Origin: Alphaproteobacteria bacterium
GTDB lineage: Bacteria; Pseudomonadota; Alphaproteobacteria; Caulobacterales; Parvularculaceae
Assembly: GCA_030433215.1 (NCBI GenBank)
Contig: JAUIMC010000010.1
Location: forward strand, 1-64,000
DNA: 64,000 bases
Direction of reading: 5' to 3'
The first letter of the stretch is position 1; each line of letters begins with the position of its first letter. The notes beneath the pieces were generated by a model. That model was not told the DNA's origin and did no database searches. It saw only the letters and a program-made list of their open reading frames with translations. Position numbers and translations under genes: made by a program. Positions 1 through 64,000 of this stretch are shown piece by piece.

Positions 1-1507
<1,507 letters not shown>

Positions 1508-1524
1508 GGAATAAGGCGACTTAA

Positions 1525-2406
1525 ATGCCCTCCTTGAAGGACCTCAAAAACCGGATCTCGTCGGTCAAGTCGACGCAGAAGATCACCAAGGCGAAACAGA
1601 TGGTCGCCGCGGCGAAGCTGCGCCGGGCCGAAGAGCGCGCAACGCAGTCGCGTCCCTATACGGAGCGGATGGAGGCGGTGCTGGCCAACCTGTCGGCGAG
1701 CGCCAAGGATAATCCGGGCGCGCCGAAATTGCTGACCGGAACCGGCAAGGACGAGACGCATCTGCTGATCGTCGCGACGGCCGACAAGGGTCTTTGCGGC
1801 GGCTTCAACTCGTCCATCGTCCGCAAGGCGCGCGAACACATCGTGCGGCTTCAGGGCGAAGGCAAAACCGTCAAGATCATCACCGTCGGCCGCAAGGGCG
1901 ACGACATGCTCAAGCGCCTTTATGGCGATCTTGTCGTCTGGAAGACGAATTTCGTCGAGGTCAAACAGGTCGGCTTCGGCGAGGCCCACGAGATCGCCGA
2001 AAAAGTGCTTGCCATGTTCGAGGATGGCGAGTTCGACGTCGCAACCTTGTTCTTCGGCAAGTTCAAGAACGTCGTCACGCAGGTGCCGACCGCGCAGCAG
2101 ATCATTCCGGCCGAGGCCCCCGAAGGCGTCGAGCCCCCGGACCTCAAGGGCGCGATCTACGATTACGAGCCGGACGAGACCGAAATCCTGCGCGCGCTCC
2201 TGCCGCGTTACGTGGCGGTGCAAATTTTCCGCGCGCTTCTCGAAAACGTCGCCTCGGAGCAGGCCGCGTCCATGACCGCCATGGACAATGCGACCCGCAA
2301 CGCCGGGGAAATGATCGGCGATCTGACGCTCGAATATAACCGCGCGCGTCAGGCCCAGATTACGAAAGAACTGATTGAAATCATCTCCGGCGCGGAGGCC
2401 CTGTAA
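1525..2406 (+). CDS. atpG: F1 ATP synthase subunit gamma
   Basis: Central rotor shaft of F1-ATPase. The 293-residue product has the N-terminal coiled-coil signature [22 protein letters not shown]-like ([11 protein letters not shown]..) and the conserved C-terminal helix ending in [15 protein letters not shown]. The middle Rossmann-like part contains [16 protein letters not shown]. Length is normal for the family. It follows atpA by 17 nt and belongs to the same transcript. A 343-bp gap separates it from atpD, wider than usual in ATP synthase operons. Confidence 0.97.
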
Positions 2407-4183
<1,777 letters not shown>

Positions 4184-4189
4184 CGCACT

Positions 4190-4585
4190 ATGGCCGATAA
4201 GCTTCACTTCAACCTCGTCTCGCCGGAGCGCGAACTGATGTCCGCGGATGTGGACCAGGTCGATATTCCGGCGTCGGAAGGCTGGCTCGGCGTGTTGCCG
4301 AAGCACTCGCCGCTGATGACGACCCTGGCCCCGGGCATGGTGCTGGTCACCAATGGCGGCGAGCAGACGCGCATTTTCGTGCGCGGCGGCTTTGCTGAAA
4401 TCACGCCCGCCGGTCTGACGGTGCTCGCCGAAGAAGCCATGAAGGCCGAGGACATCGACGCGGAGACCATCGCCGCCAAGGTGAAGGACGCCGAGGAAGA
4501 TCTCGCCGACGCCAAGACGGACGAGAAGAAACTCGCCGCGCAGCAGGCCCTCGACAAGCTGAAAGAGCTCCAGGCGGCGCTCTAG
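4190..4585 (+). CDS. atpC: F1 ATP synthase subunit epsilon
   Basis: Rotor-stalk subunit that couples F1 to Fo and inhibits ATP hydrolysis. The 131-residue protein starts MADKLHFNLVSPERELMS and has the typical beta-sandwich motifs VEIPASEGWLGVLPKHSPLMT-like (VDIPASEGWLGVLPKH) and an alanine/lysine-rich helical C-terminus. Last gene of the ATP synthase transcript; a strong intrinsic terminator begins 26 nt after the stop. Confidence 0.96.
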   Translation: MADKLHFNLVSPERELMSADVDQVDIPASEGWLGVLPKHSPLMTTLAPGMVLVTNGGEQTRIFVRGGFAEITPAGLTVLAEEAMKAEDIDAETIAAKVKDAEEDLADAKTDEKKLAAQQALDKLKELQAAL

Positions 4586-4610
4586 GCGCGGCCCCGGTCG
4601 TGTATGAAAG

Positions 4611-4638
4611 AAAGGGCGCTTCGGCGCCCTTTTGTTTT
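4611..4638 (+). terminator. Intrinsic terminator of the atp operon
   Basis: Perfect 9-bp stem AAAGGGCGC / GCGCCCTTT around a TTCG tetraloop, continuing into TTTTGTTTT. Placed directly after atpC and before dut, so the ATP synthase transcript should end here. Confidence 0.9.
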
Positions 4639-4732
4639 GGGGAAATTCCCGGGAAAACGCCGGGGATAAATTGGGGAAACAAATTTGGGCGAGTCAGGCG
4701 ATAGTCGTTCCCGCATGACCGAGGAGAGCCCC

Positions 4733-5215
4733 ATGTCCGCGACCGCGTTAAAGTCCCATCCCGATAGCGCCGTTCTGACGGTGCAGGTAAAACGCCTGCC
4801 TCACGGCGAAGGGCTGGAGCTGCCGCGCTATGAAACGGCGCTGGCGGCCGGATGCGACGTGCGCGCGGCGGTGGCCGAGCCGATCACCCTCAAACCCGGC
4901 GAGCGCTACATGACCCCGACGGGCATCGCCATCGCCTTGCCGCCAGGCTGGGAGGCGCAGATGCGCCCGCGTTCCGGTCTTGCCGCCAAACATGGCGTTT
5001 CCTGCGTCAACGCGCCGGGCACCATCGACGCCGATTATCGCGGCGAGCTGAAAGTCATCCTGATCAATCACGGGGCGGAAGATTTCACCATCAATCGCGG
5101 CGACCGCATCGGCCAGATGGTCTTCGCCCCGGTCTTCCAGGCGTCCTTCGAGGAAGTCGACGAGCTTGACGAGACCGTGCGCGGTCAGGGCGGGTTTGGA
5201 TCAACCGGGGTTTAG
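4733..5215 (+). CDS. dut: dUTP diphosphatase (dUTPase)
   Basis: Trimeric dUTPase that hydrolyses dUTP to dUMP and PPi, keeping uracil out of DNA and feeding dTMP synthesis. The ordered motifs are present: AGCDVRA (motif 1), [12 protein letters not shown] (2), [17 protein letters not shown] (3), [10 protein letters not shown] (4), and the C-terminal [10 protein letters not shown] arm (5) that closes over the active site. ATG 4733 is preferred because GAGGAG sits 6 nt upstream. The frame also offers ATG 4715 and TTG 4685. About 160 residues, a normal size. Confidence 0.95.
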
Positions 5216-5237
5216 TTTTCGATGATTGGGACCCCAA

Positions 5238-5438
5238 TCATCTCCCCCAAAACCTGAAAATCAGCGTCAGGACGATGGAGATGATGACCATCGTCGTGAC
5301 CGGAAAGAAAAACGAAAAGCCCTCGCGTTTGATAACGGTGTCGCCAGGCAGGCGGCCCAGTCCAAGCTTGGAAATCAGCGGCCAGAGCAGCCCCGTGACG
5401 AGCAAAATAATCCCGGCGGTGATGAGGAATTTCTGCAT
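5238..5438 (-). CDS. DUF2905 family small membrane protein
   Basis: 66-residue protein starting MQKFLITAGIILLV. The ATG at 5438 has GGAGAA 6 nt upstream, which favours it over the longer frame from 5456. Two hydrophobic segments (about residues 4-22 and 43-63) flank the motif GRLPGDTVIKREGFSFFFP, diagnostic of the DUF2905 family of small inner-membrane proteins. No biochemical function is known. Convergent with dut. Confidence 0.85.
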   Translation of the reverse strand: MQKFLITAGIILLVTGLLWPLISKLGLGRLPGDTVIKREGFSFFFPVTTMVIISIVLTLIFRFWGR

Positions 5439-5468
5439 GGCGGTTCTCCGGCGCAACTAAATTTAGCC

Positions 5469-5551
5469 GCTCATCCCGGCGAAGGCCGGGATCTCCCACA
5501 ATAAAAGCGCAGGTCTCGCCTCGCCAGATCCCGGCCTTCGCCGGGATGAGC
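5469..5551. repeat. REP-like inverted repeat pair (26-bp arms)
   Basis: Two oppositely oriented copies of a 26-bp unit (5469-5494 and 5526-5551) that are exact reverse complements, separated by 31 bp. Each unit is itself a palindrome, CCCGGC-GAAG-GCCGGG. This type of sequence recurs between genes in many alphaproteobacteria. It lies between two minus-strand genes and could fold into a long hairpin in their transcript. Confidence 0.85.
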
Positions 5552-5559
5552 GGGTTATG

Positions 5560-6285
5560 CTACTGCCCCGTCGGCTCCTCGGCGACGCCGACCTTCTCGA
5601 TATCGGAAAAGGTCTGGCGGGTGTGCTGTTCGAAATGCCGGAACATGGCCTCGCCCTCGACGAGGCCTTCCGTGCCGGCGATGAAAGCCGGGCCGTCGCC
5701 TTCCGGCGCGGAAAAGCGGCGGCTCTCGATCAGGTGCTCCACCTTGGCGATGGGCATCGGCTTGAACGCCTTTTTAGAACGCACCTCGATCTTCGAGACA
5801 TAGGCGCCCGGCTTGTCGAGGGTGATGTAGACCTCGAGCGCGTCCTTCGGGAACTCCTCCTCGTCGACCTGCGCCACGTAAACCGCTTGCGTCTCGTCTT
5901 CCTCGAGGAACTCCGCGACCTCGATCATTTCGTCGAGCTTGTCGTACAGCACCGGATTGCTGTCCATCTCCGTCTTGCGCAGCTTGGAGAGGGTTTTCTT
6001 CGCCGCCTTGTCGAGCTCATCTTCCGTCGGTGACACCACCTGCCAGCGCGCGTCTTCTTCAAGGCGCGGGTCGTAATGGAGTTTGACGAGGGCTTCGTCC
6101 TCGCCATTGCTCGACCAGTGTTCCACCGTGAAGGCGTAGAGATTGCCGGCGTTGGCTTTCGCTTTTTCAGCGGCGGCGAGCAGGAGCGGCGCCGTCTCGT
6201 GTTCGAGCGCGGGCTCGGCGGCGGCGGGCGCGGCGAGGAAGAGGGCGCAGAGCGCCGGCGTGAAGCGGTAAAAAAAGCGGACCAA
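5560..6285 (-). CDS. Hypothetical exported protein
   Basis: Function not recognised. The start is TTG 6285 with AAAGGGAG 6 nt upstream. A 22-residue signal peptide (FFYRFTPALCALFLAAPAAA) is followed by about 215 hydrophilic, strongly acidic residues with no membrane segment, so a periplasmic or secreted protein of 241 residues is expected. The conserved-looking part includes LYAFTVEHWSSNGEDEALVKLHYDP-like beta strands and a charged helix. It lies downstream of the LpoA-like gene on the same strand (57 nt), probably in one transcript. Confidence 0.75.
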   Translation of the reverse strand: MVRFFYRFTPALCALFLAAPAAAEPALEHETAPLLLAAAEKAKANAGNLYAFTVEHWSSNGEDEALVKLHYDPRLEEDARWQVVSPTEDELDKAAKKTLSKLRKTEMDSNPVLYDKLDEMIEVAEFLEEDETQAVYVAQVDEEEFPKDALEVYITLDKPGAYVSKIEVRSKKAFKPMPIAKVEHLIESRRFSAPEGDGPAFIAGTEGLVEGEAMFRHFEQHTRQTFSDIEKVGVAEEPTGQ

Positions 6286-6342
6286 GAAAAGCTCCCTTTG
6301 CGGATTATTCTTCTTCTGGCGCGCCTGGCGCGTCGGTCTTGT

Positions 6343-7701
6343 TCAGTAGGACGGGGCGAAGCTGCGCGGCGCCGGGTCGATGACCTGAATGCCGCCGGGC
6401 TGGATTTCGAGAATGGCGAGACCGCGCTCCACCGTGCCGTCCGGGTTGAGGCGGAACAGGCCGTCCGCGCCGAAATAGCCATTGGGGTCGGCGATCGATT
6501 CCGCATCGAAGCGGCCCCGGCGGCGCTGACTGGCCGCAAGGCGCGCCGACAGAAGCGTCGCGTCATAGGCGAGCGAGGCGAGGCGCGGCGGGTTGGCGCC
6601 GAAGGCGTCGGCGAAATGCTTTTCGAAATTCGCGGTGATGGTCGGGTCGGGCGCCGCGAACCAGCCGCCGCGCAGCGCCGGCTCGCGCGTCAGGCGCGGA
6701 TTGTTCCAGGTCGAAACCCCGAGGATTTTCACCCGGTTGATGTCCACATTGTAATAGGGAAGCAGCGGCGCCAGGGCGCGCAGTAGCGTTCCCTGTTCCG
6801 GCATTAAGACCGCCTGATAGCCTTGCGTGTAGCCGGCCTCGGCGCTGGCGTTTTCGGGCAGCGGCTCGGAGCGGTCGCCCTCATAGCCGTGGCGCATTTC
6901 CTCAGGGATAATTTCCTTTGAATATTTCGCGAGGCGCTTGGCCGGCTCGAGCATCGCGTCCGGGTCCTGCTGGTAGCGTTCCTCGTGAACGATGACGCCG
7001 CCGCGCGCGAAGACTTCCTCGGCGAAGGCGCCGGAGACGCGGTCGCCATATTCGGTCATGGGCGCGAGCACGCCGAAGCGCGTCATCTCCTGCGCCATCA
7101 CATATTCCGTCACCCGGGCAACTTCGAGCTCAGGCGGGAAAGACAGAAGGAAGACGCCGTCGCCCGCCGCGGTGAGGTCTGAGGAAAAGGCGATCATCGG
7201 CGCGCCCGCCGCGCGGGTGACATGGGCCGCGGCTTCCACCGAATCCGCAAACAGCGGTCCGAGAATGATTTCCGCGCCGTCGGAAAGCGCGGAGCGGGCG
7301 GCGGCGGCGGCGCCTTCGGCTTCGCCGCGCGTGTCTTTCGGGATCAGCAGGAAATTCCGGTCGCCGGCGTCGAACACCGCCAGCTGGGCGGCGTCGAACA
7401 TCGAGGAGGCGACCCGGCGGGCCGCTTCGCTCTTTGCGGAAAAGGGCAGGAGGAGGCCGACCCGCACCGGCTCGTCGCCGTCCATATGGGGCGGGCGCAC
7501 AAAGGCGCGGCGGTCATAGCGCTCGGCTTCCTCGAAAACGCCGCTCTCCTCATCGAGGGGCGAGGGCGCCAGCGGCTCGTCGCTTGAAATCACGGGGCCC
7601 GCGGAGGGCCGGCTCGGGGCGCTGGTTTCGCAGGCCGCGAGCGCCGCGGCCGCCAGCAAGGCGAGCAACGCTTTCAAGGTCGGGGTAAGGATAAACCGCA
7701 T
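6343..7701 (-). CDS. Penicillin-binding protein activator, LpoA-like lipoprotein
   Basis: 452-residue lipoprotein with a type I periplasmic-binding-protein fold. It begins MRFILTPTLKALL and has a lipobox LAAC around residue 20, so it is predicted to be outer-membrane anchored. Motifs VRVGLLLPFSAKSE, GAEIILGPLFADSV and GAPMIAFSSD match the LpoA C-terminal domain/ABC-ligand-binding fold. The genes lpoA and rsmI are also neighbours in Enterobacteria, and here they are divergent (168 bp apart), which supports a role in peptidoglycan synthase activation. The long N-terminal TPR part of E. coli LpoA is missing. An in-frame GTG at 7707 with AAGGA 4 nt upstream is an alternative start. Confidence 0.85.
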   Translation of the reverse strand: MRFILTPTLKALLALLAAAALAACETSAPSRPSAGPVISSDEPLAPSPLDEESGVFEEAERYDRRAFVRPPHMDGDEPVRVGLLLPFSAKSEAARRVASSMFDAAQLAVFDAGDRNFLLIPKDTRGEAEGAAAAARSALSDGAEIILGPLFADSVEAAAHVTRAAGAPMIAFSSDLTAAGDGVFLLSFPPELEVARVTEYVMAQEMTRFGVLAPMTEYGDRVSGAFAEEVFARGGVIVHEERYQQDPDAMLEPAKRLAKYSKEIIPEEMRHGYEGDRSEPLPENASAEAGYTQGYQAVLMPEQGTLLRALAPLLPYYNVDINRVKILGVSTWNNPRLTREPALRGGWFAAPDPTITANFEKHFADAFGANPPRLASLAYDATLLSARLAASQRRRGRFDAESIADPNGYFGADGLFRLNPDGTVERGLAILEIQPGGIQVIDPAPRSFAPSY

Positions 7702-7869
7702 GCGCACAACGTCCTTTGTTTTTGCCCTGATATCCCCAAGGATGGGCCGCGAGACTAGCCGCCGCCGCTGGCGGCGTAAACGGCTGACGCCCGCCAAATA
7801 AGGGCGATTGACGCCGCCGTCCTCGCCGTTCATGGCTTAAGGCGACGAACCCCTAGGGCGAACAAGACC

Positions 7870-8715
7870 TTGGCCTCTGCTATACACCCCGAACCCGGCC
7901 TTTATGTGACGGCGACGCCCATCGGCAATCTCGCCGACATGACCTATCGCGCCGTGGAAATCCTGAAAAAGGCCGATCTCATCCTGTGCGAGGACACCCG
8001 CCAGACCGCCAAGCTGATGAGCGCCTACGGGATCGACACGCCGCGCACGCCCTATCATGAGCACAATGCGGCGAAGGTCCGGCCGGGCATTCTTAAAAAA
8101 CTGCAAGACGGCGCGGTGATCGCGCTTGTCTCCGATGCGGGCACGCCCCTGATCTCCGATCCCGGCTACAAGCTGGTGCGCGAAGCGCGCGACGAGGGGA
8201 TCGCGGTTTTCCCCGTGCCGGGCGCGAATGCCGGCATTGCGGCGCTATCGGCCTCTGGCGCGCCGAGCGACCGGTTTCTCTTTGCGGGCTTCCTGCCCGT
8301 TAAACCGGGGGCGCGCGCAAAAGCCCTGTCGGAGATGACGGCGGTCGACGCGACCCTCGTCTTTTATGAAACCGCGCCGCGTCTTGCGGGCGCGCTTCAG
8401 GCCATGGCGGAGGCTTTCGGGGAACGGCGCGCCGTGGTCGCGCGCGAGCTGACGAAGCTGCATGAGGAATTTCGCGAAGGAACGCTGCCGGATCTCGCCG
8501 CCGCCTATGCCGAGGCGCCGGCGAAAGGCGAGATTGTCATCCTCGTGTTTCCCCCTGAAGCCCAAGAAGCCGGGGAGGGCGACATCGACGCCTTTCTCGC
8601 GGACGCCCTTGCGACCATGAGCGTCAAGGAAGCGGCCGCCGCGGCCGCGGACGCGCTCTCCGTGCCGCGCAAGGCGGCTTACGCCCGCGCGCTTGCGCTG
8701 AAAGACGCGAAGTGA
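7870..8715 (+). CDS. rsmI: 16S rRNA (cytidine-2'-O)-methyltransferase RsmI
   Basis: SAM-dependent 2'-O-methylation of C1402 in the decoding centre of 16S rRNA. The 281-residue product shows the tetrapyrrole-methylase fold: LYVTATPIGNLADMTYRAVEIL, CEDTRQTAKLM, SDAGTPLISDPGYKLV and ERRAVVARELTKLHEE. No ATG lies before these motifs, so TTG 7870 is taken as start. It overlaps yraN by four bases (GTGA), which indicates translational coupling. Confidence 0.95.
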   Translation: MASAIHPEPGLYVTATPIGNLADMTYRAVEILKKADLILCEDTRQTAKLMSAYGIDTPRTPYHEHNAAKVRPGILKKLQDGAVIALVSDAGTPLISDPGYKLVREARDEGIAVFPVPGANAGIAALSASGAPSDRFLFAGFLPVKPGARAKALSEMTAVDATLVFYETAPRLAGALQAMAEAFGERRAVVARELTKLHEEFREGTLPDLAAAYAEAPAKGEIVILVFPPEAQEAGEGDIDAFLADALATMSVKEAAAAAADALSVPRKAAYARALALKDAK

Positions 8716-9089
8716 CGGCGGACGGCCGCACCGAGCGCCGCCGCAAGGCTGAGCGGGGCGGGCGCCGGGCGGAGTTTCTCGCCGCGCTCGCCCTGATGCT
8801 GAAAGGCTTTTCCATTCTCGAACGGCGTTTCAAGACTCCGGCCGGAGAGATCGATCTCATCGCCAGGAGAGGCCCGCTCCTCGTCTTCGCCGAGGTCAAG
8901 GCGCGGGCGAGCGCCGACGCGGCGGTGGAGGCGGTGATCGCGCCCGCCCGGCGGCGCATCGAACGGGCGGCGGGTCTTTATCTCGCCCGCCGGGCCCATC
9001 TTGCGGATTGCGTCATGCGTTATGATATAATCGCGGTCACGGGGCTGAAAGTGCGCCACAGGCCGGACGCCTGGCGCGAAGGTGAATGA
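8712..9089 (+). CDS. yraN: UPF0102 / YraN family putative endonuclease-fold protein
   Basis: 125-residue protein of the YraN family, with the Holliday-resolvase-like core GEIDLIARRGPLLVFAEVKARAS carrying the E-D...EVK pattern of PD-(D/E)XK folds. The GTG start overlaps the rsmI stop (GTGA). The family almost always sits beside rsmI. Its physiological role is not established. Confidence 0.9.
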   Translation: MTADGRTERRRKAERGGRRAEFLAALALMLKGFSILERRFKTPAGEIDLIARRGPLLVFAEVKARASADAAVEAVIAPARRRIERAAGLYLARRAHLADCVMRYDIIAVTGLKVRHRPDAWREGE

Positions 9090-9151
9090 ATATTAGGACC
9101 CGGGCCGGTTTTCTTCAGGGCCGAAACCACCGATAGAAAAGACAGGTCTCG

Positions 9152-9161
9152 CCCCCCCCCC
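9152..9161. repeat. Ten-base poly-C tract ahead of the BON lipoprotein gene
   Basis: A run of ten C (plus strand) 22 nt before the ATG of the BON-domain lipoprotein, between the yraN stop and the AAGGAG ribosome site at 9170-9175. Such tracts are prone to slippage and could change promoter or leader length. Whether this one varies is unknown. Confidence 0.7.
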
Positions 9162-9182
9162 GCGCGATTAAGGAGCATCGTC

Positions 9183-9722
9183 ATGAAATCCGTTCTTCGT
9201 CTTTCGGTTCTCGCCGCCGCGCTGGCGATTTCCGCCTGCGCTTCGAGCCGCAATCTCGACGAGGCCTTCACCGACATGTCCAGCGGCGCCGAGCTTAAAA
9301 GCGTCCTCTTTTCCGACCGCACCCATGACTATGGCGATGTCGACATCACCCTTTACGAAGGCCGGTTGATGCTCACCGGCACCATGCCTACCGAAGCGGG
9401 CCGCGAGAAGCTCATCGAAAACGCCTGGAAGGCGGACAATATCGACGAAGTGATCGACGAGGTTTTTGTCGGCGACGACACGTCCTTCGGCCAGGGCGTC
9501 GAGGATTCGCGCATCGACCAGACCCTGCGGCTGCGGCTGACCACCGACAAGGCGGTCATCGGCTCCCACTACAAGATCGCCGTTTCCGGCGCGACCGTCT
9601 ATCTCCTCGGCGTCGCCCGGAGCGAGGCCGAGCTCGAGCGCGTCGTGGAGCTTGCGCGCACCATCGCGGGCGTGGAAAAGGTCGTCAGCCATGTGGCGCT
9701 GCCGGCCCCGGCAAAGCTTTAA
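9183..9722 (+). CDS. BON-domain outer-membrane lipoprotein (DolP/YraP-like)
   Basis: 179-residue lipoprotein. The signal peptide ends in the lipobox ISAC (Cys19), followed by two BON domains, about residues 45-105 and 108-172, with typical VDITLYEGRLMLTGTMPTEA and YKIAVSGATVYLLGVARSEA strands. The dual-BON lipoprotein and its place after rsmI-yraN match E. coli dolP (yraP), a protein that supports outer-membrane integrity. It has a good AAGGAG upstream and is followed by gshB after 27 nt. Confidence 0.88.
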   Translation: MKSVLRLSVLAAALAISACASSRNLDEAFTDMSSGAELKSVLFSDRTHDYGDVDITLYEGRLMLTGTMPTEAGREKLIENAWKADNIDEVIDEVFVGDDTSFGQGVEDSRIDQTLRLRLTTDKAVIGSHYKIAVSGATVYLLGVARSEAELERVVELARTIAGVEKVVSHVALPAPAKL

Positions 9723-9749
9723 AAGCCTTTATTCAGGACAGGTTTCGAG

Positions 9750-10691
9750 ATGAAGATCGCCATCCAGATGGACCCCATTGAGGCGGTCAGCGTCAACGCC
9801 GACACCTCTTTCGATATGGCGCTTGAGGCCTTCGGGCGCGGCCATGAAATCTGGATATATCAGCCGCAGATGCTGCAACTCGACGGCGGCGCGGTGCGCG
9901 CGCGCGCGCGCAAGGTCGAGGATTTAAAGCGCGTTCAAGGCGAGCATGTGAAACTCGCCGCTCCGGCGGTGATCGACCTTCATGAGGTCGATGCGCTCCT
10001 CGTGCGCCAGGACCCGCCCTTCAACATGGCCTATATCACGGCGGCGCAGATCCTCGAGCGCCTCGTGCCGGACGTCCTTGTGCTGAACGATCCGCGTTCG
10101 ATCCGCGACGCGCCGGAAAAACTCTTCGTCACCGAATTCGAGGACCTGACGCCGCCGACGTTGATCACCCGCGACGCCGAGGCGATGCGCGCCTTCCGCG
10201 AAAAGCACGGCGACGTCATCGTCAAGCCGCTTTACGGCAATGGCGGCGCCGGGGTCTTCAAGCTGTCGAGCGACGACGGCAATTTCAACGCGCTTTTAGA
10301 GCTGTTCGGCGAAGCCTACGCCGAGCCGGCGATCATCCAGAAATTCCTGCCTGACGTGAAAAAGGGCGACAAGCGCATCATCCTCCTCGACGGCGAGGCG
10401 GTGGGCGCGATCAACCGGGTTCCCGCCAAGGGCGAGACCCGCTCCAACATGCATGTGGGCGGGCGCGCGGAAGCCGTGGAGATGAATGAGCGGGACCAGG
10501 AAATCTGCGACCGGATCGGGCCGGTGCTGGCCGAGCGGGGCCTTGTCTTCGCCGGGATCGACGTGATCGGCGACTATCTGACCGAAATCAACGTCACCTC
10601 GCCCACCGGCGTTCAGGAAGTGCGCCGCTTCGGCGGTGCCGACATTTCCGCCCTTTTCATCGACTGGATCGAGGGTCAGCGCGACGGCTGA
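9750..10691 (+). CDS. gshB: Glutathione synthetase
   Basis: ATP-grasp enzyme joining gamma-glutamylcysteine and glycine to give glutathione. Recognisable stretches include the N-terminal MKIAIQMDPIEAV, the substrate region LVRQDPPFNMAYITAAQILE, the ATP-grasp loop VIVKPLYGNGGAGVF, and the C-terminal FAGIDVIGDYLTEINVTSPTG. 313 residues, the standard bacterial length. Adjacent to the yraN/BON block, as in many alphaproteobacteria. A GC dinucleotide run (about 9895-9911) lies inside the gene without breaking the frame. Confidence 0.96.
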   Translation: MKIAIQMDPIEAVSVNADTSFDMALEAFGRGHEIWIYQPQMLQLDGGAVRARARKVEDLKRVQGEHVKLAAPAVIDLHEVDALLVRQDPPFNMAYITAAQILERLVPDVLVLNDPRSIRDAPEKLFVTEFEDLTPPTLITRDAEAMRAFREKHGDVIVKPLYGNGGAGVFKLSSDDGNFNALLELFGEAYAEPAIIQKFLPDVKKGDKRIILLDGEAVGAINRVPAKGETRSNMHVGGRAEAVEMNERDQEICDRIGPVLAERGLVFAGIDVIGDYLTEINVTSPTGVQEVRRFGGADISALFIDWIEGQRDG

Positions 10692-10886
10692 TCCGGGTTC
10701 CCGGAAAGGCGCATTTCGAGGGTCCCGAAGAGTTGATCATTGCCGCCGATAGTGCTTTTGTCGCGCCTTTGAAGAGACCAGTGAGAGGCCTGCCGGGCCT
10801 CTCGGCCCGGAGCAGGCGAGCCAAGGCGAGCTCCACCCGGGCAAGGGCAGGCCAGGACCACTTCGGAAGCAGTATTGAGCGAGGCG
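10692..10886 (+). other. Structured intergenic leader before the GT4 gene
   Basis: No gene. A perfect hairpin GAGAGGCC-TGCCG-GGCCTCTC lies at 10783-10803, followed by more GC-rich self-complementary sequence (GGCCCGG.. with CCGGGC..) up to 10845. There is no U-run, so it is not a simple terminator. A structured 5' UTR is possible; no known riboswitch was recognised. Confidence 0.4.
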
Positions 10887-12101
10887 ATGAGCGCGTCCCT
10901 TTCCAGAACAGACCGCAAATTGCGCGTCGCTCTGTTCTCCGGCAATTACAATTACGTCATGGACGGGCCCGTGCGCGCCCTCAACACGCTTGTCGCCTAT
11001 CTCGAACGCGAGGGCCACGAGGTGCTGGTCTTCGCGCCGACCAATGACACGCCCGCTTTCAAACATTGCGGCACGCTGATTTCCGTTCCGTCCTTCGCGT
11101 TTCCCGGCAAGCGCAGCGAATATCGCATGGGCCTCGGCCTGCACGGCAAATGCAAGCGCGCCCTCGACAGTTTCCGGCCCGACATCGTGCATATCGCCGC
11201 GCCCGATTACACTGGCTTCGGCGCCCTCAACTATGCGCGCAAATTCGGCGTCCCCGCGGTGGCCTCGTTCCACACGCGCTTCGACACGTATCCGCGCTAT
11301 TACAATATGAGCTGGCTGGAGAAATATCTGACCCGCTATATGCGCTATTTCTACACCCGCTGCGAGCATGTCTATGCGCCGTCCCATTCCATGGTCGACG
11401 AGCTTGAGCGCGACGGCATCGGCAATGACATCCGCCTGTGGACGCGGGGCGTCGACGGCGATCTGTTCAACCCGAACCGGCGCGACATGGCCTGGCGCGC
11501 GGCGAATGGTTTCCACACGGATGATGTGGTCGCCGCTTTCGTGGGCCGCCTGGTTCTTGAAAAAGGCATCGACATTTTCGTCGACGCGTTTCAGCGCGCG
11601 CGGGCCTCGGCGCCGAATCTCAAAGCGCTGATCGTCGGCGACGGGCCGGAGCGCGAGGCCTTTGCGCGGCTCCTCCCCGACGGGGTTTTCGCGGGCTATC
11701 TGCAAGGCGAGGATCTCGCCCGCGCCTATGCGAGCGCCGATATTTTCTTCAATCCGTCGATCACCGAGACCTTCGGCAATGTGACGCTCGAGGCCATGGC
11801 CTCGGGCCTTCCGTCCATCGGCGCGGCGGCGGCCGGCAGCCGCTCGCTGATCGAGGACGGGGTGACCGGCTATCTAGCCGAGCCGCATGCGCCCGGTTTC
11901 GCGGACAAGCTGGCGCAGCTCGCGGGCGATACGGCCCTGCGCCAGCGCTTCGGGCGCGCGGCGCGCGAGAAAAGCGCGCGCTTTTCATGGGACGCGGTGC
12001 TCGCGGAGCTGGTCGGGCATTATTACGAGGCCCTCGACCAGTTTCAGCCCTGCCGCCGTCACGCCCGCCCCGCCGCGGCTTCGCGCCGCCATGCGGCCTG
12101 A
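10887..12101 (+). CDS. GT4-family glycosyltransferase
   Basis: GT-B fold retaining glycosyltransferase of about 404 residues. The N-terminal domain starts RKLRVALFSGNYNYVMDG with the SqdX/MgtA-like pattern RALNTLVAYLEREGHEV. The C-terminal nucleotide-sugar site is seen as VGRLVLEKGIDIF, LIVGDGPER, and the EX7E motif in PSITETFGNVTLEAMASGLP. This resembles enzymes making glycolipids with GDP-mannose or UDP-sugars, but donor and acceptor cannot be read from the sequence. Start is ATG 10887 or TTG 10875; the latter has GGAAG 5 nt upstream. A multi-spanning membrane protein follows after 15 nt, suggesting a lipid-linked substrate. Confidence 0.88.
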   Translation: MSASLSRTDRKLRVALFSGNYNYVMDGPVRALNTLVAYLEREGHEVLVFAPTNDTPAFKHCGTLISVPSFAFPGKRSEYRMGLGLHGKCKRALDSFRPDIVHIAAPDYTGFGALNYARKFGVPAVASFHTRFDTYPRYYNMSWLEKYLTRYMRYFYTRCEHVYAPSHSMVDELERDGIGNDIRLWTRGVDGDLFNPNRRDMAWRAANGFHTDDVVAAFVGRLVLEKGIDIFVDAFQRARASAPNLKALIVGDGPEREAFARLLPDGVFAGYLQGEDLARAYASADIFFNPSITETFGNVTLEAMASGLPSIGAAAAGSRSLIEDGVTGYLAEPHAPGFADKLAQLAGDTALRQRFGRAAREKSARFSWDAVLAELVGHYYEALDQFQPCRRHARPAAASRRHAA

Positions 12102-12116
12102 TGACGGCAGACGGCA

Positions 12117-13094
12117 ATGATCGTTCCCCTGCTAAAATCCGCGGGCGCGCGGGCGCGTGATCGCTGGCGGACCTTGCGCGAACGCGAGGATGTCCAGAAG
12201 ACGCTGAAGATCCTCCAATACGCGCTTCTCGCCTGCATCGTCGCCTATCTCGTCTACAAGCTCTCCAATCTCGGCTGGCGCGAGGTTATCGGCTCCCTGC
12301 CGGCCTCGCCCTGGTTCTATCTGTTCTTTGTGCTGCGGTTTCTGGCGCTGCCGATCTCGGAGCTCGCGCTCTACGAGATCGTCTGGTCGCAGCCCCTGGT
12401 CAGGCATTTCTTCGTCTTTATCAGAAAGCGCGTCTATAATTTCGCGGTCATGGGCTATTCCGGCGAGGCCTTTCTGACGATCTGGGCGCGCCGGCGCCTG
12501 GCGTTGCCGCACAAGCAAATTCTCGTCGGCGTCAAGGACAACAACCTCCTCTCCGCTTTCGCCTCCAACGCGGCGACGGTGATCCTGATCCTGGCGCTCG
12601 CCGCCACCGGCGGTCTGAAGGCCGGGCTTGAAGCGTTTCCGGGCGCCGGCTGGCTCTTTGCGCTCGCCTTTCTCTCCGCGGGCACTTTGTCGCTCCTCGT
12701 CATGATTTTCCGCGACAAGCTGATGGCGCTCCCGAAAGGCGTGATGCCCAAGCTCATCGGCGTTCATGGCGGGCGCCAGGCGCTGATCATTCTCCTCCAT
12801 GCGGCGATGTACGCTTCCGCACTGCCGGGCGCCCCGGTCATGGCCTGGATGACCTTCATCGCCATGCAGCTTGTCCTGAGCCGGGTGCCCTTCCTGCCCA
12901 ATCAGGACATCGTCTATCTCGGCGCGGCCTTGAGCCTCGCGCCGATTGTCGGCGCCCCCGAGGCGGCGGTGGCGGGGATGCTGGTGGCGGAAGCCGGGCT
13001 TTCCCAGATCTTCAACATCGCGATGTTCTTCGCCACGGCCCATCTCGCCCGCACCGAATATAGGACGGCGCCGGTCAGAACGGCCGGGGCCTGA
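12117..13094 (+). CDS. Polytopic inner-membrane protein (flippase-like, unknown)
   Basis: 325-residue protein with about seven or eight hydrophobic segments (for example ILQYALLACIVAYLVYKL, FYLFFVLRFLALPI, AATVILILALAATGGL, FALAFLSAGTLSLLVMIF). The arrangement resembles the lysylphosphatidylglycerol-synthase/UPF0104 flippase-like membrane domain, but no decisive motif was seen. It directly follows the GT4 gene, so a role in moving or presenting the glycolipid product is a reasonable inference. Confidence 0.75.
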   Translation: MIVPLLKSAGARARDRWRTLREREDVQKTLKILQYALLACIVAYLVYKLSNLGWREVIGSLPASPWFYLFFVLRFLALPISELALYEIVWSQPLVRHFFVFIRKRVYNFAVMGYSGEAFLTIWARRRLALPHKQILVGVKDNNLLSAFASNAATVILILALAATGGLKAGLEAFPGAGWLFALAFLSAGTLSLLVMIFRDKLMALPKGVMPKLIGVHGGRQALIILLHAAMYASALPGAPVMAWMTFIAMQLVLSRVPFLPNQDIVYLGAALSLAPIVGAPEAAVAGMLVAEAGLSQIFNIAMFFATAHLARTEYRTAPVRTAGA

Positions 13095-13113
13095 AAAACC
13101 GCGGTTTTTTCAG
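13091..13113 (+). terminator. Possible terminator overlapping the membrane-protein stop
   Basis: Palindrome CTGAAAAACC-GCG-GTTTTTTCAG includes the TGA of the upstream gene and ends in TTTTTTC. The AT-rich stem and minimal loop make it a weak intrinsic terminator at best, but it would separate the GT4 pair from lptFG. Confidence 0.35.
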
Positions 13114-13215
13114 GATCGCCTTCCGAAATGGCGCGGAATTCGCTACAGACCCTGTTTCCGGCCGCGCTCGCCAGGGCGCGGTCCCGTTCGCCTTCTCACA
13201 GGTGCGTCCCCGTTC

Positions 13216-14394
13216 ATGCATCTTATTGATCGCTATATCCTGCGCGCCGTCGCCACGCCTTTGATTCTGGCGCTGTGCGTGGCGGGGATGCTGCTCTTGA
13301 TGGAGCATATGCTGCGGCTTTTCGATTTCGTGCTCGCAGAGCAGGGGCCGGTGGATGTCGTCTGGCGGATGCTCGCCAATCTGGTGCCCCATTATTTCGG
13401 CCTCGCCCTGCCGCTCGGCGCCTTTCTCGGCGTGATGCTCGCTTTCCGCAATCTTTCCATGTCGTCGGAGCTCGATGCGCTGAGCTCGTCGGGCGCCTCC
13501 TTCGGGCGGCTGATGCGCCCGGTCTACATGCTGATCGTCTTCCTGATGGCGCTCGACTTTCTGCTCGTCTCCTATGTCCAGCCCTTCGCGCGCTACAAAT
13601 ATCAGGAGATCCGCTTCGACGTGACCTCGGGTGCGCTCGGCATCAAGATTCCCGCCGGCGAGTTCGTGAACATCAGCGACGGCGTCACCATCCGGCTCGG
13701 GGAAATCAACGCCGAGACGCGCGAGGCCCGGGACATCTATCTCGAACGCGAGAGCAATAACGGCGGCAAGACGATTATCACCGCGCGCCAGGGCTCGATT
13801 TCCACCACGCCGGAGATCACCTCGCTTTTGCTGAAACTTCAGGACGGACGCCAGGTGATCATCAACCCGCTGGGCGACCGCATCCAGACGCTCGATTTCG
13901 AAAGCTTCGATCTCGAGCTCGACCTGCCGGCGATCGGCGTCTTCCGCGAACGCGGTACAGACGAACGCGAAGCCACCTTCAATGAGATGGTCCGCTATCT
14001 GCGCACCGAGCCGCCGTCGGCCGAGCTCTATAATGACTACCGCGCCGGGCTGCACTGGCGCATCCTGCATCCGCTGACATTTCTGGTGCTGCCGATCCTC
14101 GCCGTCGCCATGGGCGTCACCGGGCGGCGGCGCGCTTCAAACCTCAAACCGGTGGTGGGCGTGGCGATCCTGATCGTTTATCACGAGGTTCTCGAAGAAT
14201 GGGGCATGGTGGTGGCCGCGAAAGGCGAGCTGTCGCCGCTGATCAGCATGTGGGGAATCTTTTTTATCTTCGTCCTTCTCTCCGCCTTCCTCTATAGCGG
14301 CTCCATCGACCAGGCCCGCTCCGCGAAAGTCATGTCGCGGCGCGCAGACGACACGGTGCGCATCGCCGCGCCTACGGCGGACGCCGCTGAATGA
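13216..14394 (+). CDS. lptF: LPS export ABC transporter permease LptF
   Basis: One of the two permeases of the LptB2FG complex, which extracts LPS from the inner membrane. Start ATG 13216 (MHLIDRYILRAVATPLILAL); the upstream extension to 12946 has no support. There are six transmembrane segments, three N-terminal and three C-terminal, around a periplasmic beta-jellyroll. YjgP/YjgQ signatures include LPLGAFLGVMLAFRNLSMSSELDALSSSG-like text and the C-terminal LHWRILHPLTFLVLPILAVAMG. It overlaps lptG by ATGA. Confidence 0.94.
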   Translation: MHLIDRYILRAVATPLILALCVAGMLLLMEHMLRLFDFVLAEQGPVDVVWRMLANLVPHYFGLALPLGAFLGVMLAFRNLSMSSELDALSSSGASFGRLMRPVYMLIVFLMALDFLLVSYVQPFARYKYQEIRFDVTSGALGIKIPAGEFVNISDGVTIRLGEINAETREARDIYLERESNNGGKTIITARQGSISTTPEITSLLLKLQDGRQVIINPLGDRIQTLDFESFDLELDLPAIGVFRERGTDEREATFNEMVRYLRTEPPSAELYNDYRAGLHWRILHPLTFLVLPILAVAMGVTGRRRASNLKPVVGVAILIVYHEVLEEWGMVVAAKGELSPLISMWGIFFIFVLLSAFLYSGSIDQARSAKVMSRRADDTVRIAAPTADAAE

Positions 14395-15479
14395 ATTTCG
14401 CCCGCCAAATCTTCACGACCTATGTCGGACGGATGTTTTTCGTCCGGTTCATCGGGCTCCTGATCTTTTTTGTGATCATCTTGCAGATGCTCGACCTGTT
14501 GAACCGGTCGAGCGACATCATGGCCGCCGACGGCGCCGGCGTCGATTCGATGCTGCGCTATGTTTCTTTGCGCGCGCCGCAGATCGTCAGCCAGTTTACG
14601 CCCTTCGCCGCTTTGCTGGGCGTCGTGCTGACGCTCGCGGGGCTCAGCCATACAAGCGAAATCACCGTCATGCGCGCCGCCGGCATGTCGGTGCATCGCG
14701 TCCTGTTTCCGCTTGGCTTTGTCTGCGCGCTGATCTCGCTTTCGCATTTCGTGTTCCACGAGCTGGTCGTGGTGCCGGCCTCGAAATCGCTCGATTACTG
14801 GGAGGTCAACGACTACGCCGTCGACCTGCCGCCCGAAAGCGAGACGCGTACGGATATTCGCATCAGCTATGACGGCGAATTCATTTCCGCTGCGAGCGCC
14901 GCGCGGCTCGAGGACTCGGTGATGCTCACCGGGGTCAATATCGTCAATATGAGCGGCGGTCTCATCTCCAATACCATTGAGGCGCGGGCGGCGCGGTTCG
15001 AGGACGGCGCCTGGCGGCTTTACGCCGTGCGCAATCTCGACGCCCAGACCCAGGAGGCCAGTTACGCGCCGGAGCTGATCTGGACCAACAGTCTCAATCC
15101 GGAACTGCTCTTCGCCATGACGCTTGAGCCCGGGCAGACAAGCCTGCCGGAGCTTTCCGCCAAGATCCGCCAGCTCGGGCAGGACCGGGCCGATACGCGC
15201 GGGCCCATGACGCAGCTCTTGAGCCGGTTTTCAAAACCCATGGCGACGCTGGTGATGCCGTTGCTCGGCGCTATTGCAGGCTTCGGCGTCCATCGCCAGG
15301 GCGTCCTTCTCGCCCGCGCGGTCTCCGGCGCGGCGCTTGGCTTCGGGTATTTCGTGGCTGAAAACCTCGCCCTCGCGCTCGGCGCCCTCGGCGTCGTGCC
15401 GGCGATCATCGGCGCGTTCTTCCCGCTGGCGATCTTCATGGTGGTGGGCTTTTCCATCATTCTCGCCATGGAGAATTGA
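14391..15479 (+). CDS. lptG: LPS export ABC transporter permease LptG
   Basis: Second permease of LptB2FG, 362 residues. N-terminal RQIFTTYVGRMFFVRFIGLL, cytoplasmic-loop TLAGLSHTSEITVMRAAGMS, and C-terminal RFSKPMATLVMPLLGAIAGFG are characteristic. Translationally coupled to lptF through a four-base overlap. In many alphaproteobacteria lptD-surA-pdxA-rsmA follow; here the next gene is flbT, so that block is elsewhere. Confidence 0.94.
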   Translation: MNFARQIFTTYVGRMFFVRFIGLLIFFVIILQMLDLLNRSSDIMAADGAGVDSMLRYVSLRAPQIVSQFTPFAALLGVVLTLAGLSHTSEITVMRAAGMSVHRVLFPLGFVCALISLSHFVFHELVVVPASKSLDYWEVNDYAVDLPPESETRTDIRISYDGEFISAASAARLEDSVMLTGVNIVNMSGGLISNTIEARAARFEDGAWRLYAVRNLDAQTQEASYAPELIWTNSLNPELLFAMTLEPGQTSLPELSAKIRQLGQDRADTRGPMTQLLSRFSKPMATLVMPLLGAIAGFGVHRQGVLLARAVSGAALGFGYFVAENLALALGALGVVPAIIGAFFPLAIFMVVGFSIILAMEN

Positions 15480-15505
15480 GGACGGCGCGAAAACATGCGG
15501 CCGTC

Positions 15506-15571
15506 TTAAGGGCTCCTAAATTTTCTCGGTATAGTTGTATATACCGCAATCTTGGGTTGCGAAAACCGCAA
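15506..15571 (+). promoter_or_regulatory. flbT upstream region: CtrA-like half site and nested inverted repeats
   Basis: TTAA-N7-TAAA at 15506-15520 is one base off the CtrA consensus TTAA-N7-TTAA. Downstream are CGGTATA-N6-TATACCG (15527-15546), then CGCAA-N7-TTGCG (15545-15561) and TTGCG-N5-CGCAA (15557-15571). The stacked palindromes suggest an operator array ahead of flbT (start 15614). Which regulator binds is inference. Confidence 0.45.
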
Positions 15572-15613
15572 TACGTGATTATCCTGCGGCGGATAGCGGG
15601 GTGAGAGAGAGTT

Positions 15614-16036
15614 ATGGGCGGGCTGATCCTGAAACTGCGTCCCCATGAAGAGCTCATGATCAATGGGGTGCTCGTCGAGAACGGCGAACGCAACACGCGG
15701 CTGAGAGTCAAAACCGAGAATGCGAACATCCTCCGGCTCAAGGACGCGCTGAAGCCCGAAGAGGCGACGACGCCCCTGAAGCGCGCCTACTACATCGCCC
15801 AGCTTGCCGTGTCCGGACAGCTCTCTAGCGGCGAGGCGGCGGCCATCCTCAAGGAAGCGCTGGCCACGCAGCCGGACTTCCGGGGGGCGGGCGACATTAC
15901 CGACTGCATTGAGCGCCGCGATTTCTATCAGGTGATGCGCTGTCTGCGCGACGCCGCCCTGTCAGACCGCGACGGCGCCGCATCGACCGGAACCGCGCCG
16001 TCGGCAACCGAGCCTGACGGGGCGCTCGCGACCTGA
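15614..16036 (+). CDS. flbT: Flagellar biosynthesis repressor FlbT
   Basis: Post-transcriptional regulator that, in Caulobacter, binds the flagellin mRNA leader and destabilises it until hook assembly is complete. The product starts MGGLILKLRPHEELMINGVLVENGERNTRLRVK and contains the conserved LKRAYYIAQLAVSGQ and DFYQVMRCLRDA. At 140 residues it is family length, with a low-complexity Ser/Thr/Ala tail. Its usual partner flaF and flagellin genes are absent here; flbT stands alone between lptG and mtaB. GAGAGAG precedes the ATG. Confidence 0.93.
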   Translation: MGGLILKLRPHEELMINGVLVENGERNTRLRVKTENANILRLKDALKPEEATTPLKRAYYIAQLAVSGQLSSGEAAAILKEALATQPDFRGAGDITDCIERRDFYQVMRCLRDAALSDRDGAASTGTAPSATEPDGALAT

Positions 16037-16098
16037 GCCCCGGCCCCGCCGCGCATCGGTCCTTGTGCCTCGCGCCCAGATGCCCCAAATAGCGCGCC

Positions 16099-17358
16099 AT
16101 GGCGGATCCTGCCGAGATCATCACCTTTGGCTGCCGGCTGAACGCAGCGGAAAGCGAGACCATGCGCCGTCTCGCCGACGGCGCGGGCTGCCGCGACGCG
16201 GTAGTGATCAACACCTGCGCCGTGACCAATGAGGCCGTCCGCACGGCGCGCCAGCGCATCCGCAAGCTGAAGCGCGAACGCCCCGAGGCGCGCATCATCG
16301 TCACCGGGTGCGCGGCGCAGACCGAGCCCGGCGGGTTCGCCGCCATGGACGAGGTGTCCGCCGTCATCGGCAATCAGGAAAAGCTCGACGCCGCGCAATG
16401 GAAGGCGCTGGCGGAAGCCGCAGACGACATCATCCGCGTCAACGACATCATGTCGGCGCGCGACACAGCCGGCCACATGATCGACGGGTACGGCGACCGC
16501 GCCCGCGCGTTCCTGCAAATTCAAAACGGCTGCGATCACCGCTGCACCTTCTGCATCATTCCTTACGGACGCGGCAATTCCCGCTCGGCGCCGATTGCGC
16601 AAGTCGTCGATCAGGCCCGCCGGCTCGTCGACAACGGTCATCGCGAGCTTGTGCTCACCGGCGTCGACATCACCTCTTACGGCGCCGATCTCGACGGGGC
16701 GCCGAAGCTGGGCGATCTCGTTTCTGAGCTGCTCGATGCGGTTCCGGACCTTTATCGCCTGCGTCTGTCTTCGGTCGACGGCGCTGAAATCGATGCGGCG
16801 CTGTTCGAGCGCATCACCGGCGATGAACGCGTGGCGCCCTATCTTCATCTCTCCTTGCAGGCCGGGGACAATCTGATCCTGAAACGCATGAAGCGCCGCC
16901 ATAGCCGGGAACAGGCGATAGAATTATGCGAAGCTGTGCGCGCGCGCCGGCCGGAGGTCGCCTTCGGCGCCGACATCATCGCCGGCTTCCCGACCGAAAC
17001 CGAAGAGATGTTCCGGAACAGCCTCGATATCGTCGATGAGGCGGGGCTGACCTATCTGCATGTCTTTCCGTTCTCGCCGCGGGAAGGAACCCCGGCGGCG
17101 CGGATGCCGCAATTGCCGCGCGCCGAGGTGAAGGCCCGGGCCGCGCGCTTGCGCGAAAAGGGCGATGCGGCCCTTCACGGGTTTCTCGACGGGCTTGTGG
17201 GGCGAGAGGAAGACGCCATTCAGGAAAGCGGCGGGCGCGCCCGGCTCGGCAATTTCGCGCCGGTCCGGCTTGAAGGCGCGGCGGGCGCCGCGGGCGAGGT
17301 CGTCCGGGTGGGGATCACCGGCCGGGAAGGCGGCGGCCTTGTTGGAGCGCGCCTGTGA
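16099..17358 (+). CDS. mtaB: tRNA t6A37 methylthiotransferase MtaB
   Basis: Radical-SAM enzyme converting t6A37 to ms2t6A37 in ANN-decoding tRNAs. The N-terminal UPF0004 domain begins EIITFGCRLNAAESE with cysteines in GCRLN, NTCAVT and TGCAAQ for one 4Fe-4S cluster. The radical-SAM motif is CDHRCTFC. A TRAM-like C-terminus follows (EDAIQESGGRARLGNFAPVRL). 419 residues, normal. Next to ftsY as in many alphaproteobacteria, although dapF, the usual upstream neighbour, is not here. Confidence 0.93.
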   Translation: MADPAEIITFGCRLNAAESETMRRLADGAGCRDAVVINTCAVTNEAVRTARQRIRKLKRERPEARIIVTGCAAQTEPGGFAAMDEVSAVIGNQEKLDAAQWKALAEAADDIIRVNDIMSARDTAGHMIDGYGDRARAFLQIQNGCDHRCTFCIIPYGRGNSRSAPIAQVVDQARRLVDNGHRELVLTGVDITSYGADLDGAPKLGDLVSELLDAVPDLYRLRLSSVDGAEIDAALFERITGDERVAPYLHLSLQAGDNLILKRMKRRHSREQAIELCEAVRARRPEVAFGADIIAGFPTETEEMFRNSLDIVDEAGLTYLHVFPFSPREGTPAARMPQLPRAEVKARAARLREKGDAALHGFLDGLVGREEDAIQESGGRARLGNFAPVRLEGAAGAAGEVVRVGITGREGGGLVGARL

Positions 17359-17385
17359 TCCTGGCGCAAAGAGACAGTTTTAACG

Positions 17386-17415
17386 AAAAAAGCCGCCCTT
17401 TGGGGGCGGCTCTTT
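17386..17415. terminator. Bidirectional terminator between mtaB and the 33-codon gene
   Basis: Perfect 8-bp stem AGCCGCCC / GGGCGGCT with a TTTGG loop. On the plus strand it is followed by CTTTC after mtaB. On the minus strand it runs into six T, a strong terminator 17 nt after the stop of the small minus-strand gene. Confidence 0.85.
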
Positions 17416-17432
17416 CAGGACGATACAACCCG

Positions 17433-17534
17433 TTACTTGCCGGATTTGCCGGCCGGTTTCGGCGAGGGTTTGCCAGCCGGTTTGGCTTGCGTCTTCTTGT
17501 CGGCAGGTTTGGCTTGGGGTTTGGCGTTCGCCAT
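17433..17534 (-). CDS. 33-residue KPA-rich basic small protein
   Basis: Start ATG 17534 with GGAG 6 nt upstream, stop TAA at 17433. The product is built from K, P, A, G, S and Q only apart from N, D, T and the initiator Met (MANAKPQAKPADKK..), with near-repeats of KPAGK/KPADK. It carries a strong positive charge and has no hydrophobic core, so it is probably disordered and could bind nucleic acid. The unit has its own sigma-70-like promoter (17578-17606) and a U-tract terminator, which argues that this is a real transcript and not a shadow. No known family recognised. Confidence 0.65.
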   Translation of the reverse strand: MANAKPQAKPADKKTQAKPAGKPSPKPAGKSGK

Positions 17535-17577
17535 GGTGGTCTCCATAAGCGGCGTGGAGAAGTCCAGCCGCGCCCCC

Positions 17578-17606
17578 ATAATAAGTCCGTACAGAAACGT
17601 TTTAAA
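17578..17606 (-). promoter_or_regulatory. Predicted promoter of the 33-codon gene
   Basis: On the minus strand TTTAAA, a 17-nt spacer, then TATTAT (5 of 6 match to the -10 consensus). Transcription would begin near 17571, giving a transcript of about 185 nt ending at the terminator at 17386. The promoter lies back to back with the ftsY start region. Confidence 0.5.
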
Positions 17607-17622
17607 GAGGGGCCGGCGCGTC

Positions 17623-18855
17623 GTGGCCAATAAATTTTTGTCAGGTTTGTTCGGGAAGAAAAAGCCGGAGGGCGAAGAGGCCGTCCCGCCCGAACCGGAT
17701 GCGCCCGAACAGGATGCGCCAGGACCAGACGCGCCCGAGCCCGAGGCGTCGCCCGCTTGGGAGGCGCCTGCCGAAGAGACGAGAGCCGAAGACACTCCAG
17801 CAAAAACGCCTGAAGCGCTGGTCTCTGAGCCGTCCCTGAATGAGACGCCGCCGGTCTCGCCGCCCGCCCCTCAACCGGAACCGTCGCCGCAAGCCGCGCC
17901 CGAAAAGAAAAAGGGCTGGCTGTCGCGCCTGCGCGACGGGCTGTCGAAATCCTCCAGCAAGCTGACCGAAGGCGTCGCCGCCATCTTCACCAAGCGCAAG
18001 CTTGACGACGAGATGCTCGAGGAGCTGACGGACCTTCTGATCACCGCCGATCTCGGCGTGCCGGCCGCGACCCGCATCACCAACGCGCTGGCCGGCGAGA
18101 AATACGACAAGGACATCACGGCCGAAGAGGTGCGCGCCGCGCTGGCGAAGGAAGTCGCGGCGACGCTGGCGCCGCTGGAACGTCCGCTCGCCGTCGATGC
18201 TGCGAAAAAGCCCCAGGTTCTCCTGATGGTCGGGGTCAATGGCGCGGGCAAGACGACGACCATCGGCAAGCTGGCGAAGAAATTCGCCGATGACGGCAAG
18301 TCGGTGATCCTCGCCGCCGGCGACACCTTCCGGGCCGCCGCCATCGAACAGCTTTCGGTCTGGGGCGAGCGGACGGGCGCGCCCGTGGTCTCCCGCCCGA
18401 CCGGCGCCGACGCGGCGGGGCTCGCCTTCGACGCCCTCAAGGAAGCGCAGGAGAAAGGCGCCGACATCCTGATGATCGACACGGCGGGCCGCCTCCAGAA
18501 CCGCAAGGAGCTGATGGACGAGCTTGCCAAGATCGTGCGCGTCGTCAAAAAGCTCGACGAGACCGCGCCCCATCATGTGATCCTCACCCTCGACGCCACG
18601 GTCGGCCAGAACGCCATCAGCCAGGCGCAATCCTTCACCGAGATCGCCGGGGTCACCGGCCTCGTGATGACCAAGCTCGACGGCACGGCGCGTGGCGGCG
18701 TCCTCGTGGCGCTAGCCGACAAGTTCAAGCTGCCGATCCATTTCATCGGGGTCGGCGAGGGCGTCGAGGACTTGCAGGCATTCAAGGCCGACGAATTCGC
18801 CGCCGCGCTCGCCGGGGTGGCGGATGCGGCGGTCCCGGAAAACGAAAAGGCGTAA
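17623..18855 (+). CDS. ftsY: Signal recognition particle receptor FtsY
   Basis: SRP receptor GTPase that docks ribosome-SRP complexes at the inner membrane. Start GTG 17623 (MANKFLSGLFGKKKPEGEE); the longer frame to 17437 runs back through the divergent small gene and is rejected. Residues 1-110 form the acidic, proline-rich A domain. The NG domain follows, with P-loop GVNGAGKTTTIGKLA, DTAGR, and TKLDGTARGG. 410 residues. It is followed 1 nt later by yciB. Confidence 0.95.
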   Translation: MANKFLSGLFGKKKPEGEEAVPPEPDAPEQDAPGPDAPEPEASPAWEAPAEETRAEDTPAKTPEALVSEPSLNETPPVSPPAPQPEPSPQAAPEKKKGWLSRLRDGLSKSSSKLTEGVAAIFTKRKLDDEMLEELTDLLITADLGVPAATRITNALAGEKYDKDITAEEVRAALAKEVAATLAPLERPLAVDAAKKPQVLLMVGVNGAGKTTTIGKLAKKFADDGKSVILAAGDTFRAAAIEQLSVWGERTGAPVVSRPTGADAAGLAFDALKEAQEKGADILMIDTAGRLQNRKELMDELAKIVRVVKKLDETAPHHVILTLDATVGQNAISQAQSFTEIAGVTGLVMTKLDGTARGGVLVALADKFKLPIHFIGVGEGVEDLQAFKADEFAAALAGVADAAVPENEKA

Positions 18856-18856
18856 G

Positions 18857-19582
18857 ATGACGGCAACGGAAGACACCACCAAGGGACAGAAACTTTCCGG
18901 CGGCGCCAAATTCGCGGTGGATATGGGTCCGCTGCTGGTTTTCATGGTCGCCTATTTCCTGGGCCAGCGCATCGCGCCGCTCCTCGGCGGGATCGTCGGG
19001 CGCGACTGGACCATCGCCGACGGCGAGGAGATGTATCTGGCGGTGGGCCTGTTCATGCCCGCCTTCCTCGTCGCCTTCATCTATTCGGTCTGGAAGGAGC
19101 GCCGGGTCGCGCCCATGCTGCTGGTCACCGGCGTCATTGTCGGGGTGCTCGGCTCCCTCACCCTCATCCTGCACAACAAGACGTTCTTCTACATGAAGCC
19201 GACCATCGTCTATGCGCTGTTTTCGTCAGTGCTGGCGGCGGGGCTCTATACCCGGCAGAATTTCCTGAAGATCGTTTTCGACGGCGCCCTGCACCTGCCG
19301 GACGACGCCTGGCGGGTCCTGACCCAGCGCTATGCTGTCTTCTTCGCCGTCCTCGCCCTCGCCAACGAGGTCGCCTGGCGCTGGCTGATGCGCGACTGCG
19401 ACCTCGCCGGGATCGCGCCCTGTTCCGGCGAAGGGACCTGGGTCAATCTCAAGGTCTTCGGCTTTACGATCATCAGCCTCGTCTTCACCGCCTTCCAGGC
19501 GCCGCTGATCGCCCGGCACATGCCGGACGAGGGCGAGGCGCCGGAAAAAAAGCCTGACGGGGACGGGCCGGCGGGAACCTAA
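18857..19582 (+). CDS. yciB: Inner-membrane spanning protein YciB (IspZ family)
   Basis: 241-residue septation/envelope protein with five or six transmembrane segments. The family pattern is KFAVDMGPLLVFMVAYFL at the N-terminus, LTLILHNKTFFYMKPTIVYALFS in the middle (conserved KPT), and WVNLKVFGF near the end. ATG 18857 chosen, overlapping nothing and 1 nt after the ftsY stop region. It is somewhat longer than the ~180-residue E. coli protein because of an insertion after RDCDLAGIAPC. Convergent with the Nudix gene, overlapping it by four bases. Confidence 0.88.
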   Translation: MTATEDTTKGQKLSGGAKFAVDMGPLLVFMVAYFLGQRIAPLLGGIVGRDWTIADGEEMYLAVGLFMPAFLVAFIYSVWKERRVAPMLLVTGVIVGVLGSLTLILHNKTFFYMKPTIVYALFSSVLAAGLYTRQNFLKIVFDGALHLPDDAWRVLTQRYAVFFAVLALANEVAWRWLMRDCDLAGIAPCSGEGTWVNLKVFGFTIISLVFTAFQAPLIARHMPDEGEAPEKKPDGDGPAGT

Positions 19583-20109
19583 AGTCCCTCGGCCGGGTTG
19601 GAGAAGGGCGCGAAGTCGCTGCGGTCCATCGTCTCGCGATAGTGCCTCAGAGCCCAGTTGACGCTGGGGAAGGCGAGGTCTTCCCAGGGGATTTCGTCCC
19701 AGGAAAAGAGGCCCACGGCTTCGCTTTCTGGCCCCGCGGCGATGTCCGGCGCCGTGAGGCGAGCGCGGAACATCAGCTGTACCTGCGAAATCCGCAGGAT
19801 CGAATAGACCGCCAGCAGGCGCTCGATCTCGATGACGGCGCAGGCTTCCTCGCGGGCTTCGCGGGCGGCGCCGTCCTCGGCGCTCTCATGCTGCTCCAGA
19901 TAGCCTGCCGGCAGGGTCCAGTACCCCCTTCGGGGTTCGATGGCGCGCTTGCATAACAGAATTTTACCCTCCCACGTCACCACAGAGCCCACGACGATTT
20001 TCGGGTTCTCATAGTCCACGAAGCCGCATGTGGCGCATACGGAGCGCTCCATATTGTCCCCGGGCGGAATCTCTTTCAGGAAATGCGGATTTTGCGTCGG
20101 GTTCGCCAT
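19579..20109 (-). CDS. Nudix hydrolase (NADH pyrophosphatase-like)
   Basis: 176-residue Nudix enzyme. The Nudix box is GYLEQHESAEDGAAREAREE (G-x5-E-x7-REAxEE). Upstream CATCGFVDYENPKIVVG resembles the zinc-ribbon half and core start of NudC/ADP-ribose-type hydrolases, and downstream YSILRISQVQLMFRA gives substrate-side strands. It would hydrolyse a nucleoside diphosphate linked to another moiety; the actual substrate is unknown. ATG 20109 chosen. Convergent with yciB. Confidence 0.85.
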   Translation of the reverse strand: MANPTQNPHFLKEIPPGDNMERSVCATCGFVDYENPKIVVGSVVTWEGKILLCKRAIEPRRGYWTLPAGYLEQHESAEDGAAREAREEACAVIEIERLLAVYSILRISQVQLMFRARLTAPDIAAGPESEAVGLFSWDEIPWEDLAFPSVNWALRHYRETMDRSDFAPFSNPAEGL

Positions 20110-20463
20110 TGTTTCTGTCCTGACAAAAAATTGATCACAGCCTGCTGAATATCCGTCCAAGGTCTATTTTTCGGCGCCGCGCATGGTTGCAATTTAAACG
20201 GGGATGCGCGATATGCTCAGATCCAAGAAACGCCTTTCGCTGTTGTTGCGGGGAGCGCATTGTTGAAAGCGCGGATGGTCGAGCGGCCAATTTACACAGC
20301 CATGAGAGTCATGCAAAACGCCCTCATTTCCGACGTCGCGCAGAACGCCGCTCGCGCTATTCCCTCTTCTTCCGGCGCATTCGCCGTAAACGGACTTTCT
20401 GGAGGCGATGCTCGCAGCAGGCGGCGTACAAACAGCTATTAAGAGCCAAAAACGGAGAATAAA
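20110..20463. other. 354-bp divergent region between Nudix and MarR genes
   Basis: No gene I can support; the open frames here lack codon bias and motifs. A weak sigma-70-like pair TTGCAA-N17-GATATG occurs at 20187-20215 on the plus strand. The MarR gene itself has AACGGAG just upstream of its ATG, implying a leader of up to about 240 nt. Nothing else recognisable. Confidence 0.35.
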
Positions 20464-21024
20464 ATGGCTTACTCTCTCAAGAACTCCCCGGGCCACCTTC
20501 TGCGCCGCGCGCAGCAATACGCTCACGATCTCTATTCGAGCGAGGTTGGCGCGACCGGCCCGACCCCCCGCCAATATGAAGTGCTGCATGTGGTCGCAGC
20601 CAATGACGGGCTGAGCCAGACCGATCTCGTCCAGCACACGGGCATCGACCGTTCGACGCTGGCCGACATGATCGCGCGGATGATGAACAAGGGTCTTCTG
20701 TCGCGCAAACGCACCAAGGAAGACGCCCGCGCCAACGCCGTGTCGATCACGGCCGCCGGCAAGCGCATGCTGACCTCCGCCAACGCCAAGGTGGCGCGCG
20801 CCGAAAACGCCGCCCTTGCGGTGCTTCCGAAAACCCAGCAGGCGGCCTTCATGAAGTCGCTGCGCGCCTATGCCGACGCCCTCGACAAGATGGCTGACGG
20901 CGCCGCGGCCCCGGCGAAGAAAAAGACCGCGAAGAAAGCCGCGAAAAAGAAAACCGCCAAGAAAAAGACGACTGCCAAGCGCAAGACGACCAAGAAAAAG
21001 GCCAAGCGCAAGACGCGCCGCTAA
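20464..21024 (+). CDS. MarR-family regulator with histone-H1-like lysine tail
   Basis: 186 residues. Residues about 35-100 form a winged helix of MarR type (TPRQYEVLHVVAAND, LSQTDLVQHTGIDRSTLADMIARM, recognition and wing to RTKEDARANAVSITAAGK). Residues 103-145 are dimerisation helices. Residues 150-186 are almost only K, A, T and R (AKKKTAKKAAKKK..), like bacterial histone H1-like or AlgP-type tails, so nonspecific DNA binding is likely added to specific recognition. Terminator directly downstream. Target genes unknown; the upstream region may be self-regulated. Confidence 0.9.
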   Translation: MAYSLKNSPGHLLRRAQQYAHDLYSSEVGATGPTPRQYEVLHVVAANDGLSQTDLVQHTGIDRSTLADMIARMMNKGLLSRKRTKEDARANAVSITAAGKRMLTSANAKVARAENAALAVLPKTQQAAFMKSLRAYADALDKMADGAAAPAKKKTAKKAAKKKTAKKKTTAKRKTTKKKAKRKTRR

Positions 21025-21052
21025 GCGTTATACGCTGTCCTGATCATGAGAG

Positions 21053-21080
21053 CGCCGCCGGTTTCCGGCGGCGTTTTCTT
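21053..21080 (+). terminator. Terminator of the MarR gene
   Basis: CGCCGCCGG-TTT-CCGGCGGCG stem of 9 bp followed by TTTTCTTTT, 28 nt after the stop codon. Confidence 0.88.
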
Positions 21081-21111
21081 TTGTTCGGCGGTCTTGGGTC
21101 AGGGGCTTGCC

Positions 21112-21636
21112 CTAGCGCCTGCGGGGCGCGCGCCATTCGCCATGGGGCGGCGGCGCGGGCGCGGGCCCGCCGGCGGAAACCGGGCGGGCGCCATAGCCGC
21201 CCATGGAAATCGTCCGGTCATATATGACGAGAGCGGCGGCGACCGACAGGTTGACGCAGAAGCGCGTCGGGATCTTCACAAGATGCGTGCACAACGCCGT
21301 CGCTTCGGGCGACAGGCTGCCTTTTTCCGGGCCCAGAAGATAGGCGGCGTTCAGGGGGTGGCGAAAGCTCGGCAGGTCGACGGCCCGCTCGTCGAGTTCG
21401 ACGCCCACGAGCACGCAGCCCTTGGGCAGGCGCATTTCCTCGAGACTGTCCCATTCGTAAAGCGGCACATGCGTCTCGCTTTTCGAGGTGTCGGAAAGAT
21501 TGACCTCGCGGGCGTTATGGTGAGCGTTGACGGTGAACGCAAAGCTCGCGTGGAAAGCGTGTGCGGTGCGCAAAACGGCGCCGAGATTCATCGCCTTCGA
21601 TATGCGTTCCGATCCGATCCCGAAATAACCGCGCAT
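21112..21636 (-). CDS. TrmH/SpoU-family RNA 2'-O-methyltransferase
   Basis: 174-residue SPOUT enzyme. Features are the N-terminal NLGAVLRTAHAF, the SAM-knot motif 2 LLGPEKGSLSPEA, and motif 3 KIPTRFCVNLSVAAALVIYDR (the N-L-S-V-A signature). The size is that of TrmL-like stand-alone SPOUT proteins, which act on tRNA position 34, but the substrate is not proven. A proline-rich tail of about 25 residues follows. ATG 21636 has GGGAG upstream. Confidence 0.85.
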   Translation of the reverse strand: MRGYFGIGSERISKAMNLGAVLRTAHAFHASFAFTVNAHHNAREVNLSDTSKSETHVPLYEWDSLEEMRLPKGCVLVGVELDERAVDLPSFRHPLNAAYLLGPEKGSLSPEATALCTHLVKIPTRFCVNLSVAAALVIYDRTISMGGYGARPVSAGGPAPAPPPHGEWRAPRRR

Positions 21637-21718
21637 GACGCTCCCTTTTTCGCTTCGCGCCTAGCCGCGCGGGGGGCTCCGGTCAAGTAAGAGGTCCACG
21701 TAGACGGGCGGCGGCGTT

Positions 21719-22234
21719 ATGGGGCATGCTGATCCCATGAGCGAGACCGCTTCGGCAATTGACGACCGGATCAAGTTTCTGGTGATCGCCTCGGATGCGC
21801 CCGAGGCGCGCCTGGCTGCGTTTTTCGCCGGCCGGCGGGCGAAGAGATCCAATGCGCGCGTTGCGCTGCTGGCCATTATCGAGCCGCCGGAATTCGGCCA
21901 TTGGGCGACGGTGGCGGAGACCATGCGCGCCGAGGCCGAGGAAAAGGCCGAAACCCTGCTCCATGAATTCGCGGCGGAAGTGAAAGCCCAGTCCGGCGAG
22001 GACGCCGAAAGGTTGATCCGCGAGGGCGAAGTGGTCGATGAAATCAGCAAGCTGATCGAGGAAGACCCCCTGATCTCGATCCTCGTGCTCGGCGCATCGG
22101 CGAAAGCGGAGGGGCCGGGGCCGCTGGTCGCCTCCCTCGCCAAGAAGCCGGCCTATCTCGGCGGGCGCCCGATCCCGGTGACGGTGGTGCCCGGCGCCAT
22201 GACCCGCGACGAGCTGAGGCGGCTCACCGGCTGA
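21719..22234 (+). CDS. Universal stress protein family
   Basis: 171-residue UspA-fold protein: DDRIKFLVIASDAPEARLAAFFAGRRA at strand 1 and helix 1, then RVALLAIIEPPEFGHW, and LISILVLGASAKAEGPGPLVASLA with a degenerate G-x2-G-x9-G(S/T) nucleotide loop, ending IPVTVVPGAM. An ATG at 21737 is an alternative start. The gene is followed 1 nt later by the class V aminotransferase, so the two are co-transcribed. Confidence 0.85.
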   Translation: MGHADPMSETASAIDDRIKFLVIASDAPEARLAAFFAGRRAKRSNARVALLAIIEPPEFGHWATVAETMRAEAEEKAETLLHEFAAEVKAQSGEDAERLIREGEVVDEISKLIEEDPLISILVLGASAKAEGPGPLVASLAKKPAYLGGRPIPVTVVPGAMTRDELRRLTG

Positions 22235-22235
22235 C

Positions 22236-23345
22236 ATGGATAAGGACAAGTTTCACCTGCCGGGGAAACATTACTTCCTCTCGCATTCCGTGGGCGCCCA
22301 GCCGAAGACTTATGACGCGGCGCTCGCCGAAGGTTTCACGCAGCCCTGGCGCACGGAAGGCTTCAATGTCTGGGGCCCGTGGTTCGAGACGCTCGACCGT
22401 TTCAAGGCAGGCCTCGCGCCGATCATCGGCGCGGACGCAAAAGATATCTGCCCCCAGACGAATGTATCGGCGGGCATTTCGAAGATTCTCTTCTCTTTGC
22501 CCCGGCGTCCCGGACGCAACAAGATTGTGCTCACCGAAGACGCCTTTCCGACGGTCGGCTTCGCGCTGGCGCAGGGCGAACGCCATGGCTATGAGCTGGA
22601 ATTTCTACCCGGCGGCGACGCGCTCGCCGATCCGGATGCGTGGGCGCGAGCTTTCGAGGACGACGTTCAGATGGTCGTCCCCTTGCTGGTCTATTCCAAT
22701 TCCTCGGTGCTGGCGCCCGTCGCCGAGATTGCAAAACGCGCGCGCGCGGCGGGCGTTTACTCGCTGATCGACGCGGCGCAGGGCGCGGGGGCCGTTCCCC
22801 TGCGGCTCAATGACTGGCGGCCCGATTTCGCGGTGGGGACGTCGCTTAAATATCTTTGCGGCGGCGCGGGCGCGGCTTATCTCTGGGCCGATCCCGAAGT
22901 GGCGGAACAATGCGCGCCCCTTGATGTCGGCTGGTTCTCCCACGCCGATCCGTTCGAGTTCGACATTCATCATTTCGACTATGCGCCAGGCGCGGGTCGG
23001 TTCACGGGCGGCACGCCGGCGATCGCGCCTTTCGCCGGCGCCTGCGCCGCCCATGAGATCATTAACGCCCATGGGGTCGAGGCGATCTACGCGCATAACC
23101 AGCATTTGTTGTCGCGGCTGTTCGATGCGCTGCCCGCCGGCGCCGTCCTTTCTTCGACGAAAGAAGGCGCGCGGGGCTCCGCCGCCCTGATCCGCGTTTG
23201 CGATTACGAGGCGGCGGCGAGCGCCCTGGCGAAAGCGGGCGTCGCCCACGACACCCGCCTCGGCGCCGTGCGTGTCTCGGTTCATCTTTATAATGACGAA
23301 AGCGATATCGATGCGCTGGCCGCGGCGCTGGCCCCCTTTGTCTGA
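22236..23345 (+). CDS. Class V aminotransferase-fold PLP enzyme
   Basis: 369 residues, fold type I PLP enzyme of the class V/kynureninase group. The Schiff-base lysine is in AVGTSLKYLCGG, the PLP-phosphate and ring contacts are in QTNVSAGISKI and YSLIDAAQGAGAVPL (Asp binding the pyridine N). The C-terminal small domain has GAVRVSVHLYNDESDIDAL. The kynureninase-like start and end (KHYFLSHSVGAQP, DVGWFSHADPFEF) suggest a kynureninase or cysteine-desulfurase-type lyase; I cannot fix the substrate. Follows the USP gene by 1 nt. Confidence 0.85.
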   Translation: MDKDKFHLPGKHYFLSHSVGAQPKTYDAALAEGFTQPWRTEGFNVWGPWFETLDRFKAGLAPIIGADAKDICPQTNVSAGISKILFSLPRRPGRNKIVLTEDAFPTVGFALAQGERHGYELEFLPGGDALADPDAWARAFEDDVQMVVPLLVYSNSSVLAPVAEIAKRARAAGVYSLIDAAQGAGAVPLRLNDWRPDFAVGTSLKYLCGGAGAAYLWADPEVAEQCAPLDVGWFSHADPFEFDIHHFDYAPGAGRFTGGTPAIAPFAGACAAHEIINAHGVEAIYAHNQHLLSRLFDALPAGAVLSSTKEGARGSAALIRVCDYEAAASALAKAGVAHDTRLGAVRVSVHLYNDESDIDALAAALAPFV

Positions 23346-23517
23346 CGGTTAAGGGGCGGCGGCGGGCGCCAGGATAACCCCGCCTGAAAAAGCGGGGATA
23401 GAATTTAATGAAGTTTATTTCGTCCCCCGTCTTTCGCGGCGGGGCTATAGTGTCGTCGCCTGCTGTTTCGGGCGCGCTGATTTGTGTTTGCGGAGAGAAC
23501 ACAGAGGCGAAATACCG

Positions 23518-23623
23518 GCCGTGGAACATTTTACGTAAAAGGCGCCAAACTTTGCTGAAAGCCTTGAAATAAGCCAATCCAACGACCGCAGAAAAGTAAA
23601 TGACGTAAAAAATGTTTCACGGG
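23518..23623 (+). repeat. 106-bp terminal-inverted-repeat element, copy B
   Basis: Left arm GCCGTGGAACATTTTACGT (from 23518) and right arm ACGTAAAAAATGTTTCACGG (23603-23622) are imperfect inverted repeats bounding about 106 bp. Copy A at 60863-60968 aligns along its whole length in the opposite orientation, sharing blocks such as AAAAGGCGCCAAACT, TGAAAGCC and TGTTTCACGG. There is no coding capacity, so this is MITE-like or a structured intergenic repeat. It lies between the aminotransferase and xth. Confidence 0.7.
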
Positions 23624-23680
23624 GGCGCCGAGAAGAAAGGCCGGGAAGTGAAGCCGTCTTTTCACCGATGGAAGCCGTGT

Positions 23681-23737
23681 CATGACCGGGCTTGTCCCGG
23701 TCATCCAGACTGGATCGCCGGGACAAGCCCGGCGATG
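23681..23737. repeat. Two adjacent REP-like palindromes
   Basis: TGACCGGG-CTTGT-CCCGGTCA (23683-23703) and TCGCCGGG-ACAAG-CCCGGCGA (about 23715-23736). These are the common alphaproteobacterial REP type (GGGCTTGTCCC core). Read on the minus strand they give the well-known spurious peptide DDRDKPGHD. The remaining gene-free sequence from 23346 to 23784 holds only the 106-bp element and these. Confidence 0.85.
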
Positions 23738-23784
23738 ACACGGCGGCGAATGGCGGGCGGGGCGGAAAAGCGGCCCAGCGCCGC

Positions 23785-24588
23785 CTAAAGATCGAAGGTC
23801 AGCGACACCGGCGCATGGTCCGACGGGCGCTCCCAGCCGCGGGCGTCGTCATGGATCCGGTACGCCTCGCGGCCCTTGCCGAGCGCCGCTTTTTTAAGGG
23901 CCGGGCTGACCCAGATATGGTCGAGCCGGCGCCCGCGGTTCGAGGCGCGCCAGTCCTTCGCGCGATAGGACCACCAGGTGTAGAGCTTTTCGGGTTCTGG
24001 AATGAGCTCGCGGGCGACGTCGACCCAGCCATGGGCATCGATGACTTTCGCAAGCTTCTCCACCTCGACCGGCGTGTGCGAGACGACCTTGAGGAGTTGT
24101 TTGTGCGACCAGACGTCGTTTTCGCAAGGCGCGACATTGAGATCGCCGACGAGGATCGCTTTCGACCGGGGCCCGAGCTCTGAAAACCAGCCCGCCATCT
24201 CGTCGAGAAAGTCGAGCTTGTGGGCGAACTTGTCGTTCTTTTTCGGGTCCGGCTCATCGCCGCCCGCTGGCACGTAGAAATTATGCACGCGATAACCGCC
24301 GGGCAGGCTCGCCGCGATATGGCGGCAGTCGCCCTTTTCGCAGAAGCCGCGCTTTTCGACATTCTTCAGCGGCAGCTTCGAAACGATGGCGACGCCGTGA
24401 TAGCCGGCCTGACCCGACACCGCATGATGTTCGTAACCGGCGGCGGTCAGCGCTTTCGACGGAAAATTGTCTTCAAGGCATTTGATTTCCTGAAGACACA
24501 AAACATCCGGGGCCTCTTCTTTCAGAAATCGCGTGACCTGATCAATCCGTAGGCGGACGGAGTTGATGTTCCAGGTGGTGATCTTCAT
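23785..24588 (-). CDS. xth: Exodeoxyribonuclease III
   Basis: 267-residue AP endonuclease/3'-5' exonuclease of the EEP fold acting in base-excision repair. Landmarks are MKITTWNINSVRLR (Asn7-type metal site), LCLQEIKC (catalytic Glu), GYHGVAIVSK, LVGDLNVAP (D-x-N), TWWSYR, and the terminal ERPSDHAPVSL with the catalytic Asp-His. The TAA is followed by the REP region; the start is divergent from the TauE gene. Confidence 0.95.
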   Translation of the reverse strand: MKITTWNINSVRLRIDQVTRFLKEEAPDVLCLQEIKCLEDNFPSKALTAAGYEHHAVSGQAGYHGVAIVSKLPLKNVEKRGFCEKGDCRHIAASLPGGYRVHNFYVPAGGDEPDPKKNDKFAHKLDFLDEMAGWFSELGPRSKAILVGDLNVAPCENDVWSHKQLLKVVSHTPVEVEKLAKVIDAHGWVDVARELIPEPEKLYTWWSYRAKDWRASNRGRRLDHIWVSPALKKAALGKGREAYRIHDDARGWERPSDHAPVSLTFDL

Positions 24589-24746
24589 GGGAGGCCGGAC
24601 TCGCTGGCTGGAAGGGAAAAGAAGGGCGTGGGGCTCGCATAGGGTCCGGGCGCCGGAGCGTCAAGGCGGGGTTTTGGCTCGGGACCCTGGTTGCGGGCGT
24701 CGGAGAAGATTGCCGCGGGCCCCGGCGCGGCGTAGGAGCGGCGGCC

Positions 24747-25517
24747 ATGGACGCGCTTGCCGGATATTTGCCCGAGGCCGTGCCGCTCTGGGCGGCGGGG
24801 CTCGTCGTTTTCGCGAGCTTCTTCACCGGGGCGCTTACCGCCGCCTTCGGCCTCGGCGGGGGCCTCGCGCTCCTCGCGATCATGAGCATGGTGTTTCCGG
24901 CTCAGGCGGTGGTCCCGGTCCACGGAGCGGCCCAGGCCGGGGCGAATGGCGGGCGCTTCTATCTCCAGAGGAAGGAGGTGGTCTGGCGCATCGTGCTGTG
25001 GTTCAGCCTCGGCGGGCTCATCGGGGCGGCCATCGGCGGCCGGCTGGCCGTGGAAACGCCGGTATGGCTTCTGCGGGGCGGGGTCGGCCTCTTCGTCATC
25101 TGGTCGCTCTGGGGGCCGAAACCCACTGGCTTCGCGCCGGGGCCCAAAACCTTCTTCGCCACCGGGGTCGTGACGGGCGTTCTCACCATGTTTTTCGGGG
25201 CGACGGGGCCGCTGGTCGCGGCGATGCTCTCCGTTACGGATCTCAAACGGCTCAATCTGGTGGCGACTCACGCCGCCGCCATGGTGATCCAGCACATTTT
25301 CAAGATCGCCGCCTTCGGGGTTCTCGGCTTCGCCTATGGGGACTGGGCCTGGCTGATCGGGGCGATCCTGATCTCGGGCTTTGCCGGGACCTATGCGGGG
25401 ACGCACTACCTCCGCGCCATGCCCGAGGCGACCTTCCGGCGCGGCTTCAAGATCATCCTGACGACGGTCGCGGTCTATCTTCTGGCCGCGGCGCTCATGG
25501 ATCTCAGAACAGGTTGA
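24747..25517 (+). CDS. TauE/SafE (TSUP) family anion exporter
   Basis: 256-residue protein with about eight transmembrane segments in two similar halves. The family signature is FGLGGGLALLAIMSMVFPAQAVVPVHGAAQAGANGG-like at the N-terminal half and FFGATGPLVAAML in the second. TSUP proteins export sulfite, sulfoacetate or related organic anions; which one cannot be read here. Overlaps the convergent downstream gene by 14 bp. Confidence 0.88.
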   Translation: MDALAGYLPEAVPLWAAGLVVFASFFTGALTAAFGLGGGLALLAIMSMVFPAQAVVPVHGAAQAGANGGRFYLQRKEVVWRIVLWFSLGGLIGAAIGGRLAVETPVWLLRGGVGLFVIWSLWGPKPTGFAPGPKTFFATGVVTGVLTMFFGATGPLVAAMLSVTDLKRLNLVATHAAAMVIQHIFKIAAFGVLGFAYGDWAWLIGAILISGFAGTYAGTHYLRAMPEATFRRGFKIILTTVAVYLLAAALMDLRTG

Positions 25518-26100
25518 AGGACGAGCCGGTGATCGAGACCGGCCAGCGGCCGAATTCGAACAGGCGAAACTTCGCCGCCAGCGGATGGCTTTCGGCTTCG
25601 AAATCAGTGTCGGCGGCGGCGATCAGCGCCAGCGCGGCGCCGTTGGCGGCTTGCACGGCGGCCCCGACGCAGAGCGTCTTGATCTGCTCGTCGTCGAGAT
25701 CGCTGAGATAGGAAAGCTCTTCCACGGCGTCCTTGGCGGGCTCGGAGACCTTTTCGGCGATCAGGGCCATGCCGATCCTCAGGGCGTCCTCGGAAAGGAG
25801 ATCGAGGGCGCGGCCGGTGAGGTCGGCGCGCAGGGACTCTTCGGCCTCCCAGGCAGGGCTTTGCCAGTCGAGGCTTTCGGCGACTGAGGCCGCATCCTCC
25901 CAATCCATGAGCATGGCGATCTCGGCGTCGGGAAAGCCGAGCCCTGAACAGTAATCGTCGGCGGCGGCTTTTGCGCCTGGCGTCAGCTCCTCGCCGATAT
26001 TGGCGAACCAGGGAATGCGGTCGAGGGAGCGCGCGAACCGGGAGAGCTGGCTCAGGCCGGGCAATTCGCGTTCGAGCGCCTCGAGTTCGGTTTCATCCAT
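25504..26100 (-). CDS. Hypothetical cytoplasmic protein
   Basis: Function not recognised. 198 residues from ATG 26100 (AAAGGA upstream), mostly helical, very acidic, no signal or membrane segment. Conserved-looking parts are the N-terminal ELPGLSQLSRFARSLDRIPWF and the central EELSYLSDLDDEQIKTLCVGAAVQAANGAALALIAAA. The C-terminus reads FRLFEFGRWPVSITG. The sRNA terminator lies 56 nt upstream, so it has its own promoter or reads through that terminator. Confidence 0.7.
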   Translation of the reverse strand: MDETELEALERELPGLSQLSRFARSLDRIPWFANIGEELTPGAKAAADDYCSGLGFPDAEIAMLMDWEDAASVAESLDWQSPAWEAEESLRADLTGRALDLLSEDALRIGMALIAEKVSEPAKDAVEELSYLSDLDDEQIKTLCVGAAVQAANGAALALIAAADTDFEAESHPLAAKFRLFEFGRWPVSITGSSFNLF

Positions 26101-26156
26101 GGAAAATCCTTTCCCCCGGGATGTAGCGATCCGCACCTTAAAGAACTAGGGGCAAG

Positions 26157-26189
26157 AAAAAGGCGTCCGACCTCTTAAGATCGGACGCC
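26157..26189 (-). terminator. Terminator of the sRNA candidate
   Basis: Perfect 9-bp stem GGCGTCCGA / TCGGACGCC with a ten-base loop; read on the minus strand it ends in five T then C. It could also end read-through from lolA, whose stop is 215 nt upstream. Confidence 0.85.
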
Positions 26190-26301
26190 AAGCTGCGCTG
26201 TTGCGCCTACGCCGGGAGGGGATATTCCGGCGACGCGATCGGCTAGCCGGGCCTGCAAGCGGGGGGGCAACGCCGGCCCGAACCATGATGCCTATCGCGT
26301 A
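26157..26301 (-). ncRNA. Candidate ~145-nt sRNA with C-rich hairpin loops
   Basis: A gene-free interval carries, on the minus strand, a good promoter (26308-26336), about 145 nt of GC-rich self-complementary sequence, and a Rho-independent terminator. Hairpin 1 is CGGGCC..GGCCCG with loop containing seven consecutive C. Hairpin 2 is CGCCGG..CCGGCG with loop AATATCCCCTC. Exposed C-rich anti-Shine-Dalgarno loops are a feature of several alphaproteobacterial trans-acting sRNA families. No open frame with a ribosome site. Not matched by me to a named family. Confidence 0.55.
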
Positions 26302-26307
26302 CTGTTA

Positions 26308-26336
26308 CATTAACGCATCAGGCGGCGTTTTTTCAA
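26308..26336 (-). promoter_or_regulatory. Predicted sigma-70 promoter of the sRNA
   Basis: On the minus strand TTGAAA, 17-nt spacer, TTAATG; start expected near 26301. Located 69 nt downstream of the lolA stop and pointing away from it. Confidence 0.55.
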
Positions 26337-26404
26337 TAGTTGGGCGAAAAAAAACTTGCGTGTGACACTGTTACAAAATGGCAAGAACCGCCGGGACACG
26401 CCGT

Positions 26405-27178
26405 TTAGCGGTCCAGAAACCGCCCGCCCGCATCCGGCGCCTCAAAAAGCCGGTTGGCGAGACGCTGGCCCGGGACAACATTATCGAGCGTCACAATGGT
26501 GACCCCGCCCTGTAAATCGCGGACGATCCAGCGCCGTAATTGGAAATCCGGCGCGGAGGCGATGAGGGTGAGATCGCCTTCGGTCTCTTCGTCATCTGAC
26601 GCAAATGTGACCGCCACATTATCGACGCCGCGATCGACGCCGACGACTTGCGCGTCGTCGCGGTCGATCTTTTTGCCGAGCAGAAACTTCAGCGGCGTTT
26701 TCCCCACCGGATAGGAATCGGTGGTGTCGAGCGAGTCGTCATGGACATAGACCATGCCGCCATTGGCGACGATGAGGAGCGGCTGCGGCGGCTCGTATTC
26801 AAAGCGCAAAAGGCCCGGACGGCGCAGATAGAACTTGCCTTCCGACACGGCGCCGGAAGGCGCGACCTGGGTGAAATCGCCCTGCAGCGTGTCGATGCTT
26901 TCAATATAGTCGATAAGCTTGTTCGCCACTGCTTCGTCGCTTTCTTGAGCGAAGACGAGCGGAGAGGAAACCGGCTCGACGCCGAGGTCCTGCGCTTCGG
27001 GAAGCGGATCGGCCTCGGCTTCTGCGCCTGTCTCGGGCGCCGCCGTTTCCGGCGCGGCCTCTTGCGTCTGCGCGGCCGCGGCGGTCATGACCGCCGGCGC
27101 AGCAGGCAGCGGCGCGCGCGCAATGGCCGCCGCGTCGAGACAGATCAGGGAAAGGGCGGACATCACCGCAATGTTCAT
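26405..27178 (-). CDS. lolA: Outer-membrane lipoprotein carrier LolA
   Basis: Periplasmic chaperone that takes lipoproteins from LolCDE to the outer membrane. Residues 80-257 show the LolA fold: LIDYIESIDTLQGDFTQVAPSG, GKFYLRRPGLLRFEYEPPQPLLIVANGGMVYVHD in pieces, and TDSYPVGKTPLKFLL. The N-terminus is odd: a weak signal region (VMSALSLICLDAAAIARA), then a 45-residue Ala/Glu/Pro-rich linker before the folded domain, making the protein about 40 residues longer than E. coli LolA. Confidence 0.92.
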   Translation of the reverse strand: MNIAVMSALSLICLDAAAIARAPLPAAPAVMTAAAAQTQEAAPETAAPETGAEAEADPLPEAQDLGVEPVSSPLVFAQESDEAVANKLIDYIESIDTLQGDFTQVAPSGAVSEGKFYLRRPGLLRFEYEPPQPLLIVANGGMVYVHDDSLDTTDSYPVGKTPLKFLLGKKIDRDDAQVVGVDRGVDNVAVTFASDDEETEGDLTLIASAPDFQLRRWIVRDLQGGVTIVTLDNVVPGQRLANRLFEAPDAGGRFLDR

Positions 27179-27277
27179 GGCGTCAAAACTCCGATTTCCG
27201 AAAGCCTACCTAAGAAGCGCCGGCGTCCAAAGGAAGTCCCGATTATGGCGCGGGCGTGGCGGGCGCGCACGAATTCG

Positions 27278-27946
27278 TTATTTGAGGAGGGCGTAAGGAC
27301 CGCCGCGCTCCAGCGCGCGCTTATAGGCGTCCCGCGCCTGAAAGCGCATCAGATAGGCGGCGATGTTCGGATAGTCGCCGCCCGGCCCCCTGCTGGAAAA
27401 AGCCTCCACGGGAAAACTCATGATGATGTCGGCGGCGGTGATTTCGCCTCCGGCGAGCCAGGGCGAGCTTTCAAGGGCGGTTTCGAGATAGTCATATTGC
27501 GCCTTCATGGTGTGGTCGAGATAGCCGTCGCGCACCGCCTGGACGATCTTCTTCGCGATCGGCCGCGCAAAGAACGGCATGGGCGCGGTCTCCATGCGAT
27601 TGAGGAAAAGCGTGAACACCAGCGGCGGCATGTAGGTTCCTTCCGCTGCATACATCCAGTAGCGATAGCGTTCGAATTCATGCGTGCCCCGTGGCGGCCG
27701 CAATTTGCCTTCTGCATACTGATCGAGAACATGGTCCAGGATGGCGCCGGTTTCGGCGTAGACCGCGCCGTCGTCTTCAAGAACCGGCGACTTGCCGAGC
27801 GGATGAACCGCTTTCAGTTCCGCCGGCGCGAGATTGGTTTTTTCATCCCGTTGATAGCGTTTGACCTCATAGGAAAGGTTCAGTTCTTCGAGCAGCCACA
27901 GGATGCGCTGCGAACGCGAGTTTTCCAGATGGTGGACGGTGATCAT
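27278..27946 (-). CDS. Glutathione S-transferase
   Basis: 222 residues from ATG 27946 (MITVHHLENSRSQRILWLLEEL). Thioredoxin-like N-domain with the Ser/Arg pair SRSQR, the cis-Pro in GKSPVLEDDGAVYAETGAI (GSH gamma-Glu site ESGAI-type), and an all-helical C-domain ending WLAGGEITAADIIMSF. Probably detoxification or a glutathione-dependent reaction; substrate unknown. 22 nt downstream of the OYE gene on the same strand. Confidence 0.88.
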   Translation of the reverse strand: MITVHHLENSRSQRILWLLEELNLSYEVKRYQRDEKTNLAPAELKAVHPLGKSPVLEDDGAVYAETGAILDHVLDQYAEGKLRPPRGTHEFERYRYWMYAAEGTYMPPLVFTLFLNRMETAPMPFFARPIAKKIVQAVRDGYLDHTMKAQYDYLETALESSPWLAGGEITAADIIMSFPVEAFSSRGPGGDYPNIAAYLMRFQARDAYKRALERGGPYALLK

Positions 27947-27968
27947 GGGCGTTCTCTCTTCCTTGACG

Positions 27969-29069
27969 TCAGTAGAGCGTTGCAAGCGCGTCTTTGGTGA
28001 AGGTCTTCAAGTCGCCCCTGCGCTGCTCGCGGATCTTGATCGCCCAGTCGGGGTCCTGCAACAGCGCGCGCCCGACGGCGATGAGATCGAATTCATGGCG
28101 CTCCATCTTTTCGATGAGCCGGTCGAGGCTTGCAGGCTCCGAGGCTTCCCCCGAATAGGCGGCGGTGAACTCGCCGGACAAGCCCACCGAGCCTACGGAA
28201 ATCGCCGGTTTGCCAGTGAGTTTCTTCGCCCAGCCCGCGTCATTGAGGTCCGAGCCTTCGAAGGTCGGCTCCCAGAAGCGGCGCTGGGACATATGGATGA
28301 TGTCGATCCCGGCTTCTACTAGCGGCGCCAGCCATTGCTCCATCTCCTGCGGCGTCGCGGCCGTTTTCGCGCCGAAGTCCTGCTGCTTCCACTGCGACAG
28401 GCGGATGATGAGCGGAAAGCCGGGCCCCGCTATCGCTCGCGTGCGGCGGATAATTTCGCAGGCAAAGCGGGTCCGGCCTTCCCAGCCGCCGCCCCATTTA
28501 TCCGTGCGCAGATTGGTCTGGTCCCAGAAGAAACTGTCGATGAGATAGGAATGGGCGCCGTGAAACTCCACGCAATCGAAACCGAGGTCCTTGGCGGCGA
28601 CGGCGGCGTCGACGAATTCCGTGATCGCGGTTTCGATTTCCGCCTCGCTCATAGGCTCCCAAAGCGCCTTTCCGGGAACCTTGATTCCAGACGCGGACCA
28701 GGAAGGCGCATCGGGGTGCTGCGATTTCGCGGGGTTGCGAAAGGGGCCTTCATGCCAGAGTTGCAGTCCCATTTTGCCGCCGGCGCCGTGAACTTCATCA
28801 ATAACGCGTTTCCAGCCGGCTTTCGCTTCGTCGGTGACGATATTCGGCACGTTTGGCGTGCCGGTGGCGGTGACCGTGTTGGTGGAGACGCCTTCGGAAA
28901 GGATAAGACCCACCTCGCCTTCGGCGCGGCGGCGGTAATAGGCGGCGACATCCTCGCCCGGCACATTGCCCGGCGAAAAGCTGCGCGTCATGGGCGCCAT
29001 TGCGATGCGGTTCTTAAGGGCGAAGCCGCCCAGATCTACGGGATCGAAAAGAATGCGCGGGTCGGCCAT
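27969..29069 (-). CDS. Old Yellow Enzyme family NADH:flavin oxidoreductase
   Basis: 366-residue TIM-barrel FMN enzyme that reduces activated C=C bonds. ATG 29069 has AAGGAAG 5 nt upstream. Motifs: LKNRIAMAPMTRSFSPGNVPG, LILSEGVSTN, GLQLWHEG, FHGAHSYLIDSFFWDQTNLRTD in pieces (catalytic region), and the phosphate site IAVGRALLQDPDWAIKI. Together with the downstream GST it forms a likely electrophile-detoxification pair. Confidence 0.9.
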   Translation of the reverse strand: MADPRILFDPVDLGGFALKNRIAMAPMTRSFSPGNVPGEDVAAYYRRRAEGEVGLILSEGVSTNTVTATGTPNVPNIVTDEAKAGWKRVIDEVHGAGGKMGLQLWHEGPFRNPAKSQHPDAPSWSASGIKVPGKALWEPMSEAEIETAITEFVDAAVAAKDLGFDCVEFHGAHSYLIDSFFWDQTNLRTDKWGGGWEGRTRFACEIIRRTRAIAGPGFPLIIRLSQWKQQDFGAKTAATPQEMEQWLAPLVEAGIDIIHMSQRRFWEPTFEGSDLNDAGWAKKLTGKPAISVGSVGLSGEFTAAYSGEASEPASLDRLIEKMERHEFDLIAVGRALLQDPDWAIKIREQRRGDLKTFTKDALATLY

Positions 29070-29218
29070 CGGGTCTTCCTTGGTCACTATTCAACGGCGG
29101 ATCATATACGGGGCGCAGACCGAAAAGCACGTCTACATCGCAGTGATTTGAAAAGCCCGGAACTGGAATAAGCCGGGCGATGGAGAATCCGGTTGGCCCC
29201 GCGGCGACGGACGTGTAG

Positions 29219-30298
<1,080 letters not shown>

Positions 30299-30402
30299 CG
30301 CGTCTGTCGTCCCGCATCTAACAAAGCTTTGATGTTTTCTCGGTTGGAATCCCGGCGCATGGGTTCTAAGTAAGGCGCGCCGTCAGAAGCGGGGGAGTTC
30401 GC

Positions 30403-31998
30403 TTGCCGTCCAGCAATGCCATAGAGCGCCGCCGCGTCGGTCTTTTGGGCGGCTCCTTCAATCCCCCGCATCAGGGGCATCGCGAAATTTCGCTGGCCGC
30501 TCTGGAGCGGCTCGGGCTCGACGCCGTGTGGTGGCTGGTGACGCCTGGCAATCCGCTGAAGGACCCAGACAGTTACGCTGCATATGATGACCGGCTGCGG
30601 CTGGCCCGGGCGGTGAGCCATCACCCCGATATTGTCGTCAGCGACTTCGAACGCCGCAAGGGGCTGGCCTACACCACGGATACGATAGACGCTTTGAAAG
30701 CCCTCAATCCGCATGTGGATTTCATCTGGCTGATGGGCGCCGACGGGCTTGAAAATTTTCACAAGTGGCGCGACTGGCGCCACATCGCAGAGGCCGCGCC
30801 CATCGCTGTCTTTAACCGGCCCGGCCATGAGGCTGAAGCGCTTGAAAGCGAGGCGGCCGAAGCGCTTTCGGACTACCGCATCGGCGCCGACAAAGCGATG
30901 GAGCTTTGTGCAACCGAACCGCCTGTCTGGGTGTTCTTTCAGGACACGGACAACCCCCTATCTTCAACCGCGATCAGGAGCAGAAAAATCCAGCACGCAC
31001 AGACCATAGACCGTGATGACGATCTGATTGCGCCTTGCGGCGCGCTCGCCTATTTCCTCGATTTACATCCGGACCAGGGCGATTTCCGTGCTGATGCGCT
31101 CGAGGGGCTGTCGAAGACCCCGAAGTCGATTTCGCCGAAATATTTCTATGACGAATACGGCTCGCAACTGTTCGACCGGATCACGGAAGTCGAAGAGTAT
31201 TATCCGACCCGCACCGAAAGATCGGTGTTTGAAGGAAACGCGGCGGAAATCACCGGCGCCATCGGCCCGGGGGCCGCGATTTTCGAATATGGCTCGGGGT
31301 CGAGCGAAAAGATCGAATGGCTGGTGAACGGCCTTGAAAAGCCCGCCGCCTATGTCGCGATGGATATTTCGCGCGAATATCTTCTCGAGGCGGCGACGTC
31401 CATGGCCGATGTGCTGCCCGTCCCCGTGGCGGCGATCTGCGCGGATTTTCATTCGCCGATCAAACTTCCGAGAAACGTGTTGCCCGAGCCCAGCCATTGG
31501 CTCGGCTATTTCCCAGGCTCGACCCTCGGCAATATGTCCCGCGACGATGCAGAAGCGTTTCTGAAACGCGCCTCGGATACGCTCGGCGAGAATGCGCAGT
31601 TCCTGCTCGGCGTCGACCTCGTGAAGGACAAGGCCGTTCTCGAGTCGGCCTATGACGATGCGGAAGGCGTGACCGCCGCTTTCAACATGAACCTGCTGAC
31701 CCGGATGAAGGCCGAGCTCGATGCGCGGCTCAATCTTGGCGATTTCGAACACTACGCTTTCTACAATGATGAAGAGGACCGCATCGAGATGCATCTGCGG
31801 GCTGTGCGCCCGACCGAGATCATCATCGACGGCAAGGCGTTTTCATTCGCCGAGGGCGAGACCCTGCATACGGAGAACTCTCACAAATTCACCCTCGAAA
31901 AAATCGAGGCGCTGGTGAAGGAGACGCCCTGGCGGCTCGAAAAGGCCTGGACCGACCCCAAGGGCTGGTTTGCGGCGTGCCTTTTAAGCAACAAATAA
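30403..31998 (+). CDS. nadD: Fusion: nicotinate-nucleotide adenylyltransferase (NadD) - histidine methyltransferase (EgtD)
   Basis: One uninterrupted 531-codon frame. Residues 1-219 are a complete NadD: nucleotide-binding GLLGGSFNPPHQGH, VTPGNPLK, WLMGADGLENFHKW, the SSTAIR motif (187-192) and the usual C-terminal element DLIAPCGALAYF. Residues 222-531 are a complete EgtD-type SAM-dependent L-histidine Nalpha-trimethyltransferase: KYFYDEYGSQLFDRI, EYYPTRTE, SAM site FEYGSGSSEKIEWL, YFPGSTLGNM, AYDDAEGVTAAFNMNLL, RIEMHLRA. NadD makes deamido-NAD from NaMN; EgtD makes hercynine, the ergothioneine precursor. No EgtB is in the window. Start TTG 30403, with GGGGGAG 5 nt upstream. The fusion is my reading of intact motifs on both sides. 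Confidence 0.9.
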   Translation: MPSSNAIERRRVGLLGGSFNPPHQGHREISLAALERLGLDAVWWLVTPGNPLKDPDSYAAYDDRLRLARAVSHHPDIVVSDFERRKGLAYTTDTIDALKALNPHVDFIWLMGADGLENFHKWRDWRHIAEAAPIAVFNRPGHEAEALESEAAEALSDYRIGADKAMELCATEPPVWVFFQDTDNPLSSTAIRSRKIQHAQTIDRDDDLIAPCGALAYFLDLHPDQGDFRADALEGLSKTPKSISPKYFYDEYGSQLFDRITEVEEYYPTRTERSVFEGNAAEITGAIGPGAAIFEYGSGSSEKIEWLVNGLEKPAAYVAMDISREYLLEAATSMADVLPVPVAAICADFHSPIKLPRNVLPEPSHWLGYFPGSTLGNMSRDDAEAFLKRASDTLGENAQFLLGVDLVKDKAVLESAYDDAEGVTAAFNMNLLTRMKAELDARLNLGDFEHYAFYNDEEDRIEMHLRAVRPTEIIIDGKAFSFAEGETLHTENSHKFTLEKIEALVKETPWRLEKAWTDPKGWFAACLLSNK

Positions 31999-32187
31999 TT
32001 TGCCGCTCCCGGTTGGAGCGGCTCCTAAACGGCCTTATATTTCTTATGCGGAGCGAAGGCTCCGCGCAGCGTATGGAGACTGGAGCTGAACGCACAGCAT
32101 AGCGCCGCGGCCGCGGGTAAGGCCGCATTAGGACTGGTTCCGGACAATAATGACCCGGAACAGGCAGGAGCTGACGAAGACGGGAGT

Positions 32188-32562
32188 TTGCTCTCGCAGC
32201 TTTCCCCGGAAGAGCGCAGCCGGAAAATTCTATCCCTCATTCTCGAAGAGCTCGATGAAGACAAGGCGGAGAATGTCGTGACGATTTCCCTTGCCGGGAA
32301 GTCAGACATTGCCGACGCTCTGGTCATCGCGTCCGGGCGCTCCCAGCGTCATGTGGGCGCCATGGCTGACAAAGTCATGCGCCGCCTCAAGGATGCGGGC
32401 CTCGGCCGCGTCCGTGTCGAAGGCGCGAGCGCCTGCGACTGGGTGCTGATCGACGCCGAGGATGTCATCGTCCATCTTTTCCGGCCTGAAGTCCGAGATT
32501 TCTACAATCTTGAGCGCGTCTGGTCGGAGGCCGCTCACGCGCCGACGAAATCGGACGCTTAA
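32188..32562 (+). CDS. rsfS: Ribosomal silencing factor RsfS
   Basis: Binds L14 and blocks subunit joining in nutrient-poor cells. 124 residues, with LEELDEDKAENVVTISLAGKSDIADALVIASGRSQRHV in pieces and the signature DWVLIDAEDVIVHLFRPEVRDFYNLERVW. The frame is open about 120 bases further upstream without an ATG or GTG, so TTG 32188 is used; its GGGAG is very close (1 nt) and the start is uncertain. The 189 bases between egtD and this start hold nothing else recognisable. Confidence 0.92.
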   Translation: MLSQLSPEERSRKILSLILEELDEDKAENVVTISLAGKSDIADALVIASGRSQRHVGAMADKVMRRLKDAGLGRVRVEGASACDWVLIDAEDVIVHLFRPEVRDFYNLERVWSEAAHAPTKSDA

Positions 32563-32577
32563 GCAGAGCGGCGAAAG

Positions 32578-33060
32578 ATGCGGATTGAGATCGCCGCGGT
32601 TGGAAAGAAGCGCGGCGGTCCCGAAACGGCGCTGGTCGAGGACTATCTTGACCGCGCGCGCGGGTTCGGTCGGCGCATGGGTTTTTCTGACGTCTCATTG
32701 AGTCAGTTCGATGCGCCCAAATCTCTTTCAGGAGACGCCCTCAAAAAACGGGAAGGCGAGCTCTTGTTGAAAACCCTGTCTGAGGGGGCGGCGCTGATAG
32801 CCCTCGACGAGCGTGGGGAAAACATTTCCAGCGAAAAATTTGCGAGACTGCTGGCTGGCATGCGAGATGACGGCGTCGCGTCGGCGGCGTTCGTCATCGG
32901 CGGCGCTGACGGCCATGGCGAGGAAGTGCGCGCCCGGGCTGCGCGGCTTGTCTCCTTCGGCGCCGCGACCTGGCCGCACCTGCTTGTCAGGGCGATGCTG
33001 GCGGAGCAACTATATCGGGCCATGACGATCCTTTCCGGCCATCCCTATCACCGCGCATGA
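32578..33060 (+). CDS. rlmH: 23S rRNA (pseudouridine1915-N3)-methyltransferase RlmH
   Basis: SPOUT methyltransferase that acts on the 70S ribosome at helix 69. 160 residues: MRIEIAAVGKK, ALDERGENISSEKFA, FVIGGADGHGEEV, and the diagnostic C-terminus RAMLAEQLYRAMTILSGHPYHR. Overlaps the next gene by ATGA. Confidence 0.95.
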   Translation: MRIEIAAVGKKRGGPETALVEDYLDRARGFGRRMGFSDVSLSQFDAPKSLSGDALKKREGELLLKTLSEGAALIALDERGENISSEKFARLLAGMRDDGVASAAFVIGGADGHGEEVRARAARLVSFGAATWPHLLVRAMLAEQLYRAMTILSGHPYHRA

Positions 33061-34295
33061 ACGGACGCCGCGCTATGAACTGGCGTATTGCATTGCTGCC
33101 GCTGCTGATGTCTGCGCCCGCCGCCGCGCAGCAGTCGGAATCGAACGATCTTGAAAAGGTCGAACAGCAACTGAAAGAGCGCGCCAGGGAAGAAAAGCGC
33201 CTCAGGGATGAAGCGGCGGCGAAACAGCGCGAGGTCGCCGCGCTCAGGAACAGCCTGATCGAAACGGCGAACTCCATCCAGCAATCCGAGCGCAAGATCG
33301 CCGATCTTGAACAGTCGATCGCAGAGCTGGAGGCGGAAAAAACAGAAGCCGAGACCGCGCTGAAAAAGGAAAGCGCCAATCTCTCCGAGGTGCTGGCGGC
33401 GCTGCAATCGCTCGAGCTTTCCCGCCCGCCCGCTTTGCTGGTCTCTCCGGAAGACGCCAACAAGGCCGCCCGCGCCGCGATGCTGCTGTCTGATGCGGCG
33501 CCTGAGGTTGAAGCGCGAGCCGCGCGCCTTCGCGGCGCTATCGAAAGGCTGTCCGAACTGGCTGAGGCGCTGGCGAAGGACCGCAAAAGCTTTGCGGCGG
33601 AAAATGAGAAGCTGGCCGCGCGCCGCGACGTGCTCGCGGATCTCATGGCTCAAAAGGAAAAGGAGCGCGACGTCGCAGAAGCGCTCGCCGCGACGGCGCA
33701 GCGCGAGACGGCGCGGATCGCCGCCCAGGCCTCGAATCTGCGCGAAGTGATCGAGCGCCTGTCCCGGCTTGCCCATTCCATCACGCCGCGCCTGAAGCCG
33801 CCGCCGCCCCGGGCTGAGCCGCCTGCGGTCTCCTCAGCCCCGAACCTGCCGAGCATCAAGCGCGCCCCGCCGGAGCCGGTTTTGACGGCCAAGGCTTTCA
33901 GCGACGCCGCCGGCGCCCTGCGCGCGCCTGTCGCAGGACGGTTAACGGGCGAATATGGCAAGCCCAAGCCCGATGGCGGCGTTTTCGAGGGATTGCGATT
34001 TTCCGTGCGTGATCAAGCCATTGTGACGGCGCCGTTCGAAGGACGTGTCGCTTTTGCACAGAATTGGGGGCTTGTCGGCAATATGATCGTTCTGGACGTC
34101 GGGGAAGGCTACCATATATTGTTGATCGGCGTCGGCCGTATTCTGGTGAGCGAGCACCAACGCATAACCGCCGGGGAGCCGGTGGCGGAAATGGCCGGCG
34201 GGGGCGCGTCGCTGGATCTGGAGATCCGCAAAAACGGAGAGCCCGTTAACCCCGCGTTGTGGCTCTCGCGCAAGACTATGGATAGCCTGATGTAA
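33057..34295 (+). CDS. EnvC-like murein hydrolase activator (degenerate M23/LytM domain)
   Basis: 412 residues. Signal peptide (RIALLPLLMSAPAAAQ), a long coiled coil (about 28-240), a proline-rich linker, then a C-terminal LytM domain (about 295-405: RLTGEYGKPKPDGG, VTAPFEGRVAFAQ, LDLEIRKNGEPVNPALWL). The zinc ligands of active M23 enzymes are absent (no H-x3-D near the start of the domain, no H-x-H near the end), as in E. coli EnvC. It should therefore act by activating amidases at division. ATG 33057 overlaps rlmH; ATG 33075 is an alternative. Confidence 0.88.
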   Translation: MNGRRAMNWRIALLPLLMSAPAAAQQSESNDLEKVEQQLKERAREEKRLRDEAAAKQREVAALRNSLIETANSIQQSERKIADLEQSIAELEAEKTEAETALKKESANLSEVLAALQSLELSRPPALLVSPEDANKAARAAMLLSDAAPEVEARAARLRGAIERLSELAEALAKDRKSFAAENEKLAARRDVLADLMAQKEKERDVAEALAATAQRETARIAAQASNLREVIERLSRLAHSITPRLKPPPPRAEPPAVSSAPNLPSIKRAPPEPVLTAKAFSDAAGALRAPVAGRLTGEYGKPKPDGGVFEGLRFSVRDQAIVTAPFEGRVAFAQNWGLVGNMIVLDVGEGYHILLIGVGRILVSEHQRITAGEPVAEMAGGGASLDLEIRKNGEPVNPALWLSRKTMDSLM

Positions 34296-34327
34296 ATCGG
34301 GCGCGTTAAGCAAGGTGTAGATTACTG

Positions 34328-35758
34328 ATGGTGAAAAGCCCCAAAACCGCCCTCCGCACGTCCAGCACGCAGCAGGGGGGCAGGCGCTATTCAGGCCGCG
34401 CGATGCTTGCCGCCGCCTGCGGCGGCGCGCTCGTTTTCGGCGCGCTTTCCAGCGCTGTCTTCGCCAGGGCCTCGATCTCGGCCGATACGTTCCGCCAGCT
34501 CGATCTTTTCGGCGAAGTCTTCGAACAGGTTCATGAAAACTATGTGGCCGACCCGGATGATGCGGACCTGATCAAGGGCGCCATCGACGGGATGCTCGAC
34601 ACGCTCGATCCGCATTCGAGCTATCTGACCGCCGAAGACTACCGCACCATGCAGGAACAGACCCGCGGCTCCTTCGCCGGTCTCGGCATTCAGGTCGTTA
34701 TGGACAATGAAGGCCCCGATAAGGGCTATGTCAAAATCGTGGCCCCGATCGACGATACGCCTGCCCAGCGCGCCGGCATACAGACCGATGATCTCATCGT
34801 TGAAATCGACGGGCACGACGTCATGGGCATGTCCATCGATGAGGCGATCTCGAAGTTGAAGGGCGAAAAAGGCACCAAGGTCGACATTTCCGTCGTACGC
34901 GACCGCACCAAGGAGCCTTTCGACCTGACTATCGTGCGCGACATCGTGACCGTGGAATCCGTCAGGTCCCGTGTCGAAGGCGAATTGGGCTATATCCGGA
35001 TATCGACCTTCAGCGAGCAGACGGAAGACGGAATCGAAAAAGCCCTGAAAGGCTTCGAGGAAGAAATTCCGGGCGGCGCGAAAGGTCTTGTCCTCGATCT
35101 GCGCTGGAACCCGGGCGGTCTTCTCGACCAGGCGGTGTCGGTGTCCGACATGTTCCTCGACGGCGGCGAAATCGTCTCCACGCGGGGCCGGCGCCCGCGC
35201 GATTCCATGCGCGAAATGGGCACGTCCGGCGACATGTTTAAAGGCAAGCCGATTGTCATTCTGATCAATGGCGGGTCGGCTTCCGCGTCGGAAATCGTCG
35301 CGGGCGCGCTACAGGACCGCAACCGCGCCTTGCTTCTTGGAACACGGTCTTTCGGCAAGGGCTCGGTGCAGACCGTGATCCCCTTGCAGAACGGTCTTCA
35401 GGGCGCCCTGCGCCTGACGACCCAGCGTTATTACACGCCCTCGGGCCGCTCCATTCAGGCGCACGGCATCGACCCGGACATCGCCATGCCGGTGATCTAT
35501 CCGGGCCAGGAAGAAGTGGCCCAACGCCCCGGCGAAAAGGACCTTCCGGGCGCTCTCGACGTCTCCGACGAGGACGAGGGTGAAGAAGAAGTCGCCGAAG
35601 GCGGCGAAGGCCCGAAGGTCGAACCCTTCCTGTGCTCCTATGAGGAAGACGGGGAAACGCCTGAGGATTGTCAGCTTAACCGGGCGCTCGAAATTCTCGC
35701 GGACGCCACCGCCTATAACCAGGCGCTGGCCGACGCCGGCGCCGCCCGGGCGCAATAG
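34328..35758 (+). CDS. Carboxy-terminal processing peptidase (S41, CtpA)
   Basis: 476-residue periplasmic serine protease. One N-terminal hydrophobic segment (RAMLAAACGGALVFGAL), a PDZ domain (about 95-180: GSFAGLGIQVVM, IDDTPAQRAGIQTDDLIVEIDG in pieces), and the S41 catalytic core with the Ser in GGSASASEIVAG and the Lys in TRSFGKGSVQT. A C-terminal acidic stretch (SDEDEGEEEVAEGGEG) and a short CSYEEDGETPEDC segment end the protein. Downstream of envC by 32 nt, a conserved neighbourhood. It likely trims envelope proteins or peptidoglycan enzymes. Confidence 0.93.
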   Translation: MVKSPKTALRTSSTQQGGRRYSGRAMLAAACGGALVFGALSSAVFARASISADTFRQLDLFGEVFEQVHENYVADPDDADLIKGAIDGMLDTLDPHSSYLTAEDYRTMQEQTRGSFAGLGIQVVMDNEGPDKGYVKIVAPIDDTPAQRAGIQTDDLIVEIDGHDVMGMSIDEAISKLKGEKGTKVDISVVRDRTKEPFDLTIVRDIVTVESVRSRVEGELGYIRISTFSEQTEDGIEKALKGFEEEIPGGAKGLVLDLRWNPGGLLDQAVSVSDMFLDGGEIVSTRGRRPRDSMREMGTSGDMFKGKPIVILINGGSASASEIVAGALQDRNRALLLGTRSFGKGSVQTVIPLQNGLQGALRLTTQRYYTPSGRSIQAHGIDPDIAMPVIYPGQEEVAQRPGEKDLPGALDVSDEDEGEEEVAEGGEGPKVEPFLCSYEEDGETPEDCQLNRALEILADATAYNQALADAGAARAQ

Positions 35759-35791
35759 GCCAGATAGGCCGGGCCGCCAGGAGAAATTGCT

Positions 35792-35829
35792 GAAAACGGG
35801 GCCTCGCAAGGGGCCCTGTTTTCGTTTGG
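35792..35829 (+). terminator. Terminator after the CtpA gene
   Basis: 12-bp stem GAAAACGGGGCC / GGCCCTGTTTTC (one G-T wobble) followed by GTTTGG. The U-run is interrupted, so termination may be partial, with read-through into the deacetylase-rppH genes. Confidence 0.65.
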
Positions 35830-35922
35830 TTAACCCTGTTTTTCGTACATTGCAGGCCGGAAAGCCGCGCCCCCCGGAGGAGTGCGGCATTGAACGCATG
35901 AGCGAGAAGCAGGCGAAACGGA

Positions 35923-37188
35923 ATGCCCCGCCGCAAAAAATTGAGAACGCCGGTTCTAAGCCGTCTCGCTCTGGCGTGGGGCTGCGCGTTTGTCATTCTG
36001 GCGGGTGTCGCCGGTTATTTCGTTCACGCCGCGAAAAGCGGACAGGGCGCGCAGCGCATCGCGCTGCCTGTGGATGCGATTGAGCGCCTGGCGCGCGCGC
36101 CCGATCCCGCGCCGGCTCCGGCGCCCGGGACCGAGGAGCGCATCGCCGCGCCGGTAAGGGCGAATGAAACGCCAGGACGCGCCGACAAAAAAGAGATGAT
36201 GCAGGGCGATGAAGCCGAGGACAGCCTCGAACTCATCTATCCCGGCGAGAATGACCTCTTTGCAGAAAACGAAGACGCTTTCGGTGAAGAGGACGCATCT
36301 GGCGATATTGTCATCACCATTCCCGGCGGGGACAGAAGCGCCGCGACAGCGTCTATGGCTGCATCGCTGACGCCGCCCGTGCGTGCGATCCCCGACGCCG
36401 AAACGGCGTTGTTGCGTTCGACACCTTTAGGGCAGACGCCGCGCATTGCCGCCGATGGCCGCAAGGCGTTGCGTTACTATGCGCGGCCTTTTGACGGAGA
36501 CCGCTCCGCCCCGCGCATTGCCATCGTGGTCGGAGGGCTCGGGCTCAACGCCGCGGTGACCGAACGGGCGATTGATGATCTCCCTCCCGAGGTTTCGCTG
36601 TCTTTTGCGCCTTACGCCAAGAATCTCGATTTCTGGACCAAAAAAGCCCGTCAGGCCGGCCATGAAGTGCTCATCGAACTGCCCATGGAGGGCTATGGCG
36701 CCAACACCAAGGCGCTTGGCGCCGCGGCGCTTTTGACCTCGCGCTCTGAAGCGGAAAACATGCAGCGCCTCGACTGGCTGATGGCCCGTTTCGGCGCTTA
36801 TTTTGCGGCGACCAACTATCTCGGCGCCAAATTTTCCGCTGACGAGGATGCGATCGCCCCGGTTCTGAAGCGCCTGAAGGAAGCTGGCGTCGGCTATATC
36901 GACGATACAGGCGCTGCAGGGCGTGCTGGCGGAGAAGCCGGCGTCGCCATGGCCACGGTCTCGCGGATGATCCCCGCCGCCGCCGATGATGCGGACCTGC
37001 GCGCGGTGGAGCGCGAGTTGCGCCAGCTTGAACAGATCGCCGAACGCGATGGCCTGGCGCTCGGCAAAACCTATGCTTACGCGGCGACCATCGACGCCAT
37101 CGCCGAATGGACGCGGTCGCTGCCGCGCAAGGGCATAGAGACCGCTCCGGCCTCCTCGGTCTTGCGGACCGCCGCCGCGTCCCGCTAA
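35923..37188 (+). CDS. Divergent polysaccharide deacetylase family protein
   Basis: 421 residues. One N-terminal membrane anchor (LALAWGCAFVILAGVAGYFVHA), a roughly 130-residue low-complexity acidic/proline linker, then the DUF610/YibQ-type deacetylase domain: RIAIVVGGLGLNAAVTERAIDDLPPEVSLSFAPYA in pieces, GHEVLIELPMEGYG, ATNYLGAKFSADE, and GVGYIDDTGA. The family often sits between ctpA and rppH in alphaproteobacteria, as here. Enzymatic activity has not been settled for this family. ATG 35923 is the only start compatible with the anchor. Confidence 0.87.
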   Translation: MPRRKKLRTPVLSRLALAWGCAFVILAGVAGYFVHAAKSGQGAQRIALPVDAIERLARAPDPAPAPAPGTEERIAAPVRANETPGRADKKEMMQGDEAEDSLELIYPGENDLFAENEDAFGEEDASGDIVITIPGGDRSAATASMAASLTPPVRAIPDAETALLRSTPLGQTPRIAADGRKALRYYARPFDGDRSAPRIAIVVGGLGLNAAVTERAIDDLPPEVSLSFAPYAKNLDFWTKKARQAGHEVLIELPMEGYGANTKALGAAALLTSRSEAENMQRLDWLMARFGAYFAATNYLGAKFSADEDAIAPVLKRLKEAGVGYIDDTGAAGRAGGEAGVAMATVSRMIPAAADDADLRAVERELRQLEQIAERDGLALGKTYAYAATIDAIAEWTRSLPRKGIETAPASSVLRTAAASR

Positions 37189-37230
37189 AGCCGGAGGGTG
37201 TTTTTAACAGCCCTGACCGACCGAGCCCCC

Positions 37231-37740
37231 ATGAGCCAGAAAGACCTCCTCAAAAGCTTCCGCCCCAATGTGGGCGTCGCCCTCTTCAACCGCGAGGGCC
37301 AGGTCTGGCTCGGGCGGCGTGTTGGCGATTTCGCCGACCTTGGCGAAGAGCGCGAGCAATATCGCTGGCAGATGCCGCAAGGCGGGATCGATCCCGAGGA
37401 AGACATCGTCGCGGCGGCTTATCGCGAGCTGAAAGAAGAGACGGGCATCGTTTCGGCGACGCTGCTTTGCATGACGCCGGGCTGGCTCGCCTATCAATTT
37501 CCAAGCGGTTACAAGAAAAAGAACTGGAAAGGCCAGCGCCAGAAATGGGCGGCCATGCTGTTTACCGGCGCGGAAAGCGAAATCGATCTTGAGGCGGATG
37601 ACTATCAGGAATTTGACGACTGGCGCTGGGGCGAGCTTGAAGAGGCGCCGGGGCTTATCGTGCCGTTCAAGCGCGAGGTCTATAAAGACCTTGTGAGAGG
37701 CTTCGCGCCCTTGCGCGATTTTCTTCGCGCGCAATTGTAA
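37231..37740 (+). CDS. rppH: RNA pyrophosphohydrolase RppH
   Basis: Nudix enzyme removing pyrophosphate from 5'-triphosphate mRNA to start decay. ATG 37231 (MSQKDLLKSFRPNVGVALFN) is preferred over the GTG at 37198. The Nudix box is GGIDPEEDIVAAAYRELKEE with TGI after it. The family-specific WQMPQGGI precedes the box, and KKKNWKGQRQKWAAMLF and PFKREVYKDLV follow. 169 residues. It abuts the next gene with zero spacing. Confidence 0.94.
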   Translation: MSQKDLLKSFRPNVGVALFNREGQVWLGRRVGDFADLGEEREQYRWQMPQGGIDPEEDIVAAAYRELKEETGIVSATLLCMTPGWLAYQFPSGYKKKNWKGQRQKWAAMLFTGAESEIDLEADDYQEFDDWRWGELEEAPGLIVPFKREVYKDLVRGFAPLRDFLRAQL

Positions 37741-38442
37741 GTGGCTTACGCGCCGGATTTTCTTTTGGATCGCCTTCTCTATCGAGACGGGCTCATGCTG
37801 ATCATCGACAAGCCGGCGGGGCTTCCGGTCCACGCCGGGCCGTCTTCCAAGAAAGGCGGCGGCGACAATCTCGAGAATTATTTCGATGCGCTTCGTTTTG
37901 GCCTGCCCCGCCTGCCGGCGCTCGCGCACCGGCTCGACCGCGACACCTCCGGCTGTCTGGTGCTGGGCCGGCATCCCAAAGCCCTGCGTAAGCTCGGCAA
38001 GCTGTTTTCAGACGGCAGGATAGAAAAGACCTATTGGGCGGTTACCAAGGGCGTTCCTGAAAAGCTTTCAGGGACCATCGATGCGCCGCTGAAAAAGGAA
38101 ACGCGCGGCAGCGGCTGGCGCGTCGTGATCGCCGATGACGGCCAGAACGCCGTCACAACCTATCGCACGCTGGCGCAAAAGGATGGTCTCGCCTTTATAG
38201 AGGCCAAGCCGAAAACAGGCCGGACCCACCAGATCCGCGTTCACCTGGCCTCCATCGGCGCGCCAATCCTCGGCGATCCTCAGTATGGGGATTTATCTCC
38301 TGAAGAGCGCGCGGGGCCGATGTTGCTGCACGCCCGCAGGCTCGTCATCCCCATTTCCAAAAATAAGGATCCGGTCACCGTGGAGGCTGCGCCGCCGCAG
38401 GGCATGGCGGAGAGGCTGAGGGCGCTTGGCGTCGCCTTATAG
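37741..38442 (+). CDS. RluA-family RNA pseudouridine synthase
   Basis: 233-residue stand-alone catalytic domain (no S4). Motif I IIDKPAGLPVHAG, motif II HRLDRDTSGCLVLGR with the catalytic Asp, motif III KTGRTHQIRVHLASIGAPILGD in pieces. It starts with GTG directly after the rppH TAA, so translation is coupled. The modified position (23S rRNA or tRNA) cannot be assigned. Confidence 0.9.
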   Translation: MAYAPDFLLDRLLYRDGLMLIIDKPAGLPVHAGPSSKKGGGDNLENYFDALRFGLPRLPALAHRLDRDTSGCLVLGRHPKALRKLGKLFSDGRIEKTYWAVTKGVPEKLSGTIDAPLKKETRGSGWRVVIADDGQNAVTTYRTLAQKDGLAFIEAKPKTGRTHQIRVHLASIGAPILGDPQYGDLSPEERAGPMLLHARRLVIPISKNKDPVTVEAAPPQGMAERLRALGVAL

Positions 38443-38569
38443 CCTCGCCGTTCTTCAGGGGTCCGCCCGGCCTTTCCGACAGGCCGCCGGGCGACAGACG
38501 GGCAAGAGCCTATGATTTTCATCCTCAAGGCCCCTTTTTCTCCTCTCTTTAAACGCCTATCTTGCCCGT

Positions 38570-38962
38570 ATGAGCCGTTTCTCCAGCAAAAAAGGTCCGT
38601 CCCAGCGCCAGTTGCGCGCCGGCGAGCTTATCCGCCACGCGCTATCCGAGGTCATGCAGCGTGAAACCCTGCGCGAGCCGGAGCTGCAAGGGGTGTCGGT
38701 GACCATTACGGAAGTGCGCGTTTCGCCGGACCTCAAACAGGCGAGCGTTTACGCCGAGCCGCTCGGGGGCTACGCCGAAGCGGAAGTCGTTGCTGCGCTC
38801 AACCGCGCGGCGCCGTATCTGCGCGGTCTCCTCGGCAAGAAGATCGATTTGAAATTTACGCCGGCGCTGAAATTTCTGCGCGACGATACTTTCGCCGAAG
38901 CCCAGAAGATCGACGAGCTTCTGGCCCGGCCTGACGTTGCCCGCGACCTTCAGAAGAAATAA
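38570..38962 (+). CDS. rbfA: Ribosome-binding factor A
   Basis: KH-like 30S maturation factor needed for 16S 5'-end processing and cold growth. 130 residues: QRQLRAGELIRHALSEVMQRE, VSVTITEVRVSPDLKQASVYAEPLG in pieces, and the C-terminal LRDDTFAEAQKIDELLA. Followed by truB. The usual nusA-infB genes upstream are not here; rbfA follows a pseudouridine synthase. Confidence 0.94.
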   Translation: MSRFSSKKGPSQRQLRAGELIRHALSEVMQRETLREPELQGVSVTITEVRVSPDLKQASVYAEPLGGYAEAEVVAALNRAAPYLRGLLGKKIDLKFTPALKFLRDDTFAEAQKIDELLARPDVARDLQKK

Positions 38963-39101
38963 CCCTCGGCTTCCGGCGTGGTCTTTCTTGACCTTCGCCG
39001 CCGGAGCTGTTTGAAGGCTCTTCACGCGTCCGTTCCGCCGTCCAATCCGGCGCGGAAGCAAGAAGGTTAAGAACACGCGAGCATGAAGGAGATCCGTCGC
39101 A

Positions 39102-40034
39102 ATGGGCAGACGGCGCAAGAAGGGCCGCCCGGTTTCCGGCTGGCTGATCGTCGACAAGGCGTATGATTTTGGTTCGACCGAAGCGGTGTCGAAAGCGAAA
39201 TGGCTGTTCCAGGCCCAGAAGGCAGGCCATGCGGGAACGCTTGATCCCCTGGCGACAGGCGTTCTGCCCATCGCCTTCGGCGAGGCGACCAAGACGTCCG
39301 CTTATGTGATGGACGCCGAAAAGCATTACCGCTTCACCGCCCGCTGGGGCGAGGCGCGCTCTACTGACGACGCGGAAGGCGAGGTTATCGCGACCTCCGA
39401 CAAGCGGCCGAGCCGCGAAGAGATCGAAGCGGTCCTTGCGGATTTCACCGGCGAGATCGAACAGGTGCCGCCGAAATTCTCGGCCATCAAGGTCGGCGGC
39501 GAACGCGCCTATGATATCGCCCGCGACGGCGAGGACGTGAAGCTCGAAGCGCGCCAGGTCATGATTCACGATCTCAAAGTCGTCGATACGCGTTCCGAAG
39601 ACGAAACCGTTTTTGAAGCGGTGACCGGAAAAGGCGCTTATGTGCGCGCGCTTGTTCGCGATATGGCGCTTGCGCTCGGCACGCAGGGCTATGTGGCGGA
39701 GCTGCGGCGGCTTGCGGTTGGTCCTCTTCGCGCCGAAGACGGCGTGACGCTGTCGGAACTCGAGGCGATGGAGACGGTGGAAGAGCGCGACGGGGCGCTG
39801 CTTCCGATCATCGACGCGCTGTCGGGCATGCGCCAGGCCGCCGTGGACGGTCCGCAGGCGGACAAGCTGCGCCGCGGCCAGCCGGCGGTGATTTCCCCGG
39901 CTACGGCGAAGGGCGTGCGCGGCGAGACCGCAGGCCTTGTGGAAGGCGTTCTCGCCGTCATGCATGACGAAGCGGTGGCGATCTGCGCGCTGGACGGGCT
40001 CAAGCTGAAGCCGACGCGGGTTTTCAACGCCTGA
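39102..40034 (+). CDS. truB: tRNA pseudouridine(55) synthase TruB
   Basis: Makes Psi55 in the T-loop of all elongator tRNAs. 310 residues: SGWLIVDKAYDFGSTEAVSK, catalytic GHAGTLDPLATGVLPIAFGEATK in pieces (Asp nucleophile), QVPPKFSAIKVGGERAYDIARDG-like RNA-contact region, GAYVRALVRDMALALG. The ATG at 39102 has GAAGGAG about 10 nt upstream. rbfA-truB-rpsO-pnp order is typical, but here four other genes separate truB from rpsO. Confidence 0.95.
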   Translation: MGRRRKKGRPVSGWLIVDKAYDFGSTEAVSKAKWLFQAQKAGHAGTLDPLATGVLPIAFGEATKTSAYVMDAEKHYRFTARWGEARSTDDAEGEVIATSDKRPSREEIEAVLADFTGEIEQVPPKFSAIKVGGERAYDIARDGEDVKLEARQVMIHDLKVVDTRSEDETVFEAVTGKGAYVRALVRDMALALGTQGYVAELRRLAVGPLRAEDGVTLSELEAMETVEERDGALLPIIDALSGMRQAAVDGPQADKLRRGQPAVISPATAKGVRGETAGLVEGVLAVMHDEAVAICALDGLKLKPTRVFNA

Positions 40035-40149
40035 TTATTTAAGGCGCTTTGCCTTCGCGCCAGGTTTCAGGTCCGGCTTCGCGCCATTTGCGGAGACAGG
40101 CCCTGCTTTTTCCCTTAAGCTGATGCCGGGGAAATGGAGGGCTTTCTAT

Positions 40150-40812
40150 ATGCGTTTGATGTGCGCCGTCATCGCGGCGATTGGTCTGGCGTTGGGAGCG
40201 GCTGCGCCCGCCGCCGCGCAAAACAACTTTGGAGCGCCGCAGGTCATGACCGGCGTTTCCGCCGATCAAATCATTCAGCTTTTCACTGGCGCGGGCATGC
40301 AAGGCGCGTCTGCAGGGGCCAGCGGCGGCGATCATCTCGTCGAGCTGCGGTCCAGCGAAGGCTTCATCATGTATGTGGCGCTTTCAGGGTGCGCTGGGCA
40401 GGCCTCCTCGGCGCCTTGTTCGCTGGTGAAGCCGTACGCGATCTTTAATGAGCCGCTGCCGCTCGAGTTGGTCAACGAGTTCAATTACAGCGTTTCGAAT
40501 GTGGCGACGCTGATGATGATGCCGGACAATCGTGCGCTTCTCGGCGTGAAGATCCTGCTCGAAGGCGGCGTTACCGAAGCCAATTTGAGGGCCTATCTCG
40601 GCAGCTATATGTTTGATGCGATAGCGCTCCTCGAAGGCCCGCAGGAACAGGGCGCGACGAATGTCGCCTATAGCCCGTTCCCAGCGGCCGGCCCCGCGCC
40701 CGGGGTTGTCCCGGCGAGCGCGGCCCACGCGAATGCGATGGATGTTGAGGCGGCCGGCGCGGCGCGCGCCGCCGCCTTGATGACGGGAGAAAAGGTCCCG
40801 GCGAGCGACTAA
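40150..40812 (+). CDS. Exported YbjN-domain protein
   Basis: 220 residues from ATG 40150 (GGAGGG 8 nt upstream). Signal peptide RLMCAVIAAIGLALGAAAPAAAQ, then a YbjN/type III chaperone-like fold: VMTGVSADQIIQLFTGAGMQG, FIMYVALSGC, LPLELVNEFNYSVSNVATLMMMP and LLEGGVTEANLRAYL. The family is usually cytosolic in Enterobacteria; this one is secreted, with an alanine-rich tail. Function unknown. Confidence 0.78.
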   Translation: MRLMCAVIAAIGLALGAAAPAAAQNNFGAPQVMTGVSADQIIQLFTGAGMQGASAGASGGDHLVELRSSEGFIMYVALSGCAGQASSAPCSLVKPYAIFNEPLPLELVNEFNYSVSNVATLMMMPDNRALLGVKILLEGGVTEANLRAYLGSYMFDAIALLEGPQEQGATNVAYSPFPAAGPAPGVVPASAAHANAMDVEAAGAARAAALMTGEKVPASD

Positions 40813-40825
40813 CCGCTCTTGGGCT

Positions 40826-41686
40826 TCAGCGAGAAATTTTCCAAGCTGTGACGGTGCCGGGGCGCCAGTTCGGAACGATTGCGATGTCGCCGTAAACATT
40901 GAGATCGTTCTGGCTGATCCCGGCTTCGCGGGTGTCCGAGAGTTGCTCGGTCTCCCCTTCCAGCGAGACGTAATAGATTTCTCCGGGCACGGTGGAGACG
41001 AGCCATCCGCCGCCCTCAAGCAAACCGACGCCGTCGGCGGGGATCATGCCCGTGGCGATTTCGGTCAGCTCGCCATTTGCATTGGCGGCGTAAAGCGAGC
41101 CGGTGTCCATGGTGACGATATAGAGCGTGTCGCCGGCGCCGAGTATGCCGTTGATCTTGCCGAGCCGGTCGTCGGTGATCCAGGTGGAGGCCGCGCCGTC
41201 CTCGATTTTCAGGACCGAGTTCGTCAGGGAATCCGAAACGTAAACCGCGCCGTTCCAGACGGTCGCGTCATTGAGGAATTTTCCGCCCTCGATGGGGATG
41301 TCGCCTTTCGCCTCGCCCGTGGCGGCGTCGATCATCCGCACCCGGTCGATATCGGCGACGTAAAGAACGCCGTCCAGCACGGCCATGCCTTTCGGCGCAT
41401 GAAAGCCGTCGGCGAAACGTTCGGTCACGATTTCGCCGTCTTCACTGATGAGGGATATCCAACCCTCGCCATCTTTGTCCGCGCCTTCGCCGGCCACATT
41501 GGAAATAAAATAACCGCCTTGCGGGGCCTGGGCCGCGCCTTCCGGCGAAGCAAACCCTTCTGCGAGCCAGAGCTGTTCGAGCTTGGGGGCGCCCGCCTCC
41601 TCAGTCTGAGACTCCGCCGGCGTTTCGGCGGCGCAGGCGGCGAGAGGCAGGATAATGGAAAACAGGATTAGCGCGCGCAAGGTCAT
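40826..41686 (-). CDS. SMP-30/gluconolactonase-like beta-propeller lipoprotein
   Basis: 286 residues, with a signal peptide ending in lipobox LAAC (about residue 18) and then an acidic linker. Six-bladed propeller repeats follow, as in FADGFHAPKGMAVLDGVLYVADIDRVRMID, GKFLNDATVWNGAVYVSDSLTNSVLKI and KINGILGAGDTLYIVTMD in pieces. The N-D-x-x-V and D-S positions resemble metal sites of SMP-30 lactonases, but catalytic activity is not certain. Convergent with the YbjN gene. Confidence 0.78.
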   Translation of the reverse strand: MTLRALILFSIILPLAACAAETPAESQTEEAGAPKLEQLWLAEGFASPEGAAQAPQGGYFISNVAGEGADKDGEGWISLISEDGEIVTERFADGFHAPKGMAVLDGVLYVADIDRVRMIDAATGEAKGDIPIEGGKFLNDATVWNGAVYVSDSLTNSVLKIEDGAASTWITDDRLGKINGILGAGDTLYIVTMDTGSLYAANANGELTEIATGMIPADGVGLLEGGGWLVSTVPGEIYYVSLEGETEQLSDTREAGISQNDLNVYGDIAIVPNWRPGTVTAWKISR

Positions 41687-41761
41687 GGCTCCTTCATTGT
41701 CACAACGACAATGGGATCGCACGAACCCCTAGGAGGGGTCAAACAAACGCAATTCGGGAAG

Positions 41762-42421
41762 TCAGCCTTTGCGGCGCCGGCGGGATACGAAACCTGCGCC
41801 GGCCAGTCCTGCGAGGAACAACGGCGCCGCCGCCGGCAGCGGGATCTCCGTCACTGGCTCGGCCGAAGTGAAGAACTCGCCGAAAAACTCGTTTTCGGCC
41901 CCGCCGGTCAGTTCACGGATCGTGATAGAGTCAAATGCGATGCTTGATATCACGCCGATAAAAGCGGCGACGTCGTTCGGAACACTGAACTCAATCGACT
42001 CAAAGCAGCTTCCGCCGTCGCAAAGCGACAGTTCGAATATGGAGTCGATGAAGGTCGCGTTGACCAGCGGGTCTTCTTCAGGCTCCACAAAGTCGAACCC
42101 GACTGCGTACACATCGCCCCCGAAATCGGCGTTGATGTTTTCAACGCCGTTGACGGCGAACTGGTTGCCGGCGATCCGCGTCGTCCAGTCCCGGCTGAAA
42201 TTGAGCGAGCTGGGGCTTTCGGCGGAAAAGGTCGTTGACCCAACCGTATAGGAAGCCTGACTGCCGGCGACGATGGGGATCGGCCCGGTGGCGCTGGTCG
42301 CGCCGGTCGTGGTCAAAAAGCCGGTTTTGTCGGTGACCAGAACAGCGGCTTCCGCGGCGCCGGCGTAAGCGGAAATGATGACGGCGCCCGCGGCGCAAGC
42401 CGTTTGAAGTCGTGAAAGCAT
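41762..42421 (-). CDS. VPLPA/PEP-CTERM sorted exported protein
   Basis: 219 residues. Signal peptide (QTACAAGAVIISAYAGAAEAA), about 165 residues of beta-rich extracellular sequence with a CDGGSC disulfide loop, and the C-terminal tripartite sorting signal: IPLPAAAP motif, hydrophobic LFLAGLAGAGFV, and RRRRKG. This is the VPLPA-type variant of PEP-CTERM, cut by an exosortase that must be encoded elsewhere. ATG 42421 chosen; ATG 42448 is possible. Likely a surface or matrix protein. Confidence 0.85.
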   Translation of the reverse strand: MLSRLQTACAAGAVIISAYAGAAEAAVLVTDKTGFLTTTGATSATGPIPIVAGSQASYTVGSTTFSAESPSSLNFSRDWTTRIAGNQFAVNGVENINADFGGDVYAVGFDFVEPEEDPLVNATFIDSIFELSLCDGGSCFESIEFSVPNDVAAFIGVISSIAFDSITIRELTGGAENEFFGEFFTSAEPVTEIPLPAAAPLFLAGLAGAGFVSRRRRKG

Positions 42422-42532
42422 GAATGGCTTTTCCCCAATATTGCACAATCATGGTTAATCTGTTGCGGCGCACAATACAACCGGAAGGCGGTTAAAATCT
42501 TGAAATTGCAACGCACCGGCTATGCCGTCCGG

Positions 42533-43561
42533 TTACAGACCGCCGCTGCCGTCTTCTTTCCGGTCGCGCTGCCCGGCGGGATCTTCAAGACTTGAATCGC
42601 GGTCGGGGGCGCTCATGGGGTGCTGAATATGTTCGCCGCTTTTTGGCTTCCAGTCGGCGTCTGGATCAACAGCCGCCTCGGCGCGCATGCGCGGCAGGGC
42701 GTAGGGATGTTCGTTCTGGAGCCAGGCCAGCATTTCTTCACGTAGATAACAGCGCAAGTCCCAGGCTTCCGGCGAGGTGCCCGCGCTCGCCAGCGCGCGC
42801 ACTTCAATGGTGTTGTCGCAGGCTTCGGTGACCTGCATGTTCACGACCTCGCCGTTCCACAAATCCGTCGCCTTGCAGAGCTCGGTCAGTTTCTCGCGCA
42901 TGGCGCTGACCGGCGCGCGATAGTCGAGCCGCCAGAATACCGAGCCGATGATGGACGCTGTGCGCCGTGTCCAGTTCTGGAAAGGCTTTTCGATGAAATA
43001 CGAAATCGGCACGACGAGGCGTCGCCAGTCCCAGATGCGGATCACCACATAGAAAAGGCCGATCTCCTCGATCCACCCCCATTCGCCCTCGACCACTACG
43101 GCGTCCTCGATGCGGATCGGCTGGGTGAAGGCGATCTGCAAGCCGGCGATGAGGTTGGCGAGCACAGGCCGCGCTGCGATGCCGACCGCGATGCCGGCGA
43201 TCCCGGCCGAGGCGAAAAGCGAAACGCCGAGCTGGCGCGCGAAAGGAAGCGCGGTGAGCGCCGCGGCGAGGGTCGCGACGGCGCCGATGACGACCCAGAT
43301 ACGGCGCAGCACGTCGAGGCGGGTGGCGCGCTTCCGCGCTTCCAGATTGTCCTTTTCTCCCAGCGCCAGACGCCGGAGCTGGCGTTTCAGATAAGCGTCC
43401 CCGATCACGACCCCGGTCCAGCCGATCGCGATGATGGTGAGGACCTGCGCAATGACCTCGCCCCTGACCCGCCAGATATTTTCAGGCTCAAGGGCGGATA
43501 TGCCCGCCATTGTTGCGACAGCGGCAAGGGCGATCAGGATCGGAATTTTAAGCCGGGACAA
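42533..43561 (-). CDS. MscS-family mechanosensitive channel
   Basis: 342 residues. Three or four N-terminal hydrophobic segments, then the pore-lining helix region (FASAGIAGIAVGIAARPVLANLIAGLQIAFTQP in pieces), the beta domain (IRIEDAVVVEGEWGWIEEIGLFYVVIRIWD in pieces), and VVPISYFIEKPFQNWTR. The C-terminal cytoplasmic cage is followed by a charged tail. Opens under hypo-osmotic tension. It stands alone between the CTERM gene and the rpsO leader. Confidence 0.9.
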   Translation of the reverse strand: MSRLKIPILIALAAVATMAGISALEPENIWRVRGEVIAQVLTIIAIGWTGVVIGDAYLKRQLRRLALGEKDNLEARKRATRLDVLRRIWVVIGAVATLAAALTALPFARQLGVSLFASAGIAGIAVGIAARPVLANLIAGLQIAFTQPIRIEDAVVVEGEWGWIEEIGLFYVVIRIWDWRRLVVPISYFIEKPFQNWTRRTASIIGSVFWRLDYRAPVSAMREKLTELCKATDLWNGEVVNMQVTEACDNTIEVRALASAGTSPEAWDLRCYLREEMLAWLQNEHPYALPRMRAEAAVDPDADWKPKSGEHIQHPMSAPDRDSSLEDPAGQRDRKEDGSGGL

Positions 43562-43803
43562 CCAGCGGCGGATCGGCAGGCGGGCGATGGCGGCGCTCTC
43601 CTCTCAGGGCGGCGGATGCTAGTCTATCGTAAGGGGTAACTGCTGCGCCGCACAAATGTTCTCCGGAAAAGGGCCAAAATATTGTTTTTCAAAATAAATT
43701 CTCCCTGGAAAAGAAGCGGCAAAGCTGGCCGGCGGGAGTGAAAACGGGCCTTGCATCGCGCCCCCTTTTCCCTCATAAGCCGCGCAATCATTCGACCCTG
43801 CTG

Positions 43804-43855
43804 GACGGCGTCCCGGCGGGGCCGTCATTTTCAGGGGACGCCGCGGAGAAATCTC
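43804..43855 (+). promoter_or_regulatory. Candidate S15 autoregulatory leader of rpsO
   Basis: GACGGC (43804-43809) can pair with GCCGTC (43821-43826). GGCGTCCC (43807-43814), overlapping the first arm and its loop, is perfectly complementary to GGGACGCC (43835-43842) just before the ribosome site GGAG. The two pairings are either alternative or a pseudoknot, the type of fold by which S15 represses its own mRNA in other bacteria. No experimental link here. Confidence 0.5.
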
Positions 43856-44125
43856 ATGTCGATTACGGCTGGCCGTAAGGCTGAACTCATCAAAAAATTC
43901 GCCACGAAAACGGACGATACGGGCTCGCCCGAGGTGCAGGTTGCGATCCTCACGGAGCGCATTTCGAACCTCACCGAGCACTTCAAGGAACACAAGAAAG
44001 ACAACCACTCGCGCCGCGGGCTCCTCAAAATGGTTTCCCAGCGCCGCCGGCTTCTCGACTATGTGAAGCGCCATGACGAAGCGCGTTACCAGAAGCTGAT
44101 CGAAGAACTCGGCATTCGCCGCTAA
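43856..44125 (+). CDS. rpsO: 30S ribosomal protein S15
   Basis: 89-residue primary 16S rRNA binding protein. ATG 43856 ([16 protein letters not shown]) with GGAG 8 nt upstream; the longer frame from 43751 is rejected. Conserved [31 protein letters not shown] is present in sequence (His41/Asp48-type 16S contacts). Confidence 0.98.
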
Positions 44126-44131
44126 TTCGTT

Positions 44132-44162
44132 TTGGCGCGCGCCGGCGGACGGCGCGCGCCAA
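44132..44162 (+). promoter_or_regulatory. Strong hairpin after rpsO
   Basis: Perfect 12-bp stem TTGGCGCGCGCC / GGCGCGCGCCAA with a 7-nt loop, 7 nt after the rpsO stop. No U-run. In other proteobacteria the rpsO-pnp interval contains an RNase III-cleaved stem controlling pnp; this could be a processing site or an attenuator. Confidence 0.6.
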
Positions 44163-44193
44163 CCCAAATCTGGCCCGGCCAGGAGACGTTATT

Positions 44194-44955
44194 ATGAAAC
44201 TTTCCGGAATTTCAGCGATTGTCACAGGCGGCGCGTCGGGTCTTGGCGGCGCCACGGCTGAAGCGCTGGCGAAGGAAGGCGTCAAGGTCGCAATCTGGGA
44301 TCTGCAAGACGACAAGGGCGAAGAAAAAGCCACGGAGCTTGGCGGGATCTTCTGCAAGACCAATGTCGCCGATGAAGACAGCGTTGCCGCCGCGCTGGCG
44401 AAAACCGTCGCCGCGCATGGAACGCCCTGGATCCTCGTTAACTGCGCGGGGATCGCGACAGCGGGCAAGACAGTCGGCAAGAACGGCCCGCATTCGCTCG
44501 AGATGTTCAAGAAAACGCTCGACGTCAATCTCGCGGGCACCTTCAACTGCATTCGTCTCGTCGCCGCGGAGATGGAAAAGAACGAGCCGCAGGAAGACGG
44601 CGAACGCGGCGCGATTGTCTGCACTGCTTCCGTCGCCGCCTTCGAAGGTCAGATCGGCCAGGCCGCCTATGCGGCGTCGAAAGCCGGCGTCGCGGGCATG
44701 ACCCTGCCGGTGGCGCGGGACCTCATGAATGCGGGCATCCGCGTCAACACGATTGCGCCGGGCATTTTCTGGACGCCGATGATGGCGGGCATGGACCAGA
44801 AGGTTCAGGATGCGCTCGCCGCCATGATCCCGTTCCCGAAACGGCTTGGCAAACCTGAGGAATACGCGTCTCTCGCCGTAGAGATGTGCAAGAACACAAT
44901 GATCAACGGCGCTGTCTTTCGAATTGACGGCGCCATCCGAATGCAGCCGAGATAA
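44194..44955 (+). CDS. SDR-family oxidoreductase (3-hydroxyacyl-CoA dehydrogenase type II-like)
   Basis: 253-residue short-chain dehydrogenase. TGGASGLGGATAEAL (TGxxxGxG), D-L at AIWDLQD (NAD preference), NCAGIA, catalytic Ser-Tyr-Lys in CTASVAAFEGQIGQAAYAASKAGV in pieces, and IAPGIFWTPMMAGM. The sequence resembles HSD10/3-hydroxy-2-methylbutyryl-CoA dehydrogenases of fatty-acid and isoleucine degradation. It is inserted between rpsO and pnp, which normally adjoin. Confidence 0.9.
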   Translation: MKLSGISAIVTGGASGLGGATAEALAKEGVKVAIWDLQDDKGEEKATELGGIFCKTNVADEDSVAAALAKTVAAHGTPWILVNCAGIATAGKTVGKNGPHSLEMFKKTLDVNLAGTFNCIRLVAAEMEKNEPQEDGERGAIVCTASVAAFEGQIGQAAYAASKAGVAGMTLPVARDLMNAGIRVNTIAPGIFWTPMMAGMDQKVQDALAAMIPFPKRLGKPEEYASLAVEMCKNTMINGAVFRIDGAIRMQPR

Positions 44956-44960
44956 ATCCC

Positions 44961-44992
44961 GCGCCGCCGCTTGAGGCGGCGCTGTCGTTTTC
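44961..44992 (+). terminator. Possible attenuator between SDR and pnp
   Basis: GCGCCGCC-GCTTGA-GGCGGCGC, perfect 8-bp stem, then TGTCGTTTTC. The U-run is broken, so it is a weak terminator or attenuator 5 nt after the SDR stop and about 65 nt before pnp. Confidence 0.5.
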
Positions 44993-45055
44993 GGCTTCAT
45001 GTCCACGGCGTCATGCGATCCGCGCATGGCGCATTACGAGAAGAGAAGAGAAAAT

Positions 45056-47170
45056 ATGTTCAACATCACAAAAAAATCGATTGAGTGGGGCGGTCGTACG
45101 CTGACCCTCGAAACCGGGCGCATGGCGCGCCAGGCCGACGGCGCCGTGCTCGCCACTTATGGCGACACCACCGTGCTCGCCGCAGTCACCGCCGCGAAGG
45201 AACCGAACCCGAATTTCGATTTCTTTCCGCTTACGGTGCATTACCAGGAACGCTATTACGCGGCCGGCCGCGTGCCCGGCGGCTACTTCAAGCGTGAAGC
45301 GCGCCCGACCGAAAAAGAAACCCTGACCTCGCGTCTCATCGACCGTCCTGTGCGCCCGCTTTTCGTCAAGGGCTTCAAGAATGAAGTGCTTGTCGTGGCG
45401 CAGGTTCTCTCCCACGACCTGGAGAACGATCCGGATGTAGTGGCGATGATTGCGGTCTCCGCCGCGCTGACGATTTCCGGCGTTCCGTTCATGGGCCCCA
45501 TTGGCGCGGCCCGCGTCGGTTACATCGACGGCGAATATGTTCTGAACCCGCAACTCGACGAAATGCCGGATACGAAGCTCGACCTCGTCATGGCCGGCAC
45601 CAACGACGCCGTGATGATGGTGGAATCGGAAGCCAAAGAACTCTCCGAAGACGTCATGCTCGGGGCCGTCAATTTCGGCCACAAGGCGGCGAAAGAGGCG
45701 ATCGGCCTTATCATCGACTTCGCCGAGGAAGCCGCGAAAGAGCCGTGGGAATTTACCGCGCCGGACAATTCCGCGGTCGAAGCGAAAGTCCGCGAGATAG
45801 TCGGCGAAGACGTCAAGGCCGCCTATAAGCTGGTCGTGAAGCAGGAGCGCCAGAACGCGCTTGCTGCGGCGAAAGACAAGGCGGTCGAAGCGCTCTGCGA
45901 CGATGAAGACGAGAACGCGCCTTCGAAATCAGTCGTGGGCGGTGCCTTCAAGGCGATCGAGTCTGCCATCGTGCGCGGCGGCATTATCGACACAGGCGAG
46001 CGTATTGACGGACGCGACACCAAAACGGTTCGTCCGATCGTCGCTGAAGCCGGCCTCCTGCCGCGCACCCACGGGTCGGCGCTGTTCACCCGCGGCGAGA
46101 CGCAGGCCCTTGTGGTCGCGACGCTCGGCACCGGCGAGGATGAACAGTTCATCGACGCCCTCGCCGGCACCTACAAGGAACAGTTCCTGCTGCACTACAA
46201 CTTCCCGCCCTATTCTGTCGGTGAAGTGGGCCGCATGGGCTTTACCGGACGCCGCGAAATCGGCCATGGCAAGCTCGCCTGGCGCGCCATGAAGGCGGTG
46301 ATCCCGACCCAGGAAGAGTTTCCTTACGTCATCCGCCTCGTCTCCGAGATCACCGAGTCCAACGGCTCGTCGTCCATGGCGACGGTCTGCGGCTCCTCGC
46401 TGGCGCTGATGGACGCTGGCGTGCCGGTGAAGCGTCCGGTGGCGGGCATCGCCATGGGCCTCATCCTTGAAGGCGAGAAATTCGCGGTCCTCTCCGACAT
46501 TCTCGGTGACGAGGACCATCTCGGCGACATGGACTTCAAAGTGGCGGGCACCGACGAAGGCGTCACCTCGCTGCAGATGGACATCAAGATCGCCGGCATT
46601 ACCGAGGAGATCATGAAGACCGCGCTCGCCCAGGCGAAAGACGGCCGCCTGCATATTCTCGGGGAAATGTCAAAAGCGCTCGATCACGCCCGCGACGATC
46701 TCGGCGATTATGCGCCGCGCATCGAAACGATGCAGATCGCCAAGGACAAGATCCGCGATGTCATCGGCTCGGGCGGCAAGATCATCCGTCAGATCGTCGA
46801 GGAGACCGGCGCCAAGGTCGACATCAATGATGACGGCCTGATCAAGATCGCCTCCAACGACAAGGAGAAGATCGATGCGGCCTATAAATGGATCCACTCC
46901 ATCGTGGCCGAGCCGGAAGTCGGCGAGATCTACAAAGGCAAAGTGGTCAAGACCATGGATTTCGGCGCCTTTGTGAACTTCTTCGGGGCCCGCGACGGCC
47001 TCGTCCACATCTCGCAGCTTTCCGATGGGCGTCCGGAAAAGACGACCGACGTCGTGAAAGAGGGCGACGAGGTCTTCGTGAAGCTCCTTGGCTTTGACGA
47101 TCGCGGCAAGGTTCGCCTTTCCATGAAGATCGTCGATCAGGAGACGGGCAAGGAAATCGAGCGCGAATAA
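45056..47170 (+). CDS. pnp: Polyribonucleotide nucleotidyltransferase
   Basis: Trimeric 3'-5' phosphorolytic exoribonuclease. ATG 45056 ([21 protein letters not shown]) preferred; the frame extends to 44999 but that leader lacks support. Two RNase PH domains, with [19 protein letters not shown] and the catalytic [18 protein letters not shown] in the second, then KH ([20 protein letters not shown]) and S1 ([20 protein letters not shown]). 704 residues, normal. Ends at a strong terminator. Confidence 0.97.
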
Positions 47171-47198
47171 GCGCTTGAACCTGTTGAAAAACAGCCTG

Positions 47199-47240
47199 AA
47201 AGCGGCGCCTGTGGCAAACAGGCGCCGCTTTTCGTTTTTT
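47199..47240 (+). terminator. Terminator of pnp
   Basis: 11-bp perfect stem AGCGGCGCCTG / CAGGCGCCGCT with a 7-nt loop (47201-47229), then TTTCGTTTTTT. Confidence 0.92.
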
Positions 47241-47332
47241 CCGGCTTGGCGCCGCGATCCGTGCTTTGGCGCCGGGGCGGCAGGGGCTAAGCTCGGCCAT
47301 GCTCGCGGCCGCTCATGAAGGGGAGCTCAATC

Positions 47333-49228
47333 ATGCGCGTTCACCGGAAACTCGGTCTTTCCCTCCTGTGTGCTTTCTCTCTCGCCGCCTGCGGCGAGCG
47401 CGGCGCTGAGACGCCGGCGGTGAATGCGCCGTCGGAGATTGCGGAGCCTGAAGCCGCGCCCTTGAGCGCTGACGAAAGGCTTGCCGCCATGGCGGAGCGC
47501 CATGTCCGCAAAATTTTCGAGGGGTCGCCGGAATCTGCCACCCTGCTAGGCGTTGGCGCGGATCTGGCCGGAGACGGGTTTGCGGCCCGGCTGGGCGGTT
47601 ACGGCTTCGAAGCGAATGAACGCATCCGCGCCATGAACGAGGCATTCCTTCAGGAATTGCGGGGGCTCGACCGGCGCGCCCTCAGCGATGAGGCGGCCGT
47701 CACCTATGACGTGTTGCGCAACGCCTATGAGACGGGCGCCCGGCGCAACCAGTTTCCCTTTGGGGGCGCTGCGCCTTTCGCTTCCGCCGGCCCCTATCCG
47801 GTGACGCAGCTTTCCGGCCCGCATATCTTCCTGCCGCGTCTGATGCTGACCCAGCACAAGATCGAAACTCGTGAGGATGCGGAAAACTACCTTTCTCGCC
47901 TTTTGGAATTTGGGCGCGTTTTCGATGAGACCGTGGAGACCATCAGCGGCGATGCGGCGCTTCTGGTGACGCCGCCGGCCTTCGCCATCAATGGCGCCTT
48001 GAATGCGATCGCGGGGTTCACCGCGCCGGCGCCAGCGGAAAACCCGCTGGCCTCAAGCTTCATGACAAGGCTCGACGCGATTGACGGTCTCTCCCCTGAA
48101 GACCGTGACGCCTTGTCGGCGCGCGCGGTTCAGGCGGTGGAGAATAGTGTTTATCCTGCTTATGCGCGGCTTGCCGCTGCTCTTGAAAACCTCAAGCCCC
48201 AGGCGGGTCCGGATGCAGGGATCTGGCGTTTGGGGCCGGATGGGTCGGCCTTTTACGCCCATGCGCTGACCTCTTACGGGGCCGGTCGCCTGACCCCCGA
48301 CGAAGTACACGAGCTTGGCCTTTCCGAGGTCGAGCGCATCAGCAGCGAAATGGATGCAATATTGACGCGCTCAGGGTTGAGCGAAGGCTCGGTTGCGGAG
48401 CGCTTCGCCGCCATCGGGGCGCGCGAAGGCATGCGCTATCCCAATACGGATCCAGGACGGGAGGAAATTCTGTCCGACCTTAACGGACAGGTGGACCAGA
48501 TCATGGCGCGCGCCGGCGACTGGTTCGGCACGCTACCCGAACAGCCGGTCGAGGTGCGCCGGATTCCGGTCTATGAACAGGATTCCTCTTCGGGCGGCTA
48601 TTATTCGTCGCCATCGCTGGATGGCTCGCGCCCCGGGATTTTCTGGATCAATCTCAAGGACACCGCCGATTGGCCGAAGCATACGCTGAAAACACTGACC
48701 TATCATGAGGCCGTGCCGGGCCATCATTTTCAGCGTTCGCTGGAGCGGGCCGCGGGCCTGCCGTTGATCCGCAATATGCTCGGCTATTCGGAGTTCTCTG
48801 AAGGCTGGGCGCTCTATGCGGAGCAGGTGGCGGCGGAGATGGGGCTTTATGCCGATGATCCCCTCGGCGATCTTGGGCGGCTTCAGTCGGAGTTGTTCCG
48901 GGCCGCGCGGCTCGTGGTTGATACCGGTCTCCATCACAAGCAATGGACGCGCGAAGAAGCCATCGATTACATGCAGGGCGTCACCGGCGACACGCGCGCT
49001 TCCGTCACGCGTGAAATCGAGCGTTACGCTGTCTGGCCGGGCCAGGCCTGTTCCTACAAGCTCGGCATGCTGAAGATCAACGAACTGCGCAACAAAGCCG
49101 AGGAGACGCTCGGACCCGATTTCGACATCCGCGAATTTCACGATGAGATCCTGCTGACCGGCGCCATGCCCCTCCCGGTGCTGGAGCGCAAGATCAATGA
49201 CTGGATCAAGGAAAAGCAGGGCGTTTAG
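47333..49228 (+). CDS. DUF885 metallopeptidase-like lipoprotein
   Basis: 631 residues from ATG 47333 (AGGGGAG 8 nt upstream). Signal peptide ends in lipobox LAAC (Cys20 approx.), so it is probably outer-membrane anchored. The DUF885 zinc site is TYHEAVPGHHFQ (HExxxGHH), with a downstream Glu in EGWALYAEQ, a gluzincin-like arrangement. Function is not proven in this family but peptidase or dipeptidyl activity is likely. The neighbouring secreted S10 carboxypeptidase suggests peptide scavenging. Confidence 0.88.
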   Translation: MRVHRKLGLSLLCAFSLAACGERGAETPAVNAPSEIAEPEAAPLSADERLAAMAERHVRKIFEGSPESATLLGVGADLAGDGFAARLGGYGFEANERIRAMNEAFLQELRGLDRRALSDEAAVTYDVLRNAYETGARRNQFPFGGAAPFASAGPYPVTQLSGPHIFLPRLMLTQHKIETREDAENYLSRLLEFGRVFDETVETISGDAALLVTPPAFAINGALNAIAGFTAPAPAENPLASSFMTRLDAIDGLSPEDRDALSARAVQAVENSVYPAYARLAAALENLKPQAGPDAGIWRLGPDGSAFYAHALTSYGAGRLTPDEVHELGLSEVERISSEMDAILTRSGLSEGSVAERFAAIGAREGMRYPNTDPGREEILSDLNGQVDQIMARAGDWFGTLPEQPVEVRRIPVYEQDSSSGGYYSSPSLDGSRPGIFWINLKDTADWPKHTLKTLTYHEAVPGHHFQRSLERAAGLPLIRNMLGYSEFSEGWALYAEQVAAEMGLYADDPLGDLGRLQSELFRAARLVVDTGLHHKQWTREEAIDYMQGVTGDTRASVTREIERYAVWPGQACSYKLGMLKINELRNKAEETLGPDFDIREFHDEILLTGAMPLPVLERKINDWIKEKQGV

Positions 49229-49268
49229 CCTGTCGCGCTTTCCTCAATCGCCAGATACAGGAGTCCCC

Positions 49269-50792
49269 ATGACCGTTCGCATGCTCGCCGCCGCTTTGCT
49301 GGCGCTGTCTTTCGCCGCCGGATGCGCCGCCGCGCAGGATGACAAGGCGAAACAGGAACCGGCTGCAGCTGAGAATGACGGGCAAGAGCCGCGACGCTAT
49401 GAAAGCGAAGGACGCATCGCGGCGGGCGGCGCCAATGTTTCCTACAAGGTGATCGCCGGCGAAACCTTCATCGAAAACGACAAGGGCGAGCCCGTCGCGT
49501 CGATCTTTTCGACCTCCTACATCGCCGACGACTACAACGATCCGCGCGAGCGCCCGGTCGCCTTCATTTTCAATGGCGGGCCGGGTTCGGCATCGCTCTG
49601 GCTGCATATGGGCGTTTTCGGGCCGAAACGGGTGCGCCTGCCGGAAGGACCGGAGGATGACGGCGCGGCGCCCTACGATCTCATCGCCAATCCGCATTCC
49701 ATTTTGAACGTAGCCGACATGGTGTTCATCGATCCCGTGGGCACCGGCTGGTCGAAGACTGTCGGCGAGGGCAAGACGGAGGAATATTGGGGCGTCAAAC
49801 AGGACGCGGCCTCGGTGCGTGAGTTCATTCGCCGCTGGCTCGTGGAGCACAAGCGCTGGAATTCGCCGAAATATCTGATCGGCGAGAGCTACGGAACGAC
49901 GCGGTCCGCCGCCCTGTTGGAGGCGCTTGAAAGCGGCTGGACCGACATTGCGGTGAACGGTGTCGTTTTGATTTCGACTGTCCTCAATTTCAGTCTCGAC
50001 GCCACCGACGCAGGGAATGAAGTCGGCTATGTGGGGCTGATGCCGGGCTATGCGGCGACGGCTTGGTATCACGACAAGGTGGACAAGAGCGCCTGGGATA
50101 ATGATTTCGACCGTTTTCTCAATGAGGCGCGGGCCTTTGCGACGGACGACTATATGCCGGCGCTCCTGAAAGGCCAGCTTGCGCCGGAGGCGGAGCGCGA
50201 GGCGGCAGCGGCAAGGCTTGCCGCTTTCACCGGGCTGTCGGAAACCTATGTGAAGCGCTCGCATATGCGGATCCCGTTGCCCCGCTTCATGCGTGAGTTA
50301 TTGCGCGACGAAGGGCTCGCCGTCGGGCGTCTCGACTCGCGCTTTACGGGCGCTGAACCGGACGGCGTTGGCGAAAACCCGGAATACGATCCTTCCGCCT
50401 ACGGCATAGACGGCGCCTATACGGCGGGCATGCTCGATTATTTCAGCCGCGATCTCGGCGTCGACATCACCGACCCTTACACAACGCTCGGCGGCGTGCG
50501 CGACTGGAACTGGGACGCGAATGACGGCGGCGGCGAGAATTCCTATGTCAATGTCGCGCCCTGGGTGGAGCGGGCCATGCGCCAGAACAAGGATCTGCGC
50601 GTGCTCGCCGCCAATGGGTATTATGACCTCGCGACGCCCTTTTTCGGCACGGAAATGACGCTGGCGCAGCCGGGCTTCGACCGCTCTCGGCTCACCATCA
50701 CCTATTATGATGCGGGCCATATGATGTATATCCACGGCCCCTCGCTGGAGGCGCTTGCGGCGGATGTCAGGGCCTTTATCGCCGGGGAATAA
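49269..50792 (+). CDS. Secreted serine carboxypeptidase-like peptidase (S10)
   Basis: 507 residues from ATG 49269 (CAGGAG 5 nt upstream). Signal peptide or lipobox-like AAGCAA. Alpha/beta-hydrolase of family S10: oxyanion/substrate NGGPGSASLW, catalytic Ser in GESYGTTRSAALLE, Asp in GYYDLATPF, His in YYDAGHMMYIH. The catalytic triad is complete, so an active carboxypeptidase is expected. It partly overlaps the reading region after DUF885 by close spacing (40 nt). Confidence 0.92.
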   Translation: MTVRMLAAALLALSFAAGCAAAQDDKAKQEPAAAENDGQEPRRYESEGRIAAGGANVSYKVIAGETFIENDKGEPVASIFSTSYIADDYNDPRERPVAFIFNGGPGSASLWLHMGVFGPKRVRLPEGPEDDGAAPYDLIANPHSILNVADMVFIDPVGTGWSKTVGEGKTEEYWGVKQDAASVREFIRRWLVEHKRWNSPKYLIGESYGTTRSAALLEALESGWTDIAVNGVVLISTVLNFSLDATDAGNEVGYVGLMPGYAATAWYHDKVDKSAWDNDFDRFLNEARAFATDDYMPALLKGQLAPEAEREAAAARLAAFTGLSETYVKRSHMRIPLPRFMRELLRDEGLAVGRLDSRFTGAEPDGVGENPEYDPSAYGIDGAYTAGMLDYFSRDLGVDITDPYTTLGGVRDWNWDANDGGGENSYVNVAPWVERAMRQNKDLRVLAANGYYDLATPFFGTEMTLAQPGFDRSRLTITYYDAGHMMYIHGPSLEALAADVRAFIAGE

Positions 50793-50821
50793 GGCCGGCG
50801 GTTTCGGCGCCCCGGCCGCTC

Positions 50822-50835
50822 TTGATTGAGATCAA
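50822..50835 (+). promoter_or_regulatory. Perfect FNR/FixK box upstream of the desaturase
   Basis: TTGAT-TGAG-ATCAA is an exact TTGAT-N4-ATCAA palindrome. A possible -10, TTATCT, lies at 50842-50847. If so, the box is centred near -25, inside the promoter, a position expected to repress rather than activate. The gene needs O2 for catalysis, which would fit repression under oxygen limitation. Confidence 0.6.
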
Positions 50836-50872
50836 GCAAGGGTTATCTTGCCTGATGGATAAAGAGCGAGCC

Positions 50873-51979
50873 ATGGCGAATAGCACGCAACAGACCGGCC
50901 GGCCCTTTGAGTGGCTGAGCGAGGAAGACAGGAAGGCGGTGGAAACGCCTTCCTGGTCGAAGGGATTTCGCATCGCCGCTTTCCATTTCGCGCTCTATTT
51001 CGCGACGCTTTACCTCGCCATCGGCCCGTTTCCGCTCTGGGCCAATCTCATCGGCGGCTTTGTGAACGGCTTCGCGCTCGGCCTTCTTTTCATTATCGGC
51101 CATGACTGCGTCCATAAATGCTTCTTTCCGAATTTACGCGCCAATCAGATTATGGGCCGGCTGACTTTCCTGCCGACCGCCCATTCGGCCAGCCTGTGGG
51201 AGGCGGGGCATAACCGCTTCCATCATGGCAAGACGAATTTCAAAGGCGTCGATTATGTCTGGACGCCTATGTCGGTTGAGGAATATCGCGCGGCCTCGCC
51301 GATGCGGCGTTTCCTTGAGCGCCTTAATCGCGGACTTGTGGGCCAGTTCTTCAACTATCCGGTGACGATCTGGATCCCGAAGCTGATCCTGCCCGTGGCG
51401 GCGGAAGTGCGCGCGCACTGGAAGCGCTATTTCTGGGACTCGGTGCTGGTGGTGCTCGGCCATGGGGCGATCATCGCCGCCATCCTGGCGCTCGGCAAAA
51501 TGTGGAATCCGCAAGCGAGCTATCTGACGATTTTCGCTGTCGCTTGGCTGTTGCCCATGATCGTCTGGAACTTTCTCGCCTCTTTCAGCTTCTTCATGCA
51601 CCACGCCCATGAAGACCAGCACTGGTTTGACAGGCCCGAGGAATGGTCGTTCTACCAGTCAGCGATCGAAGGCACGACGCATCTGGAAATTCCGGCGCTG
51701 AAATGGCTCGGGCTCTATTACAACGTCATGGAGCACACGGCGCACCATGCGCTGTCGACGATCCCGATCTATCATCTCGACAAGGCCGGCAAGCTCCTGC
51801 GCGCTCATTACGGCGATGCGGTGACGGCTTACGAGTTTTCCTTCCGGGATTATTTCCGCATCCTGAAGGCCTGCAAGCTCTACGATTACAAGAACCATCA
51901 ATGGACGGATTTCGAGGGCGCCCCGACGGGGCCGTCCCTCAAGGAACGCCGCGAACCGGTGCTCGCCGCCGCGCAGTAA
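50873..51979 (+). CDS. Membrane fatty acid desaturase
   Basis: 368 residues from ATG 50873. Di-iron membrane desaturase with the His boxes HDCVHK, HNRFHH, and HTAHH, plus HHAHEDQHW, and four hydrophobic segments in pairs. It uses O2 and an electron donor to place a double bond in an acyl chain; regiospecificity not known. The gene has an FNR/FixK-type box at its promoter. ATG 50855 is an alternative start. Confidence 0.88.
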   Translation: MANSTQQTGRPFEWLSEEDRKAVETPSWSKGFRIAAFHFALYFATLYLAIGPFPLWANLIGGFVNGFALGLLFIIGHDCVHKCFFPNLRANQIMGRLTFLPTAHSASLWEAGHNRFHHGKTNFKGVDYVWTPMSVEEYRAASPMRRFLERLNRGLVGQFFNYPVTIWIPKLILPVAAEVRAHWKRYFWDSVLVVLGHGAIIAAILALGKMWNPQASYLTIFAVAWLLPMIVWNFLASFSFFMHHAHEDQHWFDRPEEWSFYQSAIEGTTHLEIPALKWLGLYYNVMEHTAHHALSTIPIYHLDKAGKLLRAHYGDAVTAYEFSFRDYFRILKACKLYDYKNHQWTDFEGAPTGPSLKERREPVLAAAQ

Positions 51980-51982
51980 GCC

Positions 51983-52405
51983 TTAGCGCCCTGGCGCCCA
52001 GTCCGGCGGCGCCATTTCAAAACCGGAAAACTCAAACGCTGGCGAGACGGTGCAGCCCACAAGCGTCCAGTCGCCGAGGCTTTCCGCCGCCTGCCAGCAA
52101 AAGGGCGGCAGGATGATCTGCGGTTTCTCGCCTTTGTCGAGATCGGGCCCCAGAATGGCGTCTTCACGCGTCTTGCCGTCTTCGGAGAGGGACAGGCGCA
52201 GCCCCGCGCCGGCGTAATAATGCCAGCTTTCCGTTGCGTCCACGCGGTGCCAGTGGGAGCGCTCTCCGCGTTTCAGAAGATAATAGATCGCCGTGCCCGA
52301 AGAGCGCTCGCCCGCCGCCGCCGGCGCGCGCCAGGTCTCGCGAAACCAGCCGCCTTCGGGGTGTGGCGCGAGTTTCAGTGCTGCGATGATTTCGTCAGCG
52401 GTCAA
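51983..52405 (-). CDS. DUF985 cupin-domain protein
   Basis: 140 residues. Starts TTG 52405, directly after the fabI stop at 52417, since the frame further upstream belongs to a fabI shadow. Cupin core: PHPEGGWFRETWR, YYLLKRGERSHWHRVDATESWHYYAG in pieces (metal-binding His/Glu), ILPPFCWQAAESLGDWTLVGC in pieces. Function unknown; the fold is sugar-isomerase or dioxygenase-like. Last gene of the fab operon and convergent with the desaturase. Confidence 0.82.
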   Translation of the reverse strand: MTADEIIAALKLAPHPEGGWFRETWRAPAAAGERSSGTAIYYLLKRGERSHWHRVDATESWHYYAGAGLRLSLSEDGKTREDAILGPDLDKGEKPQIILPPFCWQAAESLGDWTLVGCTVSPAFEFSGFEMAPPDWAPGR

Positions 52406-52416
52406 GGCTTCAGCGA

Positions 52417-53235
52417 TCAGGAATCGGAAAGGCTGGAAACGTCGGGCACGGCGACGGCGTGGAAGCCCGCATCCACATGCAAGGTCTCCCCGGCGCAGGA
52501 GAGGCCAAGGTCGGACAGAAGATAAAGCGCCGCGCCGGCGACGCCTTCCATCGTCGTGTCTTCCTTCAGAAGCGACCAGTCGCGGCCCGTTGACATGAGC
52601 TGGCGTCCGCCGGTGATGCCCGCCATGGCGAGCGTCTTCATCGGGCCCGCCGAGATCGCGTTGACGCGGATGCCTTTGGGGCCGAGATCGCGCGCGACAT
52701 AGCGCATGGAGGCTTCCAGTGCGGCTTTGGCAACGCCCATGACATTGTAGTTCGGCACGGTGCGCTCGGAACCCAGATAGGTGAGCGTCACCATCGCGCC
52801 GCCGTCGGTCATCAACTCGCTGGAGCGGCGCGCGGCGTCGACGAAAGAGAACGCCGAGACGTCCATCGTATCTTTGAAATTCTTGCGCGTGGTATTCTCG
52901 ACGAAAGAGCCCTTCAGCGCCTCCTTGTCGGTGAAGGCGATGGCGTGGACGAGAAAGTCGATCTTGCCCCATGTGTCCTTGATTTCACCAAACGCCTTGT
53001 CCATGTCCTCGTCGCTCATGACGTCGGCCTGGATGAAGTGTTCGACGCCGATCGATTCGCCGAGCTGGCGCACGCGGCTTTCCATGGCGGGGATATAGGA
53101 GAAGGCGAGCTCAGCGCCCTGCGCCTTCAATTGCTGCGCGATGCCCCAGGCGATGGAATTCTTGTTGGCGACGCCCATGACGAGGCCGCGCTTGCCTTTC
53201 ATCAAATCGCCCTTAGGGAAAGCGGTGTCGCTCAT
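52417..53235 (-). CDS. fabI: Enoyl-[acyl-carrier-protein] reductase FabI
   Basis: NADH-dependent last step of each elongation cycle in type II fatty-acid synthesis. 272 residues: GKRGLVMGVANKNSIAWGIAQ (FabI-type GVANxxSIAWG), IDFLVHAIAFTDKE, and the catalytic Tyr-x6-Lys in NYNVMGVAKAALEA, with ISAGPMKTLAMAGI. Located in a fabA-fabB-small ORF-fabI operon, as in many alphaproteobacteria. Confidence 0.96.
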   Translation of the reverse strand: MSDTAFPKGDLMKGKRGLVMGVANKNSIAWGIAQQLKAQGAELAFSYIPAMESRVRQLGESIGVEHFIQADVMSDEDMDKAFGEIKDTWGKIDFLVHAIAFTDKEALKGSFVENTTRKNFKDTMDVSAFSFVDAARRSSELMTDGGAMVTLTYLGSERTVPNYNVMGVAKAALEASMRYVARDLGPKGIRVNAISAGPMKTLAMAGITGGRQLMSTGRDWSLLKEDTTMEGVAGAALYLLSDLGLSCAGETLHVDAGFHAVAVPDVSSLSDS

Positions 53236-53264
53236 GGATTTATCCTTTGCCAGCGCGGCGCGGG

Positions 53265-53453
53265 TCAGGCGCCGCTACGGTTGATCACAATAATGGTGAG
53301 AATGAAATAGGCGAGCCAGACCAGCGCGTAAACGCCGTAGCGTGTGGTTTTCGGCTGTTTGCGAATAACCGGCAGGACGAGGCGGAACCACCACAGGCCG
53401 GCGCTCGCAATGGCTGCGGCGACGAGACCGGCGATGAGGGCCGCCTCGCTCAA
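53265..53453 (-). CDS. Small two-helix membrane protein between fabB and fabI
   Basis: 62 residues with two hydrophobic segments (LIAGLVAAAIASAGLWWF and YALVWLAYFILTIIVI) and a basic loop between (VIRKQPKTTRYG). TTG start 3 nt after the fabB stop. No known family recognised; its fixed place inside the fab operon suggests a structural or regulatory link to lipid synthesis. Confidence 0.6.
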   Translation of the reverse strand: MSEAALIAGLVAAAIASAGLWWFRLVLPVIRKQPKTTRYGVYALVWLAYFILTIIVINRSGA

Positions 53454-53456
53454 GGT

Positions 53457-54671
53457 CTAGACCTTCGCGACGACGAGGCTGCCATTGGTGCCGCCGAAGC
53501 CGAAAGAATTGGTGAGGAAGCAATCGACTTTCGCATTATCGACGCGCTCGCGAATGACAGGAAGGTCTTCAAAATCCGGATCGATGTTCTCGATATGCGC
53601 CGACGCTGTCAGGAAGTTGTCGCGCATCATGATGAGGCCGTAGACGAGCTCCTGCGCGCCGACAGCGCCGAGCGAATGTCCGGTCAGCGACTTCGTCGAG
53701 GAGAAGGGCGGGATCTCGGCGCCGAAAACCTCGCGGATGGCTTGCGTTTCTTTCTTGTCGCCCACCGGCGTCGAGGTCCCGTGCGGATTGATGTAGTCGA
53801 TGGGCTGGCACGACTGTTCGAGCGCGCCGCGCATGCAGCGCACGGCGCCTTCGCCGGAAAGCTGCACCATGTCGTAGCCGTCCGAGTTGGCGAAATAGCC
53901 GGTGATTTCGCCAAGGATCGGGGCGCCGCGTTTTTTCGCATGTTCATATTCTTCGAGCACCACGGTCGCGGCGCCGCCGGCGATGACGAACCCGTCGCGG
54001 TCCTTGTCATAGGCGCGGCTCGCAACTTCCGGCGTGTCGTTGAAGCCTGTGGACATGGCGCCCATGGCGTCAAAAAGGTTCGCGAGCGTCCAGTCGAGTT
54101 CCTCGCCGCCGCCGGCGAAGACGATGTCCTGCTTGCCCCACATGATCTGTTCGGCGGCCGCGCCGATGCAATGGAGCGAGGTCGTGCAGGCCGAGGAGAT
54201 GGAGTAATTGACGCCGAGAATCTTGAAAGGAACCGAAAGCGTCGCCGAGTTCGTGGACGACATGGCTTTGGGAACAACGGTGGGGCCGATTTTCTTGGTG
54301 CCGCCGGTCTTGCGGGTGATGTCCGCCGCCTCGACGATGGCCCGCGTGGAGGGGCCGCCGGAGCCCATGATGATTCCGGTCATCGGGTTGCTGATATCGT
54401 CTTCGGAAAGCCCTGACTGCTCAATCGCCTCTTTCATGGCGATGTAGTTCCAGCCCGCGCCCTCGCCCATGAAGCGCCGCGTGCGCCGGTCCAGGATCTC
54501 TTCATAGTCGATCTTCGGTCGCGCCGAGACCTGACATTTAAATCCGTGCTCGGCGAAGCTCGCGTCATGGCCGACGCCGGAACGCCCTTCGTAGAGAGCG
54601 TCTTTGACTTCACTTACATTGGCGCCGATGGAAGAAACGACTCCCATGCCTGTAATCACTACGCGCCGCAT
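53457..54671 (-). CDS. fabB: Beta-ketoacyl-ACP synthase I
   Basis: Condensing enzyme that also elongates unsaturated intermediates made by FabA. 404 residues from ATG 54671 (AAAGGA upstream). Thiolase fold: MRRVVITGMGVVSSIG, active-site Cys in YSISSACTTSLHCIG, His in NPHGTSTPVGDKKE and KSLTGHSLGAVGAQE. Paired with fabA in the classic unsaturated-fatty-acid operon. Confidence 0.96.
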   Translation of the reverse strand: MRRVVITGMGVVSSIGANVSEVKDALYEGRSGVGHDASFAEHGFKCQVSARPKIDYEEILDRRTRRFMGEGAGWNYIAMKEAIEQSGLSEDDISNPMTGIIMGSGGPSTRAIVEAADITRKTGGTKKIGPTVVPKAMSSTNSATLSVPFKILGVNYSISSACTTSLHCIGAAAEQIMWGKQDIVFAGGGEELDWTLANLFDAMGAMSTGFNDTPEVASRAYDKDRDGFVIAGGAATVVLEEYEHAKKRGAPILGEITGYFANSDGYDMVQLSGEGAVRCMRGALEQSCQPIDYINPHGTSTPVGDKKETQAIREVFGAEIPPFSSTKSLTGHSLGAVGAQELVYGLIMMRDNFLTASAHIENIDPDFEDLPVIRERVDNAKVDCFLTNSFGFGGTNGSLVVAKV

Positions 54672-54715
54672 AAACATCCTTTCGCCTTCAGTAGAAAACG
54701 TAAAACGCCGCTCCC

Positions 54716-55249
54716 CTAGAGCGACAGGCCTGCGTCGAGCTGTTCGCGCGAGAAGAGGCCCACCCGAAGATCCTTCGCCTCGTAAATCTGGCGCCCGTCG
54801 ACTTTCATGGCGCCGTCCGCGATGCCGAGGATCAAGGGCCGCGACATCATCCGGCGCACGTTGAGTTCATAGGTGACAAGCTTGGCCGAAGGCACGACCA
54901 TGCCGGAAAAGCGCACGTCCTTGGCGCCGAGCGCCCGTCCGTGACCGGGATGGCCCGACCAGGTCAGGAAGAACCCAACCAGTTGCCACAAGGCGTCGAG
55001 CCCGAGGCAGCCCGGCATCACGGGGTCGCCCGGAAAATGGCAATCGAAGAACCAGAGGTCCGGGTTGATGTCGAGTTCGGCCTCGATCCGTCCCTTGCCA
55101 TAATCGCCGCCGTCGCCGTTGATCAGCGTGACGCGGTCAAACATCAGCATCGGCGGAACGGGAAGCTGTGCGGTCCCAGGGCCTCTCAGCCCGTGATAGC
55201 CGCATTCGAGAAGCTCTTCGCGGCTGTAACTGTTTTTCTGTTCGCTCAT
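54716..55249 (-). CDS. fabA: 3-hydroxydecanoyl-ACP dehydratase/isomerase FabA
   Basis: Dehydrates 3-hydroxyacyl-ACP and isomerises trans-2- to cis-3-decenoyl-ACP, the anaerobic route to unsaturated fatty acids. 177 residues, hot-dog fold: [12 protein letters not shown], catalytic [21 protein letters not shown], and [14 protein letters not shown]. First gene of the operon. Cells thus carry both an anaerobic (FabAB) and an aerobic (desaturase) route to unsaturation. Confidence 0.96.
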
Positions 55250-55384
55250 GCGCCCTTAACTGTCGAATTCAGGCCGCGCGCGGATTGTCGCGCGGGTAGA
55301 CTGCTTGGTAAAGGCGGCCATCCACAGGGTCAATTATGCGTTGCAACATTCCCGTGAGGCTCTTTGCCTGGAGGGCCCGGGGCG

Positions 55385-55966
55385 CTATCGCCGCATGGTT
55401 TCGGGCAGCGGGGCCCCGGCTTGGGCGCCCCAGAAGGCGGAGGCGCGGGCCCAGCCCTTCCTGCCCTCGGCGGTGACCCGCAGCCAGCCGTCCTGGGCGG
55501 CGTCCACCCGGGCGATGACGCCGCGGCCGAGACGGGCCCGGGCCGGGGCGCCGACCTCCGGTCTCGCCCGCAAGGCAAGGCCGTCCTCGAGCACCAGGGC
55601 CGTTTCCGCCCCGGAAAGCTTGGATTTATGGGTCCAGCACTCGTCGCCCTCCGCATCGCGGATTTTGCGCCAGTGATCCCGGGTTTCGGCGACGACCATC
55701 ACCGGCAGCCCCTGGCGCATGAAGGTCAGGCGCACCGGGTGGGAGAAGCTGGGGCCCGCCCGGCAGAAGGTGGTTTCGGATTTCAGGGAGACCAGGCGCG
55801 GCACGGGCAGCCCCGAGGGGGTGTCGAGGCGAAGGGTCATCTCTTCCGCGCCTGCCGCGGCTTGCGCCGCCATATTAGGATTGGCGGCTTGCGCCGCCGG
55901 GGCGGCTCCGGTCAAATAGAGGCCAAGCGTCAGGCTGAGACACAATACGGAACGAAGACGCGGCAT
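55385..55966 (-). CDS. Exported SH3-domain protein
   Basis: 193 residues. Signal peptide (RLRSVLCLSLTLGLYLTGAAPAAQA), then two tandem bacterial SH3 modules: GLPVPRLVSLKSETTFCRAGPSFSHPVRLTFMRQGLPVMVVAETRDHWRKI and ALVLEDGLALRARPEVGAPARARLGRG..GWLRVTAEGRKGW (given in part). A CRAGPS motif is typical. Probably binds peptidoglycan or an envelope protein. Divergent from the hydroxyacid dehydrogenase, with a CtrA box between. Confidence 0.82.
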   Translation of the reverse strand: MPRLRSVLCLSLTLGLYLTGAAPAAQAANPNMAAQAAAGAEEMTLRLDTPSGLPVPRLVSLKSETTFCRAGPSFSHPVRLTFMRQGLPVMVVAETRDHWRKIRDAEGDECWTHKSKLSGAETALVLEDGLALRARPEVGAPARARLGRGVIARVDAAQDGWLRVTAEGRKGWARASAFWGAQAGAPLPETMRR

Positions 55967-56025
55967 GCTGAGGCGCTCGAAAATTTATCGAATGATGAAT
56001 AAACCCTTACTCAACGCCAAAGCCG

Positions 56026-56040
56026 TTAATCACGGGTTAA
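56026..56040. promoter_or_regulatory. CtrA-type box between SH3 gene and hydroxyacid dehydrogenase
   Basis: TTAA-TCACGGG-TTAA, followed by CCAT: the full CtrA consensus TTAA-N7-TTAA with its common TTAACCAT extension. It is about 60 nt upstream of the SH3 gene start and 74 nt upstream of the dehydrogenase start, so it could govern either. Confidence 0.6.
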
Positions 56041-56113
56041 CCATGGTCTCTTTTTCCGGTTCGCGTGACGGCGCAAGGGCCAGTGGGGAAGCATCCCGGC
56101 CGGGGCGCGGCGC

Positions 56114-57121
56114 ATGAGCGGCAGGAAGGTCAAGGTCGCGGTCACCCGCAAGCTGCCCGAACCGGTCGAGGCGCGGCTCCGCGACCTTTTCGACGTTGTT
56201 TTCCATGAGAGCGACGCTCCGCTGTCGCCGGCGGCGCTGATCGAGCGCGCCCGGGATGCGGACGTTCTGGCCCCGACCCTGGGCGACCGGCTGGACGAGG
56301 CCTTTTTCGAGCAGGTTGGCGACCGCATGAAGCTGGTGGCGAATTTCGGGGCCGGCGTCGACCATATCGACGTCGCCGCGGCGAACGCCCATGGCGTCAC
56401 CGTGACCAATACGCCTTCCGTTCTGGCCGAGGACGCCGCCGACATGGCCATGGCGCTGATCCTCGCCGTGCCGCGCCGCCTCGTCGAGGGCGTGCGCGCC
56501 CTTGAGGCGGGCGAGTTTCAGGGCTGGTCGCCGACCTGGATGCTGGGCCGCCGGGTGCGCGGCAAGAAGCTCGGGATTATCGGGCTTGGCCGCGTGGGGG
56601 AGGCGATCGCCCGCCGGGCGAAAGCGTTCGGCCTTTCCATTCATTATCACAACCGCTCGCGGATCAATCCGCATATCGAGGACGAACTTGACGCGACCTA
56701 TTGGGACAGCCTCGACCAGATGCTGGCGCGGGTCGACATTGTTTCGGTGAATTGCCCGCATACCCCCGCGACGTTCCACCTGCTCTCGCGGCGCCGCCTC
56801 GAGCTGCTTCAGCCGCAGGCCTATGTGGTGAACATTTCGCGCGGCGAAATCGTCGACGAGGAAGCGCTGGCGAGCATGATCGAGGAAGGCCGCCTCGCCG
56901 GCGCCGGTCTCGACGTCTATGAGCGCGGCGCGCCCAGCGAGAAGCTGCTTAAGGCGCCCAATGTCGTGCTGCTGCCGCATATGGCGTCCGCGACGGTGGA
57001 AAGCCGCGTGGAGATGGGCGAGCGCATGATCATCAACATCAAGATGTTTTCCGACGGGCATAAGCCGCCCGACCGGGTGATCCTCGGGCTCGATGACGGG
57101 CGCCTGCCGAAGGCGGGCTGA
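56114..57121 (+). CDS. D-2-hydroxyacid dehydrogenase (glyoxylate/hydroxypyruvate reductase-like)
   Basis: 335 residues of the D-2-hydroxyacid dehydrogenase family. Rossmann motif GLGRVGEAIARRAKAFG, catalytic Arg in NISRGEIVDEEAL, Glu in DVYERGAPSEK, His in LLPHMASATVESR. The shape matches glyoxylate/hydroxypyruvate reductases. Two-base gap to the convergent lpxR-like gene. Confidence 0.88.
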   Translation: MSGRKVKVAVTRKLPEPVEARLRDLFDVVFHESDAPLSPAALIERARDADVLAPTLGDRLDEAFFEQVGDRMKLVANFGAGVDHIDVAAANAHGVTVTNTPSVLAEDAADMAMALILAVPRRLVEGVRALEAGEFQGWSPTWMLGRRVRGKKLGIIGLGRVGEAIARRAKAFGLSIHYHNRSRINPHIEDELDATYWDSLDQMLARVDIVSVNCPHTPATFHLLSRRRLELLQPQAYVVNISRGEIVDEEALASMIEEGRLAGAGLDVYERGAPSEKLLKAPNVVLLPHMASATVESRVEMGERMIINIKMFSDGHKPPDRVILGLDDGRLPKAG

Positions 57122-57123
57122 CG

Positions 57124-58140
57124 TCAGAATTTCACGGACAAGCTGACCGCGCCGAATTGCTGCGCGCCGTCCTGCGTTTCAAATTCTTTGGTGCGCCTTA
57201 CGAAGGTATAGGCGAGCTGGACCCGCCGGAACTGCAAGGCGATACCGGCCTGCGCCTCGCCCACCAGCACTTCCTTCTCCACCGAAGGATCGCCGTCTCG
57301 AAACAGGCTTCCGTCGAGAAAGATATTGTGGGCGACGGCGCTGCCATTGACGCCCAGAAACAGATACCAGCTGAAATCATCCACGGGCGAGAAGAACCCC
57401 GCGCCGGCGAGCGCCGGGCGCACGCGCGGCGGTCCGTAATCCGAGCGCAGATCGTTGCCGATGCGAAAGGTCAGCCCGCCTCTGGCGCGCGTGTCCACAT
57501 TGCCGAGAGAGACGCCGACGCTCGGCGTGATGTCCGCGCCGAAGCCGTTGTCGCCGATTTCGCGGAGCGCGCGGAATTGCCGGTCATAGGAAAGAACGAA
57601 GCCGGGTTCGTTGCGGATCTGGTTGTCCCAGCCGTTTACCGGGTCGCCGCCGATAATATCGTGCCAATTGTTCTGCAGCCATTCCCCTTGCGCCCCCGGG
57701 CCGACGACGCCTGCTTGAAGGGTTATCTGCTGCACGCGCTGGCGCTGTTCGACGACGACCGAGTATTCGCCATAGAGCCAGCCGGCGTAAGGGTGCTGAT
57801 CGGGAAGCGGTTCGGTCGCCAGCGTATCCTGGGGCGTGAAAATCGAATGGCCGACCGCGAAACCGCGGCGAATGCCGGCGTCGTCACCCGCGCCCAGAAT
57901 GTCGTGAGCGAGCAGGCTCGAAACGCCTTCCGGCTGCTTCAGGCCGGAAAGATAAGAGATCCGCAAGCCGTTGGTGTAATTGCGGTCGGTATTGGCGAAG
58001 TAATCGTTCTCCCAGACAAAAGCCCAGGTGGCGCGCTCCTCCATGGGCAAGGGCGGCGCATCGTCCTCTGCCCGCGCCGGGGCGGCGCTGAGCATGAGGG
58101 CGCTTGAAAACAGCGCGGCGAAACCGGCTTTTTTTCGCAT
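57124..58140 (-). CDS. Lipid A deacylase LpxR-like outer-membrane protein
   Basis: 338 residues from ATG 58140. Signal peptide FAALFSSALMLSAAPARA, then a beta-barrel-type sequence ending in VSLSVKF (C-terminal Phe typical of outer-membrane proteins). LpxR signatures: ENDYFANTDRNYTNG (the N-D pair and Thr/Asn near the active site) and QHPYAGWLYGEYS (catalytic His). It would remove the 3'-acyloxyacyl group of lipid A, a surface-remodelling step. Confidence 0.85.
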   Translation of the reverse strand: MRKKAGFAALFSSALMLSAAPARAEDDAPPLPMEERATWAFVWENDYFANTDRNYTNGLRISYLSGLKQPEGVSSLLAHDILGAGDDAGIRRGFAVGHSIFTPQDTLATEPLPDQHPYAGWLYGEYSVVVEQRQRVQQITLQAGVVGPGAQGEWLQNNWHDIIGGDPVNGWDNQIRNEPGFVLSYDRQFRALREIGDNGFGADITPSVGVSLGNVDTRARGGLTFRIGNDLRSDYGPPRVRPALAGAGFFSPVDDFSWYLFLGVNGSAVAHNIFLDGSLFRDGDPSVEKEVLVGEAQAGIALQFRRVQLAYTFVRRTKEFETQDGAQQFGAVSLSVKF

Positions 58141-58289
58141 CGTATCCTGACAGGCGGCGGTTGGTCGGCAGGCCATAACACCCGGCAGGCCATAACGAAA
58201 GTTAGAGACGGTTTAATATCCCATGACTGTGCGCGGGCGGGCGCCTATAGACTAGGGAGCGCTTCCTGAAATTCGGAAAGGCGAAGCTC

Positions 58290-58907
58290 ATGGGCTTTTA
58301 CAGCGACCATATCGAACCGGCGATTGTTTCCTGCGCCTGCGGGATGAAAGCCATTGCACGCGAACGTGAAAAGGTCGTGCCCCAGGTTTCTGGCAGGGTG
58401 CTGGAGGTCGGGTTCGGCTCCGGACACAACGCGCCTTTTTATGACCAGCGCGCCATCACGCATCTCTATGCGCTGGAGCCTTCGGCGGCGATGCGCAAGC
58501 GCGCGCAAAAACGCATCGCCGGGCTTTCCTTTCCGCTGGAATGGCTGGACCTGCCAGGTGAAGAAATCCCGCTGCCGGATGAGGCGGTGGATACGGTCCT
58601 GGTCACATTCACCTTGTGCACGATTCCCGACGTCGCCAGCGCGCTTCAGGGCATGCGCCGGGTCCTGAAGCCCGGCGGAACCCTCGTCTTTCTGGAGCAC
58701 GGGCTGTCGCCCGACGCCGGCGTCGCCAAATGGCAAAACCGCCTCAATGGGCTCTGGGGAGCCCTCGGCGGGGGCTGTCACCTCAACCGCGACCCGGCGT
58801 CACTGATCCGTGAGGCGGACTTTAAAATAACCGCCCTCGACCAACATTACGCCCAGACAGCGCCTAAATTCGCGAGTTATCTGTCCGGCGGGGTGGCGGC
58901 GAAGTAA
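58290..58907 (+). CDS. Class I SAM-dependent methyltransferase
   Basis: 205 residues. Motif I VLEVGFGSGHNAPFY, acidic motif II LYALEPS, and DTVLVTFTLCTIPD plus GGTLVFLEHG. The UbiE/PmtA-like shape is similar to phosphatidylethanolamine N-methyltransferases and small-molecule methyltransferases; substrate not assignable. Confidence 0.82.
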   Translation: MGFYSDHIEPAIVSCACGMKAIAREREKVVPQVSGRVLEVGFGSGHNAPFYDQRAITHLYALEPSAAMRKRAQKRIAGLSFPLEWLDLPGEEIPLPDEAVDTVLVTFTLCTIPDVASALQGMRRVLKPGGTLVFLEHGLSPDAGVAKWQNRLNGLWGALGGGCHLNRDPASLIREADFKITALDQHYAQTAPKFASYLSGGVAAK

Positions 58908-58977
58908 CAGCCCGCCTACTTCCGCCCGGATGTCCGCAATTTTAGTTGAATCGCAAGGTTCCGGGCGCATCATTAGA

Positions 58978-58992
58978 TTAAGGTCCGGTTAA
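58978..58992 (+). promoter_or_regulatory. CtrA-type box upstream of the DUF2141 gene
   Basis: TTAA-GGTCCGG-TTAA, an exact TTAA-N7-TTAA, ending 74 nt before the ATG at 59066. Its position is compatible with activation of this gene. Confidence 0.55.
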
Positions 58993-59065
58993 GGCTCTTT
59001 CCGCCTTTCCGGTTTTGATGTAGGCGAGCCCGCGCGGACGCAAAGAACGTCCCCGGTAGAGTTAA

Positions 59066-59548
59066 ATGAGACCGACAGTGCGTCAGTTATTGGGAATAGG
59101 GTTGTTGTGCGCCGCCGCCGGCGCGGCCCATGCGGATTCCGTTCCCCGCGATGTGAACAGCTTCGCCAAATATTCCGATCCGCAACGCGCGGTGGCCGCC
59201 GTGGCGACAGAGTTTAACGCCGCGCCGGGCAAGCCCGTGCGTCTTGCGATCTATGACAGCGAGGAAGCCTTCCTTGAGCATGCGCGGGCGAAACACGAGG
59301 CCCGGCTCGATGAAGAAGGCGTTGCCGTGCTGCCGCTTTCCGATCTCGAGCCCGGCGAATACGCCTTCGCCGCCTATCTCGACGAAAACGGCGACGGCCA
59401 GCTCAATCGCGGCAAGATCCTTGGGCGCCCGAAAGAGCCGGTGGCGTTTTCAAACGGCGTCAAGCCGAAGCTCAGAAAGCCGAGCTATGACGAGACCAAG
59501 GTCTCCATCGGTCCCGGCAGCGTCGTCGTCATTACCCTCGACGACTAA
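59066..59548 (+). CDS. DUF2141 exported protein
   Basis: 160 residues with a signal peptide (LLGIGLLCAAAGAAHA). DUF2141 core: VRLAIYDSEEAFLEHA, GEYAFAAYLDENGDGQLNR (calcium-like D-E-N-G-D-G loop), GRPKEPVAFSNGVKPKLRKPSYDE in pieces. A beta-sandwich periplasmic or surface protein of unknown role. It is the only gene after the CtrA box. Confidence 0.85.
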   Translation: MRPTVRQLLGIGLLCAAAGAAHADSVPRDVNSFAKYSDPQRAVAAVATEFNAAPGKPVRLAIYDSEEAFLEHARAKHEARLDEEGVAVLPLSDLEPGEYAFAAYLDENGDGQLNRGKILGRPKEPVAFSNGVKPKLRKPSYDETKVSIGPGSVVVITLDD

Positions 59549-59582
59549 GCTCTAACGGTTTTCTTTTTCATCCGTCTGCGTC

Positions 59583-60338
59583 TTAATTTGCGCCGCAATC
59601 GGGGCAGGCGGGGTCCGCCGGCAGTCTGACGGTGCGGAACGCGGCCCCGAGTCCGTCGTAAAGCATCAGCCGTCCGGCGAGACTGTCGCCGACGCCGAGA
59701 AGCTCCTTCAAAACCTCCATGGCGGCGAGCGTGCCCATGACGCCCGTCACGGCGCCGAGAACGCCTTCCTCGGCGCAGTTCACCTGTTCCTCGCGCGGCG
59801 GTTCTTCCGGCACAAGGCAACGGTAACAGGGCAGGACGCCCGGCTCTGCGAACGGCTTGAAGGTCGAAAGCTGGCCTTCGAAGCGCCCGACCGCGGCGGA
59901 CACAAGCGTTTTCTTCTCGGCGATGCAGGCTTTGTTGAGCGCATAGCGCGCGGCGAAATTGTCGACGCCTTCGATGACGAGATCGTAGCCGGAAGCGATC
60001 TCGCGCGCGTTCTCATCGGTGATGCGCGGATGGCTTTCCGTTTTGACGTGCGGGTTGAGGCGCGCAATGGCGTCGCGCGCGGCTTGCGTCTTGTCGCGCC
60101 CTACATCCTCCGTGCGGAACAGGGTCTGGCGCTGAAGATTCGAGAGCGCGACCGTATCGTCGTCGGCGATCCCGAGCGCGCCGACGCCCGCCGCGGCGAT
60201 ATAAGAAAGGATTGGACTGCCGAGCCCGCCGGCGCCGACCACAAGCACGCGCGCAGCGAGAAGCTTTTGCTGGCCCTGTCCGCCGACCTCGCGAAGGAGG
60301 ATGTGGCGGGCATAGCGTTCGCGTTCTTCCGGGGTCAT
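59583..60338 (-). CDS. moeB: ThiF/MoeB-family adenylyltransferase
   Basis: 251 residues from ATG 60338. E1-like fold that adenylates the C-terminal glycine of a sulfur carrier (ThiS or MoaD). ATP site VVGAGGLGSPILSYIAAAGVG, D-D-D at ADDDTVALSNLQRQTLF, zinc Cys pairs CYRCLVP and CPDCGAN. No ThiS or MoaD is adjacent, so partner is not fixed. Overlaps the DUF2721 gene by four bases. Confidence 0.9.
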   Translation of the reverse strand: MTPEERERYARHILLREVGGQGQQKLLAARVLVVGAGGLGSPILSYIAAAGVGALGIADDDTVALSNLQRQTLFRTEDVGRDKTQAARDAIARLNPHVKTESHPRITDENAREIASGYDLVIEGVDNFAARYALNKACIAEKKTLVSAAVGRFEGQLSTFKPFAEPGVLPCYRCLVPEEPPREEQVNCAEEGVLGAVTGVMGTLAAMEVLKELLGVGDSLAGRLMLYDGLGAAFRTVRLPADPACPDCGAN

Positions 60339-60793
60339 GACGCCTTCTGTTTCGACAACAGGTCCTGGCGCACTCTCAGCGATCGGGTGCCGAGATAAAT
60401 CTCGCGCAGGAACAGGGACAGCCCCCCGGCCAGGGAGAACATCGCGGCGATGAACATCACCGCGACAATGGCGCCGGCCGGCAGGTCGATGAAATCGCCG
60501 ATAAACAGCGTCGCAACGACAAGACAGACGAGAAGCGCGGCGATGGAGAACAACAGGACCGCACGCTGGGCGAGCTGCATGCGCTTGTCGAGACTGACGA
60601 GCTCGGCGCGGACGCGCTCGGCTTCCTGGTCGTTGCTGGGGTTCAGCGCGCGCTCCTCTAGGAGGCGCGCCCGGTCGATGACGCGCGCGAGGCGGGTCGT
60701 CACCACGCCGAGCAGGGAGCCGATCCCCGCCAGCAGGAAAACCGGCGCGACGGCGAGTTCGATGATGTGCGCGATGTCGGAAATCTGGTTCAT
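60335..60793 (-). CDS. DUF2721 membrane protein
   Basis: 152 residues with three or four hydrophobic segments (VAPVFLLAGIGSLLGVV, AVLLFSIAALLVCLVVATLF, AIVAVMFIAAMFSLAGGLSLFL). The central charged region RVIDRARLLEERALNPSNDQEAERVRAELVSLDKR is the DUF2721 signature. Function unknown. Translationally coupled to moeB. Confidence 0.85.
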   Translation of the reverse strand: MNQISDIAHIIELAVAPVFLLAGIGSLLGVVTTRLARVIDRARLLEERALNPSNDQEAERVRAELVSLDKRMQLAQRAVLLFSIAALLVCLVVATLFIGDFIDLPAGAIVAVMFIAAMFSLAGGLSLFLREIYLGTRSLRVRQDLLSKQKAS

Positions 60794-60862
60794 GCCTGCC
60801 TTCTAACCGATGTTGCGCGGGGCCGCATCCATGCGCGCTCGCTCGGGGTCTGATGCGCCTTG

Positions 60863-60968
60863 GCCGTGAAACAATTTTACGACATTCCAATCGCTGAGTT
60901 TGTTAAAACGGCTTGGTTGCTGGCTTTCAGAGGAGTTTGGCGCCTTTTGCGACAAATGTTTCACGGCG
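60863..60968 (-). repeat. 106-bp terminal-inverted-repeat element, copy A
   Basis: Arms GCCGTGAAACAATTTTACGAC (60863 on) and GACAAATGTTTCACGGC (to 60967) bound the same length as copy B (23518-23623) and align to it end to end after reversal. The shared core reads GTTTGGCGCCTTTT on the plus strand (60935-60948). No coding capacity. It sits in a 377-bp gap between DUF2721 and hemW together with a REP palindrome 33 bp away. Confidence 0.7.
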
Positions 60969-61000
60969 GTTTTCATCTCTCTCGCTTGGCTTATTTTTAC

Positions 61001-61033
61001 GTGTCATGCCCGGGCTCGTCCCGGGCATGACAC
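61001..61033. repeat. REP-like palindrome
   Basis: GTGTCATGCCCGGG-CTCGT-CCCGGGCATGACAC, a perfect 14-bp stem with a 5-nt loop. The rest of the gap (61034-61170) holds only minor GC hairpins and nothing recognised as a gene. Confidence 0.88.
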
Positions 61034-61170
61034 GGGGGATAGAGGAACGCACACTATAAGCCCGCTTCGGATCATGTGGATAAGTCCGCACCGAATGCGG
61101 ATTTGCTGCAAGAATTCATCAGTTTTGAGGCAGGCCGGCGCGCCGGTTCGCCTTCCGGGTGCGGCGCGCG

Positions 61171-62292
61171 TCAGCCGAAAAGTTCGTAGAGGACGCGGTT
61201 CAGAATGCGCCGCCCGTCGGCGCTGGCGCAGAGCATTTGCCCGTCCCAGTGGAGAAGGCCGTCGCCGATGAGCCGGTCGAGTTTTTCGTAAGCCCCGGCC
61301 TCGGCGAAGAACGCATCGGTCTCGGCGAAGGAAACGCCCTTGTGGAGCCGCAGCCCCATGGAAAGCCGCTCCATTTCCGCCTCGCGGGGCTCGAGCGCGG
61401 TTTCTTCATGCGGCGCGCCGGCGAGATAGTCCCGGGGGGCAAGCGGGGTTTCGATGGCGATGCGCGCACCGGTCTCGGACAAGCGCCCATGGGCGCCGGG
61501 ACCGACGCCCACATAGTCGCCATAGGTCCAGTAGACGAGATTGTGCCGGCTTTCCTGGCCGGGCGCGGCGTGATTGGAAATTTCATAGGCGTGAAGGCCC
61601 GCCGCCGCGGTCATCTCCTGCGCGGCGTCGAACATGTCGGCGCAAAGATCGTCCTCGGCGGGCGCCCAGCGGCCTTTCTCGACCGCGAAGCCAAAGGCCG
61701 TGCCTGGCTCGATGGTGAGCTGGTAGAGCGAGAGATGGCTGGCGCCGAAGGATAGCGCCTCGGCAAGCTCGATCCGCCAGTCGTCGAGGGTCTGGCCGGG
61801 GCGCGCATAGATGAGATCGAAAGTGACGCGGGAAAAGGCGTCCTGCGCCGCCGCGATGGCGCGCTTCGCCGCCGCCGCGTCATGATCGCGTCCGAGAAAT
61901 TTCAGCGCCTCGTCGCGCAGGGATTGAACGCCGAGCGACAGCCGGTTGATCCCGGCGCCCGCGAAGCCTTCAAAACGCGATTGCTCCGCATCCGTCGGAT
62001 TGGCCTCGAGCGTGATCTCGGCTTGCGGCTCGAAGCCCCACAGGCGGTCGCAAGTTTCGATGACGCTTTCGATGACGGGCAGCGGCGCCAGCGAGGGCGT
62101 GCCGCCGCCGAAATAAAGGCTTGTCAGTTTCCGGTCCTGCGTTCGTTCAGCATAGCGTTCGAGATCGCGGGTCAGCGCGGTCGTCCACGCGCCCGCGTCG
62201 GCGGGACGGTTCTTATAGACGTTGAAATCGCAATAGGGGCAGATGCGGGCGCAATAAGGCCAGTGAACATAGACCCCGAGGGGCTTGCTCAT
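61171..62292 (-). CDS. hemW: Radical SAM heme chaperone HemW
   Basis: 373 residues from ATG 62292 (MSKPLGVYVHWPYCARICPYCDFNVY). The 4Fe-4S cluster cysteines are in CARICPYC; HemW-type GGGTPSLAP, EANPTDAEQSRFEGFAGAGINRLSLGVQSL in pieces, and NLVYWTYGDYVGVGPGAHG in pieces follow. Inserts heme into target proteins; often annotated coproporphyrinogen III oxidase-like. It overlaps the preceding beta-lactamase gene by ATGA. hemW next to rdgB is the normal alphaproteobacterial order; here one gene is inserted between them. Confidence 0.93.
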   Translation of the reverse strand: MSKPLGVYVHWPYCARICPYCDFNVYKNRPADAGAWTTALTRDLERYAERTQDRKLTSLYFGGGTPSLAPLPVIESVIETCDRLWGFEPQAEITLEANPTDAEQSRFEGFAGAGINRLSLGVQSLRDEALKFLGRDHDAAAAKRAIAAAQDAFSRVTFDLIYARPGQTLDDWRIELAEALSFGASHLSLYQLTIEPGTAFGFAVEKGRWAPAEDDLCADMFDAAQEMTAAAGLHAYEISNHAAPGQESRHNLVYWTYGDYVGVGPGAHGRLSETGARIAIETPLAPRDYLAGAPHEETALEPREAEMERLSMGLRLHKGVSFAETDAFFAEAGAYEKLDRLIGDGLLHWDGQMLCASADGRRILNRVLYELFG

Positions 62293-63044
62293 TGCTTTGC
62301 GGCCGCTGCTTCGGCGAGGCCGATGGTGTGATCCAGAAGCGCGCGCCCGCCCATGGGCCCGTGGCTCGGGATGACGATCTCGGCTTCCGGAAAGGCTTCC
62401 GCGACATTGCGCGCAGCCTCGGCCCAATGGCCGACATCGCCGTCGGCGGTGTTGCCGAGATTGCCGCTGTCGCCGGGGCGGATCAGGCAGCCGCCGAACA
62501 GCACCTTCGCCGGCGCGTAATAGACGACGATATTGTCGCGCGTATGGCCGGCGCCAGGATAAAAGACTTCAAGCGGCACGCCGGAATAGCCGGCGAAGAC
62601 AAGCTGTTTGCCTTTTTCCGAAATGTACATGGGAACTTGCGCAGGCGTCAGGCCGCGCACCGGCGCGTCTTCATTTGAAAAGCGGTGCGCGGCGGTTTCA
62701 ACGCCATGCGCATGCAGGGCTTTCATGCCGCCCATCTTGTCGTCATGGGCGTGGGTGACGATGGCCTTGACCGGCATGGCGCCGGTTTCTTCCTCGATCA
62801 GCGCCAACAGTTTTTCCGTATCCGCATCGGTCCAGGCGGTGTCGACGAGAACGACGCCGGTGTCGACTTTGACGACCAGCCCCTGCGACAGGACAAGGCC
62901 CCAGCCGTCCACATGGCGCCAGCTTTTGTGAACCCAGACATCCTCGGCGATCTTTTCGAGAACGGGGGCTTGCTGTCCTTCTTCAGCGGCGCGCGCGGGC
63001 GCGGCGGCGAAAACCAGAAACGCGGCGAGAAAAAACTTCCACAT
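62289..63044 (-). CDS. Subclass B1 metallo-beta-lactamase, NDM-like
   Basis: 251 residues. Signal peptide [19 protein letters not shown]. All B1 zinc ligands are present: His98, His100 and Asp102 in VTHAHDDKMGG, His167 in PGAGHTRDN, Cys186 in FGGCLIR and His228 in IPSHG. Many stretches match NDM-type enzymes as I remember them (VLVDTAWTDADTEKLL, THAHDDKMGGMKALHAHG, FYPGAGHTRDNI, GGCLIRP, GNLGNTADGDVGHW). The lysine after GGCLI in NDM is Arg here. Cleaves beta-lactams including carbapenems if expressed. Coupled to rdgB (TGATG) and hemW (ATGA), so it is in a housekeeping operon and not on a mobile element. Confidence 0.88.
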   Translation of the reverse strand: MWKFFLAAFLVFAAAPARAAEEGQQAPVLEKIAEDVWVHKSWRHVDGWGLVLSQGLVVKVDTGVVLVDTAWTDADTEKLLALIEEETGAMPVKAIVTHAHDDKMGGMKALHAHGVETAAHRFSNEDAPVRGLTPAQVPMYISEKGKQLVFAGYSGVPLEVFYPGAGHTRDNIVVYYAPAKVLFGGCLIRPGDSGNLGNTADGDVGHWAEAARNVAEAFPEAEIVIPSHGPMGGRALLDHTIGLAEAAAAKQ

Positions 63045-63652
63045 CAAAAATGCGCTTTCATCAGTTTACGGAAGGCGTCGGCCCGGTGAGAGATCGCATG
63101 CTTCTCCTCCGGCTCCATCTGCCCAAAGGTGATATGATAGCCGTCGGGCGTGAAGATGGGATCATAGCCGAAGCCTTTTTCGCCGCGCCCCGGAAAGACG
63201 AGGACGCCCGTCACCTCGCCCTCGAAGGTTTCGGTGTGGCCGTCGGGCCAGGCGAGGGTGAGGGCGCAGACAAAGCGGGCGGAGAAATCCTCCGTGCCGG
63301 TGTCGAAAACCGCCGTCTCGACCTTTTTCATGGCCAGCCCGAAATCCCGGGGCTCGCCGGCCCAGCGCGCGGAGAAAATCCCCGGCGCCCCCGCGAGCGC
63401 GGTCACCGAAAGCCCTGAATCGTCTGCGAGGGCGGGGAGCCCGGAGGCCTTCGCGGCGGCCAGCGCCTTCAATTCGGCGTTCTCGGCGAAGGTCGTTCCG
63501 GTCTCTTCGGGGTCGGAAAGCCCCAGGTCCTTCGCGGAGATCGCCTCGACCCCAAGTGGGGATAGTAAATCATTGATTTCTCTTACTTTTCCATCGTTAT
63601 GCGAGGCGATGACCAGCCGTCCCGGCCCTAATTTGCGCATCGTTTCGCTCAT
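63044..63652 (-). CDS. rdgB: dITP/XTP pyrophosphatase RdgB
   Basis: Removes non-canonical purine NTPs. 202 residues from ATG 63652: [46 protein letters not shown] in pieces, [27 protein letters not shown]. First gene of the rdgB-blaB1-hemW operon. Its TGA overlaps the next ATG by one base. Confidence 0.95.
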
Positions 63653-63663
63653 GGTTTTATCCC

Positions 63664-63733
63664 TTATCGAAAAAAAATTATCGTTTTTCGGCAAAAAAGA
63701 CTTGCATCGTTTTTCGATAAGTGTATATCGATA
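63664..63733. promoter_or_regulatory. TATCGA repeat array in the rdgB upstream / divergent promoter region
   Basis: Perfect 11-bp inverted repeat TTATCGAAAAA (63664-63674) and TTTTTCGATAA (63710-63720), plus TTATCG at 63678 and the palindrome TATCGATA (63726-63733). On the plus strand CTTG (63701-63704), 17 nt, TGTATAT (63722-63728) resembles an alphaproteobacterial RpoH promoter. A repressor operator array overlapping a heat-shock-type promoter is plausible but not proven. Confidence 0.45.
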
Positions 63734-63734
63734 A

Positions 63735-63975
63735 TCAACAAGACGGCGATCAGCGCCGCACCCGAAAAACCGCAAAGGCTCCATAGCAGCCGACGGGATT
63801 AAAGGAAAAGGGCCGGGAAAAAGGCCCGCGCCAAAAACTGAAAAGGGCAAGGCCGCCCCTCTCGAAACCCTCCGGGGCCCCGAGGAAAAAGGCCGAAAAA
63901 AAGAGCGGCAGGAAGAACCTGACCGCTCAAGAAGATCAAACGAGCCGCTAACACAGGAAAGAAAAGGAGAAACCC
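63735..63975 (+). other. 240-nt structured leader of the right-edge gene
   Basis: Several hairpins in purine-rich sequence, for example GGGCC..GGCCC near 63808, GGCC..GGGGCC near 63850, and GAGCGGCAGG-AAGAA-CCTGACCGCTC (63903-63928, one bulged A). It ends in the strong ribosome site AAAAGGAGAA. A thermo-responsive leader is possible if the gene is Hsp20; I did not find a clear ROSE anti-Shine-Dalgarno motif. Confidence 0.35.
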
Positions 63976-64000
63976 ATGCGCTTTGCTAACTCACCATTTA
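63976..64000 (+). CDS. Gene start at right edge, only 8 codons visible (Hsp20-like?)
   Basis: ATG 63976 preceded by AAAAGGAG 6-7 nt upstream; peptide MRFANSPF. The M-R-x-x-x-x-P start and the heat-shock-like promoter resemble alphaproteobacterial small heat-shock proteins of the IbpA type, but eight residues are not enough to identify it. Confidence 0.4.

Follow-up and report, generated by a model that had tools for sequence, protein, structure and literature searches.

A lineage-restricted NadD-EgtD fusion in Parvularculaceae, probably derived from neighbouring genes of one operon

Why should an essential enzyme of NAD synthesis (NadD) and the enzyme that opens the synthesis of the antioxidant ergothioneine (EgtD) be encoded as a single polypeptide in certain marine bacteria? 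The question is raised by one open reading frame (ORF) in the window analysed here, that is, the whole stretch of 64,000 nucleotides from contig JAUIMC010000010.1 of an alphaproteobacterium of the family Parvularculaceae (Table 1). A preliminary description, made from the letters alone, had reported a single 531-codon ORF in which a complete NadD is joined to a complete EgtD, and had placed it within the obgE-rsfS-rlmH cluster. The ORF listing, domain searches and synteny bear out both statements, the cluster being obgE-nadD-(egtD)-rsfS-rlmH. No internal stop interrupts the 531 codons, and an SD-like GGGGGAG (SD, Shine-Dalgarno) stands immediately 5' of the start codon. In Pfam, residues 14-194 match CTP_transf_like and residues 228-529 match Methyltransf_33. 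NCBIfam cut-offs are passed on both sides, by TIGR03438 for EgtD (355.6 bits against 290.9) and by NF000843 (248.6 against 240), NF000845 (213.5 against 210) and TIGR00482 (126.2 against 112.45) for NadD, with further NadD subfamily models scoring under their own cut-offs. The window's genome is a draft of 37 contigs and 3.75 Mb; PF10017 and TIGR00482 each match one protein in it, the fused ORF, and a whole-genome profile search found no second, free nadD or egtD. Scanning positions 30200-32300 gave no promoter-like site and five terminator-like sites against 2.3 expected, an uninformative excess with one of the five on the coding strand, within nadD.

Table 1. Positions in the window of the fused gene, its parts and its conserved neighbours.
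Feature	Position	Strand	Description and basis
nadD-egtD fused ORF	30403..31998	+	531 aa, TTG start; ORF listing, hmmscan
NadD domain, residues 1-192	30403..30978	+	Pfam, NCBIfam, motif positions, conservation, fold matches to solved NadD chains
Junction/linker, residues 193-207	30979..31023	+	Model, motif positions, comparison with relatives
Codon GAT (Asp205)	31015..31017	+	Position -120 before PKYFYD
EgtD N-terminal element (LIAPCGALAYFLDLHPDQGDF)	31024..31086	+	Frame of egtD in separate-gene relatives
EgtD methyltransferase domain, residues 228-529	31084..31989	+	hmmscan, alignment to solved EgtD, fold
obgE, conserved upstream neighbour	29228..30298	+	ORF, synteny
rsfS, conserved downstream neighbour	32188..32562	+	ORF, synteny; start position provisional
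rlmH, conserved downstream neighbour	32578..33060	+	ORF, synteny

The point at which the two enzymes meet has moved. It had been set near residue 220, with APCGALAYF taken as a C-terminal element of NadD. Where relatives have the two genes apart, xLxAPxGxLAYFLDLHPDxGDF is read in the frame of egtD, after its start codon, and the window's APCGALAYF..QGDF stretch therefore belongs to EgtD and not to NadD. Comparison puts the junction at about residues 193-207, directly after a NadD domain whose motif bounds are GGSFNPPHQGH (residues 16-26) and SSTAIR (residues 187-192). The EgtD start codon (GTG or ATG) of most separate-gene relatives lies at the site of the window's GAT codon for Asp205, and the window has no ATG, GTG or TTG codon between residue 193 and PKYFYD.

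A survey of 28 genomes of the genus shows that the fusion is real and restricted to a lineage. Fifteen genomes, the window's included, carry it without a stop; in four others nadD and egtD share one frame with a single stop, and in nine they lie in different frames, so that 13 of the 28 have separate genes. A stop between the genes in relatives, which the preliminary description would have counted against a fusion, is thus found within the genus, but not in the closest relatives of the window (92, 78 and 76% identical), all of which are fused. The nearest of these is the isolate Marinicaulis flavus SY-3-19 (now Hyphococcus luteus, Parvularculaceae, Alphaproteobacteria). The fusion is also present in a one-contig genome (G004) and in a member of another genus of the same family (G035), where the linker is longer and contains ATG codons. 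An assembly or sequencing error that deleted a stop or shifted the frame might be suspected in a draft of 37 contigs some of whose relatives have a stop or another frame, but the same open frame recurs in the 15 independent assemblies, the linkers vary among fused genomes yet remain open, and the linker of the window contains neither stop nor start. We regard such an error as having next to no probability for the window, and reject it as the cause of the fusion for the group.

Stop-free matches to both halves were also sought beyond the genus. Among the matches listed for an order-level set of 249 genomes, they occur in the window's genus only (10 genomes), and among the matches at E <= 1e-90 in a set of 385 genomes, no fusion was found besides that of the window. 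When 84,980 species genomes were scanned, 14 rows among the best 80 of 317 stretches matched both halves; these are 13 known genomes of the genus and Maricaulis salignorans, the latter with a stop. Long 'open frames' in genome G263 of family f8 and genome G232 of family f5 were rejected as fusions, since a stop parts the genes in both. Besides the four genus genomes, a single in-frame stop is present in at least 13 genomes of the Maricaulis family, among the matches listed for the 249-genome set. Readthrough of such stops was considered and dropped, because normal start codons follow the stop at the loci inspected. Two individual loci may be recorded here. At one (L123, the same locus as L120; from G073, 66% complete), nadD and egtD share one frame with one TAA, 3' of which there is no ATG, GTG or TTG start for egtD. 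At the other (G028:C2:1045795-1046718), one TGA was counted inside the match to egtD, although an open EgtD of 307 aa stands among the ORFs of L117; the match probably begins upstream of the start codon.

The preliminary description did not know this architecture from the literature. It is confined to a lineage, as the survey shows, but with 15 of the 28 genus genomes and G035 carrying it, it is not a one-off. No NadD-EgtD chain was found in print in the literature searched, although subscription journals and protein-architecture databases, which lay outside that scope, may list one. The fusion is best described as a real, conserved and probably recurrent joining of two known enzymes.

Gene order around the locus offers a history for this joining. 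The order obgE-nadD-egtD-rsfS-rlmH is common to the genus, to genus g3 and to the Maricaulis family, the last two with nadD and egtD separate. In five of the 13 separate pairs of the genus, the nadD stop and the egtD start overlap by four bases (GTGA or ATGA), and a g3 locus (L119) has separate genes with a 4-base overlap at a different place. Some further genera of this family have nadD adjoining rsfS, with egtD at another site or about 1-3 kb off on the opposite strand. Nine loci were examined in other families of the class; seven, from four families, have nadD-egtB-egtD-rsfS, one has nadD-egtD-rsfS and one has no nadD nearby. It should be noted that these nine were picked as best EgtD matches, so that seven of nine is no estimate of frequency, and that G483 of the 385-genome set lies outside the loci read. 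At 65 more distant loci (from the best 80 of 317 stretches) egtB adjoins egtD in 59, and nadD is within reach in one, Parvularcula maris.

These arrangements are consistent with an ancestral layout in which an egtB-egtD pair stood between nadD and rsfS. Departure of egtB from this interval, the direction of which we infer to be exit and not later entry, would have brought egtD against nadD with translation coupled, as the 4-base stop/start overlap of several relatives suggests. Small frame changes at the junction could then have joined the genes, probably several times. We consider this the best account of the locus, at a probability of roughly 0.8: a historical fusion of operon neighbours into one two-enzyme polypeptide with no metabolic link, of which the order of events is a reconstruction, as the activities and the translation of some fused genes discussed below are predictions. 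NadD and EgtD would be paired because their gene order was already present in other families, and the surprise of the pairing is mostly explained in this way.

How often the state has changed was addressed with trees. A five-protein tree (ObgE, NadD, EgtD, RsfS and RlmH; 1183 columns; L031, a fragment of G035, left out) separates two fused groups, clade A with 100/98 support (the window and L003-L008; seven rows) and clade B with 100/97 (L009, L011-L014 and L017; six rows), and sets L015, L020 and G035 apart, giving a minimum of four changes. A tree of the three neighbours only (669 columns), which is poorly resolved with 11 of its 31 inner branches open, recovers clade A at 86/77 and clade B at 99/98, with a minimum of five changes. 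Placing all 16 fused rows in one group was rejected (p-AU 1.6e-47), and so was grouping the 14 rows left without L020 and G035 (p-AU 3.6e-4). The fusion has firmly undergone several changes of state, and it is likely that all of them were gains, as parsimony with a separate root and equal costs finds four gains and no loss. A single early fusion that later split several times is the less likely history. With a gain weighted at twice a loss, one gain and six losses tie with four gains, and beyond that ratio a single gain is preferred; furthermore, a fused gene that kept its inner start, as in clade B, could re-split by one indel or stop. Against this reading, the outgroups (g3, the Maricaulis family and other families) are separate, the separate rows have the place of the start and its SD in common, and equal costs favour gains alone.

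The two clades differ in what remains of the old EgtD start. Ten genomes among the 28 have a GTG or ATG located 120 bases before PKYFYD, in the EgtD frame of separate or fused genes and with an SD energy of at most -5.5; as background, this energy is reached by 9.8% of the 511 start triplets that occur in frame inside the two genes. Clade B has a GTG or ATG at the old site in all six rows, with SD energies of -5.6 to -6.6, and may therefore also make free EgtD, to judge from the start and Shine-Dalgarno sequences retained. Clade A has no start codon there in any of its seven rows, so that EgtD would be made only within the fusion, 1:1 with NadD. Some members of clade A have other ATG, GTG or TTG codons nearby, mostly with weak SD; for example, L005 has a GTG at -39 (SD energy -5.7) within the EgtD core. 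Outside the two clades, L015 has a TTG at the EgtD start site (SD energy -4.2) and L020 has no start there.

The preliminary description had remarked that EgtB, the usual companion of EgtD, is missing. This holds at the locus but not for the genome, where EgtB was found on contig 22 (G000:C22:35240-36469; 563.8 bits against a cut-off of 360), divergent from an NAD kinase gene (NF003406, 377.4 bits); the two divergent neighbours span L116:7226-9387. Across the genus, 25 of 28 genomes have EgtB over the cut-off, two (G019 and G020) carry pieces of it at contig ends, and none was found in G007, which is 84% complete. An orphan EgtD arising through loss of EgtB was accordingly rejected. Loci were read from 20 of the 25 genomes, and nadK is the divergent neighbour of egtB in 19, the remaining one stopping at a contig end; among ten loci from other genera and families, nadK lies within 1.5 kb of egtB in six. 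No EgtE over the cut-off was found, the best match reaching 74.2 bits against 400, and this family matches weakly in 14 of 14 controls too. Two records bearing egtB-egtD pairs deserve caution: L096, titled Bacillus sp. 2B10, resembles Sphingomonas records and is possibly mislabelled, and L090, a Thermoplasmata archaeon MAG contig, reflects either transfer or a binning error.

Both halves have the features of working enzymes. None of the 28 rows, whether fused or separate, departs from the NadD motifs (GGSFNP, H.GH, GAD and SST.IR) except at their variable sites. For the EgtD half we take the substrate-site residues of the Mycobacterium smegmatis enzyme to be Y39, Y56, N166, Y206, M252, E282 and S284; the corresponding positions of the fusion (249, 267, 377, 417, 463, 491 and 493) are identical in all 28 rows. 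The title of structure 4pip also names EgtD residues M252 and E282. The predicted structure of the fusion (mean pLDDT 87.1) has two confident domains joined by a linker, residues 193-205, that is predicted to be disordered (pLDDT < 50), and its pTM of 0.60 means that the model does not predict how the domains are placed relative to each other. In fold comparisons the EgtD half matches solved EgtD chains at TMt 0.85-0.89 and the NadD half matches solved NadD chains at about 0.63-0.75. Close fused pairs have dN/dS of 0.05-0.18 in both halves, like separate pairs.

The product is thus probably a working enzyme with two predicted activities, one polypeptide of two independently folded, active parts on a short flexible linker. 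The NadD half would convert NaMN and ATP to NaAD, and the EgtD half would convert histidine to hercynine with SAM; the genome yielded one copy of each. Nothing observed points to channelling between the two. We also considered a pseudo-fusion in which one half is decaying and the ORF serves the other half only. The dN of NadD relative to ObgE is slightly raised in the fused clades (2.06 in clade A and 1.74 in clade B, against 1.50 in separate rows), as such decay might produce, but each half is the sole copy found in the genome, the motifs are whole throughout, the dN/dS values of close fused pairs are low, and EgtB over the cut-off is kept in most genomes of the genus. Decay of either half is very improbable on these grounds.

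It remains to ask whether selection joined NadD and EgtD, tying ergothioneine to NAD synthesis through co-localisation or allostery. The fusion occurs in several lineages and has been kept across the seven diverged species of clade A, and with egtB beside NAD kinase, ergothioneine genes adjoin NAD(P) genes at two places. To our knowledge, though, the reactions of NadD and EgtD have no substrate or product in common, the 13 unfused genomes of the genus do well, the pairing follows a gene order that exists in other families, the model gives the two domains no fixed arrangement, and no paper tying NadD to EgtD was found in the literature searched. We consider such functional coupling improbable, and it is a little less probable again that the ergothioneine pathway is integrated into NAD(P) metabolism, with the fused EgtD sensing or following NaAD/NAD supply and antioxidant output set by NAD status. 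The preliminary description spoke of the fusion as coupling an essential gene to a thiol-antioxidant methyltransferase; a special coupling of NAD and ergothioneine need not be invoked, a shared operon history being sufficient for the pairing.

Compared with known systems, neither half is novel. The NadD half has the same full-length domain as the families TIGR00482 and NF000843, with GGSFNP.H.GH and SSTxIR, scores over their cut-offs and the same place after obgE. NadD is a free protein in most bacteria, whereas the C-terminus of NadD continues into EgtD in the fusion. Likewise, the EgtD half shares its full-length domain, substrate residues and fold with EgtD (TIGR03438; solved structures 4pim and 4uy6), from which the window differs in an N-terminus that is joined to NadD and has no start codon of its own. 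EgtD is one domain of a fused enzyme elsewhere too. In fungi, Egt1 is a single EgtB-EgtD chain, and within the same family as the window, genus g6 has EgtB and EgtD as one chain of 758 aa (L139:1336-3612), apart from nadD. In family f3, many of the EgtD matches listed fall within frames of 700-850 aa, which may also encode EgtB-EgtD chains. In an EgtB-EgtD chain, EgtD is joined to the enzyme that follows it in its own pathway, whereas in the window it is joined to an unrelated enzyme of NAD synthesis.

Coupling of gene pairs through termination-reinitiation across 4-base overlaps has been described (PMC10666635), and such an overlap is what the five separate pairs of the genus have, whereas the window lacks the intervening stop and start altogether. 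The genus presents a series: 4-base overlap, same frame with a stop, fusion with an inner start and fusion without one. Since the full series exists within one genus, the step from coupled neighbours to a fused enzyme is directly testable. Among surveyed fusions of metabolic genes (PMC4921024; the main text of that source names neither nadD nor ergothioneine), two metabolic enzymes are likewise found in one chain, but the roles of NadD and EgtD are not neighbours in a pathway. Hence a caution for the reading of such chains: the two-enzyme fusion described here more likely reflects gene order than a link between pathways.
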